From: Ignavibacteria bacterium
GTDB taxonomy: Bacteria > Bacteroidota > Ignavibacteria > Tepidaquicellales > OLB5
NCBI GenBank assembly: GCA_017303675.1
Contig: JAFLBX010000001.1
Span: forward strand, 755,970-819,969
Direction: 5' to 3'
DNA length: 64,000 bases
Part shown: in pieces, positions 1 through 64,000 of the stretch
Layout: every line of letters begins with the position of its first letter
How positions within the stretch are numbered: position 1 is the stretch's first letter
Made by a program: the position numbers and the translations under genes
Notes under the pieces: generated by a model
Database searches by the model: none
What the model saw: only the letters and a program-made list of their open reading frames with translations
What the model was told of the DNA's origin: nothing

Positions 1-162
1 ACCGCCAATAGCCGGATTACAAGACATTCGGCCAATTGCATCAAGATCCATGGTAACCATTCCAACGGTGCACCCCATACGGGAGGATGTCCATGCGGCT
101 TCAATCCCGGCATGCCCGGCGCCGATTACGATTATATCGAAATGTTTGTTATGTTGTGACAA
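1..162 (-). CDS. mnmG: tRNA uridine-5-carboxymethylaminomethyl modification enzyme MnmG, N-terminal part
   Basis: Only the first ~54 codons are present; the gene runs off the left edge. From a TTG at 162 the reverse strand reads a short lead, then a beta-strand and the FAD-binding loop [10 protein letters not shown], followed by MSCNPAIGG, the N-terminal hallmarks of MnmG (GidA). This FAD enzyme works with MnmE to modify U34 of certain tRNAs, and mnmE lies just upstream on the same strand. TTG is chosen because an in-frame TAG lies nine bases further upstream and no ATG precedes the FAD motif. The 166 bases separating it from the lipoprotein gene hold parS. The family call is very secure; the start codon is less so. 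Confidence 0.93.
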
Positions 163-205
163 TTTTTGCTATAAAATTTTTGATTTTTGCTCATACAGAG
201 CACCC

Positions 206-231
206 TCCCGCCAGCGGCGGGACAAGCTGTC
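206..231. repeat. GC-rich palindromes between mnmG and parS
   Basis: TCCCGCC (206-212) pairs with GGCGGGA (216-222) across an AGC loop, and GACA/TGTC (221-231) forms a second small palindrome. It resembles the other intergenic palindromes in this window. No T-run follows, so a terminator is not supported. Confidence 0.4.
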
Positions 232-306
232 CTCTGCTTTGCGCACCCATCCTTATCAATGGAGCAGAACTATGATGCAGCCTCACTGATGTGGCAAGCA
301 TAACAT

Positions 307-322
307 TGTTTCACGTGAAACA
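307..322. promoter_or_regulatory. parS: parS centromere site (perfect match)
   Basis: TGTTTCACGTGAAACA is identical to the consensus ParB (Spo0J) binding palindrome. Here the palindrome extends to 26 bp (302-327). parS sites cluster near oriC in most bacteria, which fits mnmG, mnmE and dnaA as neighbours. The parA and parB genes are not in the window. The exact 16-bp match makes this call strong. Confidence 0.93.
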
Positions 323-328
323 ATGTTG

Positions 329-772
329 TTAATTGCAGGGATCAATCCCCCACTCATCTTTTCCGCGGCATTTCCAGTTGCGGTTTACAACCACAATCTT
401 CCAGGTTGTCTCATTCTTTTTAACAAGCAGCTCAAATTTTTCTGCCGACATATTTTGGTGGACCGGATTGTGGTTTATCATAACAACGAGCACTCTGCCG
501 TGGGTTTGAGGACTAAGCTCATATGTGAACTTACCTTCTTCGTTGTTATATAAATAATCATGGTAAAACCGGGATAACTCCTCAGGGGAAGATATATCAT
601 ATTTTACAGATAAAATCTTATTTATACCAGAAACATCTTCCGAAATAGAATCTTCCCCACAGCCACAAAACAGGGTTAGAAAACCAGCAAAAAATAGCAC
701 GTTTAATAAATTTACAAATGTTTCACGGGAAACATTCTTTAAAAAAAGCCCATTTTTGCGGATTTGTATCAC
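329..772 (-). CDS. small putative lipoprotein of unknown function
   Basis: A 147-residue protein beginning at a GTG that overlaps the TGA stop of mnmE (GTGA), so it is probably translated in the same operon. After a short basic N-terminus there is a hydrophobic stretch ending in LFCGC, which reads as a lipobox (Cys at about residue 37-38), so it is likely a membrane-anchored lipoprotein. The rest is a soluble mixed domain with no family that I recognise. Codons for NVSRET lie on a near-perfect parS site (719-734), so this stretch of the reading frame is probably constrained at DNA level. ATG starts are lacking near the 5' end. It is considered real because of the tight coupling to mnmE and the signal sequence. 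Confidence 0.7.
   Translation of the reverse strand: MIQIRKNGLFLKNVSRETFVNLLNVLFFAGFLTLFCGCGEDSISEDVSGINKILSVKYDISSPEELSRFYHDYLYNNEEGKFTYELSPQTHGRVLVVMINHNPVHQNMSAEKFELLVKKNETTWKIVVVNRNWKCRGKDEWGIDPCN
719..734. promoter_or_regulatory. parS-like site, one mismatch, inside the lipoprotein gene
   Basis: TGTTTCACGGGAAACA differs from consensus parS only at one central base (G for T). It lies about 400 bp from the perfect site and is within a coding sequence, where it encodes NVSRET on the reverse strand. Chance occurrence of a 15/16 match this close to a perfect parS is unlikely, so a second, weaker ParB site is inferred. Confidence 0.75.
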
Positions 773-2133
773 TTACCAATGCAAAATTTTGAAAATATGT
801 TGTTTAAGATATCAACATTTGCGGTTTTCCCGATGATCTCAGAAATGGAATCCATAGCTGCCCTAATTTCAAATGAAATCAACTCGTTACCGCCACCCTG
901 CTGAATTTGTTCTTTTGCATTCACAAGATATTCACAAGATTTCAACAAACAATCTCTGTGTCTTTCATTGGTAATTATCACTTCACTATGGCTATTTTTA
1001 TTAATCAGCTCCTTAGCCCTGGAAATAATGGCGCTTTCAAGTTCGTCCATATTTTCACCTGATTTTGCAGAAACAGCTAATCCATGTTTTGATACCCCCG
1101 GCATTAAGTCAATTTTATTAATCACCTTAATGGTCTTGCTGCTGAAGTCTGTTTCAGAAAGAGCGTCAACCTTAATATCTGAATTTGTTACTTCATCAAT
1201 CTCAAGCACAATATCAGCTTCTTCTATCTTAACTTTTGAGCGCCTTACGCCCTCTTTTTCTATGATATCTATGGTTTCTCGGATACCTGCAGTATCAACC
1301 AGATTGAACCGTATACCGCCCATGATCAGTGGTTCCTCAAGAAAATCACGGGTTGTACCCGGGATATCGCTTACAATTGCGCGATTTTCATTTAGGAAAT
1401 AATTAAAAATACTTGATTTACCGACATTGGGTCGGCCTATTATTGCCAAATTGACGCCGTTTTTGATTATTTTGCCGCTTTCATAACTTTGCGTTAATGA
1501 TTTGAATTTATCAATCAACTTATTGACCTTTTCAAGCAGTACGTTTTTTTCAACCAGGTCAATTCCCTCTTCAGAGAAATCGAGTTCAAGCTCAAGCAGT
1601 GAACAATAATTGATCAGGTCTTCGCGCAGCTTTTTTATCTTTTCGGAAAATTTACCGGTGAGCTGGGCAAGAGCAAGCTTGTTTGCTCCATCGGTTTTAG
1701 CTTTAATAAGATCAGCAACCGCTTCGGCCTGTGCAAGATCCATCTTACCGTTCAGATACGCTCGCTTTGAAAATTCCCCCGGCTCTGCGTGAAACGCTCC
1801 TAGCCGGTTGAGCAGCTCGCTTACTTTTCGGTAAATGAAGCTTCCTCCGTGTGTGGAAATTTCAGCTACATCTTCGCCTGTGTATGAATTAGGAGCTTTG
1901 TAGAATGTAACAACAACTTCATCGATAAATTCCGCACCGTTAAACAAATAGCCATGATGTGTAGTATGTGAGATGTAGTGGTCAATCGGCGCAGCGATAA
2001 AATTCAGATAACTCTTTGATAAACAGTTAGATACGAGCGAAAATGTGTCTTTTCCGCTCAGTCTGATCACTGTTATGCCAGACTCCCCCACCATGGTAGC
2101 CGGCGCAAATATTATTCTGTTATCAAAGCTCAT
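769..2133 (-). CDS. mnmE: tRNA modification GTPase MnmE
   Basis: A full-length 454-residue protein. The N-terminal tetrahydrofolate-binding domain begins IIFAPATMVGESGI. The inserted G domain shows the P-loop GRPNVGKS (233-240), the switch motif DIPGTTRD (256-263), DTAG (280-283) and NKID. The C-terminus ends with the invariant FCIGK motif that carries the reactive cysteine. MnmE acts with MnmG on U34 of tRNAs. It heads a leftward operon mnmE-lipoprotein-mnmG that points away from the origin, divergent from dnaA. All catalytic motifs are intact, and length is normal for the family. Confidence 0.98.
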   Translation of the reverse strand: MSFDNRIIFAPATMVGESGITVIRLSGKDTFSLVSNCLSKSYLNFIAAPIDHYISHTTHHGYLFNGAEFIDEVVVTFYKAPNSYTGEDVAEISTHGGSFIYRKVSELLNRLGAFHAEPGEFSKRAYLNGKMDLAQAEAVADLIKAKTDGANKLALAQLTGKFSEKIKKLREDLINYCSLLELELDFSEEGIDLVEKNVLLEKVNKLIDKFKSLTQSYESGKIIKNGVNLAIIGRPNVGKSSIFNYFLNENRAIVSDIPGTTRDFLEEPLIMGGIRFNLVDTAGIRETIDIIEKEGVRRSKVKIEEADIVLEIDEVTNSDIKVDALSETDFSSKTIKVINKIDLMPGVSKHGLAVSAKSGENMDELESAIISRAKELINKNSHSEVIITNERHRDCLLKSCEYLVNAKEQIQQGGGNELISFEIRAAMDSISEIIGKTANVDILNNIFSKFCIGK

Positions 2134-2189
2134 AACAGCAAAGATAGCGATTAATGATGAGTGAAAAAATGAAGAAGGAGAAACGCAAT

Positions 2190-2217
2190 TTCAAATGTCA
2201 AAATCCAAATGTCAAAA
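2190..2217. repeat. intergenic CAAATGTCAAAA double repeat, copy 1
   Basis: Two tandem units of (C)AAATGTCAAAA separated by a few bases, just past the 5' end of mnmE. Closely similar double units occur at 16193-16219, 23399-23427 and 27011-27037. Function is unknown. Confidence 0.7.
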
Positions 2218-2231
2218 TACATTATAACGTG

Positions 2232-2297
2232 TGACCCCGATGGGGTCAATGTGTTGTGAATAAATTTAGCTATAAATGTGTGACCGCTCTGCGGTCA
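2232..2297. repeat. paired palindromic element (unit 1) in oriC
   Basis: Palindrome TGACCCC/GGGGTCA (2232-2248, loop GAT) and palindrome TGACCGC/GCGGTCA (2281-2297, loop TCT) flank a spacer containing TTTAGCTATAAAT. The same layout recurs at 2515-2579, so palindrome-spacer-palindrome appears to be the unit. The stems differ by paired changes that preserve base pairing. Confidence 0.8.
2255..2263 (-). promoter_or_regulatory. DnaA-box-like 9-mer TGTGAATAA
   Basis: The reverse complement is TTATTCACA, one base from the consensus DnaA box TTATCCACA. It lies in the spacer of a palindromic repeat unit, so it might be incidental to the repeat. Confidence 0.4.
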
Positions 2298-2423
2298 TTT
2301 ATTAGAAAAAAAATATTCAGAAGAAAGAAGCCCGGGGGCTAGAGGAGCCGAACATTCTGACCACCCCGACTCAGGCTTCGCCTGAGCCACGCCTCCTTAA
2401 AAAATGAGGGGAACTTTTGTAAT

Positions 2424-2494
2424 TTGACTCCGCTATGAGTCAAACATTTATAGATAATGGATTATTCTATATCATCCCGACTCCAGCGGAGTCG
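2424..2494. repeat. palindromes TTGACTC/GAGTCAA and CGACTCC/GGAGTCG
   Basis: Two more members of the palindromic family: 2424-2443 (7-bp stem, 6-nt loop) and 2478-2494 (7-bp stem, AGC loop). They lie about 35 bases apart, which matches the spacing of the other paired units. Confidence 0.7.
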
Positions 2495-2514
2495 CACATA
2501 AAAATATGCACATG

Positions 2515-2579
2515 TGACCCCTAGGGGTCAGACTGTTTTGTAAATACTTTTAGCTATAAATATTTAACCGCTCTGCGGT
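2515..2579. repeat. paired palindromic element (unit 2) in oriC
   Basis: TGACCCC/GGGGTCA (2515-2530, loop TA) and ACCGC/GCGGT (2567-2579, loop TCT) flank a spacer with TTTAGCTATAAATAT. It shares the spacer core and the two different stem types with unit 1 at 2232-2297. Confidence 0.8.
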
Positions 2580-2698
2580 CGTGAATATCATAGCTTAAAC
2601 AATTAACGGGATTTACGCGGAATTGTTAATAAACCGTAAGCCGCAATTAACGTAGTGCGTGTATTTAGGGGAAATCAGGTGTATTTCCAATAAAAACA

Positions 2699-2727
2699 TT
2701 GACAAAACTGGTTTTTTTAGCTATTAT
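2699..2727 (+). promoter_or_regulatory. sigma-70-like promoter facing dnaA
   Basis: TTGACA (2699-2704), a 17-base spacer, then TATTAT (2722-2727). It is a near-consensus housekeeping promoter and would give dnaA a leader of roughly 365 nt or drive an origin transcript. It is supported by sequence match only; related phyla often use different promoter signals. Confidence 0.4.
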
Positions 2728-2762
2728 GCAAAGCGAGACTGAGATTTTTAATGTTAATAAGT

Positions 2763-2771
2763 TGTGAATAA
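2763..2771 (-). promoter_or_regulatory. DnaA-box-like 9-mer TGTGAATAA
   Basis: A second TTATTCACA (reverse complement), about 330 bp upstream of dnaA and next to AT-rich DNA, a better-placed DnaA-box candidate than the one at 2255. It is one base from the consensus. Confidence 0.5.
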
Positions 2772-3098
2772 CTGTTCATAGCTTGTTAAAAATTGTTTAA
2801 AACACTCTCCTCTGTTTATATCAATATAATAAAGTTATTAACATTTTTATGTTAACAACACCTCCGCCAAGAGGTTAAAGCAATGATTTTCATAATTTTA
2901 GTTTTTTATTTAAATTGTTAATTACTTTATGAATATTGAAGTTTTTAAATATTTAAAGCGTTTGTTTTAATCTTAATTTTAAATTAACACAGTTTACTCG
3001 TTTAAAATATAAACTTAACCAAACATTAACCGGCAGAAATTTTATGCCGGAATATTTTAACTGACCATTTTATATAATTATTTTTTTAGAAAAAGAAA

Positions 3099-4673
3099 TT
3101 GAACGGACACGAATTACAACACAGTGAAGATACCTATACAGATCAATCCATTTCAAAAAAAGATATAAACGAAAATATTTTTTCATCTGAAAAGAACACT
3201 GCAGATGATATCGCCACAGAAGATTTAAAGCGCCAGGAAGCTTTTAATACATGGACGCGTTTCATGGATATTGTTAAGCTTAATGTATCAGACCTGAAGC
3301 TTAACACATGGTTCAAGCCGATAAAAGCTATTTCGCTTGAAGGCAGTGTGCTGACAATTTCGGTGCCCAGCCAGGATTATTATGAAATGATAATTTCACG
3401 CTTTGGCGATATAGTTATCCGCGCAATAAGATCGATACTCGGCGATGAAGCAAAGATTGTTTATGTTATCGACCCGAAGACAACCTTTTCACAGGAGCCT
3501 GAATTACTCGAGGCTCCCCCGCTGACACATGAATCCGTAAACGTAACGAAGGCCGGCACAGACCAGAACACATTTGATCCGAATTTTTACCGTCCGGGCA
3601 TAACTGCCGTTCAGGTAACACCTGAAAGCGACCCTGCTTTAACACAGAAATGTTTTTTGAATCCGGAATACACCTTTGAAAATTTTGTTAAGGGTAAAAA
3701 TAATGAGTTTGCAACGGCTGCGGCAATATCAATTGCCAATAAACCGGGCGCGCAGTATAACCCGCTTATGCTTTATGGCGGCGTGGGACTTGGTAAAACC
3801 CACTTAATGCAGGCTATAGGCAACCAGATAAAGGCTGCTAACCCGCAGATGAAGATCATGTATCTTTCGGGTCCGGATTTTACCACCAATTTTATTCAAA
3901 GCATCCGCATGAACAAGGCGCATGAATTTGAAAGATTTTATAAATCGCTTGATATGCTGATTGTTGATGATATCCAGTTCTTAGAAGGCAAAGAGAGCAC
4001 TCAGGATTCATTTTTCCAGATATTCAACTCATTGTACCAGCTCAAGAAACAGATAGTTCTTTCATGCGATAAGCCGCCGCATCAGCTCGAAGGTCTTGAA
4101 GAACGCCTGATAACCCGCTTCCAGTGGGGTTTAACGGTGGATATCCAGGCGCCTGATCTGGAAACAAGAATTGCAATCTTAAATAAAAAGTGTGAAAAGG
4201 AAGGATTCGGGGTTCCATATGAGGTGCTCGAATTCATAGCTTTAAATATCAAGGATAACATCCGTTCACTCGAAGGCTGCTTAAAAAGCCTGTTATTCGA
4301 TGCCGAACTTACCCGCTCCCCTATCAATATCGATATGGCCAAACGCAGCGTATTAAAATTCGGCGGCATTAAGAACCGCAGGCAGAATATTGATATCAGC
4401 GTGATAATAGCTTCGGTTTCAAAATACTTTAATATTGATGAATCATTGTTAAGGCTCAAATCAAAGCAGCAGGAAATAGTTCACGCCCGCCATACGGCTA
4501 TGTATCTAAGCAAGGAGCTTACTTCATCATCGCTGCAGACAATAGGCGCGCACTTTGGCGGAAGGAACCATGCAACAGTAATACATGCCTGCAAATGTAT
4601 AGAAGAAGTTATTAACAAAGATCCTTCATTCAAAGATAAACTCGAACAAATCAAGGAGATGTTATTAACATAA
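3099..4673 (+). CDS. dnaA: chromosomal replication initiator protein DnaA
   Basis: A 524-residue protein from a TTG start at 3099. After a roughly 45-residue non-conserved acidic lead comes domain I, then a linker. The AAA+ domain III has Walker A GGVGLGKTH (about 227-235), Walker B LIVDDIQF (about 287) and the sensor region ending LITRFQWGL. Domain IV has the DnaA-box-binding signature GGRNHATVIHA near the C-terminus. DnaA binds oriC and opens it for replisome loading. The N-terminal lead is longer than usual and no ATG lies between it and domain I, so the true start could be debated. A clear intrinsic terminator follows at 4702-4738. Confidence 0.98.
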   Translation: MNGHELQHSEDTYTDQSISKKDINENIFSSEKNTADDIATEDLKRQEAFNTWTRFMDIVKLNVSDLKLNTWFKPIKAISLEGSVLTISVPSQDYYEMIISRFGDIVIRAIRSILGDEAKIVYVIDPKTTFSQEPELLEAPPLTHESVNVTKAGTDQNTFDPNFYRPGITAVQVTPESDPALTQKCFLNPEYTFENFVKGKNNEFATAAAISIANKPGAQYNPLMLYGGVGLGKTHLMQAIGNQIKAANPQMKIMYLSGPDFTTNFIQSIRMNKAHEFERFYKSLDMLIVDDIQFLEGKESTQDSFFQIFNSLYQLKKQIVLSCDKPPHQLEGLEERLITRFQWGLTVDIQAPDLETRIAILNKKCEKEGFGVPYEVLEFIALNIKDNIRSLEGCLKSLLFDAELTRSPINIDMAKRSVLKFGGIKNRRQNIDISVIIASVSKYFNIDESLLRLKSKQQEIVHARHTAMYLSKELTSSSLQTIGAHFGGRNHATVIHACKCIEEVINKDPSFKDKLEQIKEMLLT

Positions 4674-4701
4674 AAATGTTGATACATCATAAATTTATAT
4701 C

Positions 4702-4738
4702 AAGCTATCCACAATACACGGATAGCTTTTGTTTTTTA
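4702..4738 (+). terminator. Rho-independent terminator of dnaA
   Basis: A perfect 9-bp stem AAGCTATCC/GGATAGCTT (4702-4710 and 4720-4728) with a 9-nt loop is followed by TTGTTTTTT. It lies 29 bases past the dnaA stop. Confidence 0.85.
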
Positions 4739-5056
4739 TAATATGTGTGTTGGCTGATGTTAACAAACTGACATATATTTAACAAAGATGTTAACAAAAA
4801 ATATGTTTATTAGTTTTATTTTCATTCTATATTTAAAGATAAGTAGTTAAATTTATACTTATAAACAGTACTACTACTACATCTTTTTTTTATTATATAA
4901 TAAAGAATAAGTATAGTAATTAAATCCTGAGCGCAAGCGAAGGATCTCATCAATAGAAAATTTATTTATATTGAATTTTGAAATCACTTTTAAAAAATAA
5001 TTTATCTAAAATATTAGTTATCTGAATGAGACACTTCACTTCGTTCAGTGTTTAAT
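4739..5056. other. AT-rich dnaA-recN intergenic region with TGTTAACAA repeats
   Basis: No gene is seen here. The direct repeat GATGTTAACAAA occurs twice (4756-4767 and 4787-4798); its core TGTTAACAA also occurs upstream of dnaA (2850-2858). A run of ACT triplets lies near 4870-4880, and a palindromic repeat at 4923-4948. The downstream side of dnaA may contribute to the origin, which is an inference. Confidence 0.5.
4923..4948. repeat. TCCTGAGCG-type palindromic repeat, intergenic copy
   Basis: An imperfect hairpin with arms ATCCT and AGGAT around CGCAAGCG, about 110 bases upstream of recN. The reverse complement of 6293-6317 inside recN matches it at all but two or three positions of about 25, so the intergenic and coding copies clearly belong to one family. 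Confidence 0.8.
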
Positions 5057-6769
5057 ATGCTCGAAAAACTCACAATAAAAAATTACCTGCTGTTAAAGAA
5101 CATTGAAATTGATCTTTCAAAGGGATTTAACATTATTACCGGTGAAACCGGCGCGGGTAAATCAATACTTATCAACGCTCTTAATTTATTGCTGGGCGGC
5201 AGGGCTGATTATTCAATTATCAGCAAAAGTAAGGATAAGATGATAATTGAAGGGATAGTGAGTATTTCCAGGGATAATAAGGCTGCAATCGGCAAAATCC
5301 TGAAAGAGCGCGAAATTGAATCTTTAGGTGAAAATATTATAATAAGGCGTGAATTATATACCAAGGCTTACAGCCGGTGTTTTATCAACGATACGCCGGT
5401 TGGCACCAACGATCTGAAGGAGCTTGGTGAAATAATAATTGATATTCACTCGCAGAATGAACACCAGTCTTTGCTGAAAAAAGAAATGCATATTGAGCTG
5501 GTTGATTCATACCTGGTAAAAAAAGAAGGCAAAAAGTTTGAAGACAGGCTGAACAGTTATAAACAGGGTTATGAACAACTGTTAATAAAACAAAATGAGT
5601 TTGATGAAATTAACAATAAGAAAAGTGATCTTGACAGTAAACGAAGTTTTATAGATTTTCAGCTGAAAGAAATTAATGAAACTGACCCTCTGCAGGGTGA
5701 AGATGAAGAGCTTGAAAATGAACTTAAGACCGGCGAGAATATAGAAGGTATTAGGGAATCATTAACGCTTGCATATTCCAATCTATATGATGATTCAGGC
5801 AGCGTGCTTGAGAGAATAAAAATAGTTGAAAAAGAGCTTGGCAAAATAGGGGAGTATAACACAGATATCCAGAAAATACTGGGTGATGTCAGCGAATCAA
5901 CAACAGCGCTTCGTGAGGCGAGCCGCCTGATAGGCTCACTGCTTGATAACCTGAATTTTGACCCGGCAAGAGTTGAGGAAATCCGCGAAAGGCTGTATAA
6001 GCTGCAGTTCTTAAAGAAAAAATACGGCGGCTCAATTGATGAAGTAATAAAGCTGAAGGAAACCCTGGAAAAAGACCTTGGACTGGTAGATAATTTTGAT
6101 GAAACTATAAGCAATCTGAAAAAAGAAATTGATGAGCTGGTTAAAGAGCTTTTCAAAAAAGCAGGGGAGCTATCAAAGATTCGCAGGGAAAAATCAAAAC
6201 AGCTTGAGACTGAGACAGTAAAAATTTTAAAAGAAGTAGGATTTGAAAATGCTGAGTTCAGGGTGGATATCAAATCAGCCACCGGTACGAAGGGATCCTT
6301 CGCTAACGCTCAGGATTTAAAGAACAACGGATATGATGATGTAGAATTCATGGTTAAGATAAACAAAGGTGATGAATTTTCATCATTGCGCAAGACTGCA
6401 TCAGGCGGCGAGGTATCGCGTATTATGCTTGCGGTGAAATCGGTATTAGCCGGAGCTGATAAGGTTGATATCCTGGTCTTCGATGAAATTGATACTGGCA
6501 TCAGCGGCCGCATAGCACAGAAGGCGGGAAGGGTAATGAAGGGACTTTCTGCTTACCGCCAGGTTATTGCAATTACTCATTTAGCACAGATAGCCGCGCT
6601 TGCCGACGAACACCTGCTTGTGGAAAAGGAAACCGAAGGTAATTCCACAATTACAAGGATAAGGCCATTGGATAAAAACGAGAAGGTCATTGAGGTTGCA
6701 AAATTACTTAGCGGCGAAAAGGTAACAGACGCAAGTATTAAGAGCGCGAAAGAATTAATGTCAGCGTAA
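5057..6769 (+). CDS. recN: DNA repair protein RecN
   Basis: An SMC-like ATPase that helps repair DNA double-strand breaks. The N-terminus MLEKLTIKNY leads into Walker A GETGAGKS (29-36). A long coiled-coil-forming middle follows, then the ABC signature ASGGEVSRIMLA and Walker B LVFDEIDTG near residue 450-475, and a final THLAQIAALAD motif. The ATG at 5057 is preferred to the GTG at 5048 because RecN proteins begin at the ML(x)LTIKN motif. The oddity is codons 413-420 (GSFANAQD), which are a copy of an intergenic palindromic repeat read in frame, just before the C-terminal ATPase lobe. Length is about 570 residues, near normal for RecN. Confidence 0.97.
   Translation: MLEKLTIKNYLLLKNIEIDLSKGFNIITGETGAGKSILINALNLLLGGRADYSIISKSKDKMIIEGIVSISRDNKAAIGKILKEREIESLGENIIIRRELYTKAYSRCFINDTPVGTNDLKELGEIIIDIHSQNEHQSLLKKEMHIELVDSYLVKKEGKKFEDRLNSYKQGYEQLLIKQNEFDEINNKKSDLDSKRSFIDFQLKEINETDPLQGEDEELENELKTGENIEGIRESLTLAYSNLYDDSGSVLERIKIVEKELGKIGEYNTDIQKILGDVSESTTALREASRLIGSLLDNLNFDPARVEEIRERLYKLQFLKKKYGGSIDEVIKLKETLEKDLGLVDNFDETISNLKKEIDELVKELFKKAGELSKIRREKSKQLETETVKILKEVGFENAEFRVDIKSATGTKGSFANAQDLKNNGYDDVEFMVKINKGDEFSSLRKTASGGEVSRIMLAVKSVLAGADKVDILVFDEIDTGISGRIAQKAGRVMKGLSAYRQVIAITHLAQIAALADEHLLVEKETEGNSTITRIRPLDKNEKVIEVAKLLSGEKVTDASIKSAKELMSA
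6293..6317. repeat. palindromic repeat copy inside recN coding sequence
   Basis: The reverse complement of this stretch matches the intergenic repeat at 4923-4948 except in the loop. Read in the recN frame it encodes GSFANAQDL. The surrounding codons look like ordinary RecN, so the repeat is inferred to be an in-frame insertion into a surface loop. Confidence 0.8.
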
Positions 6770-6780
6770 TATTATAAGTT

Positions 6781-6830
6781 CCCCTCCTTTTCTAAGGAGG
6801 GGAAAGACCGCCGAAGGCGGGATGGGGTGG
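6781..6830. repeat. CCCCTCC/GGAGGGG hairpin repeat after recN
   Basis: CCCCTCCTT (6781-6789) pairs with AAGGAGGGG (6794-6802), followed by CCGCC/GGCGG (6808-6820) and GGGATGGGGTGG. It belongs to the pyrimidine-rich palindromes also seen at 9449, 9643, 43120 and 44265. It may end recN transcription, but there is no T-run. From 6831 to 7001 there is a further small palindrome, AAGGTTT/AAACCTT, and nothing else that I can name. Confidence 0.6.
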
Positions 6831-7001
6831 TTTCAGAAAAACTAAATTCAACATAATTTTTAGTATACCCAAGTAACAGCTCTGTTGCCATGGCTGGATA
6901 AGCTGTCATAACTCGCCAAGGTTTGTTAAACCTTACTTTCCATAAAACGGAGGGAAGCTATCTGTATTTAGAGTTAACTTTTAAGAATCAACAAGATTAA
7001 A

Positions 7002-8240
7002 ATGAAGCACTTACCCTACTTTGAACTATACAATTTATTAAAACAAAAGTTTGCTTCGGCAGAACGGGAAATTATTATCCCGGAATTAAATATTGTTATA
7101 TCGCGCCGTAAGTTCCGCTCACAGGGGGCAGAGGTTCTGCCCGGGAGGGAGAACTACTGCTGCAGCAAACACGGCTGTACTTTTGCCGGAGAGCGGGCAG
7201 ATGAAATTCCCGGTGAAACAGAGGAGAGATCTATTCTGCATATACCTGATTCAGAAATAAGCTGCAATGAAGAATTCGATTATATTGTGATCGGTAATTC
7301 AGGAAGCCCAGAATCAGCTAAAGCAATAATACTTTTTCACGGGCTCAATGAAAAAAAATGGGATAAATATCTGCCATGGGCTTACAGGCTGCTTGAGAGC
7401 ACCGGCAGGCCGGTGATACTTTTCCCGCTGGCATTTCATATGGACCGCGCGCCAAAAGACTGGTCTTTACCGGCTAATATGAACGCGGCCGCAAGGGAGC
7501 GCGCAAAAGGTGATCTGCTGAACAGCCACACATCTTTTGTTAATGCCGCAATAAGCACAAGGCTTGGCGCAAATCCGCAGCGGTTTTTCTGGTCTGGACT
7601 TGAAAGCTACATTGATGTTACCTCATTTTTGGGCGAGCTTAACAGCGGCAGGGTAAAAGGGTTTTCCCGCGGCACAACGGCAGATATTTTCGGTTATTCG
7701 ATCGGTGCATATTTCGGGATGATACTTATTATGGCCGGCGCCGGCGGGCTGACTGAGAGCTCTAAGCTTTTCGCATTCTGCGGCGGAGCTACACTGGACA
7801 GAATGTACCCGATCTCCAAATACATCCTTGACGCGAAAGCCGCAACGGCAATTGGAAGCTATTACCTTGAGCTTTTGAACAATAATTTTAAAAATACCCC
7901 AAGGCTCAGGCATTATTTAAGCGATGAGCATACAGGTGAGAGCTGTTTTAAGGCTATGCTGTTATACCACCATTACAAGGAGCTGCGCGAAGACCGGCTT
8001 AGGCTTGCCGCAAAACGCATAAGAGCCGCCGCTTTGAGGCTTGATACAGTTGTGCCGCCGGTCGAGGTTATGAATACGCTGCAGGGAGAAATGCGGGATA
8101 TAAATATCACAGTAGATATTGAAGACTTCCCGTACCAATATTCACATGTGAATCCATTTCCTTTAGCCGAAAAACATGCGGAAGAAACAAATAAAGCATT
8201 TCTAAAAATAATGGATAAGGCAAGTGCGTTTTTTGGGTGA
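7002..8240 (+). CDS. DUF6051-type alpha/beta-hydrolase-like protein
   Basis: A 412-residue protein. The segment LFHGLNEKKWDKYLPWA, then RPVILFPLAFHMDRAP, matches the conserved core of DUF6051 proteins known mainly from Bacteroidota. GYSIGAY (about residue 230) has the form of an alpha/beta-hydrolase nucleophile elbow with Ser as candidate nucleophile, and HGLN is the probable oxyanion region. No signal peptide is seen, so it is probably cytoplasmic. The substrate is unknown. It stands alone between repeat-rich spacers. The family call is from memory of the motif, the hydrolase fold from the elbow. Confidence 0.7.
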   Translation: MKHLPYFELYNLLKQKFASAEREIIIPELNIVISRRKFRSQGAEVLPGRENYCCSKHGCTFAGERADEIPGETEERSILHIPDSEISCNEEFDYIVIGNSGSPESAKAIILFHGLNEKKWDKYLPWAYRLLESTGRPVILFPLAFHMDRAPKDWSLPANMNAAARERAKGDLLNSHTSFVNAAISTRLGANPQRFFWSGLESYIDVTSFLGELNSGRVKGFSRGTTADIFGYSIGAYFGMILIMAGAGGLTESSKLFAFCGGATLDRMYPISKYILDAKAATAIGSYYLELLNNNFKNTPRLRHYLSDEHTGESCFKAMLLYHHYKELREDRLRLAAKRIRAAALRLDTVVPPVEVMNTLQGEMRDINITVDIEDFPYQYSHVNPFPLAEKHAEETNKAFLKIMDKASAFFG

Positions 8241-8255
8241 GGAGTTTTAAAAAAG

Positions 8256-8357
8256 ACTCCGTCAGGGGTTTAAGATTTATAGAAAATATTAAAACATAAA
8301 TAATCAACTCCGGAGGAGTCGCATATTATAAATAAACATGTAACCGCATTGCGGTCA
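8256..8357. repeat. cluster of three palindromic repeats after the DUF6051 gene
   Basis: GACTCC..GGGGTTT (8256-8271, imperfect), ACTCC/GGAGT (8307-8319) and AACCGC/GCGGTCA (8342-8357) belong to the same family as the oriC palindromes, lying between converging genes. Stem bases vary but pairing is kept. Confidence 0.7.
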
Positions 8358-8380
8358 CATCACAACGCAAACAGCATGTT

Positions 8381-8857
8381 TTATCTATCAGCGCCGAGGC
8401 CCCAGACCCACTTATGTATATTGTGGGGGAATCCCGGGTGATCGAGGAACATCAAAACACACTCACCGCTTACAACGTTTATACCGCTTAGCTCACAAAA
8501 ACGCACAGCCTTTTCGCTTTCAGCTCCCTGCTGGAACCAGATATTTTTTATTCCCGCCGCAATTGCCTCATTGGCAGCATGTTCCGCTTCGTGCGGCGGA
8601 ACGACTATTATTGCAGCTTCGGGCAGCCGCGGAAGCTGGCTGAGTGAGTTATAGGCTATTAAGTTATCGATTAATTTTGCGGAGGGGTGAACGGGGTAAA
8701 CAGTGTATCCTTTTTTCTTCATTGCGGCAAGTATCATGTTGCCGAACTTTTTCTTTTTCGCCGATGCGCCGAAAAGCGCAAATGAGCGAAGCTTCATAAA
8801 ATTTTCTATTTGCTGTATGTTCTTTTCTTTTTTCATGGGTGTAATATTCCGGTACAT
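8381..8857 (-). CDS. CoA-binding (YccU-like) protein
   Basis: A 158-residue Rossmann-like protein. SFALFGASAKKKKFGN is the nucleotide-binding loop, YPVHPSA the second strand, and AAIIVVPPHEA and IWFQQGAES the following conserved blocks of the CoA_binding_2 family (E. coli YccU, Thermus TTHA1899). Such proteins bind CoA; their physiological role is not settled. An internal Met at residue 8 (codon at about 8836) is an alternative start that would remove a non-conserved lead. It converges with the DUF6051 gene over a repeat cluster. Confidence 0.9.
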   Translation of the reverse strand: MYRNITPMKKEKNIQQIENFMKLRSFALFGASAKKKKFGNMILAAMKKKGYTVYPVHPSAKLIDNLIAYNSLSQLPRLPEAAIIVVPPHEAEHAANEAIAAGIKNIWFQQGAESEKAVRFCELSGINVVSGECVLMFLDHPGFPHNIHKWVWGLGADR

Positions 8858-9026
8858 TCAACAAAATTAAGCGAAACCATGTGATATTTGGTATGACAGG
8901 GGTCAGATGAAACTATGATTAATAATCCGCTAAAAGCTGTTGAATTTGCATAGCATAACTACTCTACGGCAGGTAAATTTGTAAATTGGTTTTTTATATA
9001 TATTACTGAACTAAACTAATATTTAA

Positions 9027-9434
9027 ATGAAAAAAACAGCAATCATTTTAACGGGATTATTTTTTATATTTGCAACGGCTGATATTTTTGCGGATGATAA
9101 ATGGCCGGAGCTTGAAACTTTCCACAAAATAATGTCAACAACATTTCATCCCGCCGAAGAAAACAATTTTGAGCCCATAAAAACACGCATTGGCGAAATG
9201 GTTGAAGCAGCAGCAAAGCTTACTGCAAACCCGGTGCCGGCTGAGTTCAACAAGCCAGATATAATTGATGCAGCCAAAAAACTTGAAGCCGGAACAAAAA
9301 CCCTGGAAGAAAAGATAAAGGCAAACGCATCAAATGAAGATATTTTTAAAGAGCTTAACTCGCTGCACGATACCTTCCACACAATAGTAGGTTTATGTAA
9401 CCCGAAGGAAGAGCATAAGGACGAGAAGAAGTAG
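9027..9434 (+). CDS. exported helical protein of unknown function
   Basis: A 135-residue protein with a clear signal peptide (MKKTAIILTGLFFIFATADIFA), followed by about 110 residues that look almost wholly alpha-helical and end in a charged HKDEKK tail. The pattern (paired helices, LHDTFHTIVGLC near the end) is reminiscent of the cytochrome c' helical-bundle fold. However, there is no CxxCH heme motif, so no heme is claimed. Probably periplasmic. No neighbour suggests a pathway. Confidence 0.65.
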   Translation: MKKTAIILTGLFFIFATADIFADDKWPELETFHKIMSTTFHPAEENNFEPIKTRIGEMVEAAAKLTANPVPAEFNKPDIIDAAKKLEAGTKTLEEKIKANASNEDIFKELNSLHDTFHTIVGLCNPKEEHKDEKK

Positions 9435-9736
9435 AGGTTGATATTTAAGTCCCCCTTTTAAAGGGGGACAATTTCTATAATAACCCCTGCATTGATAATC
9501 AAAGAATTTTTTACCGGGATTCCGAGATTCACGCCGGGGATTTTTATTTTTGTTAGCATTAAGTTTTCAAATCCCCATCGCCGTTTATCGAAAATTATTG
9601 CTGTGGTACAATTTACATTTTTTAGAAAAATATAAATTTCCTCCCCCTTTAGAAGGGGGACTTATTGGCATTAATTTTCGTGAAAACCATTCGCTTCACA
9701 TGTCATTACATTCCGTGTGAAGCTCAGGATTAAATA
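9435..9736. repeat. intergenic region bounded by two CCCCC/GGGGG palindromes
   Basis: No gene is seen in these 302 bases. GTCCCCCTTT/AAAGGGGGAC (9449-9469) and CCCCCTT/AAGGGGG (9643-9659) lie near the ends, about 175 bases apart, and both are followed or preceded by similar GGGGGAC.. text. The layout is like a small non-autonomous mobile element, but no target-site duplication was found. Confidence 0.45.
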
Positions 9737-10822
9737 TCACTTCATATATTCTTCCTTAAGAAGGTAATAATATGCAGGCATCATGTGGTGAGCAAAGGCG
9801 CCTGCAATGCCGCCGGTTGAAAAGAATTTCTGTTTATACTCTTCTGTTGGCATTAATATAACCGGCGAGCCGGTTACGGTATAATCCATTGAGCTTACAT
9901 ATTTCGGCTCTTTAAATTCCGGCAGGAATTTATTAATTATTTTATAAATCTCTTTGCCCGTGTATTTTATAAGTACATCTCTTGCGTCATCCATATCACC
10001 AAGTACCGATCTTTGAATAAGTCCAATTACTACGCGGGGGAAAAATCCAAGGTTTGCAGCAAGTGTTGAATCAACCGGTGTGAACGGATCGTTATGTTTA
10101 AAGTCATACCGCGTCTGAACTGTCGGCGGCATTTGCGGGACCCAGTCCATTTGATTAACCACGCGGTGAGACCATCCTCCGCGGGTGATGAACTCAAAAT
10201 CATACGCGTAATAAAGATTGCCCGGCTTTGGGGCGGCGCTGCAATAGGTTTTAAATGTGATATCATTTGGCAGCGTGCCGTATGGCAGGTAATAAAAGTA
10301 TGAGCGCATCAGGTAGGCGATTGCCGCACCCTGGCTGTGCCCGAAGAGAATAAAATCCTTTACACCTTTTGCATAATACTCATTTATCTTTTCTATTATC
10401 GATGGCGCGAGGAATTTCATTCCGAGCAGGAATCCGGTATGAACCGCCGCATTTTTATCTGAGGCAAGCTTGTAGCTGAATACTTCCCTGCCGAATTTCA
10501 GCGAACCTTCGGCAGGTACCAATGGCGCGTAGAAATCAAGCATCCATGATCTTTCGGTGGCAATTGTGCCGCGGATATTTATTACAGCAACGGAGTCGCT
10601 GCTGAGCCACATATCCCAAAGGTTATCAAGCCCAACAGTTTCGCTGCGGTAAACATGCTGCCACCCGTAGGGATATGGATCTTGCGGCGGAAATTTTAAA
10701 GTATCGGTAAATCTTTCGGTCATTTCAAGGCAGCGGGCATATTCATTTGCATCAAAGCCCGGTTTAAGCCTTTGTGAAAATATTAAAGCCGGAACGAACA
10801 GAAAAAGTAATATATATTTCAT
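9737..10822 (-). CDS. exported class 3-type lipase
   Basis: About 361 residues from the ATG at 10822, giving a clean signal peptide (MKYILLFLFVPALIFS, cut before Q). An upstream TTG at 10843 would add seven residues in front of the signal and is less likely. GHSQGAAIAY (161-170) is the nucleophile elbow with Ser163. INIRGT (around residue 82-86) is the region preceding the lid, and NQMDWVPQMPP supplies a candidate catalytic Asp. This arrangement matches lipase class 3 (fungal-type, PF01764) proteins, which hydrolyse acylglycerols. It is secreted or periplasmic and apparently monocistronic. Confidence 0.85.
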   Translation of the reverse strand: MKYILLFLFVPALIFSQRLKPGFDANEYARCLEMTERFTDTLKFPPQDPYPYGWQHVYRSETVGLDNLWDMWLSSDSVAVINIRGTIATERSWMLDFYAPLVPAEGSLKFGREVFSYKLASDKNAAVHTGFLLGMKFLAPSIIEKINEYYAKGVKDFILFGHSQGAAIAYLMRSYFYYLPYGTLPNDITFKTYCSAAPKPGNLYYAYDFEFITRGGWSHRVVNQMDWVPQMPPTVQTRYDFKHNDPFTPVDSTLAANLGFFPRVVIGLIQRSVLGDMDDARDVLIKYTGKEIYKIINKFLPEFKEPKYVSSMDYTVTGSPVILMPTEEYKQKFFSTGGIAGAFAHHMMPAYYYLLKEEYMK

Positions 10823-10999
10823 ACCAGAATAAAATTTTGACAAAGATACTTAAATTATTGTTAACTGCAAAGTAACATGGTTTCACATGCTGTTCTATTA
10901 GATTTACTGCTGTAATTTTCTTCATTTAACCATTTAACAAATAAGAGTATATTGTTATAATTCATAAAATTAATTAATAATTTTTACTGTTGTAAACTT

Positions 11000-11479
11000 A
11001 TGAAAAAACAATTCTTTTTAGGAGTATTTTTAATTTTTATTTCATCTGTGCTTTATTCCCAGGTTTATGGTACTTTTAAAACAAGGTTTATTGTGAACGA
11101 TGACTCCACCAACGCTAAGAATATTGTTCAGGAAAAGACATCGGTATTTATTGAGCCGCTTGGAGTTTTCGGCAGCCATGAAGACCTGGGTAAATATTCC
11201 TTTGTATGGAAGAGCAAGAAAAATTCCAAAGAAGTGGTTGAATCAACATTCAACCTGCCAACAGCGGAAAGTGATGATTTTGTATTTGAATGGGGACCGT
11301 ACAACGATAAATATGACGCATCCGGAAACCGCGTTACAAAATTCAACATTCTATCAGGCAGCGTAAGAACTGAAATTTCAGGAAAGACGATAAGATATTA
11401 TTTTAACGCAGTTGGCGAAGATGAAGGCAAAAAGATAGAAATGCGCGACGGAGTTTTTGAATATACTCTTTTGAATTAA
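11000..11479 (+). CDS. exported protein of unknown function
   Basis: A 159-residue protein with a signal peptide ending VLYSQ, typical for this lineage, followed by a beta-rich domain (alternating strands such as YGTFKTRFIVND, IRYYFNAVGED). I do not recognise a family. It lies 25 bases upstream of cysS on the same strand and may share a transcript, although functional linkage is doubtful. Confidence 0.65.
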   Translation: MKKQFFLGVFLIFISSVLYSQVYGTFKTRFIVNDDSTNAKNIVQEKTSVFIEPLGVFGSHEDLGKYSFVWKSKKNSKEVVESTFNLPTAESDDFVFEWGPYNDKYDASGNRVTKFNILSGSVRTEISGKTIRYYFNAVGEDEGKKIEMRDGVFEYTLLN

Positions 11480-11504
11480 ACGGTTTAATAAATTATAATT
11501 TTGA

Positions 11505-12926
11505 ATGGATATAAAGCTTTTTAATACATTAGGCAGGCAGAAACAGGTATTTGAGCCGATAGAAGCAGGCAAAGCAGGGCTCTATACCTGCGGTCCGACT
11601 GTATATGACTTCCAGCATATCGGCAACTTCAGGACATTTATGTTCGAAGACCTGCTTAAGCGCGTGCTGATATATAACGGATACGAAGTTACGCACATTA
11701 TGAACATTACCGATGTGGGTCATTTAGTTAGTGATGGCGATGAAGGTGAAGATAAAATGGAAAAGGGCTCTGCCCGTACCGGCAAGACCGTCTGGGAAAT
11801 TGCCGAGTATTACACGCAGTTCTTCCTTGATGACGCAAAAGCGCTGAACCTGTTACCTCCTACAAAATATACCAAGGCTACCGATTATATTCAGGAGCAG
11901 ATCGATATGGTTAAGTGCCTGGATGATAAAGGCTATACGTATGTAACCAGTGACGGCGTGTATTTTGATACATCAAAGCTAAAAGATTACGGCAAGCTTG
12001 CAAATCTTGATATCGAAGGGCTTGAAGAAGGCTCGCGCATACAGTTTTCTGCCGAGAAGAAAAATAAAACCGATTTTGCGCTGTGGAAATTTTCACCTAA
12101 AGATACAGACACAAAGCGTCAAATGGAGTGGGATTCACCCTGGGGCAAAGGATTCCCCGGTTGGCATATTGAGTGCTCCGCAATGTCGAGGAAATATCTC
12201 GGTGATACTTTCGATATTCACTGCGGCGGAATAGATCACATACCGGTACACCACACCAACGAAATTGCGCAGTCAGAAGCCTGCACAGGCAAGCCGTTTG
12301 CGCATTACTGGATGCACGGCGCGTTTCTTGAGGAAGAATCAGGCAAGATGAGCAAATCAAAGGGTGAGTTCTTAAGGGTTGAAACACTAATTAAGCACGG
12401 CTACACACCGATGGATTACCGCTACCTGTGCCTTGGCACGCATTACCGCAAGCGGCTGCTTTTCAGCTGGGAAATACTTGAGCAGGCTAAAACCGCAATG
12501 ACAAGGCTTAAGCAGAATGTGCAGCAGATACGCGATGAAGCTAGTAAAAATTTTGATGAGCGCGATGCATCACTGCCCGAAGGCGAGAGGGAGAAATTCC
12601 TTGAAGCGGTGAACGATGACCTGAACATGCCGCAGGCACTTGCAGTGCTGTGGGGTGTTGTAAGAAATGATAAGCTAACAGCAATTGAAAAGATGAAATT
12701 GGTAAATGATTTCAACCGTGTGCTTGGTTTGGATCTTGATAAAGATATAGAAGCAGGAAGTACGAACGTTCCGGCAGAAATTATGGAGCTTGTTGAGGAG
12801 CGTATTGCCGCAAAAAAAGCTAAGGACTTCAAGAAGGCTGACGCACTGCGCGATGAATTAAAATCGCTCGGCTGGGAAGTACTGGATAAGAAGGATGGAG
12901 TTGAAGTGAAGGAAATCGGGAAGTAG
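11505..12926 (+). CDS. cysS: cysteinyl-tRNA synthetase
   Basis: A 473-residue class I aminoacyl-tRNA synthetase that charges tRNA-Cys. TCGPTVYDFQHIGN (about 28-41) contains the first zinc-ligand cysteine and the HIGH-type motif. GWHIECSAM and HHTNEIAQSEA give the further zinc ligands. KMSKS appears at about residue 281. The C-terminal helical anticodon-binding part ends at residue 473, a normal length. ATG start with no strong ribosome site, like most genes here. Confidence 0.98.
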   Translation: MDIKLFNTLGRQKQVFEPIEAGKAGLYTCGPTVYDFQHIGNFRTFMFEDLLKRVLIYNGYEVTHIMNITDVGHLVSDGDEGEDKMEKGSARTGKTVWEIAEYYTQFFLDDAKALNLLPPTKYTKATDYIQEQIDMVKCLDDKGYTYVTSDGVYFDTSKLKDYGKLANLDIEGLEEGSRIQFSAEKKNKTDFALWKFSPKDTDTKRQMEWDSPWGKGFPGWHIECSAMSRKYLGDTFDIHCGGIDHIPVHHTNEIAQSEACTGKPFAHYWMHGAFLEEESGKMSKSKGEFLRVETLIKHGYTPMDYRYLCLGTHYRKRLLFSWEILEQAKTAMTRLKQNVQQIRDEASKNFDERDASLPEGEREKFLEAVNDDLNMPQALAVLWGVVRNDKLTAIEKMKLVNDFNRVLGLDLDKDIEAGSTNVPAEIMELVEERIAAKKAKDFKKADALRDELKSLGWEVLDKKDGVEVKEIGK

Positions 12927-12942
12927 GAGTTTAAAATTACGA

Positions 12943-13935
12943 ATGAAATCTTCTTTGAAAATATTGGTTTTGTTGATATCTGGTATTACTTACTCACAGA
13001 ATTATAATATCCCAGAACAGCAAAACAGTGAGGCATTAAAATCTATTAAAATAATAGAGAGTATAATGCATTCACTTGATACAACTTTTAATGCTACATG
13101 GGAAACGAATAGACCGGAAAAAATTGACTCAATTTGTTATAGCCACAAAACCCAGTTTGATATATTGTTAGAAAAGAATGGAAGGTATCGGGAAATAACT
13201 CAGCTGGGAAACAGACTGGAGTACTATGATCATACTTTAGGTGAACTGAAAGTAAGATATGTAATATTTGATAATAATTTATGGAAGATTAAATTTAACT
13301 TTGACTTTACTTACGTTAATACAGACGACACCCTGTATTATTATCAACCAAGTATAAATTTTTTGGATTCGATTAAAACCACCACTCAACTTCCTATAAA
13401 GTTTGAATATTCGGTTTATGAAAAAGAAATCATGGGCTATAGCTATACATTTGTTTTTCCTAGAATAGACTATGAATTAAGAAAATATTTCAAAGGAAAA
13501 CTGAAACCCTATATGGAGGTAAAAAATAAAGACAGTGAATTCAAAAAGGATGTTGAATTTGTAAATGACCCGATTAATTTATTAGTATATGGATTTGCCT
13601 GCGGAATCGGGGGGACTCCGCCTGACGGACTCTGGGAATTTGCCAAAATTATACATTATAAGAAAATTTACCTTGCCGAAGAATTACTTTTTTCCCCAAA
13701 CCCTGTTACGAGATTGATGGCTCATGATGCAGTAGAATTTTATATAAAAACTAACTTCTATTTTCCAGGCACAAAGATTATTAAACAGCTTAAAGAAATA
13801 GAAAAAGACGAAACAATTATTCGAACTTGTTGGGGATGTTCTTTCGAAAATATTTCAATGAAAGAAGCAAACATTAAAGCTGCAGGCAATAAAAAACATT
13901 TATATGAAGATTTTATTTTTCTAAAGAATTTTTAG
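12943..13935 (+). CDS. exported protein of unknown function
   Basis: A 330-residue protein with a signal peptide (KILVLLISGITYSQ). The mature part is rich in Tyr, Asn and charged residues, with a glycine-rich turn FACGIGGTPPDGLW in the middle and two cysteines (CWGC) near the C-terminus. The gene is noticeably more AT-rich than cysS just upstream (17 bases away), which might indicate recent arrival. No family was recognised. Confidence 0.65.
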   Translation: MKSSLKILVLLISGITYSQNYNIPEQQNSEALKSIKIIESIMHSLDTTFNATWETNRPEKIDSICYSHKTQFDILLEKNGRYREITQLGNRLEYYDHTLGELKVRYVIFDNNLWKIKFNFDFTYVNTDDTLYYYQPSINFLDSIKTTTQLPIKFEYSVYEKEIMGYSYTFVFPRIDYELRKYFKGKLKPYMEVKNKDSEFKKDVEFVNDPINLLVYGFACGIGGTPPDGLWEFAKIIHYKKIYLAEELLFSPNPVTRLMAHDAVEFYIKTNFYFPGTKIIKQLKEIEKDETIIRTCWGCSFENISMKEANIKAAGNKKHLYEDFIFLKNF

Positions 13936-13957
13936 AAATATTAACTTATATGTCATA

Positions 13958-14305
13958 ATGAAAAAACTACTCGCTTCTTTATTCTTTCTTGTTTTAATTT
14001 TAGCAGCGCAGAATATTTACTCACAAAAAGCCTATGATGTTGAAGGTAGGTATGCTATCGGTAAAACATATTGTACCATTGAGTGGAGCGAAAGCTCGAA
14101 AGCTTTCCGCGTCTATTGGGATAACGGCACCGGCTATACGCTGCTGTTCTACAGCGATGAATACCCGAACGGCAATATTGTTTACACTGAATATGAAAAT
14201 GACGGCGTAACATATACCGGGACATTCACATTTACAGACAGCGCATGCAATACAGGCACATATGACAGGTGGGACGGCAAACAGTTTTCGATAAGGAAGC
14301 GGTAA
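13958..14305 (+). CDS. small exported protein of unknown function
   Basis: A 115-residue protein with a signal peptide (MKKLLASLFFLVLILAAQ...YSQ). The remainder is a compact beta-rich domain with repeated aromatic/Gly/Thr strands (FRVYWDNGTGYTLLFY, GTFTFTDSACNTGTYD). It is possibly co-transcribed with the preceding exported protein (22-base gap). No function is assigned. Confidence 0.6.
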   Translation: MKKLLASLFFLVLILAAQNIYSQKAYDVEGRYAIGKTYCTIEWSESSKAFRVYWDNGTGYTLLFYSDEYPNGNIVYTEYENDGVTYTGTFTFTDSACNTGTYDRWDGKQFSIRKR

Positions 14306-14449
14306 AACGACCCCTCCCCATGCAACGCTGAATAGAAAATAATATTATATTGTTGCGCTATTAGAGGTAACATATGGTCTTTATTATGACTTTTTGGGTA
14401 TTTTTGAACATCAGTTGAAGTCCACTGAAATAATAGTTATATTTAATAT

Positions 14450-14650
14450 ATGAAATCAATAGTAATAACACCAAAAACCCGCACCGAACTGGATTTATTA
14501 TCAGCGCTTTTGAAAAAGCTAAATATAGAGGCAGCATATATAAATCCGGAAGAGAAAGAAGATTTAGGATTGAAAATATTAATGAGGCAGTCAGATAGAA
14601 AAAAGATTGTTCCCAAAAGCAAGGTTATCAGAAAACTTAAGTCAGCATGA
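14450..14650 (+). CDS. putative antitoxin of a RelE/ParE-type pair
   Basis: A 66-residue basic/acidic protein whose stop overlaps the start of the toxin gene (ATGA). Such proteins, with a short N-terminal beta-strand (SIVITPKTRTELDLL) and a disordered C-terminus, are the usual antitoxin partners of RelE/ParE toxins. They bind and neutralise the toxin and often repress the operon. The call rests on position and size more than on sequence motifs. Confidence 0.75.
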   Translation: MKSIVITPKTRTELDLLSALLKKLNIEAAYINPEEKEDLGLKILMRQSDRKKIVPKSKVIRKLKSA

Positions 14651-14913
14651 AAATAGTTTTTCTTTCAAAATTTTACAAGGATTTAGGTAAAATTAAAGAT
14701 AAGAATACGAGGGAGCGGCTTTTGAAAATTATTGAAGAGATCGAATCTGCCAACTCCCTTTTGGATATTAACAATATAAAAAAATTATCGGGAGATAAAA
14801 TATCCTATCGAATCAGACTTGGTGACTATAGATTAGGAATTTTTTATGAAAACAATACAGTTGAACTTGTTCGTTTTGTTCACAGAAAAGATATATATAA
14901 AGTTTTTCCATAA
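14647..14913 (+). CDS. RelE/ParE-family toxin
   Basis: An 88-residue protein. It begins with the strand MKIVFLSKFYKDLGKI, then two helices, and ends with YRIRLGDYRLGIFYE and FVHRKDIYKVFP, the classic RelE/ParE core with conserved Arg and the terminal HR(K)DIY segment. RelE-like members cut ribosome-bound mRNA; ParE-like members poison gyrase. The sequence alone does not decide which. The coupled start with the antitoxin (4-base overlap) supports a functional type II module. Confidence 0.9.
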   Translation: MKIVFLSKFYKDLGKIKDKNTRERLLKIIEEIESANSLLDINNIKKLSGDKISYRIRLGDYRLGIFYENNTVELVRFVHRKDIYKVFP

Positions 14914-14944
14914 AGCCGTTTAATTGTGCGCCTCCAAGTCTCCG

Positions 14945-14957
14945 CCTGGAAACCAGG
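14945..14957. repeat. short palindrome downstream of the toxin gene
   Basis: CCTGG-AAA-CCAGG within a stretch beginning GCGCCTCCAAGTCTCCG. No T-run follows. It probably belongs to yet another repeat, seen once here. Confidence 0.3.
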
Positions 14958-15089
14958 GAAAACGGAAAGATTGCATCCTTCCTACCGCTTCATGGTTTTT
15001 AGGCAGGTGTCACTTCGTTCCCCGCAGAATATTTCAAAATTGAAACAAAAGTCCTTTACGCCAAGTATCATATAAAAAAGGAGATTACA

Positions 15090-16178
15090 ATGATTTCTCT
15101 GTTTATTTCTCTGATGCTGATCTTCACAGTATGTACTAACTCTGCTGAACTGCCGGGCGCTGATAAAACTACCCGTGATACTTGCCGCAGTATGGCTGAG
15201 GCAGAAAGTCTTGCCAATAAAGATGCCGTTATTTACGGATGGCTGCAGAAATACACACCCGTTACACAGGGCAAAGGGAGAAACCATATGTTCTGGCATT
15301 GGGAAATAGAATTTCCGGACGGTTCAAGCATTCCCGTAGTCAGTAAGGATAAATCCGACGGCGAATCCATAGTATTTGATGAATACGCATTTTCTAATGT
15401 AGTGATATACGGAAAAATATTTTTCGGCACTATCATTGGTGATGGTGACCCTTCTCATCAGAGCGCAAGCGGTTACAGGATAGACGCAGACGGTATTGAT
15501 TTTCTGCCGGGCTATGAGCCTCAGAATAAAGTTGATACATGCAGAATATTCATTGACCTTGAAGCCAATGCGAACAAAAAGATCATAGCAGCAGGAAAGC
15601 TGCTTAAATATGAACCGCCGCATGACGGCAGCAAGCTTGGCGATGAAATGATATGGGGATATGTTCTGGAAATGCCCGACGGAACCATTCTGCCCCTAAA
15701 AAAAACCGGCGATGACCTTGAACCTGAATCTTTTATTAAACGCGATGTTTATATTTACGGCTTTTTAAAGCATGGCATAATTTTCGGCAGTGAAAATACT
15801 GCCAATTTGAAAGGTTACAGGCTTGACCCACTGGAAATTAAAGTAAACGAAAAAGGAAACGTAATACCGCTTAACGAACTGAAGATCAAAATGAACCTTA
15901 CTGAATTTAATGAAGATGGTTACCGTGTCCGCCCAGACGGCGAAAAAAGCACGGCGCATTATGAGTTTTGTATTCCCGCAAATGATTCGATACTGGCAGA
16001 AATAAAAGCGATGGATCCCATGGCCGAGGTCATGAAAGGTTCCAAAGGCCGCTCAGGCTGCACAGATAAAGAGTGGCTTGTAATTTCATCAACACGCAAA
16101 ACCGGATTCAAAGATATAATTAAAAAACAGGCAGAGCTTCAGTATGTGAGGAAAATTACAGAGACGTTTTGGGAGTGA
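15090..16178 (+). CDS. exported protein with two tandem beta-barrel-like repeats
   Basis: A 362-residue protein with an N-terminal signal (FISLMLIFTVCTNSA). Two homologous halves are visible: residues about 43-137 and about 164-250 share the order (xI)YGxLxKY, then W(x)EFPDG or LEMPDG with a following IP/LPL, then VxIYGxxxxGIIxG, then GYR and DPLEI/DADGIDF. This suggests an internal duplication of a small OB-like beta domain. The C-terminal 110 residues differ. Unlike most genes here, it has a strong Shine-Dalgarno AAAGGAG eight bases before ATG. The function is unknown. Confidence 0.7.
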   Translation: MISLFISLMLIFTVCTNSAELPGADKTTRDTCRSMAEAESLANKDAVIYGWLQKYTPVTQGKGRNHMFWHWEIEFPDGSSIPVVSKDKSDGESIVFDEYAFSNVVIYGKIFFGTIIGDGDPSHQSASGYRIDADGIDFLPGYEPQNKVDTCRIFIDLEANANKKIIAAGKLLKYEPPHDGSKLGDEMIWGYVLEMPDGTILPLKKTGDDLEPESFIKRDVYIYGFLKHGIIFGSENTANLKGYRLDPLEIKVNEKGNVIPLNELKIKMNLTEFNEDGYRVRPDGEKSTAHYEFCIPANDSILAEIKAMDPMAEVMKGSKGRSGCTDKEWLVISSTRKTGFKDIIKKQAELQYVRKITETFWE

Positions 16179-16192
16179 GTAGAAGCGAAACG

Positions 16193-16219
16193 TCAAATGT
16201 CAAAGCTCAAATGTCAAAA
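16193..16219. repeat. intergenic CAAATGTCAAAA double repeat, copy 2
   Basis: Two CAAATGTCAAA units, like 2190-2217, immediately after the stop of the preceding gene and directly followed by a REP element. Confidence 0.7.
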
Positions 16220-16226
16220 ATATTTT

Positions 16227-16284
16227 TGTAGCGGGCAGGCTTGCCTGCCCCTGAAAAGGCGTCGGGCAAGCCGCGACGCCTACG
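16227..16284. repeat. REP element (TGTAG...CTAC), copy 1
   Basis: It starts TGTAG and ends CTACG. It holds a first palindrome GGGCAGGC/GCCTGCCC and a second hairpin GGCGTCG/CGACGCC (16258-16280). A 71-bp relative lies at 17364-17434, and the second hairpin recurs in the RAYT gene at 17761-17786. Such bipartite palindromes are typical substrates of REP-associated tyrosine transposases. Confidence 0.85.
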
Positions 16285-16376
16285 AAAAAAAAATCTCTTT
16301 AGCAGAAATAATTATATTTAAAAAATTTTAGCGATATTTGTATGATTTAAATTTTCTTCATCCATAAAGTTCATAA

Positions 16377-17276
16377 ATGATAAAAAAAGTTTTACTTGGG
16401 ATATTTCTGCTTTTAATTGCGGCGGTGATATTCCTTTTTTATTTCGCCTGGCGCTCGCCAGCTTTTTACGAGGGCAGTATGGCATGTAAATTTGCCGCAC
16501 CGCCGATGAGCATGGCAGAGTATGACAGCGCTGCGCAGACACATCCCAGACCCTTTATTATAGATATTAACGCATCAAAGAAAGATCCGAAATGGGGTAA
16601 GGTATTGTTTTACGGGGCAACACATACCCGTGACCCTCAGGATCAGCAAATTGCGGATATTGAAAAACGCTGGGATAATTTTGATCCGAATGTTTGCCTG
16701 GTAGAAGGCAGGCTGGGATTTTTGGTTCCGGGCTTAATGGATCCCGTTAAGGAATACGGCGAAATGGGTTATGTTTATAAGCTCTCACGCCGTGACGGAG
16801 TTGAAGCCTTTACATGGGAGCAGCCCCTGGATAACGAAATTACAGCCGTACTGAAAAAATTCAAGCTCGAACAGGCTGCGGTGTTTTATATACTTCGTCC
16901 GTATTTCAGTAACCTGCGGTTTGGCAAGCCCGAAGATCCTGATGAGTATGTTAAGGGGTTTATTGAAAAGCGTACTCAGCATCCGGCACTGCAGAATACA
17001 ATAAAGAGCGTTGCCGATATTGATGCAATCTGGAACAGGGAATTCCGCGGAAACGATAAGAATGGTAAGCCAATTAAAGATTGGCGTGAAACTTCAGATG
17101 AATACGGCCTGCCGTTATGGCTGGGTGATATTTCCGCCGAAAGTAATTATGTACGCAATGAATACCTGGCATGTTTAATTGTAACACTGGTTAAACAGGG
17201 TAAACGCGTTTTTGTTATAGGAGGTTCAAGCCACCCGGTATGCATTGAAAGGACGCTGAATTCAGAATTAAGGTAA
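16377..17276 (+). CDS. membrane-anchored TraB/ChaN-like fold protein
   Basis: A 299-residue protein with one N-terminal membrane helix (VLLGIFLLLIAAVIFLFYFA) and the rest presumably outside the cytoplasm. GATHTRDPQDQQ, then CLVEGR, and at the C-terminus VFVIGGSSHP, follow the pattern of the TraB/GumN/ChaN/erythromycin-esterase superfamily (paired His/Glu motifs at both ends of the domain). Members may be metal- or heme-binding or hydrolytic; no substrate can be named here. The gene lies between two copies of the same REP element. Confidence 0.55.
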   Translation: MIKKVLLGIFLLLIAAVIFLFYFAWRSPAFYEGSMACKFAAPPMSMAEYDSAAQTHPRPFIIDINASKKDPKWGKVLFYGATHTRDPQDQQIADIEKRWDNFDPNVCLVEGRLGFLVPGLMDPVKEYGEMGYVYKLSRRDGVEAFTWEQPLDNEITAVLKKFKLEQAAVFYILRPYFSNLRFGKPEDPDEYVKGFIEKRTQHPALQNTIKSVADIDAIWNREFRGNDKNGKPIKDWRETSDEYGLPLWLGDISAESNYVRNEYLACLIVTLVKQGKRVFVIGGSSHPVCIERTLNSELR

Positions 17277-17363
17277 ATTATATAAAATATAAGAGTCAAC
17301 TGTAGCGAGAGGTTCCAATTTAGTAAACAAAGCCATTTCGCCTGCCGGGAATGTTAATTTTTT

Positions 17364-17434
17364 TGTAGCGGGCGCGGCTTGCCCGCCCGTAAATGGTAAC
17401 AAACAAAGGCGTCAGGCAAGCCGTGACGCCTACA
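17364..17434. repeat. REP element (TGTAG...CTACA), copy 2, upstream of the RAYT gene
   Basis: TGTAG at 17364 and CTACA at 17434 are terminal inverted bases. GCGGGC/GCCCGC (17368-17386) forms the first hairpin; GGCGTCA/TGACGCC (17408-17430) the second. A half copy (GGCTTGCCCGCCCG, about 17463-17476) follows just before the transposase gene. Confidence 0.88.
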
Positions 17435-17496
17435 GGATAAAGATCATGTTTTTGCAAGGGGGGTGGCTTGCCCGCCCGCAAATTATTTAATTACAT

Positions 17497-18063
17497 ATGC
17501 CATTTAAAAAATACAAATCGTTAAGGTTAAAAGATTACGATTACACTTTGCCCGGAGCATATTTCATAACAATATGTGTAAAGGATAGAAAATGTTTATT
17601 CGGCAATGTTTCAGGCGGAGTAATGATTTTGAATGCAGTCGGCAAAATTGTTCAAAATGAGATGATAAATATTGCAACACACTATCAGAATATAGAAGTT
17701 GGTGAGAATATTGTAATGCCGAATCATGTGCATATGGTTGTTTATATATATGAATTAACGGGCGTCAGGCAAGTCGTGACGCCTACAAAACGCATACGGC
17801 TTCAGGATGTAGTTGGTTCGTATAAATCAGGCGCATCCCGGGAAATCAGAAAAATCAAAGGATGTGAGAACTTCAGATGGCAGCGGTACTATCATGATCA
17901 CAGAATTAGAAACGATAAAGCGCTTGTGAATATTTCACAATATATCAGGCTGAACCCTGTAAACTGGGCAGAAGACATTGAAAACGAATTATACGTTATG
18001 GGTATTACTCAAAAAGAAAGAACAGATAAGGCAAAAAAATTTTATAAAAATTTAACAAAATAA
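17497..18063 (+). CDS. REP-associated tyrosine transposase (RAYT, Y1 family)
   Basis: A 188-residue single-domain Y1 transposase. GAYFITICVKDRKCLF (about 20-35) is the conserved N-terminal strand. NHVHMVV (76-82) carries the HUH metal-binding pair (His77, His79). WQRYYHDHRIRN precedes Tyr149 in SQYIRLNP, the candidate nucleophile. Proteins of this family act on bipartite palindromic REP DNA, and such DNA lies immediately upstream. All catalytic residues appear intact. Codons 89-97 (GVRQVVTPT), in the variable loop after the HUH motif, are a copy of the REP half-element itself. It is domesticated or mobile; activity cannot be judged from sequence. Confidence 0.93.
   Translation: MPFKKYKSLRLKDYDYTLPGAYFITICVKDRKCLFGNVSGGVMILNAVGKIVQNEMINIATHYQNIEVGENIVMPNHVHMVVYIYELTGVRQVVTPTKRIRLQDVVGSYKSGASREIRKIKGCENFRWQRYYHDHRIRNDKALVNISQYIRLNPVNWAEDIENELYVMGITQKERTDKAKKFYKNLTK
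17761..17787. repeat. REP hairpin copy inside the RAYT coding sequence
   Basis: 26 bases (17761-17786) match 17408-17433 at 25 positions, and the match extends one base further (CTACA). The stem GGCGTCA/TGACGCC is perfect. It is read in frame as GVRQVVTPT. Confidence 0.9.
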
Positions 18064-18066
18064 AAT

Positions 18067-18348
18067 ATGTTTACAGTATCCACACCGCATTTTTTGGTTA
18101 ACGTTGTTACCAAACCCGAAGTCGCAGATCACCTGATACCGAATATTAAGAAATTTGATATTGTTTATTATGTCAGGGAAGATCTGAAAGGCTCAAGGCC
18201 GGCAGACCCGGAAGAAAAAGATATAACAAAAGTTCAGATGCTTTGCCGAAGAGGAATATTAAGCGAAGTAATGAGCTATGTTAAGGAATATTACATAAAG
18301 GGCTACGGCGCTGTGTGTTATTACGAAGAGGTTAATGTGCCGATGTAG
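18067..18348 (+). CDS. small protein of unknown function downstream of the RAYT gene
   Basis: A 93-residue protein beginning three bases after the transposase stop, probably on the same transcript. It is well-behaved in composition (mixed alpha/beta, YYVREDLKG, EVMSYVKEYYIKGYG) and lacks a signal peptide. No family is recognised, so its reality rests on reading-frame length, ATG start and tight spacing. Confidence 0.5.
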   Translation: MFTVSTPHFLVNVVTKPEVADHLIPNIKKFDIVYYVREDLKGSRPADPEEKDITKVQMLCRRGILSEVMSYVKEYYIKGYGAVCYYEEVNVPM

Positions 18349-18433
18349 GCATTCGCGATTTCGTGCTGCGAAAAAGAAAGAGATTATGTTTAATTCCCTT
18401 ATTTAAAAAAATATAATTGATTAATTTTGTTTT

Positions 18434-19282
18434 ATGGGCGAGCTAAAAGCTAAAGATTCCGTAATACTGAACTACCCGGTTGATTATGTTTACCGCACGG
18501 TTACAGATATTGCTTCTTACAGCAAATGGTGGCCGCATGAAGTTAAAAGCGAGCTTGAGTATCTTGATCCCGCGATAATAGGCACGCGAATAAATGTGCA
18601 GAACGGTCCGCTGGTTAAGTGGAAGTCTGTGGTAAGCGGGTTCAAAACAAACAGGCTTCTGGCGATTGATTATGTTGAGGGCGCGTGGATAGGTAAAACA
18701 GCCTGGCGGTTTGAAGAACTGCCTTCGGGTACCAAGCTCACAATGGAAATTGATATCAGCTGCAACAGGTTGTGGCTGAAGGCTGTATCAAAGCTGATGA
18801 ACTTAAGCCGCATGCACTCAAAACAAATTACGGGTATCTTTTCTAACCTGGGGAAATACCTGGAGGAGAATTTTGAAGAATATAACAGGCAGCATAACGG
18901 CGGCGGAATTTCAGTATCAGGGATCGATCATTTGGTGCTTCATGTGAGTGATATAAAAAGATCTGCAGAGTTCTATAAAGATGTATTCAGGGTTGAATAC
19001 ATCAAAAACGGCACCGGCGAAACCACGCTGAAATTTGGCAGCCAAAAAATCATGCTGGTTGAGCATAAAAACGGGCTTTCGGCAAATAAAACAGATGTAA
19101 TTTTCAGGATGGAGCTGAATACACCGCCGGACAAAGTAAAAGCCATTCTGCATGAAAAGGGGGTAGAAGTACTTCCCGGCCCGTTCTATTCATCTGCAGT
19201 AAATACCAATAATGAGCTGTTCTTTATCAAAGACCCTGACGGATATTTAATCGCATTAAGATCTAACAAAAAAAACCAATAA
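18434..19282 (+). CDS. SRPBCC domain fused to a VOC (glyoxalase-like) domain
   Basis: A 282-residue two-domain protein. Residues about 6-145 show the START/SRPBCC (polyketide cyclase-like) pattern: VILNYPVDYVYRTVTDI..YSKWWPHE, a curved sheet, then a long C-terminal helix. Residues about 161-278 form a VOC/glyoxalase domain: GIDHLVLHVSDIKRSAEFY with the first metal-ligand His167, and FFIKDPDGYLIAL at the end. The two are joined by a short Asn/Gly linker. The SRPBCC part probably binds a hydrophobic ligand and the VOC part may act on a related small molecule; no reaction is assigned. Confidence 0.8.
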   Translation: MGELKAKDSVILNYPVDYVYRTVTDIASYSKWWPHEVKSELEYLDPAIIGTRINVQNGPLVKWKSVVSGFKTNRLLAIDYVEGAWIGKTAWRFEELPSGTKLTMEIDISCNRLWLKAVSKLMNLSRMHSKQITGIFSNLGKYLEENFEEYNRQHNGGGISVSGIDHLVLHVSDIKRSAEFYKDVFRVEYIKNGTGETTLKFGSQKIMLVEHKNGLSANKTDVIFRMELNTPPDKVKAILHEKGVEVLPGPFYSSAVNTNNELFFIKDPDGYLIALRSNKKNQ

Positions 19283-19310
19283 CCGTTTTACTGATTTTCA
19301 TAATTTAAAG

Positions 19311-20552
19311 ATGAAGATAAAAACATTATCAGCAATATTTGTTCTTGTTATTTTTCAGAATATTAATCTGCTTTCCCAGGATGCTGCTTATTTATCAAAA
19401 CAGGGCGATTCTCTTTATTACCTTAAAGAATATGAAAGCAGCGTAAGTAAATACGAGCAATCACTTCAACTAGACCCACAGAACACAGATGTGATATACA
19501 ATGCCGCCTGTGTTTATTCTTTATTGAACAGAGCTGACGATGCTTTTGCGAAGCTGGAGCTTCTGCCGCAGCTTGGATACGAAAACGTAAGATGGATTTC
19601 CAGGGACAGCGACCTTGAGAAAATGCGGAGCGATGAGAGGTGGAAGAGGCTGATGGAAAAGCTGCAGGCTAATCTTGAAAAGCGAAAAGATATCAGCAAT
19701 ATGAAAATAGTTACAGGCGATATCACTAATTTTTGGGAAATGTACGATGTTTATAAAATGAGCGGGAGTATAGATGACATTTCAAATCTGTATTTTGCCA
19801 AAAAAAGCGCGGGACTGGATGCATTTACTAAAAGACGGGTTATAAACCCCAAAGAAATGGAAAAAGTCCTTAAAGCATACCCCCGTTATCTTGAATCAAT
19901 AAGGAGCAACACTTTAAAGCTTGATGGAATTAAAGATAAGCTTAGGAAATATATGCTTAAGCTCAAAGAGATATATCCTGATGTTTACTACCCTGATATT
20001 TATTTTACTATTGGGTGTTTCAACACCGGCGGCACTGTTTCGGGGAGAATGCTTTTAATCGGCGCAGAAATGATGTGTGCTGATGAAAATTCACCAAAGG
20101 ATGAGCTAAATACCTGGCTTAAAGGCAATATTGGCGATTTCAGCAATATAGAAAAGATCGTGTTGCATGAATCCATTCACACACTGCAGGTGACGGGCTC
20201 AGAATCATTGCTTGAAGCTGCGATCTTAGAAGGCGCCTGTGACTTTATTACATATTTGATAACAGGAAAAGAAATGACTGCACCTCATTACGAATACGGT
20301 AATAAATATGAAAAAGGGCTGTGGAAAGAATTTAAAAAAGAAATGAACGGTACCGGGTTTACCAGGTGGCTGTATTCAGGAGAAAATTCCATAGGCAGGC
20401 CCAGCGATCTGGGATATTTTATAGGCTATAAAATATGCGAAGCATATTATGAAAACGCAGAAGATAAACAGCAGGCAGTTAAAGATATTATAGAAGTAGA
20501 AGATTTCGGGAATTTCCTTAAGAAAAGCAGGTATGAAGAAAAGTTTGATTAG
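19311..20552 (+). CDS. exported TPR protein with a gluzincin-like metallopeptidase domain
   Basis: 413 residues. A signal peptide ends LLSQ, then TPR-like repeats cover about 25-125 (GDSLYYLKEYESSVSKYEQSL, then NAACVYSLLNR). The C-terminal half holds LHESIHTLQ, an HExxH zinc motif, followed about 25 residues later by LEGACDFI, which supplies a third-ligand Glu, as in gluzincins and DUF2268-type predicted peptidases. It is presumably periplasmic, and the substrate is unknown. It is followed by a strong terminator-like hairpin shared with the convergent gene. Confidence 0.7.
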   Translation: MKIKTLSAIFVLVIFQNINLLSQDAAYLSKQGDSLYYLKEYESSVSKYEQSLQLDPQNTDVIYNAACVYSLLNRADDAFAKLELLPQLGYENVRWISRDSDLEKMRSDERWKRLMEKLQANLEKRKDISNMKIVTGDITNFWEMYDVYKMSGSIDDISNLYFAKKSAGLDAFTKRRVINPKEMEKVLKAYPRYLESIRSNTLKLDGIKDKLRKYMLKLKEIYPDVYYPDIYFTIGCFNTGGTVSGRMLLIGAEMMCADENSPKDELNTWLKGNIGDFSNIEKIVLHESIHTLQVTGSESLLEAAILEGACDFITYLITGKEMTAPHYEYGNKYEKGLWKEFKKEMNGTGFTRWLYSGENSIGRPSDLGYFIGYKICEAYYENAEDKQQAVKDIIEVEDFGNFLKKSRYEEKFD

Positions 20553-20575
20553 TTTTAATACTGTATTAAAAACTA

Positions 20576-20602
20576 AAGGAGGCTATAAAAGCCTCCTTAT
20601 TT
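20576..20602. terminator. bidirectional intrinsic terminator between convergent genes
   Basis: An 8-bp stem AAGGAGGC/GCCTCCTT (20576-20583, 20591-20598) with a 7-nt loop and A/T-rich flanks lies between the stops of the metallopeptidase gene and the leftward lipoprotein gene. Confidence 0.75.
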
Positions 20603-20626
20603 ATTGAACAATGTTTGGTTTTATAT

Positions 20627-21442
20627 TTATTTCAGGGGACTGTTCTCAGAAAGCAGCGGTGTTATTTCTGCTTTAGTCAAAGTAACCTCGATGGGTCCTG
20701 CAGCATACGGCGCAATTTCATACGGGTTATAATAGAATGTAAGGCTGCCATCTTTATTTACCTTCCAGTTGTAGTTAAATGTGATCTTATTATCAAACAA
20801 ACCGCCTTTATCCGTCAGGTTTTCACCCGGCTGAATATTGTTAGCTTTGCGGAATGATGCATCGATAAGCTCATTAAGTTTTTTTTCAAATCCCGCCGCA
20901 AAGATATTGCCCAGTGAAAGCGTATCGCCGGTTTCCCTGCTTATATTAAAATACTGGAGGTAGCTGTTTGGATGCGCGCCGCCCATAAATGAAGAGCTTC
21001 CCGAGGATAAACTAATCAGCTTTTTGTGGTCCTGGTTCGCTGATACATTCAGCTCAAGGTACCAGTACTGCGCAGTGCCGGGATTTTCTTTTCTGAATGC
21101 GGTATACTGCGTTATGAACGAATCAGCAGCCGCCTGCACGGTTGTAAGCACAGTATCGCCAAACGTAACTCCTCTGTTTAAAATCCCGGTAATAAATTTA
21201 TTTACTTTATCTTTATTTTTTCCGGAAACAGCTTCAATATAATCCACTTTAAAATAAGTGCAGGTATCGTTAGGTGAGCAGTTGTTGTATGATTTAAGCA
21301 GTGATTTATCAGAAAACTTCAGGTCTTCATCAGTAGGCTTGAAATCTTCTGTTTTTTTACCATCCGTTGTTTTTGTATCATCCTTCTTTGAACAGGATGT
21401 AATGAATACCGCAACAAACAGTACAAGAATTATATATTTCAT
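20627..21442 (-). CDS. lipoprotein with DUF3298 (RsiV/PdaC-like) domain
   Basis: A 271-residue protein. The signal peptide ends in a lipobox FITSC (Cys17), and then there is a charged linker rich in Lys/Asp/Thr. The mature domain has YFKVDYIEAVSG, YWYLELNVSANQDHKKLISL, GGAHPNSYLQYFNI and a C-terminal half ending FYYNPYEIAPYAAGPIEVTL. This order matches DUF4163 plus DUF3298 proteins such as PdaC and RsiV. Some relatives deacetylate peptidoglycan or sense lysozyme, but the DUF itself has no catalytic assignment. Likely anchored on a periplasmic membrane face. Confidence 0.82.
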   Translation of the reverse strand: MKYIILVLFVAVFITSCSKKDDTKTTDGKKTEDFKPTDEDLKFSDKSLLKSYNNCSPNDTCTYFKVDYIEAVSGKNKDKVNKFITGILNRGVTFGDTVLTTVQAAADSFITQYTAFRKENPGTAQYWYLELNVSANQDHKKLISLSSGSSSFMGGAHPNSYLQYFNISRETGDTLSLGNIFAAGFEKKLNELIDASFRKANNIQPGENLTDKGGLFDNKITFNYNWKVNKDGSLTFYYNPYEIAPYAAGPIEVTLTKAEITPLLSENSPLK

Positions 21443-21515
21443 TATGGTAAAATTAATTTAGAGGTTTTACAAATATAACAATAATAAAAATTCACCCCAA
21501 AGAGCTAAAAAAAGA

Positions 21516-22217
21516 TTATACAACATTAATTTTAAGCTCCGCATAAGCTGCTGAACATATCCACAGCTTTCCGCATCCGGCATTCTTTAGCTCGGCGGCG
21601 CATTCAAGTATAGTTGCACCAGTAGTAATAACATCATCTGTAAGTATAATATTTTTTCCGGAGATCTTTCCTTTATGTGCGGGGTTTATGCTGAAAGCTC
21701 CGCTGACATTTTCCCTTCTTTCTGATCTGTTAAGCCGGGTCTGCGTTGGAGTGAACCGTGAGCGTATGAGTGCATCGTTTATTACTTCAATTGAAAGTAT
21801 ATTTTTTATTCCCGCCGCTATATATTCACTCTGATTGTAAGTTCTATCGCGGTACTTAGCTTTGTGCAGCGGCACAGGGATGATGAGCTCAAACTCATTT
21901 TTGCAAGCCGGGGTGATCAGCTTTCCGATCTCTTCACCCAGCATTATTCCTGCTTTCTTAATTTTTTGATATTTGAGCGCATGAAAAAGCTGCTGAATTG
22001 CTGTTGCTTCGCGAAACCAGAAAACACTCGCGGAATTATCTATTATTCCCGCAGAGATCTTCTCAGCCTGCCAGGGGTGAACTTCATTATATTTTTCCAG
22101 GCTTCCGTAACATTTGCCGCAGAGGTATTTTTGCTCACCGTTAATCGGCGCTTCACAAGCCAAACAAGTGTTTGGCAGGATAAAATCAAGGAGTCCGTTT
22201 AATAAACTTTTAAACAC
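21516..22217 (-). CDS. comF: ComF-family phosphoribosyltransferase-like protein
   Basis: A 233-residue protein with an N-terminal double-zinc-ribbon-like motif (CLACEAP, then CGKCYG) and a C-terminal type I phosphoribosyltransferase domain with the PRPP-binding signature IILTDDVITTGAT. ComF/GntX proteins are linked to DNA uptake or use of transported DNA in competent bacteria; the exact reaction is not established. It diverges from rnhB, with about 170 bases between them. Confidence 0.92.
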   Translation of the reverse strand: MFKSLLNGLLDFILPNTCLACEAPINGEQKYLCGKCYGSLEKYNEVHPWQAEKISAGIIDNSASVFWFREATAIQQLFHALKYQKIKKAGIMLGEEIGKLITPACKNEFELIIPVPLHKAKYRDRTYNQSEYIAAGIKNILSIEVINDALIRSRFTPTQTRLNRSERRENVSGAFSINPAHKGKISGKNIILTDDVITTGATILECAAELKNAGCGKLWICSAAYAELKINVV

Positions 22218-22351
22218 AATTTGGGTAAATCATTTCATGGTTAAATTTATAAAAACTCTTTAAAAACAGCACGGTAAGATAACTTTTTGAATTTTAAATT
22301 CAAAGTAAAAATTATAAATTCAAGTTTTACGCAAAAAATCACCTCGAGAGC

Positions 22352-22378
22352 TGCCTTCTGTTAAAATTTACAGAGGCA
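22352..22378 (+). promoter_or_regulatory. leader hairpin just upstream of rnhB
   Basis: TGCCT-T-CTGT pairs with ACAG-AGGCA (22352-22361 and 22370-22378) around an A/T-rich 8-nt loop, ending 10 bases before the rnhB ATG. It could modulate translation of the operon. No known riboswitch class is recognised. Confidence 0.35.
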
Positions 22379-22388
22379 TTTACCAAAA

Positions 22389-23033
22389 ATGGCTAAAACA
22401 CCATCCATAAGAACCCGGGAATTAATTGAATACGATAACGCCATAAGGGGCGAAGGCAAAGGATTGCTTTGCGGGCTTGATGAAGCAGGACGGGGACCTA
22501 TTGCGGGACCGGTAGTTGCTGCTGCTGTAATTTTTGGTGATGATGTTTATATAGAGGGGGTTTTCGATTCAAAAAAAGTAACAAAGAAAATGCGTGAAAA
22601 TCTTTACGAAGAAATTATCACTTATGCTTTAAGCTGGGGCGTTGGAATAATTGATAACAGGCAGATAGACGAGGTAAATATCCTTAATGCAACAAAAGTC
22701 GCAATGAATACTGCTGTAGGAAGTCTTTGCGAAACGCCGGGTATAATTATAGCTGACGGGAATTTTTATATAAACCCCGCAGCCGAAGTAAGGAACGTGA
22801 TAAAAGCCGATGAAAAAAGCTTTTCGGTTGCAGCGGCATCAATAATTGCCAAGGTTACCCGTGACAGGATAATGTGTGAATACGAAAAAACCTATCCCAA
22901 CTTCGCATTTTCATCGCATAAGGGTTACGGTACATCGGCTCACCTGGAAGAAATACTGGAGTTTGGCTATACGGATATACACAGAAGGTCATTTAAGCTG
23001 AAAGCTGCTGAACAGTTATCACTTAACCTGTAA
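22389..23033 (+). CDS. rnhB: ribonuclease HII
   Basis: A 214-residue enzyme that removes ribonucleotides from RNA-DNA hybrids. GLDEAGRGPIAGP (about 29-41) carries the catalytic Asp31 and Glu32. The later Asp-containing strand IIADGNFY and the KGYGTSAH motif are intact. It is the first gene of rnhB-yraN-exonuclease, all nucleic-acid-handling. The yraN start lies 6 bases past its stop. Confidence 0.97.
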   Translation: MAKTPSIRTRELIEYDNAIRGEGKGLLCGLDEAGRGPIAGPVVAAAVIFGDDVYIEGVFDSKKVTKKMRENLYEEIITYALSWGVGIIDNRQIDEVNILNATKVAMNTAVGSLCETPGIIIADGNFYINPAAEVRNVIKADEKSFSVAAASIIAKVTRDRIMCEYEKTYPNFAFSSHKGYGTSAHLEEILEFGYTDIHRRSFKLKAAEQLSLNL

Positions 23034-23039
23034 TTTGTT

Positions 23040-23390
23040 ATGAAGCTGGGCAGAACGGGCGAAGCAATTGCAAAGGAATATTTTGAATCGCTTGGCTTTG
23101 AAGTTGTTGCTGAAAACTACCGATTTGAACGCGCTGAGACTGACCTGATAGTGAAGGATGAAAGAAACAGGGTGCTGGTGTTTGTTGAAGTAAAAACCAG
23201 GCGAAATAAAAATTTCGGCGAACCGCAGGAATCCATTACCCCGAAAAAACAGCAGCAGATGGTAAAATCAGCCGAAGGCTTTTTAATGATAACACCGGGT
23301 TTTGAAAACTATGAAAAACGGTTTGATGTTGCGGCTATAATGATAGCTGACGGAAAGGCAAAGATAGATCATATTGAGAATGCTTTTTAA
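23040..23390 (+). CDS. yraN: YraN-family (UPF0102) nuclease-like protein
   Basis: A 116-residue protein with G.(T)GEAIAKEYFESLGF, then E(T)DLIVKD and FVEVKTRRN, the Holliday-junction-resolvase-like Asp/Glu-x-Lys core of the UPF0102 family. It usually sits next to rnhB, as here. Function is thought to involve DNA processing but is not well defined. Confidence 0.95.
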   Translation: MKLGRTGEAIAKEYFESLGFEVVAENYRFERAETDLIVKDERNRVLVFVEVKTRRNKNFGEPQESITPKKQQQMVKSAEGFLMITPGFENYEKRFDVAAIMIADGKAKIDHIENAF

Positions 23391-23398
23391 AGCATAAT

Positions 23399-23427
23399 TT
23401 CAAATGACAAAACTCAAATGTCAAAAA
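23399..23427. repeat. intergenic CAAATGTCAAAA double repeat, copy 3
   Basis: TTTCAAATGACAAAACTCAAATGTCAAAA-type double unit between yraN and the exonuclease gene, related to copies at 2190, 16193 and 27011. Confidence 0.7.
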
Positions 23428-23439
23428 AATAATTAATAA

Positions 23440-24159
23440 ATGCTGGACAGAATAAGCCTGAAAAATATACTGGTACTTGATATAGAAACTGTGCCGCAGT
23501 ATGCTTCCTATGAGGAGCTTCCGGTAGAGTGGAAAGAGCTATGGAAGAAAAAGATGGCGCGTGATATCAAGGAGGGTCTAACACCCGAAGGCTTATACCA
23601 GCGCGCGGGCATTTATGCCGAGTTCGGGAAAATAATCTGTATTTGCGCCGGTTATTTTTTTGAAAACGGATCAGGTCTGCAGTTCAAGGTGAAGGCATTC
23701 TACGGTGATGATGAAAAAAAGCTGCTTGAAGATTTCAGCGAAACACTTAACAGAAGCTTCAGCACTGACGAACATTTATTATGCGGGCATAACAGCAAAG
23801 AGTTTGACTTTCCGTACATTGCACGCCGGTGCTTAATAAACGGGCTGCCAATACCTTACCTGCTTGATAATGCAGGCAAAAAGCCGTGGGAGGTTCAGTT
23901 AATTGATACTATGGATATGTGGAAATTCGGTGATTACAAAAGCTTTACTTCGCTTAACCTGCTGGCAGCAGTATTCGGGATAGAATCACCAAAGGATGAT
24001 ATTGACGGAAGCCAGGTTTGGAGCACATACTGGCTGGAAAAAGACCTTGAGCGAATAAAAAATTACTGCATGAAAGATGTTGTTACAGATGCGCAATTAT
24101 TGCTTAAGTTCAAGGGTATGGAACTTCTTAAGCCGGAAAATATAAGTTTTACAAATTAA
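23440..24159 (+). CDS. PolB-like 3'-5' exonuclease
   Basis: A 239-residue protein. LVLDIETVPQ (about 11-20) is the ExoI motif with the catalytic Asp-x-Glu. CGHNSKEFDFPYIARR is ExoII, and YCMKDVVTDAQLLLKF is ExoIII, with the terminal Asp. This matches the predicted 3'-5' exonuclease family related to DNA polymerase B (DNA_pol_B_exo2). It stands alone without a polymerase domain, so a role in repair or processing is inferred. Third gene of the rnhB-yraN group. Confidence 0.88.
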   Translation: MLDRISLKNILVLDIETVPQYASYEELPVEWKELWKKKMARDIKEGLTPEGLYQRAGIYAEFGKIICICAGYFFENGSGLQFKVKAFYGDDEKKLLEDFSETLNRSFSTDEHLLCGHNSKEFDFPYIARRCLINGLPIPYLLDNAGKKPWEVQLIDTMDMWKFGDYKSFTSLNLLAAVFGIESPKDDIDGSQVWSTYWLEKDLERIKNYCMKDVVTDAQLLLKFKGMELLKPENISFTN

Positions 24160-24195
24160 AAAAGTTTATCAGAGTTATCACATAAATTTATTAAG

Positions 24196-24215
24196 ATTCC
24201 TGCTTTGGCAGGAAT
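24196..24215. repeat. ATTCCTGC/GCAGGAAT hairpin in the aconitase leader
   Basis: 8-bp stem (24196-24203, 24208-24215), loop TTTG, followed by GACAAAG, 21 bases before the acn start. It is similar in layout to hairpins at 29202-29219 and 38528-38547, each also just ahead of a gene. Confidence 0.65.
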
Positions 24216-24236
24216 GACAAAGCAAAGGATTATTAA

Positions 24237-26489
24237 ATGTTCGATCTGGATCTAATTAAAAAAGTCTATTCAGGATTCAAAGCAAAGGTAGATGCCGCCA
24301 AAAAAGTTCTTGGCAGGCCAATGACATATGCAGAGAAAATCTTATATGCTCATTTATGGAATGAAACGGTAACGCCGTATACAGGCGGCAAGGATTTTGT
24401 TGAGTTCGCACCCGATAGAGTAGCTATGCAGGATGCAACAGCTCAGATGGCGCTTCTGCAGTTCATGTCTGCGGGTATTCCCAGGGTTGCGGTACCTTCA
24501 ACGGTGCATTGTGACCACCTCATACAGGCAGAAATTGGCTCAGCGAAAGACCTGCTGAATGCAGAGAACGAAAATAAAGAAGTGTATGACTTCCTCGCAA
24601 GTGTTTCCAATAAATACGGAATAGGATTCTGGAAGCCCGGCGCCGGAATTATACACCAGGTAGTACTTGAAAACTACGCTTTCCCGGGCGGTATGATGAT
24701 AGGGACTGATTCACATACGCCGAATGCCGGAGGACTTGGTATGATAGCAATTGGCGTTGGCGGCGCTGACGCAGTTGACGTTATGGCAGGCATGCCGTGG
24801 GAGCTAAAATTCCCCAAGCTGATCGGCGTAAAGTTAACAGGTAAATTAAGCGGATGGACCTCACCAAAAGATGTTATACTTAAAGTTGCCGGAATACTAA
24901 CAGTAAAAGGCGGCACAGGCGCTATTGTTGAATACTTTGGCGAAGGCGCAGATATCATTTCATGCACGGGTAAAGGTACCATTTGTAATATGGGCGCTGA
25001 AATAGGTGCGACAACATCGCTGTTTGCATATGATAAAAAGATGTACGAATACCTTGCCGCAACTGAGCGGGAAGAGGTGGGTAAGCTTGCCAACGAAATT
25101 GCAGACTATCTTAGACCCGATGAAGGCAGTGATAAATATTATGACCAGGTAATTGAAATAAACTTAAGCGAATTGGAGCCGCACATAAACGGTCCATTTA
25201 CACCGGACCTTGCATGGCCAATTTCAAAATTTGCACAGGCAGTTAAGGAAAAGGAATACCCCGAAGAGCTTAAAGTAGCGCTCATAGGAAGCTGTACTAA
25301 CTCTTCATATGAAGATATGGAGCGTTCAGCCTCGGTAGCCAAGCAGGCACTGGAAATGGGGCTTAAGGTTAAATCAGAATTTACAATTACACCGGGCTCA
25401 GAACAAATACGCGCTACTATTGAGCGCGACGGCCAGCTTGAAATATTTGAAAAGGTCGGCGGGCTGGTGCTTGCAAACGCATGCGGTCCGTGTATCGGAC
25501 AGTGGAAGCGTCATGATGTTAAGGAAGGAGAGAAGAATTCAATTATAACTTCATATAACAGGAATTTTTCAAAACGTAATGACGGGAATCCCGCAACAAA
25601 TGCTTTTGTTGCTTCCCCCGAAATAGTGACAGCGCTTGCGTTTGCGGGCAAGCTTACTTTTAACCCGTTAACCGATACATTAAAGAACAGCAAAGGCGAA
25701 GACGTGAAGCTTGCCGAGCCAAAGGGAGATGAGCTTCCTAAGAACGGGTATTTAAAAGGTGTGAACGGCTATGTTGCTCCTGCAGCCGATGGTTCAGCAG
25801 TAAACGTTGAGATCGACGCGAACAGCAAGCGTCTGCAGAGACTTTTCCCGTTTGTTCACCCTGATTACGAAAAGGATTTTAAGAATATGAACCTGCTTCT
25901 TAAAGTAAAAGGTAAATGTACCACAGACCATATTTCTATGGCTGGTCCGTGGCTGCGTTTCAGGGGACATCTTGATAATATTTCAAACAACATGTTCATA
26001 GGCGCGGTGAACGCATACAATGATAAAACCAACCACGTTAAAAACCACCTTACCGGAAACTATGATGAAGTACCCAACGTTGCCAGACATTATAAAGCTA
26101 ATTTTATACCCTGGGTTGTAGTTGGCGAAGAAAATTACGGCGAGGGTTCATCACGTGAACATGCTGCTATGGAGCCAAGACATCTTGGCGGCAAGGCGAT
26201 AATTGTAAAATCTTTCGCAAGGATACATGAGACCAATTTAAAAAAACAGGGTATGCTGCCGCTTACTTTTGCAGATCCGGCGGATTATGATAAGATAAGG
26301 GAAGATGATAAAATTGACCTTGATGTTAAAGATATTGCGCCCGGAAGCCAGGTTAAGATGACGCTGCGGCATTCAGACGGAACGGCTGATGAAATAATAC
26401 TGAACCATACAATGAACCAGCAGCAGATCGACTGGTTCAAAGTAGGCAGTGCGCTGAATTTGATGGCGAAGAAAACTGAGAGCAAATAA
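24237..26489 (+). CDS. acn: aconitate hydratase
   Basis: A 750-residue aconitase interconverting citrate and isocitrate in the TCA cycle. The [4Fe-4S] ligands are Cys353 (IGSCTNSS), Cys416 and Cys419 ([10 protein letters not shown]). [16 protein letters not shown] and the swivelling domain with [14 protein letters not shown] and [12 protein letters not shown] are intact. The size and motif order match the mitochondrial-type aconitase common in Bacteroidota. It is monocistronic with a hairpin repeat in the leader. Confidence 0.97.
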
Positions 26490-26604
26490 CAAACAGCAGA
26501 TAACAAATAACACCGGGATTAATCGCAGAATACAACAATCAGCAGCGGTTGTTCAATTTATAAACCAGTAATTTAAAGGATGCCCGTTATACGGGTAAAA
26601 AAAT

Positions 26605-27006
26605 TTGAACAATAAGGTAATATTAGCAATAGCGGTTGCAGCAGTTCTGGTCTTTGTGTATATGTTCTTCTTAAGCGGTCCTAAAAGTACCTCAGAAGAT
26701 GTTACACCTGAAAAGTTCAGCGAGCTTTCAAATGAACCAGATGCAGTGATACTTGACGTGCGCAGCGCGTTTGAGTTTGGCGGTGATAAAATAAAAGGCG
26801 CGCAGAATATGAGCTATACATCAAGCGGGTTTAAAGCATACCTGGATAAGCTGGATAAGAGCAAATCGTATTTGGTCTATTGCGCATCGGGCTCAAGGAG
26901 CGTTGGCGCGGTAAAGCAGATGAAAAGCATGGGATTTGAGAAGGTGTATAATCTTAAAGGCGGAATTGAACACTGGAAATCAGCAGGCATGCCGGTAGTG
27001 AGATAG
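26605..27006 (+). CDS. membrane-anchored rhodanese-domain protein
   Basis: A 133-residue protein from a TTG start, with one N-terminal transmembrane helix (ILAIAVAAVLVFVYMFFL) and a single rhodanese domain: VILDVRSAFEFGGDKIKGA, LVYCASGSRS with the active-site Cys, and VYNLKGGIEHWKSAGMP. It would face the periplasm and handle persulfide sulfur or act as a thiol protein. A small hairpin CCCGT/ACGGG (26583-26595) lies ten bases before the start. Confidence 0.9.
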   Translation: MNNKVILAIAVAAVLVFVYMFFLSGPKSTSEDVTPEKFSELSNEPDAVILDVRSAFEFGGDKIKGAQNMSYTSSGFKAYLDKLDKSKSYLVYCASGSRSVGAVKQMKSMGFEKVYNLKGGIEHWKSAGMPVVR

Positions 27007-27010
27007 TAAT

Positions 27011-27120
27011 GACAAATGACAAAGCTCAAATGTCAAATGAGATTCCGCCATGCAGGTGAGCGGAGCCAGCACAAAGCGCGTGAACGCGAAACGTGAAACG
27101 TCAAATGTCAAACATGAAAC
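27011..27120. repeat. intergenic repeat cluster including CAAATGTCAAA copy 4
   Basis: It begins GACAAATGACAAAGCTCAAATGTCAAA and goes on with tandem GAAACGT-type words (about 27087-27120). There is no coding potential. It is the most complex copy of the CAAATGTC family in the window. Confidence 0.6.
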
Positions 27121-27184
27121 GTAGAATAATGCAGCCGGTTTTTGGAAAAAGTATTAATTCATCCATTTCTTTTAATTTGAAATA

Positions 27185-28006
27185 ATGCAAAACTTCCCAT
27201 TATTACAGGAGCAGCAGTATGTTAAGACCAGGCGGAGGATCCACTCCGTTGCGAAGCTTATAGGCAGGCTTCGTGAAACGTTTGTTCAGCCTATAGCAAA
27301 AAATGACAATTTATGGCTGAGCGTTGTAATTAAGGGATTCTGCACGCCCCCTATGAATGCATTAAATGAACTGGAAATCGGCTTCAATGCTGAAATACTT
27401 GCAGTAGAAATTGCGGATAATAAGAACCGTTATGCATCGGTTACAGTTACAGGTAAAACTCTGAGTGAACTTTGCGCTGAAGTACTTGATGTTTTAAAAG
27501 CAGAGTTTGGCATAACACCGAATGTAACAGCGGGTGAGTTTGATAATGAACGCAAAATTGAAATTGACCCGGAATCAGCGCAAGAATTTCTGAAGCAATT
27601 TGTGAATTTTTCTGAGTTACTGAATTCCTTCCATAAAGGCATTCCTTTCAGCGACGGCATTAAGTCACAGATTTGCCTCTGGCCGCATCACTTTGATAAT
27701 GCATTCAAGTGGTTCAGCGGGCGGAAGATAGATGAGAGCGATGAACAAATGGGCATTGGTGTATCTAACGGTGATGAAATGTATGAGCTGCCCTATGTGT
27801 ATATGACAATTTATCCTGAGCTCAGAAAAATGAATACGCTCGATATACCCGAAGGCGCGCATCTGCATGATTCCGCCTGGCAGGGGCTTTTATTGACTTA
27901 TGAAGCCATCATAGAAAAAACTACAGCCGAAGAGCAGGCCGCGCTGATAAATAATTTTCTAGATAGTGGATTTAAAGCTATTAAACGGGGATTTTCGAAG
28001 AGGTAA
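27185..28006 (+). CDS. DUF5996 family protein
   Basis: A 273-residue protein. ICLWPHHFDNAFKWFSGR followed by EQMGIGVSNGDEMYELPYVYMTIYP is the signature of DUF5996, with conserved His pair and acidic residues that could bind metal. No signal peptide; probably cytoplasmic. The function of the family is unknown, and the gene appears to be alone, framed by repeats on both sides. Confidence 0.88.
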   Translation: MQNFPLLQEQQYVKTRRRIHSVAKLIGRLRETFVQPIAKNDNLWLSVVIKGFCTPPMNALNELEIGFNAEILAVEIADNKNRYASVTVTGKTLSELCAEVLDVLKAEFGITPNVTAGEFDNERKIEIDPESAQEFLKQFVNFSELLNSFHKGIPFSDGIKSQICLWPHHFDNAFKWFSGRKIDESDEQMGIGVSNGDEMYELPYVYMTIYPELRKMNTLDIPEGAHLHDSAWQGLLLTYEAIIEKTTAEEQAALINNFLDSGFKAIKRGFSKR

Positions 28007-28022
28007 AGAATCAAAAGATCAG

Positions 28023-28048
28023 CCACGAATTTCACAAATAACACGAAT
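28023..28048. repeat. CCACGAAT-TCACAAAT-CACGAAT repeat, copy 1
   Basis: A 26-base word of three degenerate 9-base units. A copy with 23 of 26 identical bases lies at 32515-32540. Both are between convergent genes. Confidence 0.65.
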
Positions 28049-28063
28049 TAAAGCATTAAGAGC

Positions 28064-28588
28064 CTATATATCTATAATTAATATTGCCCAGAAAGATTTT
28101 TTGTATTTATTAATGCTAACTATCTCCTCACCTTTTCTTCTAGTATAAAAGCTTAAACGGTCACTAATATAGTGCATTCCATCGTCTTCTATTTTTAAAG
28201 ATTTATCAAATAGTTTTCCAAGCTCAGGAGTTTGAAATGAATACCAAAATCTAACACCTTTTACGTTATTATTTTCGAACTTTTCTGCCAATAAATAAAG
28301 GGTTTTTACTCCCAACATAAATACTTTTTTGTTGGTTGGGTTTTTAATATACCAATCTACATGAAAATGATTATGCGAATCTTCAACTATAGACTTATTT
28401 TCAGATTTATCAGGTGCTGGTTTTAGATTTTTAAATTTTTTTAAAGTAATGCCTAAATCATTTATTAAAATTTGATCGTTAAGAATACCTTTGATTTCTT
28501 CAGGCAGTTTCACTCCAAATGAAAAATTATCAGGTAATTTATATCCTTTCATCATTTCTTGAAACAAGGAATTTGACTGAATTTTCAT
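28064..28588 (-). CDS. protein of unknown function
   Basis: A 174-residue AT-rich gene product without signal peptide. HNHFHVDWYIKNP and RFWYSFQTPELGKLFD are the most distinctive stretches, suggesting a mixed alpha/beta globular protein. No family is recognised. It is a singleton on the reverse strand. Confidence 0.55.
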   Translation of the reverse strand: MKIQSNSLFQEMMKGYKLPDNFSFGVKLPEEIKGILNDQILINDLGITLKKFKNLKPAPDKSENKSIVEDSHNHFHVDWYIKNPTNKKVFMLGVKTLYLLAEKFENNNVKGVRFWYSFQTPELGKLFDKSLKIEDDGMHYISDRLSFYTRRKGEEIVSINKYKKSFWAILIIDI

Positions 28589-28693
28589 TTTTTTAGAGTA
28601 TTAAATTGAACAATGTTGACGATAAATCATTAGTAGAGTTTGCCCTCACATTACTATTTTTTAAACCGTGCTAATTTTTTGACAAAAAGATAG

Positions 28694-29110
28694 TTAAATC
28701 CTGATTTTTATTTTTACCAGCACCATAAGATCATCAATTATAGCCTTACTTTTTACATCAAGCCTTATACCCCTTCCCTCAGCATACGGCTTCGCTGCTT
28801 TCAGCTCATTTTTAATTTCAGCTGATACATCACTTTCCATAACCGCATCATAAGCTTTACCACCAAAGACAATTGCACATTTAAAGAATTTATCCCGCGG
28901 CAGCAGGTAAATAACCACCCGTTTATTATCACTTATCCTGTAACTCCACCCAAACTTTGCGCCTGAAAAATGCCAATTGCCTTTTGCTGCAGGTTCTGCT
29001 TTTAATGTGAATTCTTCAATCGTTTTCCAGTAAGGGTAGGTTTTGCTTAATGCTGATTTCAGTTCAGCTTCACCGGGCATTTTGCCCTTATCCATAAATA
29101 TGCTTTGCAT
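28694..29110 (-). CDS. DUF3788 family protein
   Basis: A 138-residue protein with KFGWSYRISDNKRVVIYLLPRDKFFK and PYAEGRGIRLDVKS, the characteristic core of DUF3788. The fold is expected to be of the YdhG/DUF1801-like type; no biochemical role is known. GxGIxLDVKSKAIIDDLMVLVKIK forms the C-terminal helix. Monocistronic. Confidence 0.88.
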   Translation of the reverse strand: MQSIFMDKGKMPGEAELKSALSKTYPYWKTIEEFTLKAEPAAKGNWHFSGAKFGWSYRISDNKRVVIYLLPRDKFFKCAIVFGGKAYDAVMESDVSAEIKNELKAAKPYAEGRGIRLDVKSKAIIDDLMVLVKIKIRI

Positions 29111-29201
29111 AATTTACACGAATTTTAATCTATGAATTTTGAAGACAAACAATTAATTTTGCGCTTACATCATAAAAATAATTACAAATTAGGTAAATGG
29201 A

Positions 29202-29219
29202 TACCCGCTTTCGCGGGTA
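29202..29219. repeat. TACCCGC/GCGGGTA hairpin in the xthA leader
   Basis: 7-bp stem, loop TTTC, 13 bases before the xthA ATG. An ATG within the repeat could extend the frame by 12 residues (MDTRFRGYCANN), which reads as repeat sequence, not protein. Confidence 0.65.
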
Positions 29220-29232
29220 CTGCGCAAATAAT

Positions 29233-30012
29233 ATGGCAAAAAAAGAGATAAAAATATTCTGCTGGAATGTTAACGGTATAAGAGCGATCTGGAAAAAGGA
29301 TTTCCCGAAATGGTTCAAAAAAACCTCGCCTGATATTTTATGCCTGCAGGAAACAAAGGCTCAAGCTGAACAGCTTGATGATGAGATCAAAAAATACTGC
29401 GGCTGCTGGAGTGAATTTTTCTCAGCCGAAAAAAAGGGATACTCAGGAGTTGCCACGTATTCAAAAATTCCCCCGATTGATTTCAAAAAAGGGTTCGGCA
29501 ATCCATATTACGATAACGAAGGACGCGTACTGCAAACTGATTTCAAGGATTTCACTATATATAATGTTTACTTCCCGAACGGCGGCAGGGGACCCGAAAG
29601 AGTAAAATATAAGCTCGATTTCTATAATGAACTTTTTTTCAACATTGAAAAAAAACGCAAGAAGCAGAAGAACATAATCATTTGCGGTGACTATAATACA
29701 GCTCATAAGGAAATTGATCTTGCCCGCCCGAAAGAAAACTCAAAGAACACTGGATTCCTTCCGGAAGAAAGAGCATGGATAGATACTATTATTAATATGG
29801 GCTATATAGATATCTTCAGAGAGTTTAATGATAAGCCGGAACAATATACTTATTGGGACCAGATAACCCGCGCCCGTGAACGAAACGTTGGCTGGAGAAT
29901 TGATTATTTTATGATCACCAAAGAAATGCGCTCAATGGTAACTGACGCTAAGATCCATTCCAAAATAATGGGAAGCGACCACTGCCCGATTGAGCTGGTC
30001 ATAAAAGCATAA
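29233..30012 (+). CDS. xthA: exodeoxyribonuclease III (AP endonuclease)
   Basis: 259 residues from the ATG at 29233. CWNVNGIRA with Asn12, LQETKAQ with Glu40, CGDYNTAHKEIDLARP with the catalytic Asp/Asn, and SDHCPIEL with the terminal Asp-His are all intact. Exodeoxyribonuclease III cuts at abasic sites and trims 3' ends in base excision repair. The upstream in-frame ATG at 29197 is rejected because its codons are a palindromic repeat. Confidence 0.96.
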   Translation: MAKKEIKIFCWNVNGIRAIWKKDFPKWFKKTSPDILCLQETKAQAEQLDDEIKKYCGCWSEFFSAEKKGYSGVATYSKIPPIDFKKGFGNPYYDNEGRVLQTDFKDFTIYNVYFPNGGRGPERVKYKLDFYNELFFNIEKKRKKQKNIIICGDYNTAHKEIDLARPKENSKNTGFLPEERAWIDTIINMGYIDIFREFNDKPEQYTYWDQITRARERNVGWRIDYFMITKEMRSMVTDAKIHSKIMGSDHCPIELVIKA

Positions 30013-30235
30013 TATGTAACTTAATATTTTAACTTCGAAGTAATCCCTTTACGTCATAATTAAAACACTATAAAAACATAGAGATAGGCAGAATTTGTCT
30101 ATTGCTACCCTAATCACGGTATAGTAATCGCTAACCATATACCCTATTTTTGAATCGGGGAATAATTAACGATATAAGCTATAACAAATGAACATTTATA
30201 CCGTAATATTTGAGGGAAGAAAAACAAAATCAGAA

Positions 30236-32392
30236 ATGAAAACCTTTATATTTATAATAATTCTATTCTCATTATTTACATTTAAAACTGCAGCACAGGT
30301 AGGTTGTGACCCGCTTCTAAATTCCAGCCTGCCTCCATCTCCCTATATTGACGGTTATATTACATTTGACGGCAAGGGTGACTTTTTAAGAACAGACGAT
30401 CTTAACCAGCTCGAGTTTCCGTATAACAGCACAGATAGTTTTACCATTTCAGCAGAATTAAAAATAGCTCAGCCATATAAGGCTATGTATATTTTCGGTA
30501 AATACCGTTCTGCCGGCTGGATAGTTGGATACAATACAAATGAATCAGGTTATTTAAGCATATATATCAACAACAGCTGGAAAAGGATCTTCCAGCTTGG
30601 TTCAGATACATCATGGCATAAATACGATATCAAATACAGCAAACAGGGTTTAACCCTCCAAACATATGTTGACGGTGCACTGACAAATACATACAGTGAT
30701 TTTACATATAACAGCATGGCAGATAACTGCGCATTTTCAGTCGGAAACGCAGGCTTCTTTGCGCAGTACGGGCCGCAATCAGTGAACCTTTCATCCTTAT
30801 GGTTCAAAGGTTCAATTGCCTCGCTTAAAATAAATGCAAATGCCAATACAATTGTAAACTACGGTTTCAATGAAGGCGGCGGACAGATAGCAAGAGACTC
30901 ACTTACATATTTTTATTCCGATAGATCATACCCGGGCAGCTCAACATGCGGCGTATCGCACCTGATGCTTGGCTTTATGCCGTCAGTAGATTCATGCGAC
31001 CCCGAGTGGAGTGCGTTTGATAACCCGGTGAACTCAAGGTTCACAGCACTTGGCAGCGGAACGCAATACTGGTACAGCAATAACGGAATGGAATACTATG
31101 CTGAGCATTTTTCAACTGCTATGACCGTGTGGAACAATAGGCTTATCAATACGGGATATTTTAATTTAGCGGGCGGAACGGACGCAAGATGCATTGCCGC
31201 ATGGGATGGCAGTACATGGGAACCGCTTGGCGGAGGATTGAACCATGAAGCGCTTGGGCTCGCCGGATACAAAGGCAGCCTTTATGCTGCAGGATATTTT
31301 GATTCAGCCGGAAGCGTTGAAGCAAAATATATTGCAAAATGGGATGGTATATCCTGGCAAAGTGTTGGCGGAGGATTTGATAATATAGTTAACACACTTA
31401 TTGAATTTGACGGCAAGCTGATTGCCGGAGGCTGGTTCACAACAGCCGGAGGAAGCGTAATAACGCCATCGGTGGCAATGTGGGACGGAAACGAGTGGAG
31501 CCCGATGAGCTCAGGAATGAACGGACCGGTCTACACATTCTGTATTTACCGCGGTGAGCTTTATGCCGCAGGTGATTTTACAACTGCAAGCAGTGTACCC
31601 GCAGGCGGTATTGCAAAATGGGACGGTTATAAATGGCAGCCCGCAGGCACCGGTGTTCTTGGCGGTGAGAAGGCAATATATACACTTGAAGTTTACAATG
31701 ATGAGCTTTATGCCGGCGGTTCATTTATTAAAATGGATGAGATATTCTGCTATAATATTGCAAAGTATAATGGTATTAGCTGGCGTGCAGCCGGCAGCGG
31801 AGCTGACGGCGCATTATGCAATGCTTCAAGAGGCTATATCAGCTCACTGAAAGTTTGTAATAACGAGCTTTATGCAGCCGGACATTTCAGCAGGATAAAC
31901 GGAGTAATTGCAAATAAGCTGGCACGCTTCAATAGTATTAACTGGTGCAGCGTTGAGTATGGTGTAGATTTGAGGCCAAGAGCCCTGGAAGTTTTTAATA
32001 ATGACCTGATAATAAACGGTGATTTTTACAGCGCATCGGGAGTTGACTGCAACAATATTGTAAAATACACTCCGGTAAGAAATCTGACAGGGATACAAAA
32101 TAACAATATACCACAAAATTTTAAGCTTGAGCAGAACTATCCGAATCCGTTCAACCCGGAGACAAAAATAAGCTTCAGTATTACAGAAAACAGCAGGGTT
32201 ACATTAAAAGTATTTGATATTACGGGAAAAGAAATTGCAGTGATACTTAATAAAGATATATCAGCAGGTAACTATACTGAAAATTTTAACGCCGGTAAAT
32301 TCGCTTCAGGTGTTTATATATACAGAATCGAAGCAGCATCAAAAGACGGTGTTATAAAGAGTGAAAGTAAAAAAATGGTTTTGATAAAATAA
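30236..32392 (+). CDS. T9SS-exported LamG-like and beta-propeller-like protein
   Basis: 718 residues from the ATG at 30236 (an upstream ATG at 30188 would precede a good signal peptide, MKTFIFIIILFSLFTFKTAA). A concanavalin/LamG-like domain lies at about 30-235. Residues about 270-615 contain six or more repeats of the form (A)KWDGxxWxxxGGG ... LYAAGxF, with W and GG spaced as in delta-60 or Kelch-like propellers. The last 85 residues are a type IX secretion sorting domain: QNYPNPFNPETKI, then FASGVYIYRIEA and a KMVLIK end. It is predicted to be exported and anchored or released at the cell surface. Confidence 0.9.
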   Translation: MKTFIFIIILFSLFTFKTAAQVGCDPLLNSSLPPSPYIDGYITFDGKGDFLRTDDLNQLEFPYNSTDSFTISAELKIAQPYKAMYIFGKYRSAGWIVGYNTNESGYLSIYINNSWKRIFQLGSDTSWHKYDIKYSKQGLTLQTYVDGALTNTYSDFTYNSMADNCAFSVGNAGFFAQYGPQSVNLSSLWFKGSIASLKINANANTIVNYGFNEGGGQIARDSLTYFYSDRSYPGSSTCGVSHLMLGFMPSVDSCDPEWSAFDNPVNSRFTALGSGTQYWYSNNGMEYYAEHFSTAMTVWNNRLINTGYFNLAGGTDARCIAAWDGSTWEPLGGGLNHEALGLAGYKGSLYAAGYFDSAGSVEAKYIAKWDGISWQSVGGGFDNIVNTLIEFDGKLIAGGWFTTAGGSVITPSVAMWDGNEWSPMSSGMNGPVYTFCIYRGELYAAGDFTTASSVPAGGIAKWDGYKWQPAGTGVLGGEKAIYTLEVYNDELYAGGSFIKMDEIFCYNIAKYNGISWRAAGSGADGALCNASRGYISSLKVCNNELYAAGHFSRINGVIANKLARFNSINWCSVEYGVDLRPRALEVFNNDLIINGDFYSASGVDCNNIVKYTPVRNLTGIQNNNIPQNFKLEQNYPNPFNPETKISFSITENSRVTLKVFDITGKEIAVILNKDISAGNYTENFNAGKFASGVYIYRIEAASKDGVIKSESKKMVLIK

Positions 32393-32470
32393 GTTTTCCA
32401 CCTATAAAGTACCACGGTTTTTTAGTACCTCGTTTTTTTCTTCATGTTGTTGTTCTTCTCCATTCCCCCG

Positions 32471-32499
32471 GCCGCCGCAGTAATGCGGCGGCTACTTTT
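32471..32499 (+). terminator. probable intrinsic terminator after the T9SS protein gene
   Basis: A 9-bp GC-rich stem GCCGCCGCA/TGCGGCGGC (32471-32479 and 32484-32492), 4-nt loop, then TACTTTTTT. Confidence 0.7.
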
Positions 32500-32514
32500 T
32501 TAGCAGCACATTAA

Positions 32515-32540
32515 CCACGAATATCACAAATTGCACGAAT
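32515..32540. repeat. CCACGAAT-TCACAAAT-CACGAAT repeat, copy 2
   Basis: Shares 23 of 26 bases with 28023-28048 and, like it, lies between gene ends. Confidence 0.65.
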
Positions 32541-32603
32541 CTTCTATAGCTCTAACGCTGCCCGTTTTGTAGCCAACAGAAAAAAAAACACAAAAATTAT
32601 AAA

Positions 32604-33791
32604 TTATACCAATAGCTTTTCCACAATCCCCAAATACCTGTCCCGCATAATTTCCCAGCTCAGTTTATCGTAGTCAGCGCGGGCGCTTGAGGTTTTTTGC
32701 TGTACCAGGGATTTATTATAATACACTTCTTTAATTTTTTCGGCAAGCTCATTAACACTTCCTGAATCAAAATAAAACAGCGAATCCTCGCTGTAATATC
32801 TTAAATATGTTTTAAGCCTTGTGGCTATTACGGGAATTTTGAGATATACGGTTTCAATAAGCTTGATGGTGTAAAAAAGATCACTGTAAATATTCTTAAG
32901 CGGCGGAAGAATCAGCACCCCGGTTTTTAAAACTTCCTTTCTCATTTCAGCGGGCTGGAGGTAACCCATATACTGCACCTTATCAGCAACGCCCAGCTTA
33001 TCTGCCAGGCTTAATATTTCACTCAAGGCGGGGCCATCGCCGTATAAGCGGAACACGATTTTAGAAAAATCACTCGAGGGCATTTCATTTTTAAGCTTCG
33101 CCAAAGCCTCTGCTATCATTGTAAGGTTAAGCAGCTTTACAATAGTGCCGTTATATATAATAATAAAATTATTTTCATCAGGCTTTGCGGGGTTCGGGAA
33201 TTCACCCGGGTCAACGGAATTCATAACAACAGAAATTTTTTCTTCGCTTAAATTATTCCGTTTTATAAAAATATCCCGGGCGTTATCGTGAATGGTAATA
33301 ACTTTGTTCGCAAGCTTTATGGAGTATTTTTCCGCGGTTTTAAGCAGGTTAACCTTGAATGAATCATACGCCGCGCCCGTGCGCGCCATATAGAGCTCAG
33401 GAAATATTTCATGCAGGTCTAAAATTAACTTCGCGCCAAAAATTTTATTCCACAGAGCGGCAAATATCAGGAAGTCAGGCAGAGTATGAACATGAACTAT
33501 CTTAAATCTGTAGCGAAGCTGCAGGTATAAAAGCAGGAAAGAAGATATCCAGGCGAAGAGTAAATATTCAAGCAGGGTTAAAAAAAAGCTTCCGCGTTTT
33601 TTTGAAACCGGTATCCGGTAAACCAGGTTGCCTTCAATATTTTCAAAATATTTTTCGTTCTTCTTCTTGCTGCAAACCACTATGCAGTTTCTGCCGGTGC
33701 TGTTTAAGGCGTTAACATACCTGCGCACCCTCGGGTCGCGCGGATACTCTTCATACAGCAGGTGGCACACCGGAAATCTGGGTTTACTCAT
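32604..33791 (-). CDS. glycosyltransferase family 4
   Basis: A 395-residue GT-B glycosyltransferase, probably transferring a sugar from a nucleotide-sugar during polysaccharide assembly. The acceptor domain begins with PVCHLLYEEYPRDPRVRRYVNAL. The donor domain has IIIYNGTIVKLLNL and the C-terminal segment LILPPLKNIYSDLFYTIKLIETVYLKIPVIAT, with the acidic residue of the donor-binding motif. A hydrophobic helix near residue 75-95 may aid membrane association. It is divergent from the rightward polysaccharide gene block. Confidence 0.87.
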   Translation of the reverse strand: MSKPRFPVCHLLYEEYPRDPRVRRYVNALNSTGRNCIVVCSKKKNEKYFENIEGNLVYRIPVSKKRGSFFLTLLEYLLFAWISSFLLLYLQLRYRFKIVHVHTLPDFLIFAALWNKIFGAKLILDLHEIFPELYMARTGAAYDSFKVNLLKTAEKYSIKLANKVITIHDNARDIFIKRNNLSEEKISVVMNSVDPGEFPNPAKPDENNFIIIYNGTIVKLLNLTMIAEALAKLKNEMPSSDFSKIVFRLYGDGPALSEILSLADKLGVADKVQYMGYLQPAEMRKEVLKTGVLILPPLKNIYSDLFYTIKLIETVYLKIPVIATRLKTYLRYYSEDSLFYFDSGSVNELAEKIKEVYYNKSLVQQKTSSARADYDKLSWEIMRDRYLGIVEKLLV

Positions 33792-33947
33792 AATGATTCA
33801 GCTAAAGAGCCTTATTTTATCAGCAGTTTACGGATATAAATAGCGGATTTTTAACAGTTTTTATAGGATTTAATATAAATAAAAAAATATTTATTATTAA
33901 TTGCAAAATTACGCAAAAACATAAATTTTGGGGTGTAAAACAAAGAC

Positions 33948-34883
33948 TTGGATAAAATTTCCGTAGTAATACCGGTCTATTATAACGCTGATGTTCTTAA
34001 AGAAACCCACTCCACGCTTTCGCGTGTGCTGGGAGAGCATGCCGCTAAGTTTGACTACGAAATAATTTTTGTTGATGACGGCTCGAAGGATGAGTCATAC
34101 CGCGTAATGCTGGAAATCTCAGCCCGGGATCCCAAAGCGAAGCTGGTAAAGCTATCCAAAAATCACGGCGCATATGTTGCGATACTCTCAGGTATGAATT
34201 ATGCCTCGGGTGATTGTGTTGTTTTTCTAGCTGCAGACCTGCAGGACCCGCCGGAGCTTATTCCGCAAATGTATGATGAGTGGGTTTTAGGGAATAAACG
34301 CGACCTTGTGCTGTGCGTAAGGCAAAGCCGCTCAGATCCTTTTCTTTCAAAAATGTTTTCCGCTGCATTTTATAAAATATTCCGCGCGCTTGTGCTGCCT
34401 GAGTATCCCAAAACAGGTTTTGATCTTTGTATGATAAACAAACAGCAGGCAAAGATACTTGTTGATATGGATGAAAAGAATTCGCACTTAACAGTACAGA
34501 TAATATGGCTGGGCTTTGGAAGGCGTTTTTTGAACTATCACCGCAGGGAGCGCAAACACGGCAAATCAAGGTGGTCTTTTTTCAAGAGGCTTAAGCTTGC
34601 ATTCGATACATTTTTCGGCTTCTCAGCGCGCCCGTTAAGAATTGCCTCATTTATCGGAATGCTTACATGGGTTCCCGCATTCCTGCTGGCGCTGTATATA
34701 ATTCTGCGAAAAATCCTGCTGGATGCTCCACTGTTCGGAGTTCCGGCGCTCATAGCCTCCATTTTTGTAACGGGCGGGCTTATTCTGCTGAGCATTGGCA
34801 TTGTTGGCGAGTACCTGTGGCGTAATTTTGATGCGACACGTAAACGCCCCACATTTATAGTGGAAGAAACAAAAAATATATAG
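33948..34883 (+). CDS. GtrB/DPM1-like family 2 glycosyltransferase
   Basis: 311 residues, TTG start. The GT2 domain has VVIPVYYN, FVDDGSKDES, AADLQDPPEL (DxD-like) and the GFDLCMI region. Two C-terminal membrane helices (about 230-250, 265-290) end in GEYLWRNFDATRKRPTFIVEE, diagnostic of enzymes that load glucose or similar sugars onto undecaprenyl phosphate for O-antigen modification. First gene of the rightward block. A paralogue lies at 59194-60150. Confidence 0.9.
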   Translation: MDKISVVIPVYYNADVLKETHSTLSRVLGEHAAKFDYEIIFVDDGSKDESYRVMLEISARDPKAKLVKLSKNHGAYVAILSGMNYASGDCVVFLAADLQDPPELIPQMYDEWVLGNKRDLVLCVRQSRSDPFLSKMFSAAFYKIFRALVLPEYPKTGFDLCMINKQQAKILVDMDEKNSHLTVQIIWLGFGRRFLNYHRRERKHGKSRWSFFKRLKLAFDTFFGFSARPLRIASFIGMLTWVPAFLLALYIILRKILLDAPLFGVPALIASIFVTGGLILLSIGIVGEYLWRNFDATRKRPTFIVEETKNI

Positions 34884-34979
34884 TACAGATATCCGCATTC
34901 TGCGAGGGCGATTTATCGCCCGCGGCAGTCTTATCAAAGCCGCCGGATTCCTTTTTTTATCAGAACGATTTTAACTTCA

Positions 34980-36173
34980 ATGATAGAGCTTCCTGTAATA
35001 CATTTCGACTGCCTGCATTTTTACGGAGACAGGCCATGCAAGCCTAACAAGGAGCATGGTGTATTCTGCGGAAGCTGTTCATATTATGAAAAGGACCCTG
35101 GGATAAATGAGCCGTTCCCGGATATCCCGCAGACCGGGGCACACAATGATACGGAAGGCGAAAAAAAGATAATTATTGTTAAGCTTGATGCCGTTGGCGA
35201 TGTACTGCGGACAACTTCTGTTCTGCCAAGCCTTAAGGAAAAATATATTGATTCAAACATAACGTGGATAACCAAGGAACGCTCTTACGAGGTACTGAAG
35301 GATAATGACATGATAGATGAAATTTATTTCACTACCGATGAGCTTGACCATGTTTACAATGATACGTTCGATATTGCAATAAATCTGGATAGCGGCAGCG
35401 ACAGCTGCGAAATAATGAGAAGGATCAATGCAAAGCAATCATACGGCTACACGCTTGCAAACGGCAAGCCCTACCCGGTTAACAACGCCGCGAATGAGTG
35501 GTACCTGATGGGAATAAATGATGATGTAAAAAAACAAAACACTAAAACTTACCATCAGATAATACACGAAATATGCGCGCTGAATTATGAAAATTCAGAG
35601 CCGTACATTTATATGCCCGCGGAAAAAAGAAAACGCGCAGGTGAAATTTCAGAAAAATTTTCATTGGGCAGCTTCAGCAGAATGATACTTATCAACCTGG
35701 GCGGCGGTAACCGCTGGCAGTATAAAAAATGGACCGCCGAAGGCTATACTGAGCTCGCGGGCAGTTTAAGCAGCGGCCACCCTGATACTGCCATAGGCAT
35801 TATTGCCGGCGATGAGGACAGGGAGTTTTACAATGAAATCACCGCTAAATTAAAACAGCTTAACAGGAGCAATATAATATTTTTCGGAACTGAAAACTCC
35901 ATGGAAGATTTTATCTGCATAGTATCACTTGCGCAGGAAGTATTTACATCTGATTCCTTATGTTTTCATATAGCAACAGCTTTAGGCAAATATACCATAG
36001 TGGTGGTTGGACCCACATCTTTTACAGAGCTTGATGTTTTCGGCAACGGCAGGGTGGTTTATTCGCACAAAGTTGATTGTCTTTGCTGCTACCTTAATAA
36101 ATGTTCAAAAACCGTAACATGCATGAATACCCTTTCTGCAGGAGATATTTCAGAACTTTTCAACGTAAATTAA
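34980..36173 (+). CDS. family 9 glycosyltransferase with Cys-rich N-terminus
   Basis: A 397-residue ADP-heptose-transferase-like (GT9) protein. The first ~45 residues carry DCLHFYGDRPC, KEHGVFCGSCSYYE, a cysteine cluster (four Cys) found in some GT9 proteins and able to bind metal. The GT-B core follows: KLDAVGDVLRTTSVLPSL, LINLGGGNRWQYKKW and FTSDSLCFHIATALGKYTIVVVGPTS. The role is sugar transfer to a surface polysaccharide or glycolipid. Nine bases separate it from the next gene. Confidence 0.87.
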   Translation: MIELPVIHFDCLHFYGDRPCKPNKEHGVFCGSCSYYEKDPGINEPFPDIPQTGAHNDTEGEKKIIIVKLDAVGDVLRTTSVLPSLKEKYIDSNITWITKERSYEVLKDNDMIDEIYFTTDELDHVYNDTFDIAINLDSGSDSCEIMRRINAKQSYGYTLANGKPYPVNNAANEWYLMGINDDVKKQNTKTYHQIIHEICALNYENSEPYIYMPAEKRKRAGEISEKFSLGSFSRMILINLGGGNRWQYKKWTAEGYTELAGSLSSGHPDTAIGIIAGDEDREFYNEITAKLKQLNRSNIIFFGTENSMEDFICIVSLAQEVFTSDSLCFHIATALGKYTIVVVGPTSFTELDVFGNGRVVYSHKVDCLCCYLNKCSKTVTCMNTLSAGDISELFNVN

Positions 36174-36182
36174 GGCTGAAAA

Positions 36183-37253
36183 TTGAAAGTAGTTTACCTC
36201 ACTTCTGAAAGCTATATAGACCACAGCTATACTGTTGTACAGGAGCTAAAGAAACATATTGACCTGCAGATCTTTCTGCAGGCAAGGGAATCTACAATTG
36301 AAATTGACAGGTGGTGTAAAAAGTTCAGCGCTGAATTTGTTCCTCGCAGAAGATTCAGAAATCCGCTGAGCTTTATCAGTGAAATTTTATTTTTACTTAA
36401 GATCAGGAAAATGAAGCCGGATGTGGTATGGTTCAACACTATGACCGTTTACCAGGTGCTGCTGGCTGATATCCTGCTGAGGAAATTTTTGGTTGTAATG
36501 CATGATGTTGACCTGCACCCCGAAAGCGGCGACAGGCACGGGCTTTTTTCAGTTAAGATGACAATGAAGCTTGCCCTTAAGAAGATATGCGCGGCAAGCA
36601 TAACGCAGGCTGAGATATTTAACAGGCAGCACGGTTTTTATCCGCCTGTATTCAGGCTGCCGGTTATAAATTATTACAAAGAAACCGGCGAAGAAGTACC
36701 CCCCAGAATACCATCAGGTAAGGTAAGGTTCTTTTTCTTCGGTTCAGTTGAAAGATACAAAGGCATTGAAACACTGCTTGACGCAGCGGAGCTGCTAGAA
36801 AAAAAAGGACTTAAGTTTGAGCTGAACATTTACGGAAGAATAAAATACAGCGAAGAGCTTATTGTTGACCGCATAAGGAATCTTGTTAACGTAAGCATTC
36901 ATAATGAATTTATTGATTACAGGAAGATACATTCAATATACAGCAGCAATGATGTATTGATACTGCCCTACAGGCAGGTTACACAATGCGGACCGCTGCT
37001 TATTGGCTACAGCGAAGGTGTGCCGGCAATTTGCAGTGATCTTCCGGGGTTCAGAGAGTATGTAACCGATGGAGTTGACAGCATGATCTATAATAATTCA
37101 GCCGAAAGCCTTGCGGAAAAGATGGAAGAAATTATAAAAAACCCGGAAATTATCAAAAAGCTTTCCGCGGGAATTGAAGGAAATGCTACGAAAAGATTTT
37201 CGATGCAGGCACTGGCGGGTGAATACATCGAAAATTTTAAAAGGCATGTGTGA
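36183..37253 (+). CDS. glycosyltransferase family 4
   Basis: 356 residues, TTG start 9 bases after the preceding gene. VVYLTSESYIDHSY starts the N-terminal domain; FFFFGSVERYKGIETLLDA and LILPYRQVTQCGPLLIGYSEGVPAICSDLPG give the donor-binding GT4 motifs (glutamate in EGVP). Probably a glycosyl transfer step in polysaccharide synthesis. Its TGA stop (37251-37253) lies in a palindromic repeat, so the repeat forms its 3' end. Confidence 0.9.
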   Translation: MKVVYLTSESYIDHSYTVVQELKKHIDLQIFLQARESTIEIDRWCKKFSAEFVPRRRFRNPLSFISEILFLLKIRKMKPDVVWFNTMTVYQVLLADILLRKFLVVMHDVDLHPESGDRHGLFSVKMTMKLALKKICAASITQAEIFNRQHGFYPPVFRLPVINYYKETGEEVPPRIPSGKVRFFFFGSVERYKGIETLLDAAELLEKKGLKFELNIYGRIKYSEELIVDRIRNLVNVSIHNEFIDYRKIHSIYSSNDVLILPYRQVTQCGPLLIGYSEGVPAICSDLPGFREYVTDGVDSMIYNNSAESLAEKMEEIIKNPEIIKKLSAGIEGNATKRFSMQALAGEYIENFKRHV

Positions 37254-37266
37254 CCCCTACGGGGTT
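37251..37266. repeat. palindrome TGACCCC/GGGGTTT overlapping a stop codon
   Basis: Same family as the oriC palindromes. The first TGA is the stop codon of the GT4 gene at 36183-37253. The following 187 bases up to 37453 hold no gene and no clear signal. Confidence 0.6.
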
Positions 37267-37453
37267 TGAAATAGTATTATAGTACAGCTATTAAGTGATT
37301 TACTTTGAGTTCAAAATAAGTTCTTAGTGACTATAAAGAACGAATAAATCATAAAGCAGTCATAAAATATAAAAAGCCGTTAAATAAATATATTTTAAAT
37401 GCTTCAAGATATGGCTATTTTAGCGGTTGTAAATTAAAAATTACAGTAACTAA

Positions 37454-38359
37454 ATGAAAATACTGGTAACAGGCGGCGCGGGATTCATAGGCTCACATGT
37501 GGTTGATGTGCTGATGGAACAGGGGCATACACCAGTAATTTATGACCTTGAAGCGCCGGTTTACGGGCAAAAATGTGAAAATATTACCGGTGACGTTAAC
37601 GATACTGAAAAGTTCAAAGCTGCATCAAAAGGTTTTGACGCCATATATCATATGGCTGCGCAGGCAAATGTGAATATATTCTTTAATGAACCTGTTGTTT
37701 CTAACCTGAACACATCTAACTCCACAATTAACGTGCTGGAAGCTGCGCGGGAAAATAATGTGGGACGCGTACTGCTTTCATCAACTGAGTGGATTTACGG
37801 CAGCGTGGAAGGTGATGATGAATCACAAATAACCGAAGAGACAATTTACGCTCAGAACCCGGACCATTTATACACATCTTCAAAAATTGCCGCTGAGATG
37901 TTCTGTAAAAATTATAAAAATCTTTACGGTGTTAATTTTACGATAATGCGCTACGGAATACCATTCGGTGAGCGCGCCAGAGCGGCGACAGTTACTCCAA
38001 TATTTATAGATAAAATTTTAAAAGGGGAAGAAATTACAATTCACGGCACCGGAAGCCAGACACGGCAGTTCATTTATGTGCGCGATCTTGCCGAAGGCAA
38101 TGTAAGCTGCTTAAAACCCGAAGGCGAGAACCAGGTATTCAATATAAACGGCAGGGAAGTTATAAGGGTAATTGATATTGTAACAACGCTTGAAGAAATA
38201 CTTGGAATAAAAGCTAGGGTAAAGTTCATAGAAGACAGAATGGGTAATTATAAAGGCAGGTTTATTTCAAGCGAAAAAGCTGAGCGAATGCTCGGCTGGA
38301 AGCCGAAGTATTCATACCGCGAAGCTATGGAAAAGTATGTGAAGACGGTTGTGCAATGA
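37454..38359 (+). CDS. NAD-dependent epimerase/dehydratase (extended SDR)
   Basis: A 301-residue SDR enzyme. GGAGFIGSHVVDVL (about 7-20) binds NAD(P). STEWIYGS and YTSSKIAAE give the active-site Ser/Tyr-x-x-x-Lys. FIYVRDLAEGN and the C-terminal sugar-binding part are complete. It most likely converts a nucleotide-sugar (epimerase, dehydratase or similar); sequence alone does not say which. Within the polysaccharide block. Confidence 0.9.
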   Translation: MKILVTGGAGFIGSHVVDVLMEQGHTPVIYDLEAPVYGQKCENITGDVNDTEKFKAASKGFDAIYHMAAQANVNIFFNEPVVSNLNTSNSTINVLEAARENNVGRVLLSSTEWIYGSVEGDDESQITEETIYAQNPDHLYTSSKIAAEMFCKNYKNLYGVNFTIMRYGIPFGERARAATVTPIFIDKILKGEEITIHGTGSQTRQFIYVRDLAEGNVSCLKPEGENQVFNINGREVIRVIDIVTTLEEILGIKARVKFIEDRMGNYKGRFISSEKAERMLGWKPKYSYREAMEKYVKTVVQ

Positions 38360-38398
38360 GCAATTATCAATTAACAATGAATAATTAATAATTTTTCA

Positions 38399-38460
38399 AC
38401 TCCGTTAGGAGCGTAATGTTTGTAGAAAGATCATATGTTATAATTGAGCTCCGTAGGAGC
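38399..38460. repeat. paired palindromic element between two epimerase genes
   Basis: CTCC-GTTA-GGAG (38400-38411) and GCTCC-GTA-GGAGC (38448-38460) with an A/T-rich spacer, the same two-palindrome plan as in oriC, with a different stem. Confidence 0.75.
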
Positions 38461-38527
38461 GGTATGATATTTTGACAAAGCTAAGTTATTTCGTAGATAA
38501 GTAAATATATATCCAGTAAAAATTGAG

Positions 38528-38547
38528 ATACCCGCATACGCGGGTAT
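38528..38547. repeat. ATACCCGC/GCGGGTAT hairpin in an epimerase leader
   Basis: 8-bp stem, loop ATAC, nine bases before the ATG of the next gene, matching in place and design the hairpins ahead of xthA and acn. Confidence 0.65.
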
Positions 38548-38556
38548 GAAGAAAAA

Positions 38557-39558
38557 ATGAATAAAGTTTTAGTAATTGGAGGAGCGGGATATCTTGGGTC
38601 GGTGCTTACTGAGCAGCTTCTGAACGAAGGGTATTCAGTCAGAATACTGGACAGCTTTATTTACGGCAAGCGTTCTGTGGAAAAGTATACTGGCGATAAA
38701 AGGGTAGAAATTACCGAAGGCGATATCCGCAATATTGAAACTGTTAACACCGCTATTCGCGATACTGAAAGTGTAATTCTGCTTGCCGCTGTTGTTGGCG
38801 ATCCCGCAAGCAAAGCAAGGCCTGAGCAGACAGTTGAAACGAATTTTCTGGCCGCGCAGGTAGTAGCTTCATCAGCGAAGCTGGCGGGAGTCAGCAAATT
38901 CATTTATGCATCCACATGCAGCGTTTATGGAGTAGGAAGCGATATACTTGATGAGGAAGCGCCGCTGAATCCTGTGAGCCTGTATGCCAAAACAAAAATA
39001 TCCAGCGAAGAAAGCATTATGGGCATTGCTGACGGGAATTTTAAGCCTGTTATAATGCGAATGTCAACATTATACGGCTGGTCTCCCCGTATGCGGTTTG
39101 ATCTTGTTGTAAATACTATGACAATGACGGCTTATACTGAAGGCAGGATAAATGTTTTCGGCGGTAACCAGTGGCGGCCGCTGCTCTCGCTGCCAGATGC
39201 TGCAGATGCGTATATAAAGGTATTGCAAAAAGAACAGTCAGCAGGTAAGATATATAATGTTGGCTCAGAAGAACAGAATTATATTATTGCTGATGTTGCA
39301 AAGCTGGTTGCAAAGGGAATCAAGAGTGCGAGCGGGAAGGATATACCCGTGAATATCGAAGGCGAGAGTGTTGATGCCCGCGATTACAGGGTGTCATTCA
39401 AAAAAATACAGAGCGAGCTTGGGTTTACGGTAAAGCACTCCATAAGCAGCGCAGCTGCTGAAATATGGGGTAAGCTTGAATCAAAGGAAATTAAAGACCC
39501 GAAGCAGAAGGTTTATTATAACCATTATTTTGATCCTAGTGAAGAGCTGATAGGGTGA
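38557..39558 (+). CDS. NAD-dependent epimerase/dehydratase
   Basis: 333 residues. GGAGYLGSVLTEQLL binds NAD(P). STCSVYGVG and YAKTKISSE provide the catalytic Ser and Tyr-x-x-x-Lys. TLYGWSPRMRFDLVVN and RPLLSLPDAADAYI lie in the substrate domain. Probably acts on a nucleotide-activated sugar. Last gene before the reverse-strand restriction-modification cassette. Confidence 0.9.
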   Translation: MNKVLVIGGAGYLGSVLTEQLLNEGYSVRILDSFIYGKRSVEKYTGDKRVEITEGDIRNIETVNTAIRDTESVILLAAVVGDPASKARPEQTVETNFLAAQVVASSAKLAGVSKFIYASTCSVYGVGSDILDEEAPLNPVSLYAKTKISSEESIMGIADGNFKPVIMRMSTLYGWSPRMRFDLVVNTMTMTAYTEGRINVFGGNQWRPLLSLPDAADAYIKVLQKEQSAGKIYNVGSEEQNYIIADVAKLVAKGIKSASGKDIPVNIEGESVDARDYRVSFKKIQSELGFTVKHSISSAAAEIWGKLESKEIKDPKQKVYYNHYFDPSEELIG

Positions 39559-39597
39559 TTGTATATTTGTATGTAATTGGATAAATGAAATAATCTA

Positions 39598-40392
39598 TTA
39601 AGCAATAGCTTGATATTTAAATTCAATCTTTACCTGAGAAACTTCTGACCCATCATCTTCTTTAACGTTCGACCGTTTTTGTAAAATACGATTTTCTGCA
39701 ATTTCAAAATAAATTGGATCAATCTCAAAACCCACAAAATTTCTCTTGAATCTTTTGCAAACTACACCGGTTGTACCCGAACCCATAAAAGGATCAAGAA
39801 TTGTATCGTTTTCTTTTGAGCCGATTAGAACGATTCTCTCTAATAATACTTCTGGTTTTTCCGCAGGATGTATCGTTTTGTGACGTTGAGCATTTACTTC
39901 CCATACGTTCTTCATTTGTTTACCCAAATTGATTTTTTTTGCCATATCATAATCAAAAAAATATTTCTTTGATTTGCTAGCAACCCATATCAATTCAGAA
40001 CAAGGTGCGAATCTATTTTGCGATAATAATGGAGGTCCGTTCTTCTTATACCAAATAACATCATTAATTAACCAAAAACCTAGTTTTTTCAAAATTACAC
40101 CAACAGAGGGATGGTTATGTAATGTACCGCTAATCCAAATAGTACCTGAATCTGATAATACTCGTTTACATTCCGTTATCCATTCTTCATTAAACTTATC
40201 TAAATCTAATATTTTATCCCAAGACCCTTTATCGCATTTTACGGGTTTTCCGTTTTTTACAGTTATAAAGTTTTCTCCAGATAGATTGTAAGGAGGATCT
40301 GCAAAAATCATATCAATGCTACCAGACTTAAGTTCCTTCAGCAGTTCTAAAGAATTGCCTAAGGAAAGTTTAACTTTATTTGTTAATTTCAT
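39598..40392 (-). CDS. type II DNA methyltransferase (beta class), gene M1
   Basis: A 264-residue amino-methyltransferase. The order catalytic motif (ADPPYNLSG, near 31-39) first and AdoMet-binding FxGxG motif (LDPFMGSGTTG) last is the beta class, which methylates adenine N6 or cytosine N4; DPPY favours adenine. Its start overlaps the end of M2 by four bases. It would protect one strand of the asymmetric site cut by the partner nuclease. Confidence 0.93.
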   Translation of the reverse strand: MKLTNKVKLSLGNSLELLKELKSGSIDMIFADPPYNLSGENFITVKNGKPVKCDKGSWDKILDLDKFNEEWITECKRVLSDSGTIWISGTLHNHPSVGVILKKLGFWLINDVIWYKKNGPPLLSQNRFAPCSELIWVASKSKKYFFDYDMAKKINLGKQMKNVWEVNAQRHKTIHPAEKPEVLLERIVLIGSKENDTILDPFMGSGTTGVVCKRFKRNFVGFEIDPIYFEIAENRILQKRSNVKEDDGSEVSQVKIEFKYQAIA

Positions 40393-41174
40393 TCGTTTTT
40401 AAATAATCTTTTTTTTGCTAATTTTGCGTATTCAACATTGTTTTCTATCCCAATCCAATTTCTCTGCATTTTCTGAGCAACAAATCCTGTTGTTCCTGTA
40501 CCAAAAAAAGGGTCTAAAACAACCTCATCCTTATTGCTAGAGGCAAGTACAATTAGCTCTATTAATTTTTCTGGTTTTTGAGTAGGATGGGCTGCTCTAC
40601 CGCTCAAACCTTTAAGCCTCTCTTTACCTTGCAAAATAGGTATTTCTATGAAATCTAAAAAGTCACGAAGTTGTTTATCTTTGCCCTCTTTAGTTTTATG
40701 GGGATTAAACTTTTTTACATCTTCATAATTGAAAATCCAATTTTTACCCTTTACAAACCAACATACGAATTCAGTAGCGTGCGTAAATGTTCTTTTGGTA
40801 ATATTTGGCATGGAATTAGTCTTATACCAAGTAATTATATTATTGAGCTTTAGATTCAATTTTTTAGCTATATTGATTATTTCGCCAATATTATGTTGTG
40901 TACAAGAAATATACAAACTGCCATTATCCCTAAGTACTTTTTGGGATAAAAACATCCATTTCGCCGTAAAAATGGTATAATCATCGGGCAGCCAAGTGTC
41001 CCAAGTTTCGTTAATTTTATAATAAGCACCACCTGTTTTATTTTTTAGTAAATTTATACCATATCCCGAAATATTGTATGGCGGGTCTGCATATATTAAA
41101 TGGATAGAGTCATTATCAATATCATTTTCAAGTGCTTCAATACAGTCTTTTACATATATGTGGTTAATTAGCAT
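40389..41174 (-). CDS. type II DNA methyltransferase (beta class), gene M2
   Basis: 261 residues, with ADPPYNISGYG (about 29-39) and LDPFFGTGTTGFVAQ near the C-terminus. It is a diverged paralogue of M1, same class and order. Two methyltransferases with one nuclease are expected for an asymmetric (type IIS) recognition site, since each strand has a different sequence. It overlaps the nuclease gene end by about 11 bases. Confidence 0.93.
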   Translation of the reverse strand: MLINHIYVKDCIEALENDIDNDSIHLIYADPPYNISGYGINLLKNKTGGAYYKINETWDTWLPDDYTIFTAKWMFLSQKVLRDNGSLYISCTQHNIGEIINIAKKLNLKLNNIITWYKTNSMPNITKRTFTHATEFVCWFVKGKNWIFNYEDVKKFNPHKTKEGKDKQLRDFLDFIEIPILQGKERLKGLSGRAAHPTQKPEKLIELIVLASSNKDEVVLDPFFGTGTTGFVAQKMQRNWIGIENNVEYAKLAKKRLFKNE

Positions 41175-42987
41175 TTTGTCTTTTTAGTTTGTTTTCTGCC
41201 CAGTTTACTATGTAGTTAGGTATTTCACGTACCCATGTTTCTGAATCACCCGTAACATCAACTTTGCTTAAAATATTATCAAATAGACCTGATAAGTCAG
41301 AATGATAGAATGAAATTCTAGCTTCTTTCATTTTTATTAGATATTCCAATAAGAGAATTAAATCATTAATACGTAGAGGTACAATTTTTTGCTTGCGTCC
41401 TTCATATTCATACTTAATCGATATCCAGAAGGTATTTATTGTATCTCTGTGTAGCGAAGGGGCAACAAACAAACAATATGCTTGTTTATCAATATTGTCA
41501 TCTTCAAAATTTCTTAAATGTCGCATCACTGGCTGCCCCTCATTAATCCACTGTGCGCGATTTGTTAACAAGGTAACCTCACAAATTGTATTAAATGAAT
41601 TATAAAAACATTCAATATCTGGCTTGTTCCCGGGTGCAGTAAAAGTTGGTTCGTTGTCGTCGCCTACCGGATAATTTGGTTTAATTTTTATAGCATCATT
41701 TAGAGAGTTTAGAGCCATTGTAACATATTTTTCAAGCATTACGGTTCTATTCGGCAAATCTCTAATCCCATTCAATTTCCGTATGTATTCTCTTATGTTT
41801 TCAACTTCTTTTGCGTTAAACTTTATTTCAAGCTCATTTAATGTTCTACGAAAGTTCCTTAATGTTTCAATTGCTTCGAGATATTCCCCTGTTGTAAAAT
41901 TTTCATATTCAAATTCTACAAAATTTGGTAATGTTATACCGGTGGCAGATAAACGCCCTCTGTAATTTTTAATTTCTGCAAATAGACCCTCTATGATGTT
42001 TTTTAGATCTTCAATTCTTTCCCAAGGCAATATTGGTAAATCAAAATTCCCAATGTACTCTATATAGTCTTCCTTACTTTCAAAATTTAAAGCAGCAGCA
42101 TTATCAGATTCAAGTAATCGCGTAATTTCTATTAATCTTCTGGGTTCAATATCAATATACCATCCATTGCCCCTGATATAAAAGTAGGAGGTTAGTCTAA
42201 AAAACCTAATAGCGTTATCCATATAGTCTTCAGCATTTCTCAAATTTGTGTATTCTGTTAAATTATCAGATATATATCTCTCAACGTAATCGGCTTTCTC
42301 TGTAGGTGTATTTAAAGCCTCATAAATTTCTCTGAATGAAACTAAATTTTCAGCATGTTCTTGTATATCATTATAGTTTATTAGGGTCAATGCAAATAAC
42401 TTAAACTCTAATCGTGAAATTCCTTTTGTGGCTAGACCCCGTTCTCTACAAATGGAATTCACTTTATGTATTAAATGTAAAGTGCCAACAAACGGTTTAA
42501 TAGAATAACCATCTTCTTCACTAAAATCTCTCATATCTGGATTTGGCAACTGCCACTTCAAAAAACTTTTAAAAAATATTTTCGAAATGTCGAAATTTTC
42601 CTGTAAGAAATTGTTTCCTGTTTGAGTAACTCTAATCTTTCCAGCATTGTCTATGTAAGCAAGTCCCATTTTCTCTAAAGGATTAAATGATAGTCGGCCA
42701 CGCATAGCCAAACCACCAACATAATTTTTACTCAACATTATGTCTTTAGCCTGCTCATAACTCAGATCGATATTTGAGTTGATCAAGTCAATTTGTTCAG
42801 TTGAGAGGTTATTGTAAAATTGTGTAATTCCGTAACCATAATATTTATTTTTTAATAATAAAATTTGAAGTTTTGCTTGAGTTTCATCATTCCAGTCCTC
42901 ACCTTCAATTTCGTTTAATGTTTTTAAAAAATCTCTTATCCTATAGGGGTTTCTGACTGCTACCTCAATAAGCCAAATTCGTGCCAT
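41164..42987 (-). CDS. AlwI/BstNBI-family type IIS restriction endonuclease
   Basis: 607 residues, matching the N.BstNBI/N.BspD6I family through its whole length, including the DNA-recognition half (IRVTQTGNNFL, KSFLKWQLPNP) and the C-terminal catalytic half. In the latter, NKPDIE, CEVTLLTN, NEGQPVMRH and CLFVAPSLHRDTIN match, placing Asp457, Glu470, Glu483 and His490 where N.BspD6I (from memory) has D456, E469, E482 and H489. The catalytic set thus looks intact. Family members cut or nick a few bases away from sites such as GAGTC or GGATC. It may be a nicking or a double-strand nuclease; no separate small subunit gene is seen. Confidence 0.9.
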   Translation of the reverse strand: MARIWLIEVAVRNPYRIRDFLKTLNEIEGEDWNDETQAKLQILLLKNKYYGYGITQFYNNLSTEQIDLINSNIDLSYEQAKDIMLSKNYVGGLAMRGRLSFNPLEKMGLAYIDNAGKIRVTQTGNNFLQENFDISKIFFKSFLKWQLPNPDMRDFSEEDGYSIKPFVGTLHLIHKVNSICRERGLATKGISRLEFKLFALTLINYNDIQEHAENLVSFREIYEALNTPTEKADYVERYISDNLTEYTNLRNAEDYMDNAIRFFRLTSYFYIRGNGWYIDIEPRRLIEITRLLESDNAAALNFESKEDYIEYIGNFDLPILPWERIEDLKNIIEGLFAEIKNYRGRLSATGITLPNFVEFEYENFTTGEYLEAIETLRNFRRTLNELEIKFNAKEVENIREYIRKLNGIRDLPNRTVMLEKYVTMALNSLNDAIKIKPNYPVGDDNEPTFTAPGNKPDIECFYNSFNTICEVTLLTNRAQWINEGQPVMRHLRNFEDDNIDKQAYCLFVAPSLHRDTINTFWISIKYEYEGRKQKIVPLRINDLILLLEYLIKMKEARISFYHSDLSGLFDNILSKVDVTGDSETWVREIPNYIVNWAENKLKRQNAN

Positions 42988-43064
42988 AATTTTTAGGATT
43001 ATTTCTTAATATTAATTAATTAAATTTGAAGTATAAATGCAATTCATACATACATCTATATATC

Positions 43065-43103
43065 TATGAATTTTTCAATCGGTTTTGATAAAAGAGATGT
43101 TTA
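43065..43103 (+). pseudogene. duplicated 5' end of the DegT aminotransferase gene (remnant)
   Basis: 34 bases (43065-43098) are identical to 43285-43318, the start of the intact aminotransferase gene. The copy keeps the ATG and 11 codons, then runs into GTT TAG. It is therefore a non-functional leftover, probably from a rearrangement that placed about 190 bases of repeat-bearing DNA in front of the gene. It lies 80 bases from the start of the restriction nuclease gene. Confidence 0.85.
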
Positions 43104-43119
43104 GACCCTCACCCCCCAG

Positions 43120-43142
43120 CCCCTCTCCCAAAGGGAGAGGGG
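43120..43142. repeat. CCCCTCTCCC/GGGAGAGGGG palindrome
   Basis: 10-bp perfect stem, AAA loop, in the DNA between the two copies of the aminotransferase start. Related to 44265-44283 after the gene. The rest of 43099-43284 has no coding potential. Confidence 0.75.
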
Positions 43143-43285
43143 AGCAAAGACCGAAAGATAATAGATTTTAATCTGAAAATATCCCGATTGATGATTGACG
43201 ATGGAATGTGATTAAGAACAATTTAGGATTAAAGTGATTTAATAATTATCATTCCCCTATATAAGGGGGATAAAAAACAAATATT

Positions 43286-44248
43286 ATGAATTTTTCAATC
43301 GGTTTTGATAAAAGAGATCTGCCAAAGGTGCATGAAGCATTTGATAAGATCGTGGAATCAAATAAATGGACAGAAGGGTATTACACCGAACTGTTTGAAA
43401 ACAACTGGGCTAAGTGGAACGAGCTGGAATCAGTGGCATTTTCAAGCTGGGCAGGCGCCGCGCTTGCAGCTCTGGATTTTTATAACCTCAAGGGTAAAAC
43501 AGTACTGTGTCCAAGCAACACATTTATGGCAACTCCCCTGGCAACACTGCAGGCGGGAGCCGAGGTTCAGTTTGTTGACTGCAATAAGTTTGACCTGTGC
43601 ATGAGCTATGATGATATGGTAAAAAAAGCTGAGCTGTATAAACCTGCGGCAATATGGGTTGTGCACATTGGCGGTCATTTGACATTTGAAATTGAAAAGA
43701 TCGCAGAGTACTGCAAAGCTAATAATATTGTTCTGCTTGAAGACTGCGCCCATGCGCACGGTGCATCATTTAATTGTAAAAAGCCGGGAATGTGGGGAGA
43801 TGCGGGATTTTATTCATTCTACGCTACCAAGACAATTTCTACCGGTGAAGGCGGAATGCTGGTATCAAAACATAAGGGTGTTATTGAACATGCTAAAAAA
43901 TACCGCAATTACGGAAAGTTCGATTATAAAGTAAAGGGACTGAATTACAGGATCACGGAATTCCAGGCGGCAATAGGCGCGTTTGAAACTGAGCGTCTGC
44001 AGGAGATCGTGGATTTCAAAAATAATTATGCGGAAACTCTGCATACATCTCATCCAAACAGGCTTAAGCTTCCTGAAGGGATGATCTCAGGGTATTACAA
44101 ATATATAGTTTTTGACCCGATAGAAAAATCAACCGGCAAAGTTTATGAAGAACAATGCCACCATATATTGAAGCATAATGTTGAGCTTCCAAACAGTGAC
44201 TGGATAGCGGGAAATCACTGGTGCGTGCCGATATATTATAATCCGTAG
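43286..44248 (+). CDS. DegT/DnrJ/EryC1-type sugar aminotransferase, C-terminally short
   Basis: 320 residues. AFSSWAGAALAALDFY, then CAHAHGAS with the PLP-binding Asp/His region, and FYSFYATKTISTGEGGML with the catalytic Lys, define a PLP-dependent nucleotide-sugar aminotransferase. The protein ends at CVPIYYNP, where family members normally continue for about 40-60 more residues after the (L/V)P(I/L)Y motif; a pyrimidine-rich palindrome follows 16 bases after the stop. So a 3' truncation by repeat-linked DNA is suspected. Its 5' end is duplicated at 43065. It may still be active, since PLP residues are present. Confidence 0.82.
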   Translation: MNFSIGFDKRDLPKVHEAFDKIVESNKWTEGYYTELFENNWAKWNELESVAFSSWAGAALAALDFYNLKGKTVLCPSNTFMATPLATLQAGAEVQFVDCNKFDLCMSYDDMVKKAELYKPAAIWVVHIGGHLTFEIEKIAEYCKANNIVLLEDCAHAHGASFNCKKPGMWGDAGFYSFYATKTISTGEGGMLVSKHKGVIEHAKKYRNYGKFDYKVKGLNYRITEFQAAIGAFETERLQEIVDFKNNYAETLHTSHPNRLKLPEGMISGYYKYIVFDPIEKSTGKVYEEQCHHILKHNVELPNSDWIAGNHWCVPIYYNP

Positions 44249-44264
44249 AGCGACCCCACCCCAA

Positions 44265-44283
44265 CCCTCCCCGAAGGGGAGGG
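44265..44283. repeat. CCCTCCCC/GGGGAGGG palindrome after the aminotransferase
   Basis: 8-bp stem, GAA loop. It begins 16 bases past the stop codon. With 43120-43142 it brackets the aminotransferase gene. Confidence 0.7.
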
Positions 44284-44368
44284 AGAAGAAGTTGAAAATT
44301 GAAATTTTTTGCCTGCTTTCCTGTTTGATCTGCCGTCTCGGCAGGCAGGCGCGGTTATAGAATAATAA

Positions 44369-45427
44369 ATGAATCCATCTCAATATTACGATTATACTCC
44401 TAACAGCGTTGATTTTTCCGGGTATGAGCGCGGTGAATCAAACAAGATACCTTATGGATATTTAGGATTGTATCTTGTGCTATCAATCGTAATATGTTAC
44501 CTGTATCATAAAAAAATTGTTGCCACAGCAGACTGGAATGCGCCAAACAGCCTGAATGCTGTTGCTTCCTTTAATACTGCTAAACCGTACCAGTTCAGGC
44601 TATTAATGCCGCTTATCTTTGATTTTTTCAGGCCGCTGCATGCTGTTTACGGTAAATATCTTTATAATGCGTGGAATGTTGCCGCGGTGTTATTGATACA
44701 GGTTGTGTTCTACAAATTGTTATGCGGGTATTTTAAGAATAAAAAATATCTGCTGTGGGTTGCGCCTGTGATACTATACCCGATCCTTTTTAATTATATA
44801 ATACTGAACCAGTCTTTCCAGTATTATGATTTTACCGCGATATTATTTTTTACCGTTGGTCTTTATTATATATTGAATCAAAATACTACGGCTTTTTTTA
44901 TTTTTTTTGTTATTGCCGTTATAAATAAAGAAACTGCCGGTTACCTGATATTCGCTTATATGTTCTTTAACTATAAAAATCTGTTCACAAAAAAAATAAT
45001 AGTTAACACGTTTATACTCGGGGTGATATTTATAGGCTACAAACTACTTCTTGGATATATTTTCCGCTTAAACCCGGGGGATAGCTTTGAAGTAGGATAT
45101 TATGAGAACATCAGGATAGTAAATGAGCTTTTCAGCAACACCACTTTGCTTAAAAATCTTGCGCTGAACTTCGGGGGACTGTATATTTTTGTGATTTTAC
45201 TTTTTGTAACCGGTTTATGGAAAAAATATCCGGACAGAAGAAAAGTATTTATGAACCTTGCGATTGTTCCTTATTACCTGTTCGGTATTTACATAACTTA
45301 CATTACCGAAGTAAGGGTTTATACGGAACTTATTCCTATGATAACTGTTTTATTTTTGATATTTTTAAGCAATTTCAGGTTTTCGGGATTAATTCCGCGG
45401 GAATTGCCGCAGAAAAACATAAATTGA
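44369..45427 (+). CDS. polytopic membrane protein of the polysaccharide locus (copy A)
   Basis: 352 residues with about nine or ten hydrophobic helices (for instance LGLYLVLSIVICYLYH, FTAILFFTVGLYYIL). PYQFRLLMPLIFDFF, GYLIFAYMFFNY and FGGLYIFVILLFVTGLWKKY are shared with the protein at 46211-47251, so the two are paralogues. Topology and neighbours suggest a lipid-linked-sugar enzyme or transport/polymerase role, but no catalytic motif is recognised. Confidence 0.75.
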   Translation: MNPSQYYDYTPNSVDFSGYERGESNKIPYGYLGLYLVLSIVICYLYHKKIVATADWNAPNSLNAVASFNTAKPYQFRLLMPLIFDFFRPLHAVYGKYLYNAWNVAAVLLIQVVFYKLLCGYFKNKKYLLWVAPVILYPILFNYIILNQSFQYYDFTAILFFTVGLYYILNQNTTAFFIFFVIAVINKETAGYLIFAYMFFNYKNLFTKKIIVNTFILGVIFIGYKLLLGYIFRLNPGDSFEVGYYENIRIVNELFSNTTLLKNLALNFGGLYIFVILLFVTGLWKKYPDRRKVFMNLAIVPYYLFGIYITYITEVRVYTELIPMITVLFLIFLSNFRFSGLIPRELPQKNIN

Positions 45428-45446
45428 ATAATTTCACCAATAATAT

Positions 45447-46190
45447 TTGAACACAGAATTAAAAAATACACAGCAGGAACAAAAGAAACAAACAGGCGGC
45501 GAAAGCCAGGTGAGCTTTGATGATTACGTAGAGACCTACAGGTCAGAAATTGATGACTCTATAGGGTTCATAGGGCAGGATGTGGATTTTTTTATTGAAA
45601 TTAAAGCGGAGCTCTTGCTTAAGCTTGCAAAAAAGAATTTCGGCGACCTCTCAAAAGTAAAAGTACTTGATATAGGCAGCGGGGTTGGGCTTGTTGACCG
45701 CTATCTGAAAAACGAAATAAAAGATCTATACGGCGTTGATGTGGAAGAGGGAGTGGTGGAAAAAGCTAAGTTCAACAATCCCGAAGTAAATTACAGGTTA
45801 TATGACGGCGCGAAACTGCCGTTTGATGATAATTCATTTGACCTTTGTTTTGCCATCAACGTAATGCATCATGTGCCGCCCGGAATGTGGGAAAATTTTT
45901 CGCGGGAAATGCACCGGGTTTTAAAACCCGGCGGCATAGCCGCAGTGTTTGAACATAACCCGCTGAATCCCTTAACAAGGCTGGCGGTTGCAAGGTGTGA
46001 GTTTGACCGAGACGCTGTTCTGCTGAACCACGGAAAGATAAAAAGCCTTTTTAGATCAGCCGGATTAAAAGTGTTCGATGATTCTTATATCGTATTTTTC
46101 CCCTTTAAAGCAAAGTTCTTCAGAGGAATTGAAGCATTCCTGGGGTGGCTTCCCGTGGGTGCGCAGCATTATGTAACCGGGAAAAAATAA
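45447..46190 (+). CDS. class I SAM-dependent methyltransferase
   Basis: 247 residues, TTG start. VLDIGSGVGLVDRYLKN is the SAM-binding motif I, LYGVDVEEGVVEKA motif II, and FDLCFAINVMHHVPPG with HRVLKPGGIAAVFEH motifs III/IV of the Methyltransf_11 type. It may methylate a sugar or lipid in the polysaccharide pathway. It lies between two paralogous membrane proteins. Confidence 0.9.
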   Translation: MNTELKNTQQEQKKQTGGESQVSFDDYVETYRSEIDDSIGFIGQDVDFFIEIKAELLLKLAKKNFGDLSKVKVLDIGSGVGLVDRYLKNEIKDLYGVDVEEGVVEKAKFNNPEVNYRLYDGAKLPFDDNSFDLCFAINVMHHVPPGMWENFSREMHRVLKPGGIAAVFEHNPLNPLTRLAVARCEFDRDAVLLNHGKIKSLFRSAGLKVFDDSYIVFFPFKAKFFRGIEAFLGWLPVGAQHYVTGKK

Positions 46191-46210
46191 ATATCTGCTG
46201 AGGGTAAATA

Positions 46211-47251
46211 TTGATAAAATACTTAAATAAAAAATTTCCGAACGACAACTACCCTTCTGTTTTAATTCACCTGTATTATTTAATGATATCATTCACCTTA
46301 TGTTATGTGTATTACCATAAGTTTATAACAAGGGCTGATTTTTATTCACCTGAATCAAGCGGAGGCATTTATGCCGTGCTCAACGGGGAAGCGCTTAAGC
46401 CGGTGCAGTTCAGGATACTTATCCCGCTGATATTTAAAGCGGCGCAAAGCGTCATATTTCTGGTTAAAACAATTCCGGATAAAGCGCTTTTTTTCATTAT
46501 CACAATAATGCTATGTTACCTTATATTATTTTCATTTTACCTTCTGCTGGGCCAGTATTTTAAAGGAAGAGCTATGAACTGCTGGCTGGCTTCCATTATC
46601 ATATATCCAATGCTGTGGAACCTGGTAATAATGAATGGGCAGTTCTTTTATATGGATTTCAGTATCCTGCTTATAATTATACTCGGATTTTACTGCATAG
46701 CAGCTGAAAAATATAACCTGCTGCTGCTGGTATTTTTTCTTGGTGTGCTTAACCACCCTTCAGTTGGATACCTCATAATTGCATTTTTGCTCTACAATTA
46801 CCACAGCCTGTTCAGGCTTAAAACGATCATTTATACTGCGGTAATGAGCATTATGTATATATGTATATACAGGGTTATGGATGCATATTTCCCCAGTACT
46901 GCGGGGTATTTTATAATTTATAATCTGCCGCGCAACCTTGAAATACTGCATATACTGCCCATGCATATCATACTTAGAGATGTATTTTTCAATTTCGGCG
47001 GGCTGCATTTATTTGTGATAATGTTTTTCCTTTCAGGCGCATGGAAAAGATACCGCGGACCGCTGCTGTATGTTAATCTTGTTATAATACCGTATGTAAT
47101 TTCAGTACTTATAAATTTCAGCATCGAAGAGATAAGAAATTATGTTACCATCATTCCATTTGTGCTGATACTTACGCTTTTATTTCTCAGCTCGTTTGAT
47201 AATTCTTTTTTAAAGCCGGTCGAGAGGCTTTTTGAAAAACAGGGAAAATAA
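46211..47251 (+). CDS. polytopic membrane protein of the polysaccharide locus (copy B)
   Basis: 346 residues, TTG start, 20 bases after the methyltransferase gene, with about nine or ten membrane helices. PVQFRILIPLIFKAA, GYLIIAFLLYNYHSLF and NFGGLHLFVIMFFLSGAWKRY align with copy A at 44369. It lacks a recognised active site. The arrangement copy A-methyltransferase-copy B suggests that they work on one glycan. Confidence 0.75.
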   Translation: MIKYLNKKFPNDNYPSVLIHLYYLMISFTLCYVYYHKFITRADFYSPESSGGIYAVLNGEALKPVQFRILIPLIFKAAQSVIFLVKTIPDKALFFIITIMLCYLILFSFYLLLGQYFKGRAMNCWLASIIIYPMLWNLVIMNGQFFYMDFSILLIIILGFYCIAAEKYNLLLLVFFLGVLNHPSVGYLIIAFLLYNYHSLFRLKTIIYTAVMSIMYICIYRVMDAYFPSTAGYFIIYNLPRNLEILHILPMHIILRDVFFNFGGLHLFVIMFFLSGAWKRYRGPLLYVNLVIIPYVISVLINFSIEEIRNYVTIIPFVLILTLLFLSSFDNSFLKPVERLFEKQGK

Positions 47252-47267
47252 CAGGCCGGGATAAAAA

Positions 47268-48362
47268 ATGAAAATTCTTTACGTAAGTTCAAACGGCGGG
47301 ATACATGATTACAGGTTCTTAAAAAAGCTTGCCGAAGATTACGAAGTACTTTTTCTGCATTATGCGGCCGGAGAAATAATTGACGAGATCGACAGGATTG
47401 GAAACCTGGAGATCATCTCCAAGAAGCCGGCTTTCCGCAGCATGCCCCTAATAAGTGAGCGCTCACATTTTAAAAAAGTTGTAAAGGAACTTAAACCGGA
47501 TATAATTCACTCAGGTTATGTATGGCAGGTGGGCATACTTGCCGCGAACTCAGGTTTCCATCCGCACCTTTCTATGCCGTGGGGTTCTGATATACTTACA
47601 GAACCGGATAAAAGTTATTTCCGCAGGCGGCTTGTTAAAAAGGTGATGGAAACCTGTGACCATGTGCAGTGCGATGCCGAGTTTGTAAAAAAGAAAATTA
47701 TGACAGATTACAGCCAGCCGGCAGAAAAGATATCGGTTTTTCCATGGGGAATAGATCTGAACCAGTTCCGCAAATCAGATAAAACCCAGGCAAGAAGAAA
47801 GCTGAACCTTGATGAGAATAAATTCATAGTCCTTTTCAACAGGTATTTTGAACCGGTTTACGGGGTGAATTACCTGCTGGATGCATACAGGGATTTTTCT
47901 TCAGGCAAAGAAGAGGTTATGATGCTTATGCTTTCTGACGGCAGCGGCAAAAATGATGTTTTAAGGTATATCACAGAAAAAGGGCTTGATGAAAAAGTGC
48001 AGTTAATAGGGAGAGTTCCTAACCATGAGCTTCCGGATTTTCTCAATGCGGCAGATGTATATGTATCACCTTCGCTGAGCGACGGTACCTCACTTTCACT
48101 GCTGGAAGCTATGGCTTGCGGAACCGGGATGATCGTAACAGATGTTCCCGCAATTAAAGAATGGGTAAACAGTGAGAACGGCCTGATGGTAAAAAAAGGC
48201 AGTTCGGCAGAGATAAAAACCGCGCTAGAGGAGTATTATATTAACAGGGAGCTTGTTAATACACACGGAAGAAAAAATATAGAAATATCAGCAGCCCGTG
48301 CTGACTGGGATAAAAACTACCTTAAGCTTAAAGAAATTTACAATAACCTGTTAACTAAATAA
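47268..48362 (+). CDS. glycosyltransferase family 4
   Basis: 364 residues. MKILYVSSNGGIHDYR opens the acceptor domain. SMPWGSDIL, FPWGIDLNQFRKS and VLFNRYFEPVYGVNYLL lead to the donor domain; VYVSPSLSDGTSLSLLEAMACGTGMIVTDV carries the E-x7-E motif (SLLEAM). A typical retaining GT4 enzyme. It ends a few bases before the hydrolase gene. Confidence 0.92.
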   Translation: MKILYVSSNGGIHDYRFLKKLAEDYEVLFLHYAAGEIIDEIDRIGNLEIISKKPAFRSMPLISERSHFKKVVKELKPDIIHSGYVWQVGILAANSGFHPHLSMPWGSDILTEPDKSYFRRRLVKKVMETCDHVQCDAEFVKKKIMTDYSQPAEKISVFPWGIDLNQFRKSDKTQARRKLNLDENKFIVLFNRYFEPVYGVNYLLDAYRDFSSGKEEVMMLMLSDGSGKNDVLRYITEKGLDEKVQLIGRVPNHELPDFLNAADVYVSPSLSDGTSLSLLEAMACGTGMIVTDVPAIKEWVNSENGLMVKKGSSAEIKTALEEYYINRELVNTHGRKNIEISAARADWDKNYLKLKEIYNNLLTK

Positions 48363-48367
48363 CCTTG

Positions 48368-49054
48368 ATGAAAAATCTATTGTTACTGCACGGCGCATTA
48401 GGATCATCGCAGCAGATGGAACCACTTAAAGCTTCTTTAAGCGGGATATATAAAGTACACACTTTAAATTTCAGCGGGCATGGCGGCGGTGAAATACCCG
48501 CAGAACCGTTTTCTATGGAAATGTTCGCAGGTGATATCATAAGATATATTGATAATAATAATATAGCCGGAACAGATATTTTCGGCTACAGCATGGGCGG
48601 CTACGCCGCATTGTATGCAGCGCTTAAGAATCCCGGGAAAATTGGGAAAATATTCACGCTTGCCACAAAGTTTGAGTGGACACCGGAAACTGCCGAACGT
48701 GAAGTTAAAATGTTTGATGCTGAAAAGATAAAACAAAAAGTACCAAAGTTCGCAGAAGAGCTTTCCTTACGTCACGGTCAGGGTATCTGGATTAATGTAC
48801 TCACGAAAACCGCTGAAATGATGATGGCTTTAGGCAGCAATAATATGCTAACACATGAGCTGCTTGGCGAGGTGAAAAATGAAGTACTGGTTGGGATAGG
48901 CGACAGGGATAAAATGGTAACACTTGAAGAAACCATTGCTGCTTACAGAGCTTTGCCGAATGCAAGCTTAACTGTATTAGCTGAAACGCCACACCCTATT
49001 GAGCAGATTGATACAGAAAAACTTACAAATGAAATAATGAGATTTTTTAAATGA
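48368..49054 (+). CDS. alpha/beta-fold hydrolase
   Basis: About 228 residues from the ATG at 48368. LLLHGALGSSQQM is the oxyanion loop, FGYSMGGYAA the nucleophile elbow with Ser, GDRDKMV the acid region, and ETPHPIEQID gives His. All triad members are present. A small esterase or lyase-like enzyme; substrate unknown. Last gene of the rightward block, converging with the ion channel gene. Confidence 0.87.
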   Translation: MKNLLLLHGALGSSQQMEPLKASLSGIYKVHTLNFSGHGGGEIPAEPFSMEMFAGDIIRYIDNNNIAGTDIFGYSMGGYAALYAALKNPGKIGKIFTLATKFEWTPETAEREVKMFDAEKIKQKVPKFAEELSLRHGQGIWINVLTKTAEMMMALGSNNMLTHELLGEVKNEVLVGIGDRDKMVTLEETIAAYRALPNASLTVLAETPHPIEQIDTEKLTNEIMRFFK

Positions 49055-49122
49055 TCGATTTCACTTTTACACAACTTTGTTCCTTTTAAATCTTAGGTGA
49101 AAGTTGTGACAGCGCTTTACCG

Positions 49123-50067
49123 CTAACCCGCTGCGCGCATTATTAAAACTGTATTGATAAGTACATACGCAGCAACTACAGAATAAAAGCTTATGCGGTC
49201 AAGCTTTTTAGCTCTTGTGATATATTCCGGTTTTTCGGTTTCATTCCATTTAAAAGAAATAACCGCTACAACGAGAATAACAAATATTGCAATAAATGTA
49301 ATGTTATGAATATTATCAAACAGTGTATTTGAGACAGTGGAAGGTACAGCGGATTCGATAATGTACTTATTACCTACTGCGGCAAAAAGTCCCCCTACGC
49401 AAAGACCAAGCCTATCGCTGGGTTTCACAAAAAACGCCAGCAGCACAATTGAAAACGCAACATATACACCTGTAAGCATTTTAAACAGCGTATTCCAGGA
49501 ATTTTCGCGGGTAAGGTATATATCAGCAGTTACCGAAGGATATGTGCTGGAACCCTTGATAACGGGGTCGCCGAAAGTAGTATTATAGGTCTGGTTATTT
49601 ACGTAAAATGCCAGCGAATCAATTTTCCAGTTGCTGAGCACAAGGTTTGAATCAATTGCTGAATTACCCTCATCTGTAATGAAAGCGAGCCTTTTAGTAT
49701 CATAAATAGTGTGATCAATATGGAGGGTCAGTTTTTGTTTATCAAACGGGAAGGCTGATACATCCCACTCCTTAAAAACAACAGCGTTGAACTTCATCAT
49801 ATCCCAGTTTATGCCTTCCTTTTTCATCTTTGCGTAGTTGGAAAAAGATGAAGATTTAGAATTTGTAACTTCGAGGGCATCATTGAACTGAAGGCTGTCA
49901 TTTTTATAATTGAACCACATCCAGAAATCAGCCGAAAAACTCTGATCGCTGATATTGAAATCGGTAAGTGAATTGAAATAAATACCGACTTTGCAGGTAT
50001 CATCTGCTGAACGTGTAATAACTGTAAGAGATATTAATAACAGAATTACAGATAAAATTTTATTCAT
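49123..50067 (-). CDS. pentameric ligand-gated ion channel (Cys-loop-type) homologue
   Basis: 314 residues. A signal peptide (about 1-20) precedes a beta-rich extracellular ligand-binding domain: VGIYFNSLTDFNIS, FWMWFNY, then WDVSAFPFDKQ. FPFDKQ (106-111) is the signature loop of the Cys-loop superfamily, without the flanking cysteines, as in bacterial GLIC and ELIC. Four membrane helices follow: M1 about 194-214, M2 about 219-240 (the pore helix), M3 about 253-272, M4 about 292-311. The family call comes from the motif plus this topology. Ion selectivity and ligand cannot be read from sequence. It is a lone reverse-strand gene between an alkylation repair gene and the hydrolase. Confidence 0.82.
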   Translation of the reverse strand: MNKILSVILLLISLTVITRSADDTCKVGIYFNSLTDFNISDQSFSADFWMWFNYKNDSLQFNDALEVTNSKSSSFSNYAKMKKEGINWDMMKFNAVVFKEWDVSAFPFDKQKLTLHIDHTIYDTKRLAFITDEGNSAIDSNLVLSNWKIDSLAFYVNNQTYNTTFGDPVIKGSSTYPSVTADIYLTRENSWNTLFKMLTGVYVAFSIVLLAFFVKPSDRLGLCVGGLFAAVGNKYIIESAVPSTVSNTLFDNIHNITFIAIFVILVVAVISFKWNETEKPEYITRAKKLDRISFYSVVAAYVLINTVLIMRAAG

Positions 50068-50169
50068 TAAATATAACTTTATTTAAAATTAACTTACTTT
50101 TTTATTGTGACAGCAAATTTAGTAATGTAAAATTTTAATTGTTAGTTAATAATTTATAACAGTTTGAAA

Positions 50170-51252
50170 ATGGCAGAACCATTAAAAAATATGTATAGCA
50201 AACCCTACCTGGAGAAATTCTCAAGGGTGTTTAAAGATATCTATCCGGCATTCGACACAAAACAATTTTTAAAATTGGTTTTTGATAAGGAATGGGAAAG
50301 CCGTGAGCTGAAACAAAGAATGAGCCATATAGCACTGTGCCTGCATAAAACGCTGCCGGGTGATTACAGGAAAAATATTTCGATCTTAAAAAAAGCCGTA
50401 CCGCATTTTAACGGATTTCTTTCTATGATATTTCCGGATTATGCACAGCAGTTTGGCTTAAATGATCCAAAAACATCTGTTCCCGCACTGAAGCTTTTCA
50501 CGAAATACGGCAGCAGTGAATTTGCAGTAAGACCCTTTATCATTAAATATCCCGAAATGCTGATGCCTGAAATGCAGAAGTGGGCTCGGGATAAAAATCA
50601 CCATGTAAGAAGGCTCGCATCTGAAGGCTGCCGCCCAAGGCTTCCCTGGGCAATAGCACTGCCTGTTTTCAAGCGCGACCCCGCGCAGGTATTGAAAATC
50701 CTTGAAATTCTGAAGGAAGATGATTCTGAATATGTAAGAAAGAGTGTTGCCAACAATCTGAATGATATATCAAAAGATAATCCTCAGACTGCACTTAACA
50801 CTGCGGTCCGCTGGTACGGCAAAAACAAAAAGACAGACTGGATAGTTAAACACGGCTTAAGGGGGCTGTTAAAGAAGGGGAATCCGGAGGCATTAAAAAT
50901 GTTTGGCTGGTATGGGGCAGAAGGTATAGAAATAGAAAGATTTAAGCTTAGCGGAATTAAAGTACCGGTCGGCTGCAGTTTAGAGTTTTCATTTGATATT
51001 AAACCTGTTAATCCTTTAAATGAAAATATGAGGCTTGAATATTCCATTGATTTTATTACTTCAACGGGAAAAACAAGCAAAAAGATATTCAAGATCACTG
51101 AAGCCAGGGTAGAAAAGGGTAAGGTATGCAGCTTTAAGAGGAAACACTCATTTAAAAATCTTACAACAAGAAAACATTTTAGCGGAAAGCATAAGATTTC
51201 ATTAATTGTTAACGGTAAAAAAACTGAAGAAAAAGTTTTTTATATAACCTGA
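50170..51252 (+). CDS. AlkC-like DNA alkylation repair glycosylase
   Basis: About 360 residues from the ATG at 50170. The N-terminal ~230 residues are HEAT-like helical repeats with HHVRRLASEGCRPRLPWA and EYVRKSVANNLNDISKDNP, hallmarks of AlkC/AlkD DNA glycosylases that excise N3- and N7-alkyl purines. The C-terminal ~110 residues are beta-rich and Ig-like (LEYSIDFITSTGK, KRKHSF), as in the AlkC group. AlkC is therefore more likely than AlkD. It shares a 100-base spacer with the divergent ion channel gene. Confidence 0.9.
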   Translation: MAEPLKNMYSKPYLEKFSRVFKDIYPAFDTKQFLKLVFDKEWESRELKQRMSHIALCLHKTLPGDYRKNISILKKAVPHFNGFLSMIFPDYAQQFGLNDPKTSVPALKLFTKYGSSEFAVRPFIIKYPEMLMPEMQKWARDKNHHVRRLASEGCRPRLPWAIALPVFKRDPAQVLKILEILKEDDSEYVRKSVANNLNDISKDNPQTALNTAVRWYGKNKKTDWIVKHGLRGLLKKGNPEALKMFGWYGAEGIEIERFKLSGIKVPVGCSLEFSFDIKPVNPLNENMRLEYSIDFITSTGKTSKKIFKITEARVEKGKVCSFKRKHSFKNLTTRKHFSGKHKISLIVNGKKTEEKVFYIT

Positions 51253-51258
51253 GTAATC

Positions 51259-51777
51259 TTATTTATAAATTTCAAATATCCTTACATTATCATAAGTAGA
51301 TTTGTGACAAGAAACACAAACTTTGCCGTTTTTACTTACACTGTATTCAACTTCACCTGTTGGCGAATATTCCGCCCAAAGCCAGTCTTTATTTGTATTT
51401 GCAGCGCCTTTTAGCTTAACCATAACAGCAAGAATTTCAGCTTTGCCCGTCTTTTCTGAGTAGATTTCCTTTATTATAACAGATGAATCCGGAAACATAA
51501 TGCCTTTGGGCAGGTGTCCGTCTGAATTAAGAACAGAGGCTGCTTTATTGTTAAATTTTACACGCATAAAATTATCATGTGCGCGTTCAGTTTCTTCGCT
51601 TGTTGGCAGAATATCCGGTGAGTGTTTGTAATAGTAATATTCTTTTTCAGAGCTTATCCATTTATACAAGCTTTCATCATCAGCAGTTTTTTTAGGCGCA
51701 AACAGGAAGATGTATCCAGTAATTGCGAACGCAATAAAAACAAAAGATATGGTTTGTATAAGCCTTCTTTTATTCAT
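51259..51777 (-). CDS. cytochrome P460-like heme protein
   Basis: 172 residues with one N-terminal membrane helix or uncleaved signal (LIQTISFVFIAFAITGYIFLF) and a C-terminal CVSCH heme-binding motif (about 155-159). HLPKGIMFPDSSVIIKE and DWLWAEYSP match the P460 beta-sheet family, where the heme is bound at the C-terminus. Members include c'-beta and P460, oxidising hydroxylamine or binding NO; the role here is uncertain. It converges with the AlkC gene. Confidence 0.82.
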   Translation of the reverse strand: MNKRRLIQTISFVFIAFAITGYIFLFAPKKTADDESLYKWISSEKEYYYYKHSPDILPTSEETERAHDNFMRVKFNNKAASVLNSDGHLPKGIMFPDSSVIIKEIYSEKTGKAEILAVMVKLKGAANTNKDWLWAEYSPTGEVEYSVSKNGKVCVSCHKSTYDNVRIFEIYK

Positions 51778-51812
51778 GTAATATTAATTAAAATTGTTAT
51801 AAAATGATTTTA

Positions 51813-52421
51813 TTAATCCATAAACCAATAGCCAAAATACGGCGTTAAACGGAAAGCCGCAAAGATAAGTAAATAAAATCCAAAAGCGTAAATATATTTT
51901 TTATCAAAACCGTTTTTAACAGAATCAATTACTGCCAGGAAAACGGGAGCTAAAATTAAAATGAACGCTAAAAGGAAGAACGCCATTACCCCGATGCTCC
52001 ACGCAATGCCAATATCAGTATATGGAAGCAATGATTTCGGGTCATACATAGAAGAAGTACCGGCTTTAAATACAAACTGGAGCCCGTTTGCCCAGTAAGG
52101 AGTACAAACCCATCCTGTACAAATTACCGCCAAAAGAATAAAGTAGTTCAATATTTTATCTGCAGCAGTAGAGTTTTTATCTGCGGCAGATCTCAGGAAT
52201 ATTATCAATGCTGCTACTGTTAACAAAAGACCCGGGTAAATGAGCAGCCTGCGAAGCCAATCGAGACCATCAGGGTACGGATTAAGTTCAACTGGACCGA
52301 CAAAGTTATTTACTTCAACAGGTTTTGATATTAGTATTAAGCATAATATTGCGGGAACTACAACTAAACCCCAAATAACTATCAGAATATAAGTACTATG
52401 CTTAACTGAACTTTTTTTCAT
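51813..52421 (-). CDS. five-helix membrane protein
   Basis: 202 residues with about five hydrophobic helices (YILIVIWGLVVVPAILCLIL, LLIYPGLLLTVAALIIF, and so on), no recognised family. Its start overlaps the end of the cupin gene (ATGA), and the cupin gene in turn touches the large glycosyltransferase gene, so it lies in that operon. Confidence 0.7.
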   Translation of the reverse strand: MKKSSVKHSTYILIVIWGLVVVPAILCLILISKPVEVNNFVGPVELNPYPDGLDWLRRLLIYPGLLLTVAALIIFLRSAADKNSTAADKILNYFILLAVICTGWVCTPYWANGLQFVFKAGTSSMYDPKSLLPYTDIGIAWSIGVMAFFLLAFILILAPVFLAVIDSVKNGFDKKYIYAFGFYLLIFAAFRLTPYFGYWFMD

Positions 52422-52942
52422 TTGCCAGTTCTTACTCCTTTAGTAAGTATGTTAAAAAGAATTGATACAAATTTCTGAATAGAAACCGGAATCACAGGGT
52501 GATAAATATTATATTTTCCGCACATTCGTGCGGCCTGTAAAAAAGTCGGCGCACCATTTGGTTTTGATCTGCCTATTGAAGCCAGGCTGAACATTTCCAC
52601 AAAAAAATCTTCTGTATTTAGCGCCGGAACGAAACTTACGGTTAATACGGATGCTTCATCATTATTGTTCCACCAGCGGTGTGGTTTGCCCTTATCCATT
52701 AGTACTTTTTCCCCGGGATTTATTACATATCCTGTTTCACCGATCTCTACGTTTACTTTCCCATGTATAACCTCAAAAATTTCATCCTGAAGGGTGTGTA
52801 CATGTTTCATTGGAACAGTGCTTCCGGGTGCCAGCTCCAGCCGGAACTCAAGTAATTTTCCCTCTGTCACAGAAGCAGTTTTTGTAAACGTAATGGTCTC
52901 TTTAGTTATAGTATTAATAATAACATCACCGGGATTCGCCAT
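52418..52942 (-). CDS. cupin domain protein
   Basis: 174 residues. PMKHVHTLQDEIFEVIHGKV and MDKGKPHRWWN supply the His-x-His, Glu and His metal ligands of the cupin fold. The rest resembles small-molecule-binding cupin_2 proteins. Metal-dependent binding or oxygenase or isomerase activity is possible, perhaps on a sugar-linked substrate given the operon. Starts on the last base of the upstream glycosyltransferase. Confidence 0.82.
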   Translation of the reverse strand: MANPGDVIINTITKETITFTKTASVTEGKLLEFRLELAPGSTVPMKHVHTLQDEIFEVIHGKVNVEIGETGYVINPGEKVLMDKGKPHRWWNNNDEASVLTVSFVPALNTEDFFVEMFSLASIGRSKPNGAPTFLQAARMCGKYNIYHPVIPVSIQKFVSILFNILTKGVRTGK

Positions 52943-54528
52943 TAAAGATCGACCGGTTCATAAGTTAGAACTATCCATTTTTCTGTTTCCATCAGCAGGG
53001 TAATATCGTTCCTTACATACGGCCTTTTAGCTGTAAGCTCGCTAAAGATGCGGTTCATAAGAGTGTTTGGATTCTTACGGTACATTATGAGGCCGCGCGG
53101 ATTTTTTTTCATAAAAGATTTTATCTCACCGGTAAGCCCCTCTTTATCAACGGGTACATTGTAGCTGCTTATCAGGATTTTTTCCGGCGGAGCAAGCTTA
53201 GTTCTATAAGGAACATAAAATATACTTGATGCATTATCGTCAGCATCGAACATAAGCGCGGGGTATTTATCGATATAATGATCTATTACATAAATGAGCT
53301 TCCATGATTCTTCCGGCTCATCGGAAGTTACAAGAAACTCGATGACCTTGGGAAAAAGCTTGTTGTATTTTTCGGGTACCCATTCCTTAACATATGATAG
53401 CGGTATGCATGAAAGTATTACCACAGAAGCGACTGCAGCCTGAAGGAAGCCTGAGCGCATTTTTGAAAGATCTGTGTTTAGACCCGCTGCAGCAATTACG
53501 GGCGCTATAAAGAACATAAGGTACAGGTAATGCGTGGTATGATAAATTGTTGATTTTGCACCTGCGAGACCGTTAACCAGTGCCGGAGCCAGTACAGGAA
53601 TTAATAAAGCTATAAGGAAAACTTTTGGATATCCCCTGTAAAAAAAGATAATGCCCTTGATAAAATACCAGAAGAGAATTATCGTTAATCCGAGTGCAAG
53701 AAAATAATAGGGGAGGAAAAATCCTTTTGCCCTGAGCCCCAGGCTTAAGCCCTGTATATTAACTGTATCGGTATACTGATCTGCAGCATTAATGGTTTTA
53801 AAAGGCTCTCCGTATAAAACGTAGCTTATAACGATCCATATTACCTGGAAAAGCAGTGAAAGCCCTATATAGTAACAGCAGCCGTTACGCCGGGTTAAAA
53901 ATGCGAGTACACAGAAAGGAACAATAACAAAGATAGCCTCGGGCCTTGATGCCAGCGCTATGAAAGAAAAAATTCCGGCGATAACAAAATATTTCACACT
54001 TTTTTCTGATGCGAGAGCTTTAATAAAATAATATATCATAATACATGCGGCCGCCAGAAAGGTCTGCTGTGCATATGGTTCAAAGTTAAGCCTGAAGATA
54101 ACAGGATTGAGTGAAGATATTATGAAGGCCAGCAATGCCGTTTTGAAATCTGTCAGGGCAAGCGTCATTTTAAAAACATAAATGCACGCAATGGTCATAA
54201 CAGCAATCATTGTAAAGGCTGATGTATAGAAAAATTCACCGGTAATCTTAATTATCGGACCCATAAAATAGAACCAAAGCGGGTGACCCGATTCAGGCAG
54301 CACAAAAAACGGTTTTTGTGCCCACCAGAGCGCATTCCATACGCGCGTTGCGGAATCACCCATATCCATCATGTTGAATGGTATGAGATATATTTTAACC
54401 GCAACAGAAATTATTACGGCAGCAGCAAATATCCCTATTTGCATCCCGGAAAGCTTTTCGGAATGCAATTTAAAATCACCGCTGCCAAGCAGCTTAGGAA
54501 ATAAAAACGGTCTTTTAATATTATCCAT
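52942..54528 (-). CDS. GT39/GT83-like membrane glycosyltransferase
   Basis: 528 residues with about a dozen membrane helices. NMMDMGDSATRVWNALWW carries the acidic residues of the first periplasmic loop typical of ArnT/PMT-type glycosyltransferases using polyprenyl-phosphate sugars, and SGHPLWFYFMGP follows. The C-terminal ~150 residues form a soluble periplasmic domain. It would transfer a sugar to glycan, lipid or protein outside the membrane. Operon with GT2 (54540) and GT4 (55477) genes upstream. Confidence 0.8.
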   Translation of the reverse strand: MDNIKRPFLFPKLLGSGDFKLHSEKLSGMQIGIFAAAVIISVAVKIYLIPFNMMDMGDSATRVWNALWWAQKPFFVLPESGHPLWFYFMGPIIKITGEFFYTSAFTMIAVMTIACIYVFKMTLALTDFKTALLAFIISSLNPVIFRLNFEPYAQQTFLAAACIMIYYFIKALASEKSVKYFVIAGIFSFIALASRPEAIFVIVPFCVLAFLTRRNGCCYYIGLSLLFQVIWIVISYVLYGEPFKTINAADQYTDTVNIQGLSLGLRAKGFFLPYYFLALGLTIILFWYFIKGIIFFYRGYPKVFLIALLIPVLAPALVNGLAGAKSTIYHTTHYLYLMFFIAPVIAAAGLNTDLSKMRSGFLQAAVASVVILSCIPLSYVKEWVPEKYNKLFPKVIEFLVTSDEPEESWKLIYVIDHYIDKYPALMFDADDNASSIFYVPYRTKLAPPEKILISSYNVPVDKEGLTGEIKSFMKKNPRGLIMYRKNPNTLMNRIFSELTAKRPYVRNDITLLMETEKWIVLTYEPVDL

Positions 54529-54539
54529 TAATAAAATTT

Positions 54540-55505
54540 TTATTTTACAAAATACAGATTCGGCTTGCCTTTATGTCCCAGCAGACCGGCGTAAGTACCT
54601 TTGATATAATACCAGCCAAGCTTAAGATCACAAACTTTTATGAACCACACGAGCCGCCACGGGAATAGCAGGCTATCTTTTAAATACGATAAGATCAAAC
54701 TTATAAATAAACGATATTTGCGAAAATACAAATATTTATTTCTTTGAATAAGGTAGTATTCAAAGTAATAGCCCTGTTTATTTTCTTTGTTCCATTTATG
54801 ATTATGCCATATAACGGCGTTTTTGTTTACGAGGCAAATATAACCGGCTTCTTTTATCCGCCGGGCAAGATCAATTTCATCGCCGTAAGCAAAATAGCTT
54901 TCTTCCCACAAACCGGTTCGTTTAAGAACATCAGTCTTTACCATCATAGCTGCGCCGGGAAGAACATCAGCCTTTGCTGAATCCGGGATGTTTTGAGATG
55001 AGAGGGAATAATCAGAGCCTTCGAAATGTTTTTTTATTGTGTATGAATTAAAATCAGCGCTTGAACCAAATTCCTGAACCCGCTTTTTTACCGTATCTCC
55101 TTCCCAGAAAAAAATTATAGGCGAAGCTGCAGCAGCCCGGGGCTCATTTTCAAGAGATGTAAGAAGCTGCTCTATACAGGTACTTTCTATTATAGTATCA
55201 TTATTCAGAAAGAAAATATATTCACATCCTGCTGAAATAGCTTTTTCAGCGCCAAGGTTATTGCCGCCTGCAAAGCCGGTGTTTCTGCCGGCAGAGATAT
55301 ATTCGATATCCAGTTTAAACTGCTCATTAAGCTGTGCTGAAAACCCTGAGTCTGAACTATCGGGATTATTATCTACAAAATATATTTTAAAATCTTTAAA
55401 AGATTGCCCGGCAAGAGAGCTATAAAGCAATTCCAGGTTCTGCTTTTGGCGGTACATTACCAGAATAACAGCAAGCTTAGCCAATGAACCCGCCTTCATA
55501 AACAT
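54540..55505 (-). CDS. rhamnosyltransferase-like family 2 glycosyltransferase
   Basis: 321 residues. VILVMYRQKQNLELLYSSL, VDNNPDSSD and SAGRNTGFAGGNNLG, then FLNNDTII with the DxD-like motif, are typical GT2 (WbbL-like rhamnosyltransferase) features. GWYYIKGTYAGLLGH closes the C-terminus. Overlaps the upstream GT4 gene by 29 bases; the second Met (codon at 55499) is an alternative start. Confidence 0.9.
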   Translation of the reverse strand: MFMKAGSLAKLAVILVMYRQKQNLELLYSSLAGQSFKDFKIYFVDNNPDSSDSGFSAQLNEQFKLDIEYISAGRNTGFAGGNNLGAEKAISAGCEYIFFLNNDTIIESTCIEQLLTSLENEPRAAAASPIIFFWEGDTVKKRVQEFGSSADFNSYTIKKHFEGSDYSLSSQNIPDSAKADVLPGAAMMVKTDVLKRTGLWEESYFAYGDEIDLARRIKEAGYICLVNKNAVIWHNHKWNKENKQGYYFEYYLIQRNKYLYFRKYRLFISLILSYLKDSLLFPWRLVWFIKVCDLKLGWYYIKGTYAGLLGHKGKPNLYFVK

Positions 55506-56733
55506 TTTTTATCAATGTGGTATAATAATCAGACACTTTTTCCAGTGTATGATTTTCAACAGCAAACTTTGCGGCATTTTTTCCAAGCTCTTTGGTTTTA
55601 GCCGGGTCTGAAATAAGAGTTCTTAGCGCATTTACAACTGAATCGGCGGTTAATTCAACCATCATTCCGTTATTTTCATTTATAAACAGCTCCGTATCTC
55701 CTCTTCGGGAAGCAATTACAGCGTTGCCGCATGCCATAGCTTCAAGGACACTTTGAGACGGATAGTTAGTGCCTGATTGCAGCGTTACAAATATTGATGT
55801 GCGGCTGAATATCTCAGGGGGATTGTTATGAAACTCAAAATTAATGTTATCTTTGAGATTGTTTACAGCAATGTAATCATTAATTTCATTCACCAACGAG
55901 CCTTCGCCCAGCAAATGAAACTTTACTGCGGGAAATTCCTTCAACACTTCACGGGCAGCTTCAAGATACAGCATCGGGTTTTTATCCGGTTCAAGTCTTG
56001 ATGCGAATGCTATTTCCATTCTGGTTTTATCACCTATAGAACATTTGCTGTAGTCAATAAATGAACATGGAGCAATTGATATTTTTTCCGGGGGAATATT
56101 TACCCCCAGCTTTTTTACGCCATCGGCTATATAGGGGCTCAGGAAATCCACTTTATCGGCAATTTGAAGAATATGATTAAATGAATAATATTTCCTGTAC
56201 CAAAGCTTTTTAGTATCTTTAATCACATCGCTGAACCAGCTGTCCATATCTGAAAAAATAATTTTAACACCGGGGATATTATTTTCTTTATAAAAAACCA
56301 GGGGCAGGCCGCCCGCAAAGATCCCGACAAATACTTTTATATCTTCTTTTTTTCTTATGGCTTCAATCTCTCTGAATATTTTTTTCTGCCTGATTTTGTT
56401 TTTGTAATACCAGTAATATTTTCTTGCGGCTGTTGCGGCTTTGTCTGTTTCATAAGGATCCGGAATAATATCATTATATTTTCCGGGCATTGATCCGTTT
56501 GAATCTTCTATGATTTCATTTGCTGCAGTAGTTATAATTTTAATGTTGTTATCCGCAAGATCCGGAAAAACACGGTTTAGATGCTTCATCATAAGCGGAT
56601 TTATGATGTAGCAGAAATTTCCCGGATACTGATTCTGTAAATTAATGAACAGGTTGGTAAAACGCTTTTCAGCGCCGCCAAAAGCGCCTGATGGCAGAAT
56701 TACAAATGCAGTTTTTGGGATCAGTTCGCTCAA
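55477..56733 (-). CDS. glycosyltransferase family 4
   Basis: 418 residues. AFVILPSGAFGGAEKRFTNL opens the acceptor domain. FASRLEPDKNPMLYLEAA and VTLQSGTNYPSQSVLEAMACGNAVIAS are donor-binding motifs with the E-x7-E pair. First gene of the leftward operon ending in the five-helix membrane protein. Polysaccharide assembly. Confidence 0.92.
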   Translation of the reverse strand: MSELIPKTAFVILPSGAFGGAEKRFTNLFINLQNQYPGNFCYIINPLMMKHLNRVFPDLADNNIKIITTAANEIIEDSNGSMPGKYNDIIPDPYETDKAATAARKYYWYYKNKIRQKKIFREIEAIRKKEDIKVFVGIFAGGLPLVFYKENNIPGVKIIFSDMDSWFSDVIKDTKKLWYRKYYSFNHILQIADKVDFLSPYIADGVKKLGVNIPPEKISIAPCSFIDYSKCSIGDKTRMEIAFASRLEPDKNPMLYLEAAREVLKEFPAVKFHLLGEGSLVNEINDYIAVNNLKDNINFEFHNNPPEIFSRTSIFVTLQSGTNYPSQSVLEAMACGNAVIASRRGDTELFINENNGMMVELTADSVVNALRTLISDPAKTKELGKNAAKFAVENHTLEKVSDYYTTLIKNVYEGGFIG

Positions 56734-56933
56734 CTTAACAACCTGACAAATTAATATTTATAGAATTTTTTGGCATAATAAGTTCAAATATAGTTTACCA
56801 GCAGATTTATTAACAGTAAAAAAGCAGAATATTTGATTAATTTTGAAAAAACTCACGTTTTAGGGGTATTAAAATCGACTTGCAGATAAAATGAATGGTT
56901 TTTAGATTTATAGTTCAAATTAATAAAAATGCA

Positions 56934-57917
56934 ATGAAAATATTATCTTATGTTTTAGCGGTTTTGGTTATAGCAGGTAGCGTTTTATATTACGGTTGTG
57001 ATGATTCCGGGCAAATTCCAAAACAGGAAACAGCAGGACAGGTAAAGTTCACACAGAGCATAAAGCTTCCGCAGCTTGATCCAGTTAACGACGGATATTA
57101 CAATCTCTTTATATTATTGACCGATACACTTGGCAATCCAAGGTTTTCAAACCTCGGCAGGTTCAATGTGTTGACAAGCGGACAGCTTGTTGATCCTTCC
57201 GGCAATCCAATGACCCTGCAGGTTAACGCGAACGATACATTAGATCTTGCAAGAGCTATATATGCAGTTATAAGTATTGATATGGGTGTAGTAACACAGC
57301 CGGGCATTACAAGAATTGCCGCTGGCCCGATCACAGTTCACCCTGATTCAGTGACTGCAAGATTGCTGATAACAGATACAGCAGCTATCGGCAGCCCTAT
57401 GACGGCAGCTCTTGGTCCTAACAGCGTTTTTTATATTGTGAACGCACCGACAGGAACAGCAGGAGACTGCGGGAAAGGATTATGGTTCTGTGACCAGGAT
57501 GGAGTTCTTTCGTGGCCAAACGGTAGCGCATTAAATCCCGGGATGGGCTGGCAATATCACGGGTATGTTAGAAATAAATCTACAGGTGAATTATTTTCAA
57601 CAGGTATATTCTACGATCCCAATAATTTTGATTCAGACGGTGCGGGCGCTTGCGCAGATACACTTGGCACAGCTTACAGCAAACCCGGGCAGGACTGGAT
57701 AAGAAACGGTTGCGGTAATATTTCGAACATACTAGACGGCAATCATGAAGCATTTGTTACGCTTGAACCGGAGTTCAGGTCAGGCTCTCTGCCGCCATTT
57801 GTTCTTAAGCTCTATTACCAGAACATTATCATCAGCGGGTTAAACTGCAACAGGCATGATAACATGTTCACACAAAGACAGAATATTCCCGATATTCTGT
57901 TAAGGGTTACAAGGTAA
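56934..57917 (+). CDS. large exported lipoprotein of unknown function
   Basis: About 327 residues from the ATG at 56934, which opens a lipoprotein signal (MKILSYVLAVLVIAGSVLYYGC); the upstream Met at 56895 would spoil it. The mature part is rich in Gly, Thr, Asn and Pro, with repeated beta segments such as SLPPFVLKLYYQNI and ATAPTGTAGD-like turns, suggesting a surface-exposed beta-sandwich. No family is recognised. A strong terminator follows. Confidence 0.68.
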   Translation: MKILSYVLAVLVIAGSVLYYGCDDSGQIPKQETAGQVKFTQSIKLPQLDPVNDGYYNLFILLTDTLGNPRFSNLGRFNVLTSGQLVDPSGNPMTLQVNANDTLDLARAIYAVISIDMGVVTQPGITRIAAGPITVHPDSVTARLLITDTAAIGSPMTAALGPNSVFYIVNAPTGTAGDCGKGLWFCDQDGVLSWPNGSALNPGMGWQYHGYVRNKSTGELFSTGIFYDPNNFDSDGAGACADTLGTAYSKPGQDWIRNGCGNISNILDGNHEAFVTLEPEFRSGSLPPFVLKLYYQNIIISGLNCNRHDNMFTQRQNIPDILLRVTR

Positions 57918-57943
57918 AACAGCTATATATGAAAGTAAATCAA

Positions 57944-57976
57944 AAAGCCATTTATCCCGGAGGGGTAAATGGCTTT
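57944..57976. terminator. bidirectional intrinsic terminator
   Basis: 11-bp perfect stem AAAGCCATTTA/TAAATGGCTTT (57944-57954 and 57966-57976), 11-nt loop, with T-rich DNA following and A-rich before, between convergent genes. Confidence 0.88.
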
Positions 57977-57998
57977 GTTGTTTAATTATGAATATTAA

Positions 57999-59135
57999 TT
58001 ATTTGCCTGAATAGAATTTTTCTATAAAAGTAACAACAGTTTCAACCATATCCAGGTTCATTTCAAAGAACAGCGGCAGCCGCAAAAGAGTATCTGAATA
58101 TTTATCTGCATTTGGCAGCTTTCTTTTACCGTGTTTTTTTGAGTAATACGGTGAACGGTGAAGTGACAGATAGTGAAATACCGCAATAACACCGTTATCC
58201 TTAAGATATTCAGCAAGCTTTTGCCGCTCTTCAAGATCGCGGGTAAGAAAATAAAAGATATGCGCGTTATTAGTTGCATAATCCGGAATAACAGGAAGCG
58301 TTATAAAACCCTTATCATTGAGCGGTTTTAATCTTTCGTAGTACGTATTCCAAAGCAGCAGCCTTTTTTCCTGGATCTCGGCAAGATGTTCAAGCTGGCC
58401 CCATAAATAGGCAGCAAGAATTTCAGAAGGAAGAAAAGAAGATCCGATATCAACCCAGTTATATTCTTCCACTTCTGCCCTGAAAAAGGCGGCGCGGTTC
58501 GTTCCTTTTTCACGAATTATCTCAGCGCGTTTTATCATATCATCCCGGTTTACTGCTATCATTCCGCCTTCTCCGCAGATAATATTCTTAGTTTCATGGA
58601 ATGAAAACGCGCCAAGCTCACCGATCGAGCCCAATGGCTTTCCTTTATAAAACGAATCAACTGCCTGTGCGGCATCTTCAATTATATTAACATTATTTTT
58701 CTTTGCTATTGCCATGATCTCATCCATCATACAGGCTATACCGCCGTAATGAACGGTAACAACAGCTTTGGTTGCGGGAGAGATGAGCTTTTCTATTTCT
58801 GTGGGATTAATGTTGGGGATATTTTCAATTGAATCGGCAAAAACCAGCTTCGCGCCTCTTAAGGCAAACGCGTTTGCCGTGGAAACAAATGTATACGAAG
58901 GAAGTATTACCTCATCGCCGGGGTTTATTTCACAAAGCAGGGATGCCATTTCAAGAGCATCGGTGCAGGAAGTTGTTAAAAGAGTTTTTTTAAAGCCGTA
59001 ATTCTTTTCAAAGAACTGCTGGCACTTTTTTGAAAACATTCCGTCACCGGAAATTTTTCCTGAGCTAACGGCTTCTTTAATGTATTCAATTTCATTACCT
59101 GCAATGAAGGGTTTGTTAAACGGGATCTTTATCAT
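57999..59135 (-). CDS. rffA: dTDP-4-amino-4,6-dideoxygalactose transaminase (RffA/WecE-like)
   Basis: 378 residues, near the family norm. IPFNKPFIAGNEIEYIKEA, then SCTDALEMASLL, EDAAQAVDSFYKGKPLG and FSFHETKNIICGEGGM with the PLP Lys in ETK, are RffA/WecE features. The enzyme transfers an amino group to dTDP-4-keto-6-deoxyglucose to give dTDP-Fuc4N (thomosamine). It closes a leftward operon with a second aminotransferase, an acyltransferase and two glycosyltransferases. Confidence 0.92.
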   Translation of the reverse strand: MIKIPFNKPFIAGNEIEYIKEAVSSGKISGDGMFSKKCQQFFEKNYGFKKTLLTTSCTDALEMASLLCEINPGDEVILPSYTFVSTANAFALRGAKLVFADSIENIPNINPTEIEKLISPATKAVVTVHYGGIACMMDEIMAIAKKNNVNIIEDAAQAVDSFYKGKPLGSIGELGAFSFHETKNIICGEGGMIAVNRDDMIKRAEIIREKGTNRAAFFRAEVEEYNWVDIGSSFLPSEILAAYLWGQLEHLAEIQEKRLLLWNTYYERLKPLNDKGFITLPVIPDYATNNAHIFYFLTRDLEERQKLAEYLKDNGVIAVFHYLSLHRSPYYSKKHGKRKLPNADKYSDTLLRLPLFFEMNLDMVETVVTFIEKFYSGK

Positions 59136-59193
59136 TTAAAATAATCCAGGTGAGTTATATATTTCTACAGTTGGTAATTTAAGTATTTTCTGT

Positions 59194-60150
59194 TCAATCA
59201 TAAAAGCTTTCAATAACATATGCCTGTCTTCTTCTTACCTCATCAAGGGTACGCCAAAGATACTCACCGATAACTCCAAGCATAAGCATTTGGAACCCGG
59301 AGAGCAGTAATACTAAGATCATAAGCGGCGCCCAGCCCTGGAACGGGACATTCCCGGTAATTTTAGCTATTACTATGAAGATGGAATATATGAATCCCGA
59401 GAATGAAATAAGCAGTCCAAGAATCGACATCAGCCTAATTGGCAGGAAGGAATAACCAAGCACGCCATCAATAAGATATTTTAGCTTTTTTGAAAAGGTC
59501 CATTTTGATTCGCCAAGCTCGCGTTTTTGGCGGGTATAGGGTATGAACTTGACCCTGTAACCGGTCCACAGAATTTGCCCCTGCCAGAATGCATTGGCTT
59601 CCATGTTGCTGAGAAGCAGGCTTTTAACTTTCTGGTCAATCAGCAGGAAATCGAAACCGCCTGCCGGCATATTTGAAAAGCTGAGCTTGCGCATGGCAGC
59701 ATAAAATATTTTAGAAGTGGTGCGCCTTGCGAATGATTCATCACGGTCTGAACGGGTGCATATCACGATAGGGTAGTTCTCTTCGTAATGATATTTGAAC
59801 ATTTCATTTATAAGCTCGGGTGAATCCTGAAGGTCAGCTGAAATATTAACAATACACTTTCCTTTAGCCTTTGAATACCCGGCATAAATCGCATTTACCT
59901 GTCCGAAGTTGCGGGTAAATTTAATGATTTTGATAAGCCCTTCATGTTTATTTTTCAGTTCAACAAGCTTTTCCAGGGAGTTATCATATGAGCCGTCATC
60001 AACAAAGATCACCTCAAAGCTTAAATGCGGATTTTTCTTAATAACAACCTCATTAATTTTATTGAAGGTTGGCTCTACATTCAGCTCATTGCAGAAAACG
60101 GGAATGACAATAGAGCACGAAATTTCTTTGTTTTGTTCCTGCCCGGTCAT
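59194..60150 (-). CDS. GtrB/DPM1-like family 2 glycosyltransferase
   Basis: 318 residues. SIVIPVFCNELNV, FVDDGSYDNS, NISADLQDSPEL and GFDFLLI are the GT2 core. Two C-terminal membrane helices and MLGVIGEYLWRTLDEVRRRQAYVIE make it a polyprenyl-phosphate glycosyltransferase like the one at 33948-34883, with which it is paralogous. Confidence 0.92.
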   Translation of the reverse strand: MTGQEQNKEISCSIVIPVFCNELNVEPTFNKINEVVIKKNPHLSFEVIFVDDGSYDNSLEKLVELKNKHEGLIKIIKFTRNFGQVNAIYAGYSKAKGKCIVNISADLQDSPELINEMFKYHYEENYPIVICTRSDRDESFARRTTSKIFYAAMRKLSFSNMPAGGFDFLLIDQKVKSLLLSNMEANAFWQGQILWTGYRVKFIPYTRQKRELGESKWTFSKKLKYLIDGVLGYSFLPIRLMSILGLLISFSGFIYSIFIVIAKITGNVPFQGWAPLMILVLLLSGFQMLMLGVIGEYLWRTLDEVRRRQAYVIESFYD

Positions 60151-60179
60151 ATTATGTTCAGATTATTTTCCAATTTTAT

Positions 60180-60878
60180 TTAGTTTCTGCGTTTAATTAC
60201 TTTTGCCGGGATACCAACGGCAACAGAAAATTCCGGAATATCTTCCTTTACAACGGCACCTGCGCCAATAACAGACCACTTTCCTATCTTAACACGCGGC
60301 AAAACAACAGCACCGGTTCCTATATTAACACCTTCTTCAAGGTGAACGCCGCCGGTGATATTTACACCGGGTGAGAGATTGCAGAAATCTTCAATTATTA
60401 CATCATGAGCTATGGTGCAGTGCGGGTTAACATTCACCTGCCTGCCCAAGTGAGAGTTTACGGTTACCGAACTGTTTGCGAAAATTATTGTCCCGTCTCC
60501 AAAAACATTATCATGTCCAATTTCAACCGAACGGTGAATTACGGGTCCGGGAAGCAAGCAGCCGAACTCAAGCATCCTTTGAGTAAAGCTCTTTTTGGCT
60601 TCCGTGGTGCCAATTGCAGGCAGAATAAAATCAAAATCACTGAAACCTGATTTAATGATATGATCAAGGCTGCCTAAAATTTTAAGCTCACGTGTTACCT
60701 TTCCTTCGGAACCCTGAAGAACCGGTTTTCCGCGCTTGGCTTCATCATCATCCAAAAACCCCGTTACAGTATAATTTCCAAAACCGTCCTTAATTTCATT
60801 AACCGCCCAAAGAGTTTCCCTGGCAAAAGCGCCGGCTCCCATCATAACTATCTTTTTAGCTGTATTGATTTTGTTCAT
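60180..60878 (-). CDS. NeuD/PglD/VioB-type sugar N-acyltransferase
   Basis: 232 residues. MMGAGAFARETLWAV is a Rossmann-like nucleotide-sugar binding N-domain (PglD_N type). Left-handed beta-helix hexapeptide repeats follow (VNVNPHCTIAHDVIIEDF, VNIGTGAVVLPRVKIGKW). Such enzymes N-acetylate UDP- or dTDP-linked 4-amino-sugars. The start touches the end of the VioA-like gene, so the substrate is probably the amino-sugar made next door. Confidence 0.88.
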   Translation of the reverse strand: MNKINTAKKIVMMGAGAFARETLWAVNEIKDGFGNYTVTGFLDDDEAKRGKPVLQGSEGKVTRELKILGSLDHIIKSGFSDFDFILPAIGTTEAKKSFTQRMLEFGCLLPGPVIHRSVEIGHDNVFGDGTIIFANSSVTVNSHLGRQVNVNPHCTIAHDVIIEDFCNLSPGVNITGGVHLEEGVNIGTGAVVLPRVKIGKWSVIGAGAVVKEDIPEFSVAVGIPAKVIKRRN

Positions 60879-61954
60879 CAGCTGCAGGCAGTGTTTACAA
60901 TTGATGTTACTTCTTTAATTTGAACCGGTGTAATATGAACAGAAAGCGGAAGGCATAACACCCTGTGAGATATATCATATGCAACGGGGCATGTAACTTT
61001 ATTGCCAAATACCATTTCGAGGCTGGGACTGAAATACTCACGGGGATAAATGTTGGCTTTATTAAGCATTTTAACCGCCTTGCTGCGTAATGCGTTATTT
61101 TTGAAGATCACCGGAAAGTACGCATAGTTTTGTTCAGCATTAAATTCCTGGTATGAGATCCTGTAATTATTTTTAAGATATTTCCGGTAAAGTAAAAATG
61201 CCGCCTTGCGTTTTTTTAGATTATATTTTAAATACTTAAATCCAGCAACACCAAGTGCGGCATTAAGCTCGCTCATTTTACCGTTAATTCCGAGTGAAAG
61301 TATTTTATAATTACTGTACCCGAAATTCCTTTTAAAGCCAAGCTCCCTGGCAATATTATCATTATTAGTGAAAACAGCTCCGCCTTCTGCAGTATTAATA
61401 ATTTTGGTTGCATGAAAGCTCGTTGTGGAAATATCTCCGTATGCAAAAAGAGGCTTGCCTTTATAATTAATACCGATAGCATGAGAAGCATCGTATATTA
61501 CCTTTAAGCCGTGTTTACGGGCTATTTTATTTATTGCGTCTGTATCACAGGGATTGCCGTAAACATGTACTGCCATTATTGCCCTGGTTCTGCGTGTAAT
61601 TTTCTTTTCGATCTGTGCGGGATCGATATTCAAAGTACCCGGATCTATATCAGCATAAACAGGTTTGCATCCTTCCCATATTATTGATGAAGTAGTTGCA
61701 ATGAATGAAAACGGAGTAGTTATAATTTCCCCGGAAATATTCAAAGCTTTAATTGCTGCCTGAAGTGCAATGGTACCGTTATTAATGCATAGAGCGTGTT
61801 TGCAGCGGGAAAGCTTTCTTAAGTTCTTTTCGAGCAGCTTAAGATATTTGCCGTCATTGGTAAGTACACCGGTCTTCCAGATATCTTTGAGAAGCTGAGT
61901 ATATTCGCTCAGCGGAGGAAGAAATGACCGTGTAACATAAAGCGGTTCCTTCAT
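60878..61954 (-). CDS. VioA-like dTDP-4-keto-6-deoxyglucose aminotransferase
   Basis: 358 residues. VTRSFLPPLSEYTQLLKDIW, LTNDGKYL, INNGTIALQAAI, TTPFSFIATTSS and VHVYGNPCDTDAINKIAR with FHATKIINTAEGGAVF (PLP Lys in ATK) match VioA, which makes dTDP-Qui4N (viosamine). It lies directly before the acyltransferase, giving a VioA-VioB-like pair. The exact product is inferred. Confidence 0.88.
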   Translation of the reverse strand: MKEPLYVTRSFLPPLSEYTQLLKDIWKTGVLTNDGKYLKLLEKNLRKLSRCKHALCINNGTIALQAAIKALNISGEIITTPFSFIATTSSIIWEGCKPVYADIDPGTLNIDPAQIEKKITRRTRAIMAVHVYGNPCDTDAINKIARKHGLKVIYDASHAIGINYKGKPLFAYGDISTTSFHATKIINTAEGGAVFTNNDNIARELGFKRNFGYSNYKILSLGINGKMSELNAALGVAGFKYLKYNLKKRKAAFLLYRKYLKNNYRISYQEFNAEQNYAYFPVIFKNNALRSKAVKMLNKANIYPREYFSPSLEMVFGNKVTCPVAYDISHRVLCLPLSVHITPVQIKEVTSIVNTACS

Positions 61955-62097
61955 AATGAACTTTCCGGTAAGATGCTCAAAATGTAATTCCTGAAATTTA
62001 TCAATAAAATGCTGTTAAATTTGGGAAATATAACCAAAATAAAGCGTTTAAAACAGGAATTTGTTCTTTGAGAAAAGTAAATATCCTGCCAGAGTAT

Positions 62098-63849
62098 CTA
62101 TTTTTTTATTTTGTAGAGTTCATGCTTGGGTGTGCTGAAAATAAGCTCTTTTTTTACGCCAAGTGAATCGACCTGTACATATATCTTTTCAAAACCAAGA
62201 GGATAAAAATCCCGTGTTACGATCATATATTTTTCCACGGGGTTAGAGCTTAGCGATTCCTTCATTTTATCAAATGTGCAAACAGGGTTTTCAAGATAGT
62301 ACTGCGCAACCCAGGTGCCATTATAGATAGTATCTTTTTCACCTGTATATTTTTTCAGGTTCCTGTAAAAATCCTTTTGTGAAGTATCATATACAGGGGT
62401 TGTGAAAAGCCTGTTACGGTAACCGTCCAAATCAAACTGAACGCCATCGTTATAGCCTATATATGCATAAATTATGTTTGCAGAAAATCCATATGCCATC
62501 AGTAACAATACGGCAGATGCAGAAAATATCCTGACTGCGCGCTGCTGAGCCGGGAACTTCAGAATGAAATCATTATATATTCTGACAGCAAGTATAGCTG
62601 CCATCAGGCAAATTGTTATAATGCCCATGAACGGGTTCCGGTAAGTAGTGAGCGGGTATAAAAAGATCCACCACAATACAGTAACAACAGAAAAATAAAA
62701 CACAGCGCGCTCAAAAATATTTTTTGAGTAATAATAAAATGCGGATGATATAATTATAAACAAAGGTATAGGGAAGAACCTGTTAAAGAGCTGGAATTTA
62801 TCCAGAATTACAGACCATGACGCGTATGCCGGACCCGCAAAGATATCGGTTATTAATATCATTCTGCGAAGCAGCGTATAATCAAAAATTAAAACAGGGA
62901 TAGTTCTTATAAAAGAAAACAAGCCCGAGAACAGGATAACATAACCCAGAAGCTTTAAAACGCCTTTGTTCCTTTCGGAAATAAATAAAGCAAGCAAAGT
63001 GAAGGTAATGATAAATGCTACCTGGAATTTTGTATGTACAGCCAGAGAAATAAGAAGAGAGGCTATAATTATGTTACGCCTTGATTCCAGATTTTTGCCT
63101 TCTGCAAATGCATAATAGAATCCATACAACAGGAATGCTGCCTGGAGCAGCTCTCCGAAATATGAGGAGGCAATAAAGCCGAATCCGGGCTGAACGCAGA
63201 GGAAGAACAAAAACAGTACAGCAGCAACAATTCCGTATCTTTTTTTGCTTAACCTGAAAAGAAAAACAAGGGATAGTGCTGATAATATCACCGAAAGTGT
63301 TTTGAAGTGCCACACATCTGTTAAATTAAACCAGAACAAAGGAAGTGATGCAACATAATAAGGAAGCATTGCAATGGTATCAACCAGGATTATTTTTTCA
63401 TTAAGATTAATGTACACAACACCGCTTTGGGCGAAGTATTTTGCGTATTCAAGATATACAGCTTCATCATAACCCAGGTCAAAATGCCCCGCTGCAACGG
63501 GGAACAAAACAGCCAGGTACAAAATTACTGCTGCAAAAAGGGTTTTTATGGTAAAGACCCCCAGAAAACCGTTGAAAGCAGACGAAAGAAAACCGGTGAG
63601 TTTTTTATAATAAGAGCTGTTATAAAACCAAACTGCTAAGAGCGAAAATACAGATAAAGCAATAAGCGCTGTTAGCTGCTTATAAAAAAGCCTGTTTATT
63701 CTATCGGGATTATTAATAGTATAGTTAAAAACGGAATGTAATATTTCAGTTGGTTTAACTATAACGAGAAGAATATATAATGCTATAAACAGCAGGGAAG
63801 CCGCTGCGGGCAGCAGGTATTTATTTTTAAACAGAAAATTTTTGATCAT
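62098..63849 (-). CDS. GT39-like membrane glycosyltransferase
   Basis: 583 residues with about twelve membrane helices. GHFDLGYDEAVYLEYAKYFAQ has the acidic pair (Asp/Glu) of the first extracytoplasmic loop of PMT/ArnT-type enzymes. A C-terminal soluble domain ends the protein. It probably transfers a sugar from a polyprenyl-phosphate donor. Separate from, but in line with, the aminotransferase operon; about 140 bases between. Confidence 0.8.
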   Translation of the reverse strand: MIKNFLFKNKYLLPAAASLLFIALYILLVIVKPTEILHSVFNYTINNPDRINRLFYKQLTALIALSVFSLLAVWFYNSSYYKKLTGFLSSAFNGFLGVFTIKTLFAAVILYLAVLFPVAAGHFDLGYDEAVYLEYAKYFAQSGVVYINLNEKIILVDTIAMLPYYVASLPLFWFNLTDVWHFKTLSVILSALSLVFLFRLSKKRYGIVAAVLFLFFLCVQPGFGFIASSYFGELLQAAFLLYGFYYAFAEGKNLESRRNIIIASLLISLAVHTKFQVAFIITFTLLALFISERNKGVLKLLGYVILFSGLFSFIRTIPVLIFDYTLLRRMILITDIFAGPAYASWSVILDKFQLFNRFFPIPLFIIISSAFYYYSKNIFERAVFYFSVVTVLWWIFLYPLTTYRNPFMGIITICLMAAILAVRIYNDFILKFPAQQRAVRIFSASAVLLLMAYGFSANIIYAYIGYNDGVQFDLDGYRNRLFTTPVYDTSQKDFYRNLKKYTGEKDTIYNGTWVAQYYLENPVCTFDKMKESLSSNPVEKYMIVTRDFYPLGFEKIYVQVDSLGVKKELIFSTPKHELYKIKK

Positions 63850-63876
63850 GTTAATAACAGGTAATATTTAATTTCA

Positions 63877-64000
63877 TTAAAGATCGTATCTATCTTTAAT
63901 GTTTTCGTGCTTATATACCAGCGCTGCAATATAAAATGTAATAGACCAGAAGCCCCATAAACCAACCGATAAGCCCGAATAGGCATAGTTAACCACTGTA
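63877..64000 (-). CDS. membrane protein, C-terminal fragment
   Basis: The reverse strand from the right edge is open for about 40 codons to a TAA at 63877: a hydrophobic stretch (VGLWGFWSITFYIAALVY) and a charged tail (KHENIKDRYDL). It is the last membrane helix of a protein that begins outside the window. Too short to name; it precedes the GT39-like gene with 27 bases between. Confidence 0.65.
   Translation of the reverse strand, partial: TVVNYAYSGLSVGLWGFWSITFYIAALVYKHENIKDRYDL

Follow-up and report, generated by a model that had tools for sequence, protein, structure and literature searches.

A REP palindrome within the coding sequence of a RAYT transposase gene of the Ignavibacteria

Background

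A cognate REP locked in the coding sequence of the transposase would be a simple physical answer to the problem of how RAYTs and REPs remain matched to each other. A locus in an Ignavibacteria genome raises the question of whether such an arrangement exists there and, if so, how it came about and why it persists. The initial annotation of the window, the whole analysed stretch of 64,000 nucleotides, had proposed that a RAYT gene carries a copy of the local REP in its own reading frame and that the copy may have been selected as a linker. Here the internal REP is compared with the REPs beside the gene, with syntenic orthologues in the genus and with relatives from the same class and from other phyla. 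The sequence comparisons suggest that the hairpin is inherited and kept and is no one-off accident.

The RAYT gene and its protein

The gene contains the motifs NHVH (residues 76-79), WQ (128-129) and YIRLNP (149-154), and the tyrosine Y149 is invariant in an alignment of 33 sequences. The Pfam profile Y1_Tnp matches barely above its cut-off (23.8 bits against 23), and the NCBIfam profile REP_Tyr_transpos (NF047646) gives 59.2 bits (E 4e-16), which is below the curated cut-off of 80 bits. The other two RAYT genes of the genome, at loci L002 and L003, are likewise under the NF047646 cut-off. In terms of sequence similarity, such a score lowers the formal equivalog call and leaves the homology untouched. 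A profile built from 33 relatives matches 4ER8, the structure of Escherichia coli TnpA_REP, at 1e-7. For the AlphaFold2 model of the protein (mean pLDDT 85.8) the best fold match is again this structure, a complex of TnpA_REP with a REP hairpin (E 5e-6), followed by IS200/IS605 transposases. A phmmer match to the ribosomal protein Rps12e was backed by neither the fold nor the profile search and was rejected as spurious.

In the model the loop of residues 85-101 connects the HUH strand, residues 77-84, to the helix that follows, residues 102-117. Its length and sequence vary among relatives, and it is flanked by two conserved core halves. Residues 92-96 have a pLDDT below 50, and the residues coded by the REP are, according to the model, a disordered loop. 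In relation to the two closest orthologues the core has a dN of 0.15-0.17 and a dS of 1.2-1.6; across the comparisons made, dN is 0.10-0.28 and dS 0.85-2.6, with a dN/dS of about 0.1-0.15. These ratios indicate that the core is under purifying selection, so that the enzyme appears functional despite the internal insertion.

The internal REP and the REPs beside the gene

The internal REP GGCGTCAGGCAAGTCGTGACGCCTAC occupies codons 89-97, shortly C-terminal of NHVH, and the upstream REP to which it is nearly identical is GGCGTCAGGCAAGCCGTGACGCCTAC (Table 1). The initial annotation had placed the matching half-element about 350 bases upstream with 25 of 26 bases in common, which was confirmed with a distance of 353 between the starts, and its in-frame reading GVRQVVTPT, in the loop that follows the HUH motif, was found to be correct for the open reading frame 17497-18063. 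The sense strand carries CTAC, and the GTAG tag is therefore antisense. With up to three mismatches the 26-mer has three matches in the window (16258, 17408 and 17761) and none in 100 dinucleotide shuffles. The REP core, with up to two mismatches, has exactly three copies in the complete 3.65-Mb genome, all of them at the RAYT locus within 1.6 kb. The identity of the gene as a RAYT and the internal element as a copy of the local REP, as first suggested, are borne out.

Table 1. Features of the RAYT locus in the window.
Feature	Position	Strand	Description
Second REP doublet, past the next upstream gene	16228..16283	.	Inverted pair: type A at 16228-16251, type B at 16258-16283
Upstream neighbour gene	16377..17276	+	299 aa; no NCBIfam match; synteny marker
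Upstream REP doublet (REPIN-like)	17365..17433	.	Repeats in direct and inverted orientation; folding z -3.3
Type-A REP GTAGCGGGCGCGGCTTGCCCGCCCG	17365-17389		Part of the upstream doublet; opposed by inverted type B 17408-17433
Degenerate type-A REP	17460..17479	+	Foot GCAA replacing GTAG; repeat 78% to 17350-17394
RAYT (TnpA_REP-like HUH/Y1 transposase) gene	17497..18063	+	Intact; 188 aa
Internal REP, type B, lone	17761..17787 (REP proper 17761-17786)	- (GTAG tag antisense)	25/26 to 17408-17433; hairpin z -3.8
Downstream neighbour gene	18067..18348	+	93 aa; synteny marker

Folded alone, the internal REP gives -8.8 kcal/mol, and none of 200 shuffles was as good. The REP form at this locus is GTAG-GGCGTCA plus a mini-stem and a bulge. 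The stem had been described as intact, which holds for the outer stem GGCGTCA/TGACGCC of 7 bp and not for the inner GGC-AA-GCC mini-stem; the sole mismatch of the internal REP (C to T) lies there, and the mini-stem is broken on the GTAG strand. The element had also been described as 27 bases that preserve the frame. The frame is kept, but the net inserted length is unreadable from orthologues with 39-nt units and no empty-site allele. Such an allele (the same gene without the REP, at high core identity), sought in order to fix the boundaries of the insertion, was not found among the closest pairs of RAYT genes, which differ by palindrome replacement or by tandem change.

The REPs of the locus are of two types, A (GTAGCGGGC...) and B (GGCGTC...CTAC, on the opposite strand GTAGGCGTC...), which face each other as inverted doublets similar to BIMEs and REPINs. 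An inverted doublet lies upstream of the gene, and no REP was found directly downstream of it. Close type-A matches in the genome are few: one is at the RAYT gene, and the other contig has two weaker matches, as counted with a pattern too strict to catch the copy at 16228. The sister genome G036 has the REP of the second doublet at the same place (34-nt exact match).

Orthologues in the genus

The RAYT gene is syntenic in six genomes of the genus. The upstream neighbour adjoins it in G036 and G217 (85-86% identical) and the downstream neighbour in all five sister genomes (70-91% identical). The latter gene has no convincing family match.

The variant with T, GGCGTCAGGCAAGTCGTGACGCC, was found among 13 genomes of the genus only inside the RAYT genes of the window genome and G036. 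It is present in one of the G036 copies, in an exact run of 29 nt that is the longest within the gene, at a core dS of 1.2. A comparable exact run (33 nt) is shared with G036 in the downstream neighbour, and the run of 29 nt alone is therefore unremarkable. From these comparisons, the private variant is the stronger argument for vertical inheritance.

The internal and upstream REPs of G217 are identical in 23 of 23 positions, and both have the paired stem change GGCGGCA/TGCCGCC in relation to the window. To judge from this case, the internal copy in syntenic orthologues follows the local REP family. There are three tandem internal copies with a 39-nt period in G036 and two in G103, with one degraded copy in each.

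The loop can lengthen by whole palindrome units, as seen in in-frame tandem REP arrays at L007 of G036 (1765-1880, 39-nt period), L109 (389-700, repeated VGVQNIEPNKNI units) and L096 (1806-2100).

Survey of relatives

A survey of other RAYT genes for REPs in the same loop had been proposed in the initial annotation, and such REPs proved to be frequent. A hairpin with a GTAG/CTAC tag was found in the loop of 63 of 94 intact relatives of the same class and 55 of 73 intact relatives across many phyla; these fractions are biased frequencies, the relatives being phylogenetically clustered and retrieved by similarity to REP-bearing genes. The second set was drawn from named genomes of Ignavibacteria, Chloroflexi, Cyanobacteria, Nitrospirota, Cloacimonadota, Spirochaetota, Planctomycetota, Patescibacteria and others, and open frames were defined mechanically. 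Equal lengths upstream of HUH in the same genes contained no tagged hairpin in either set, and codon-shuffled loops gave an expectation of 0.75 (94 relatives) and 0.7 (73 relatives). The controls (other gene parts, swapped flanks and codon shuffles) are unaffected by the sampling bias. The loops without a recognisable hairpin amount to 25-33%, and the REP is therefore not essential.

The loops also match the flanks of their own genes, much more often than control segments do. A score of at least 16 was obtained for 26/94 relatives in the class set, compared with 1/94 for core controls and 1.8% with swapped flanks. The corresponding figures in the cross-phylum set are 32/73, 2/73 and 1.4%.

Double-foot REP forms are present in the loops of many relatives. 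In G261 and G061 the internal element has exactly the sequence of the dispersed REP that dominates the genome; the exact-foot copies total 21 and 28, respectively. Several of the dispersed copies in G061 are also situated in long open frames, and in-frame insertion of REPs is therefore not restricted to RAYT genes. The sole exact double-foot REP found in each of the genomes G027, G223, G227 and G349 is inside a RAYT gene, a result limited to exact matches, since diverged copies would escape the search. No imperfect copy was found beside the RAYT genes of G227 and G349.

Palindrome and peptide

A set of 66 unique elements of 28 or 29 nt was selected by the feet alone. At the inner stem positions each of the four base pairs occurs, and yet positions 8-11 pair in 91%, compared with 34% (sd 3%) when the 3' halves are re-dealt. 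Only five similar elements were found elsewhere in the same reading frames in 78 kb. The GTRG tag is in codon phase 0 in 49 elements, in phase 1 in 17 and never in phase 2, where TAG is a stop in frame. The peptides of the loop (VGARHASPLQ, CRDVACNVST, RGGSRTAPT and GVRQVVTPT) are unrelated across relatives. Homologous loops hold REPs in two frames or sequence other than REPs, and shorter or longer loops without a REP are common. In the aligned loops there was no homologue that encodes the same residues with unrelated codons and has no REP nearby. Judged by pairing and frame usage, it is the palindrome in the DNA that is conserved and not the peptide it encodes, which leaves selection for one specific linker peptide unsupported.

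Origin and maintenance of the internal REP

The evidence obtained here characterizes the internal REP, at the level of sequence, as a DNA element that recurs in relatives, is cognate to the REPs beside the gene and is inherited. Probably, a cognate REP came to lie in a loop that tolerates insertions, was then inherited and has been kept palindromic by homogenisation or by selection at the DNA level. Cleavage at CT and recognition of GTAG are known from other TnpA_REPs. A REP from beside the gene would have been inserted via single-strand transfer catalysed by the RAYT itself, and insertions that kept the frame would have survived because the loop is permissive. Repeated rounds of conversion or re-insertion may afterwards have kept the internal copy palindromic and in agreement with its cognate REPs. 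Alternatively, or in addition, there may have been DNA-level selection for a site that the enzyme can bind. As a result, the gene would take its own recognition site along wherever it moves. In our judgement, permissive insertion accounts for the entry of the REP, and conversion, DNA-level selection or both account for the upkeep of the palindrome.

Other explanations start from the codons, the peptide or the transcript. That a run of codons resembles a REP by coincidence, with no REP ever inserted, is refuted by the lack of matches in shuffled sequence and by the recurrence in relatives, 63 observed against 0.75 expected, and its probability is negligible. Selection at the protein level, with the encoded residues serving as a useful linker, would agree with the preserved frame and with the place of the loop between two conserved core halves. 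The residues are however wholly different between relatives and between frames, many loops are shorter or longer and have no REP, some of them holding other sequence, and the region is modelled as disordered. The linker that was initially suggested is thus very improbable. The hairpin could instead act in the mRNA or as an operator, leading to autoregulation of the transposase. It folds well, it is within the transcript, and covariation in the stem is equally expected of an RNA hairpin. Many elements have nevertheless retained their GTAG/CTAC tags, which matter in DNA recognition by TnpA_REP and for which we know of no RNA role, and a function of this kind seems unlikely.

A purely passive process, where REPs hop locally into a tolerant loop, those in frame survive and each internal REP is recent and without function, has a probability that falls only a little short of even. 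It is in accordance with the use of both open frames and never of the third frame, in which elements starting with GTAG have a stop, with the unrelated peptides, with the decayed and tandem copies in G036 and G103, and with the G061 REPs in other long frames. Against it is the private variant common to two syntenic orthologues; at a core dS of 1.2, not every internal copy can therefore be recent. Another objection comes from the four genomes in which the search for the exact double-foot REP gave no match outside a RAYT. There is no near copy beside the gene in G227 and G349 and therefore no resident REP population resupplying the loop there, and passive supply from such a population is hard to invoke in those genomes. 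It is also conceivable, if rather doubtful, that selection at the DNA level maintains the internal REP as a cis-element built into the gene. The stem would then co-evolve with the REP family of the enzyme at the expense of the peptide, enzyme and substrate would be transmitted together, and the copy could seed or regulate the genomic REPs. The internal palindrome can be broken by synonymous or conservative codons with the flanking REPs untouched, which makes a direct test possible.

Relation to described systems

The TnpA_REP subclass 2.4 is reportedly the same as RAYT group 4 of Bertels et al. In Quentin et al. (2018, PMC6006769), in-frame REPs between HUH and Tyr are given as a unique feature of subclass 2.4, which has many members in Bacteroidetes, in Cyanobacteria and in scattered phyla. 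A REP in its own transposase is an already described kind, and the gene in the window belongs there. The gene agrees with the published description in being an HUH/Y1 enzyme with NHVH for NH[IFV]H and W128-Q129 for WQ, in having a REP in frame in the coding stretch from HUH to Tyr, and in the GTAG tag of this REP, which falls under the canonical definition (long or double-foot, GC-rich foot, GT[AG]G tag). It differs from the consensus YIxNNP, having YIRLNP (YIRLNP, YISMNP, YIKLNP and YIRINP in the orthologues). The REP is single-tagged with a bulged inner mini-stem and no double foot, and the genome has only three type-B copies. The gene is accordingly assigned to the type of subclass 2.4 (RAYT group 4) by motifs and features and not by the published profiles, with one published motif deviating. 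Covariation in the internal palindrome, frame usage and the tracking of flanking REPs between orthologues are not reported in the passages of PMC6006769 examined, and a partial literature search found nothing further on an internal REP. An internal REP also explains why this branch of the family appears hypervariable between the two catalytic motifs, as most of the variable stretch consists of DNA palindromes that are translated.

The TnpA_REP of E. coli (4ER8) and the REPtron are similar in fold, HUH/Y1 chemistry and a GTAG-tagged hairpin as substrate, but the REPs of E. coli are outside the transposase gene. In-frame REPs in other genes were described by Di Nocera et al. (2013, PMC3733652). 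The intragenic GTAG/CGTC REPs and the Rickettsia palindromic elements are likewise short palindromes in a coding frame that are tolerated by the protein. Their host genes are unrelated, whereas the host gene in the window encodes the very enzyme presumed to mobilise the repeat.

Other RAYT genes

All three RAYT genes examined in the window genome have a different internal REP. The one at L003 (G000:C1:1059393-1062662) contains, between HUH and Tyr, an in-frame inverted REP doublet of 48 nt, REPIN-like, GTAGGTCGAATCG...TTTCGGGCTAC, and a near-identical copy of the doublet follows right after the stop codon of the gene (doublets at 1551-1599 and 1849-1897). At L002 (G000:C2:1020578-1024063) the RAYT open reading frame 1474-2004 has the internal hairpin GAGACGCCCCAGCGGGGCGTCTCTAC, with a match of score 25 in its own flanks. 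In G299 three RAYT genes are arranged head-to-tail (L287, L286) and a fourth is found elsewhere. The three exact double-foot REP copies of that genome are all within RAYT matches, one of them in an intact RAYT gene recognised by the ORF scan.
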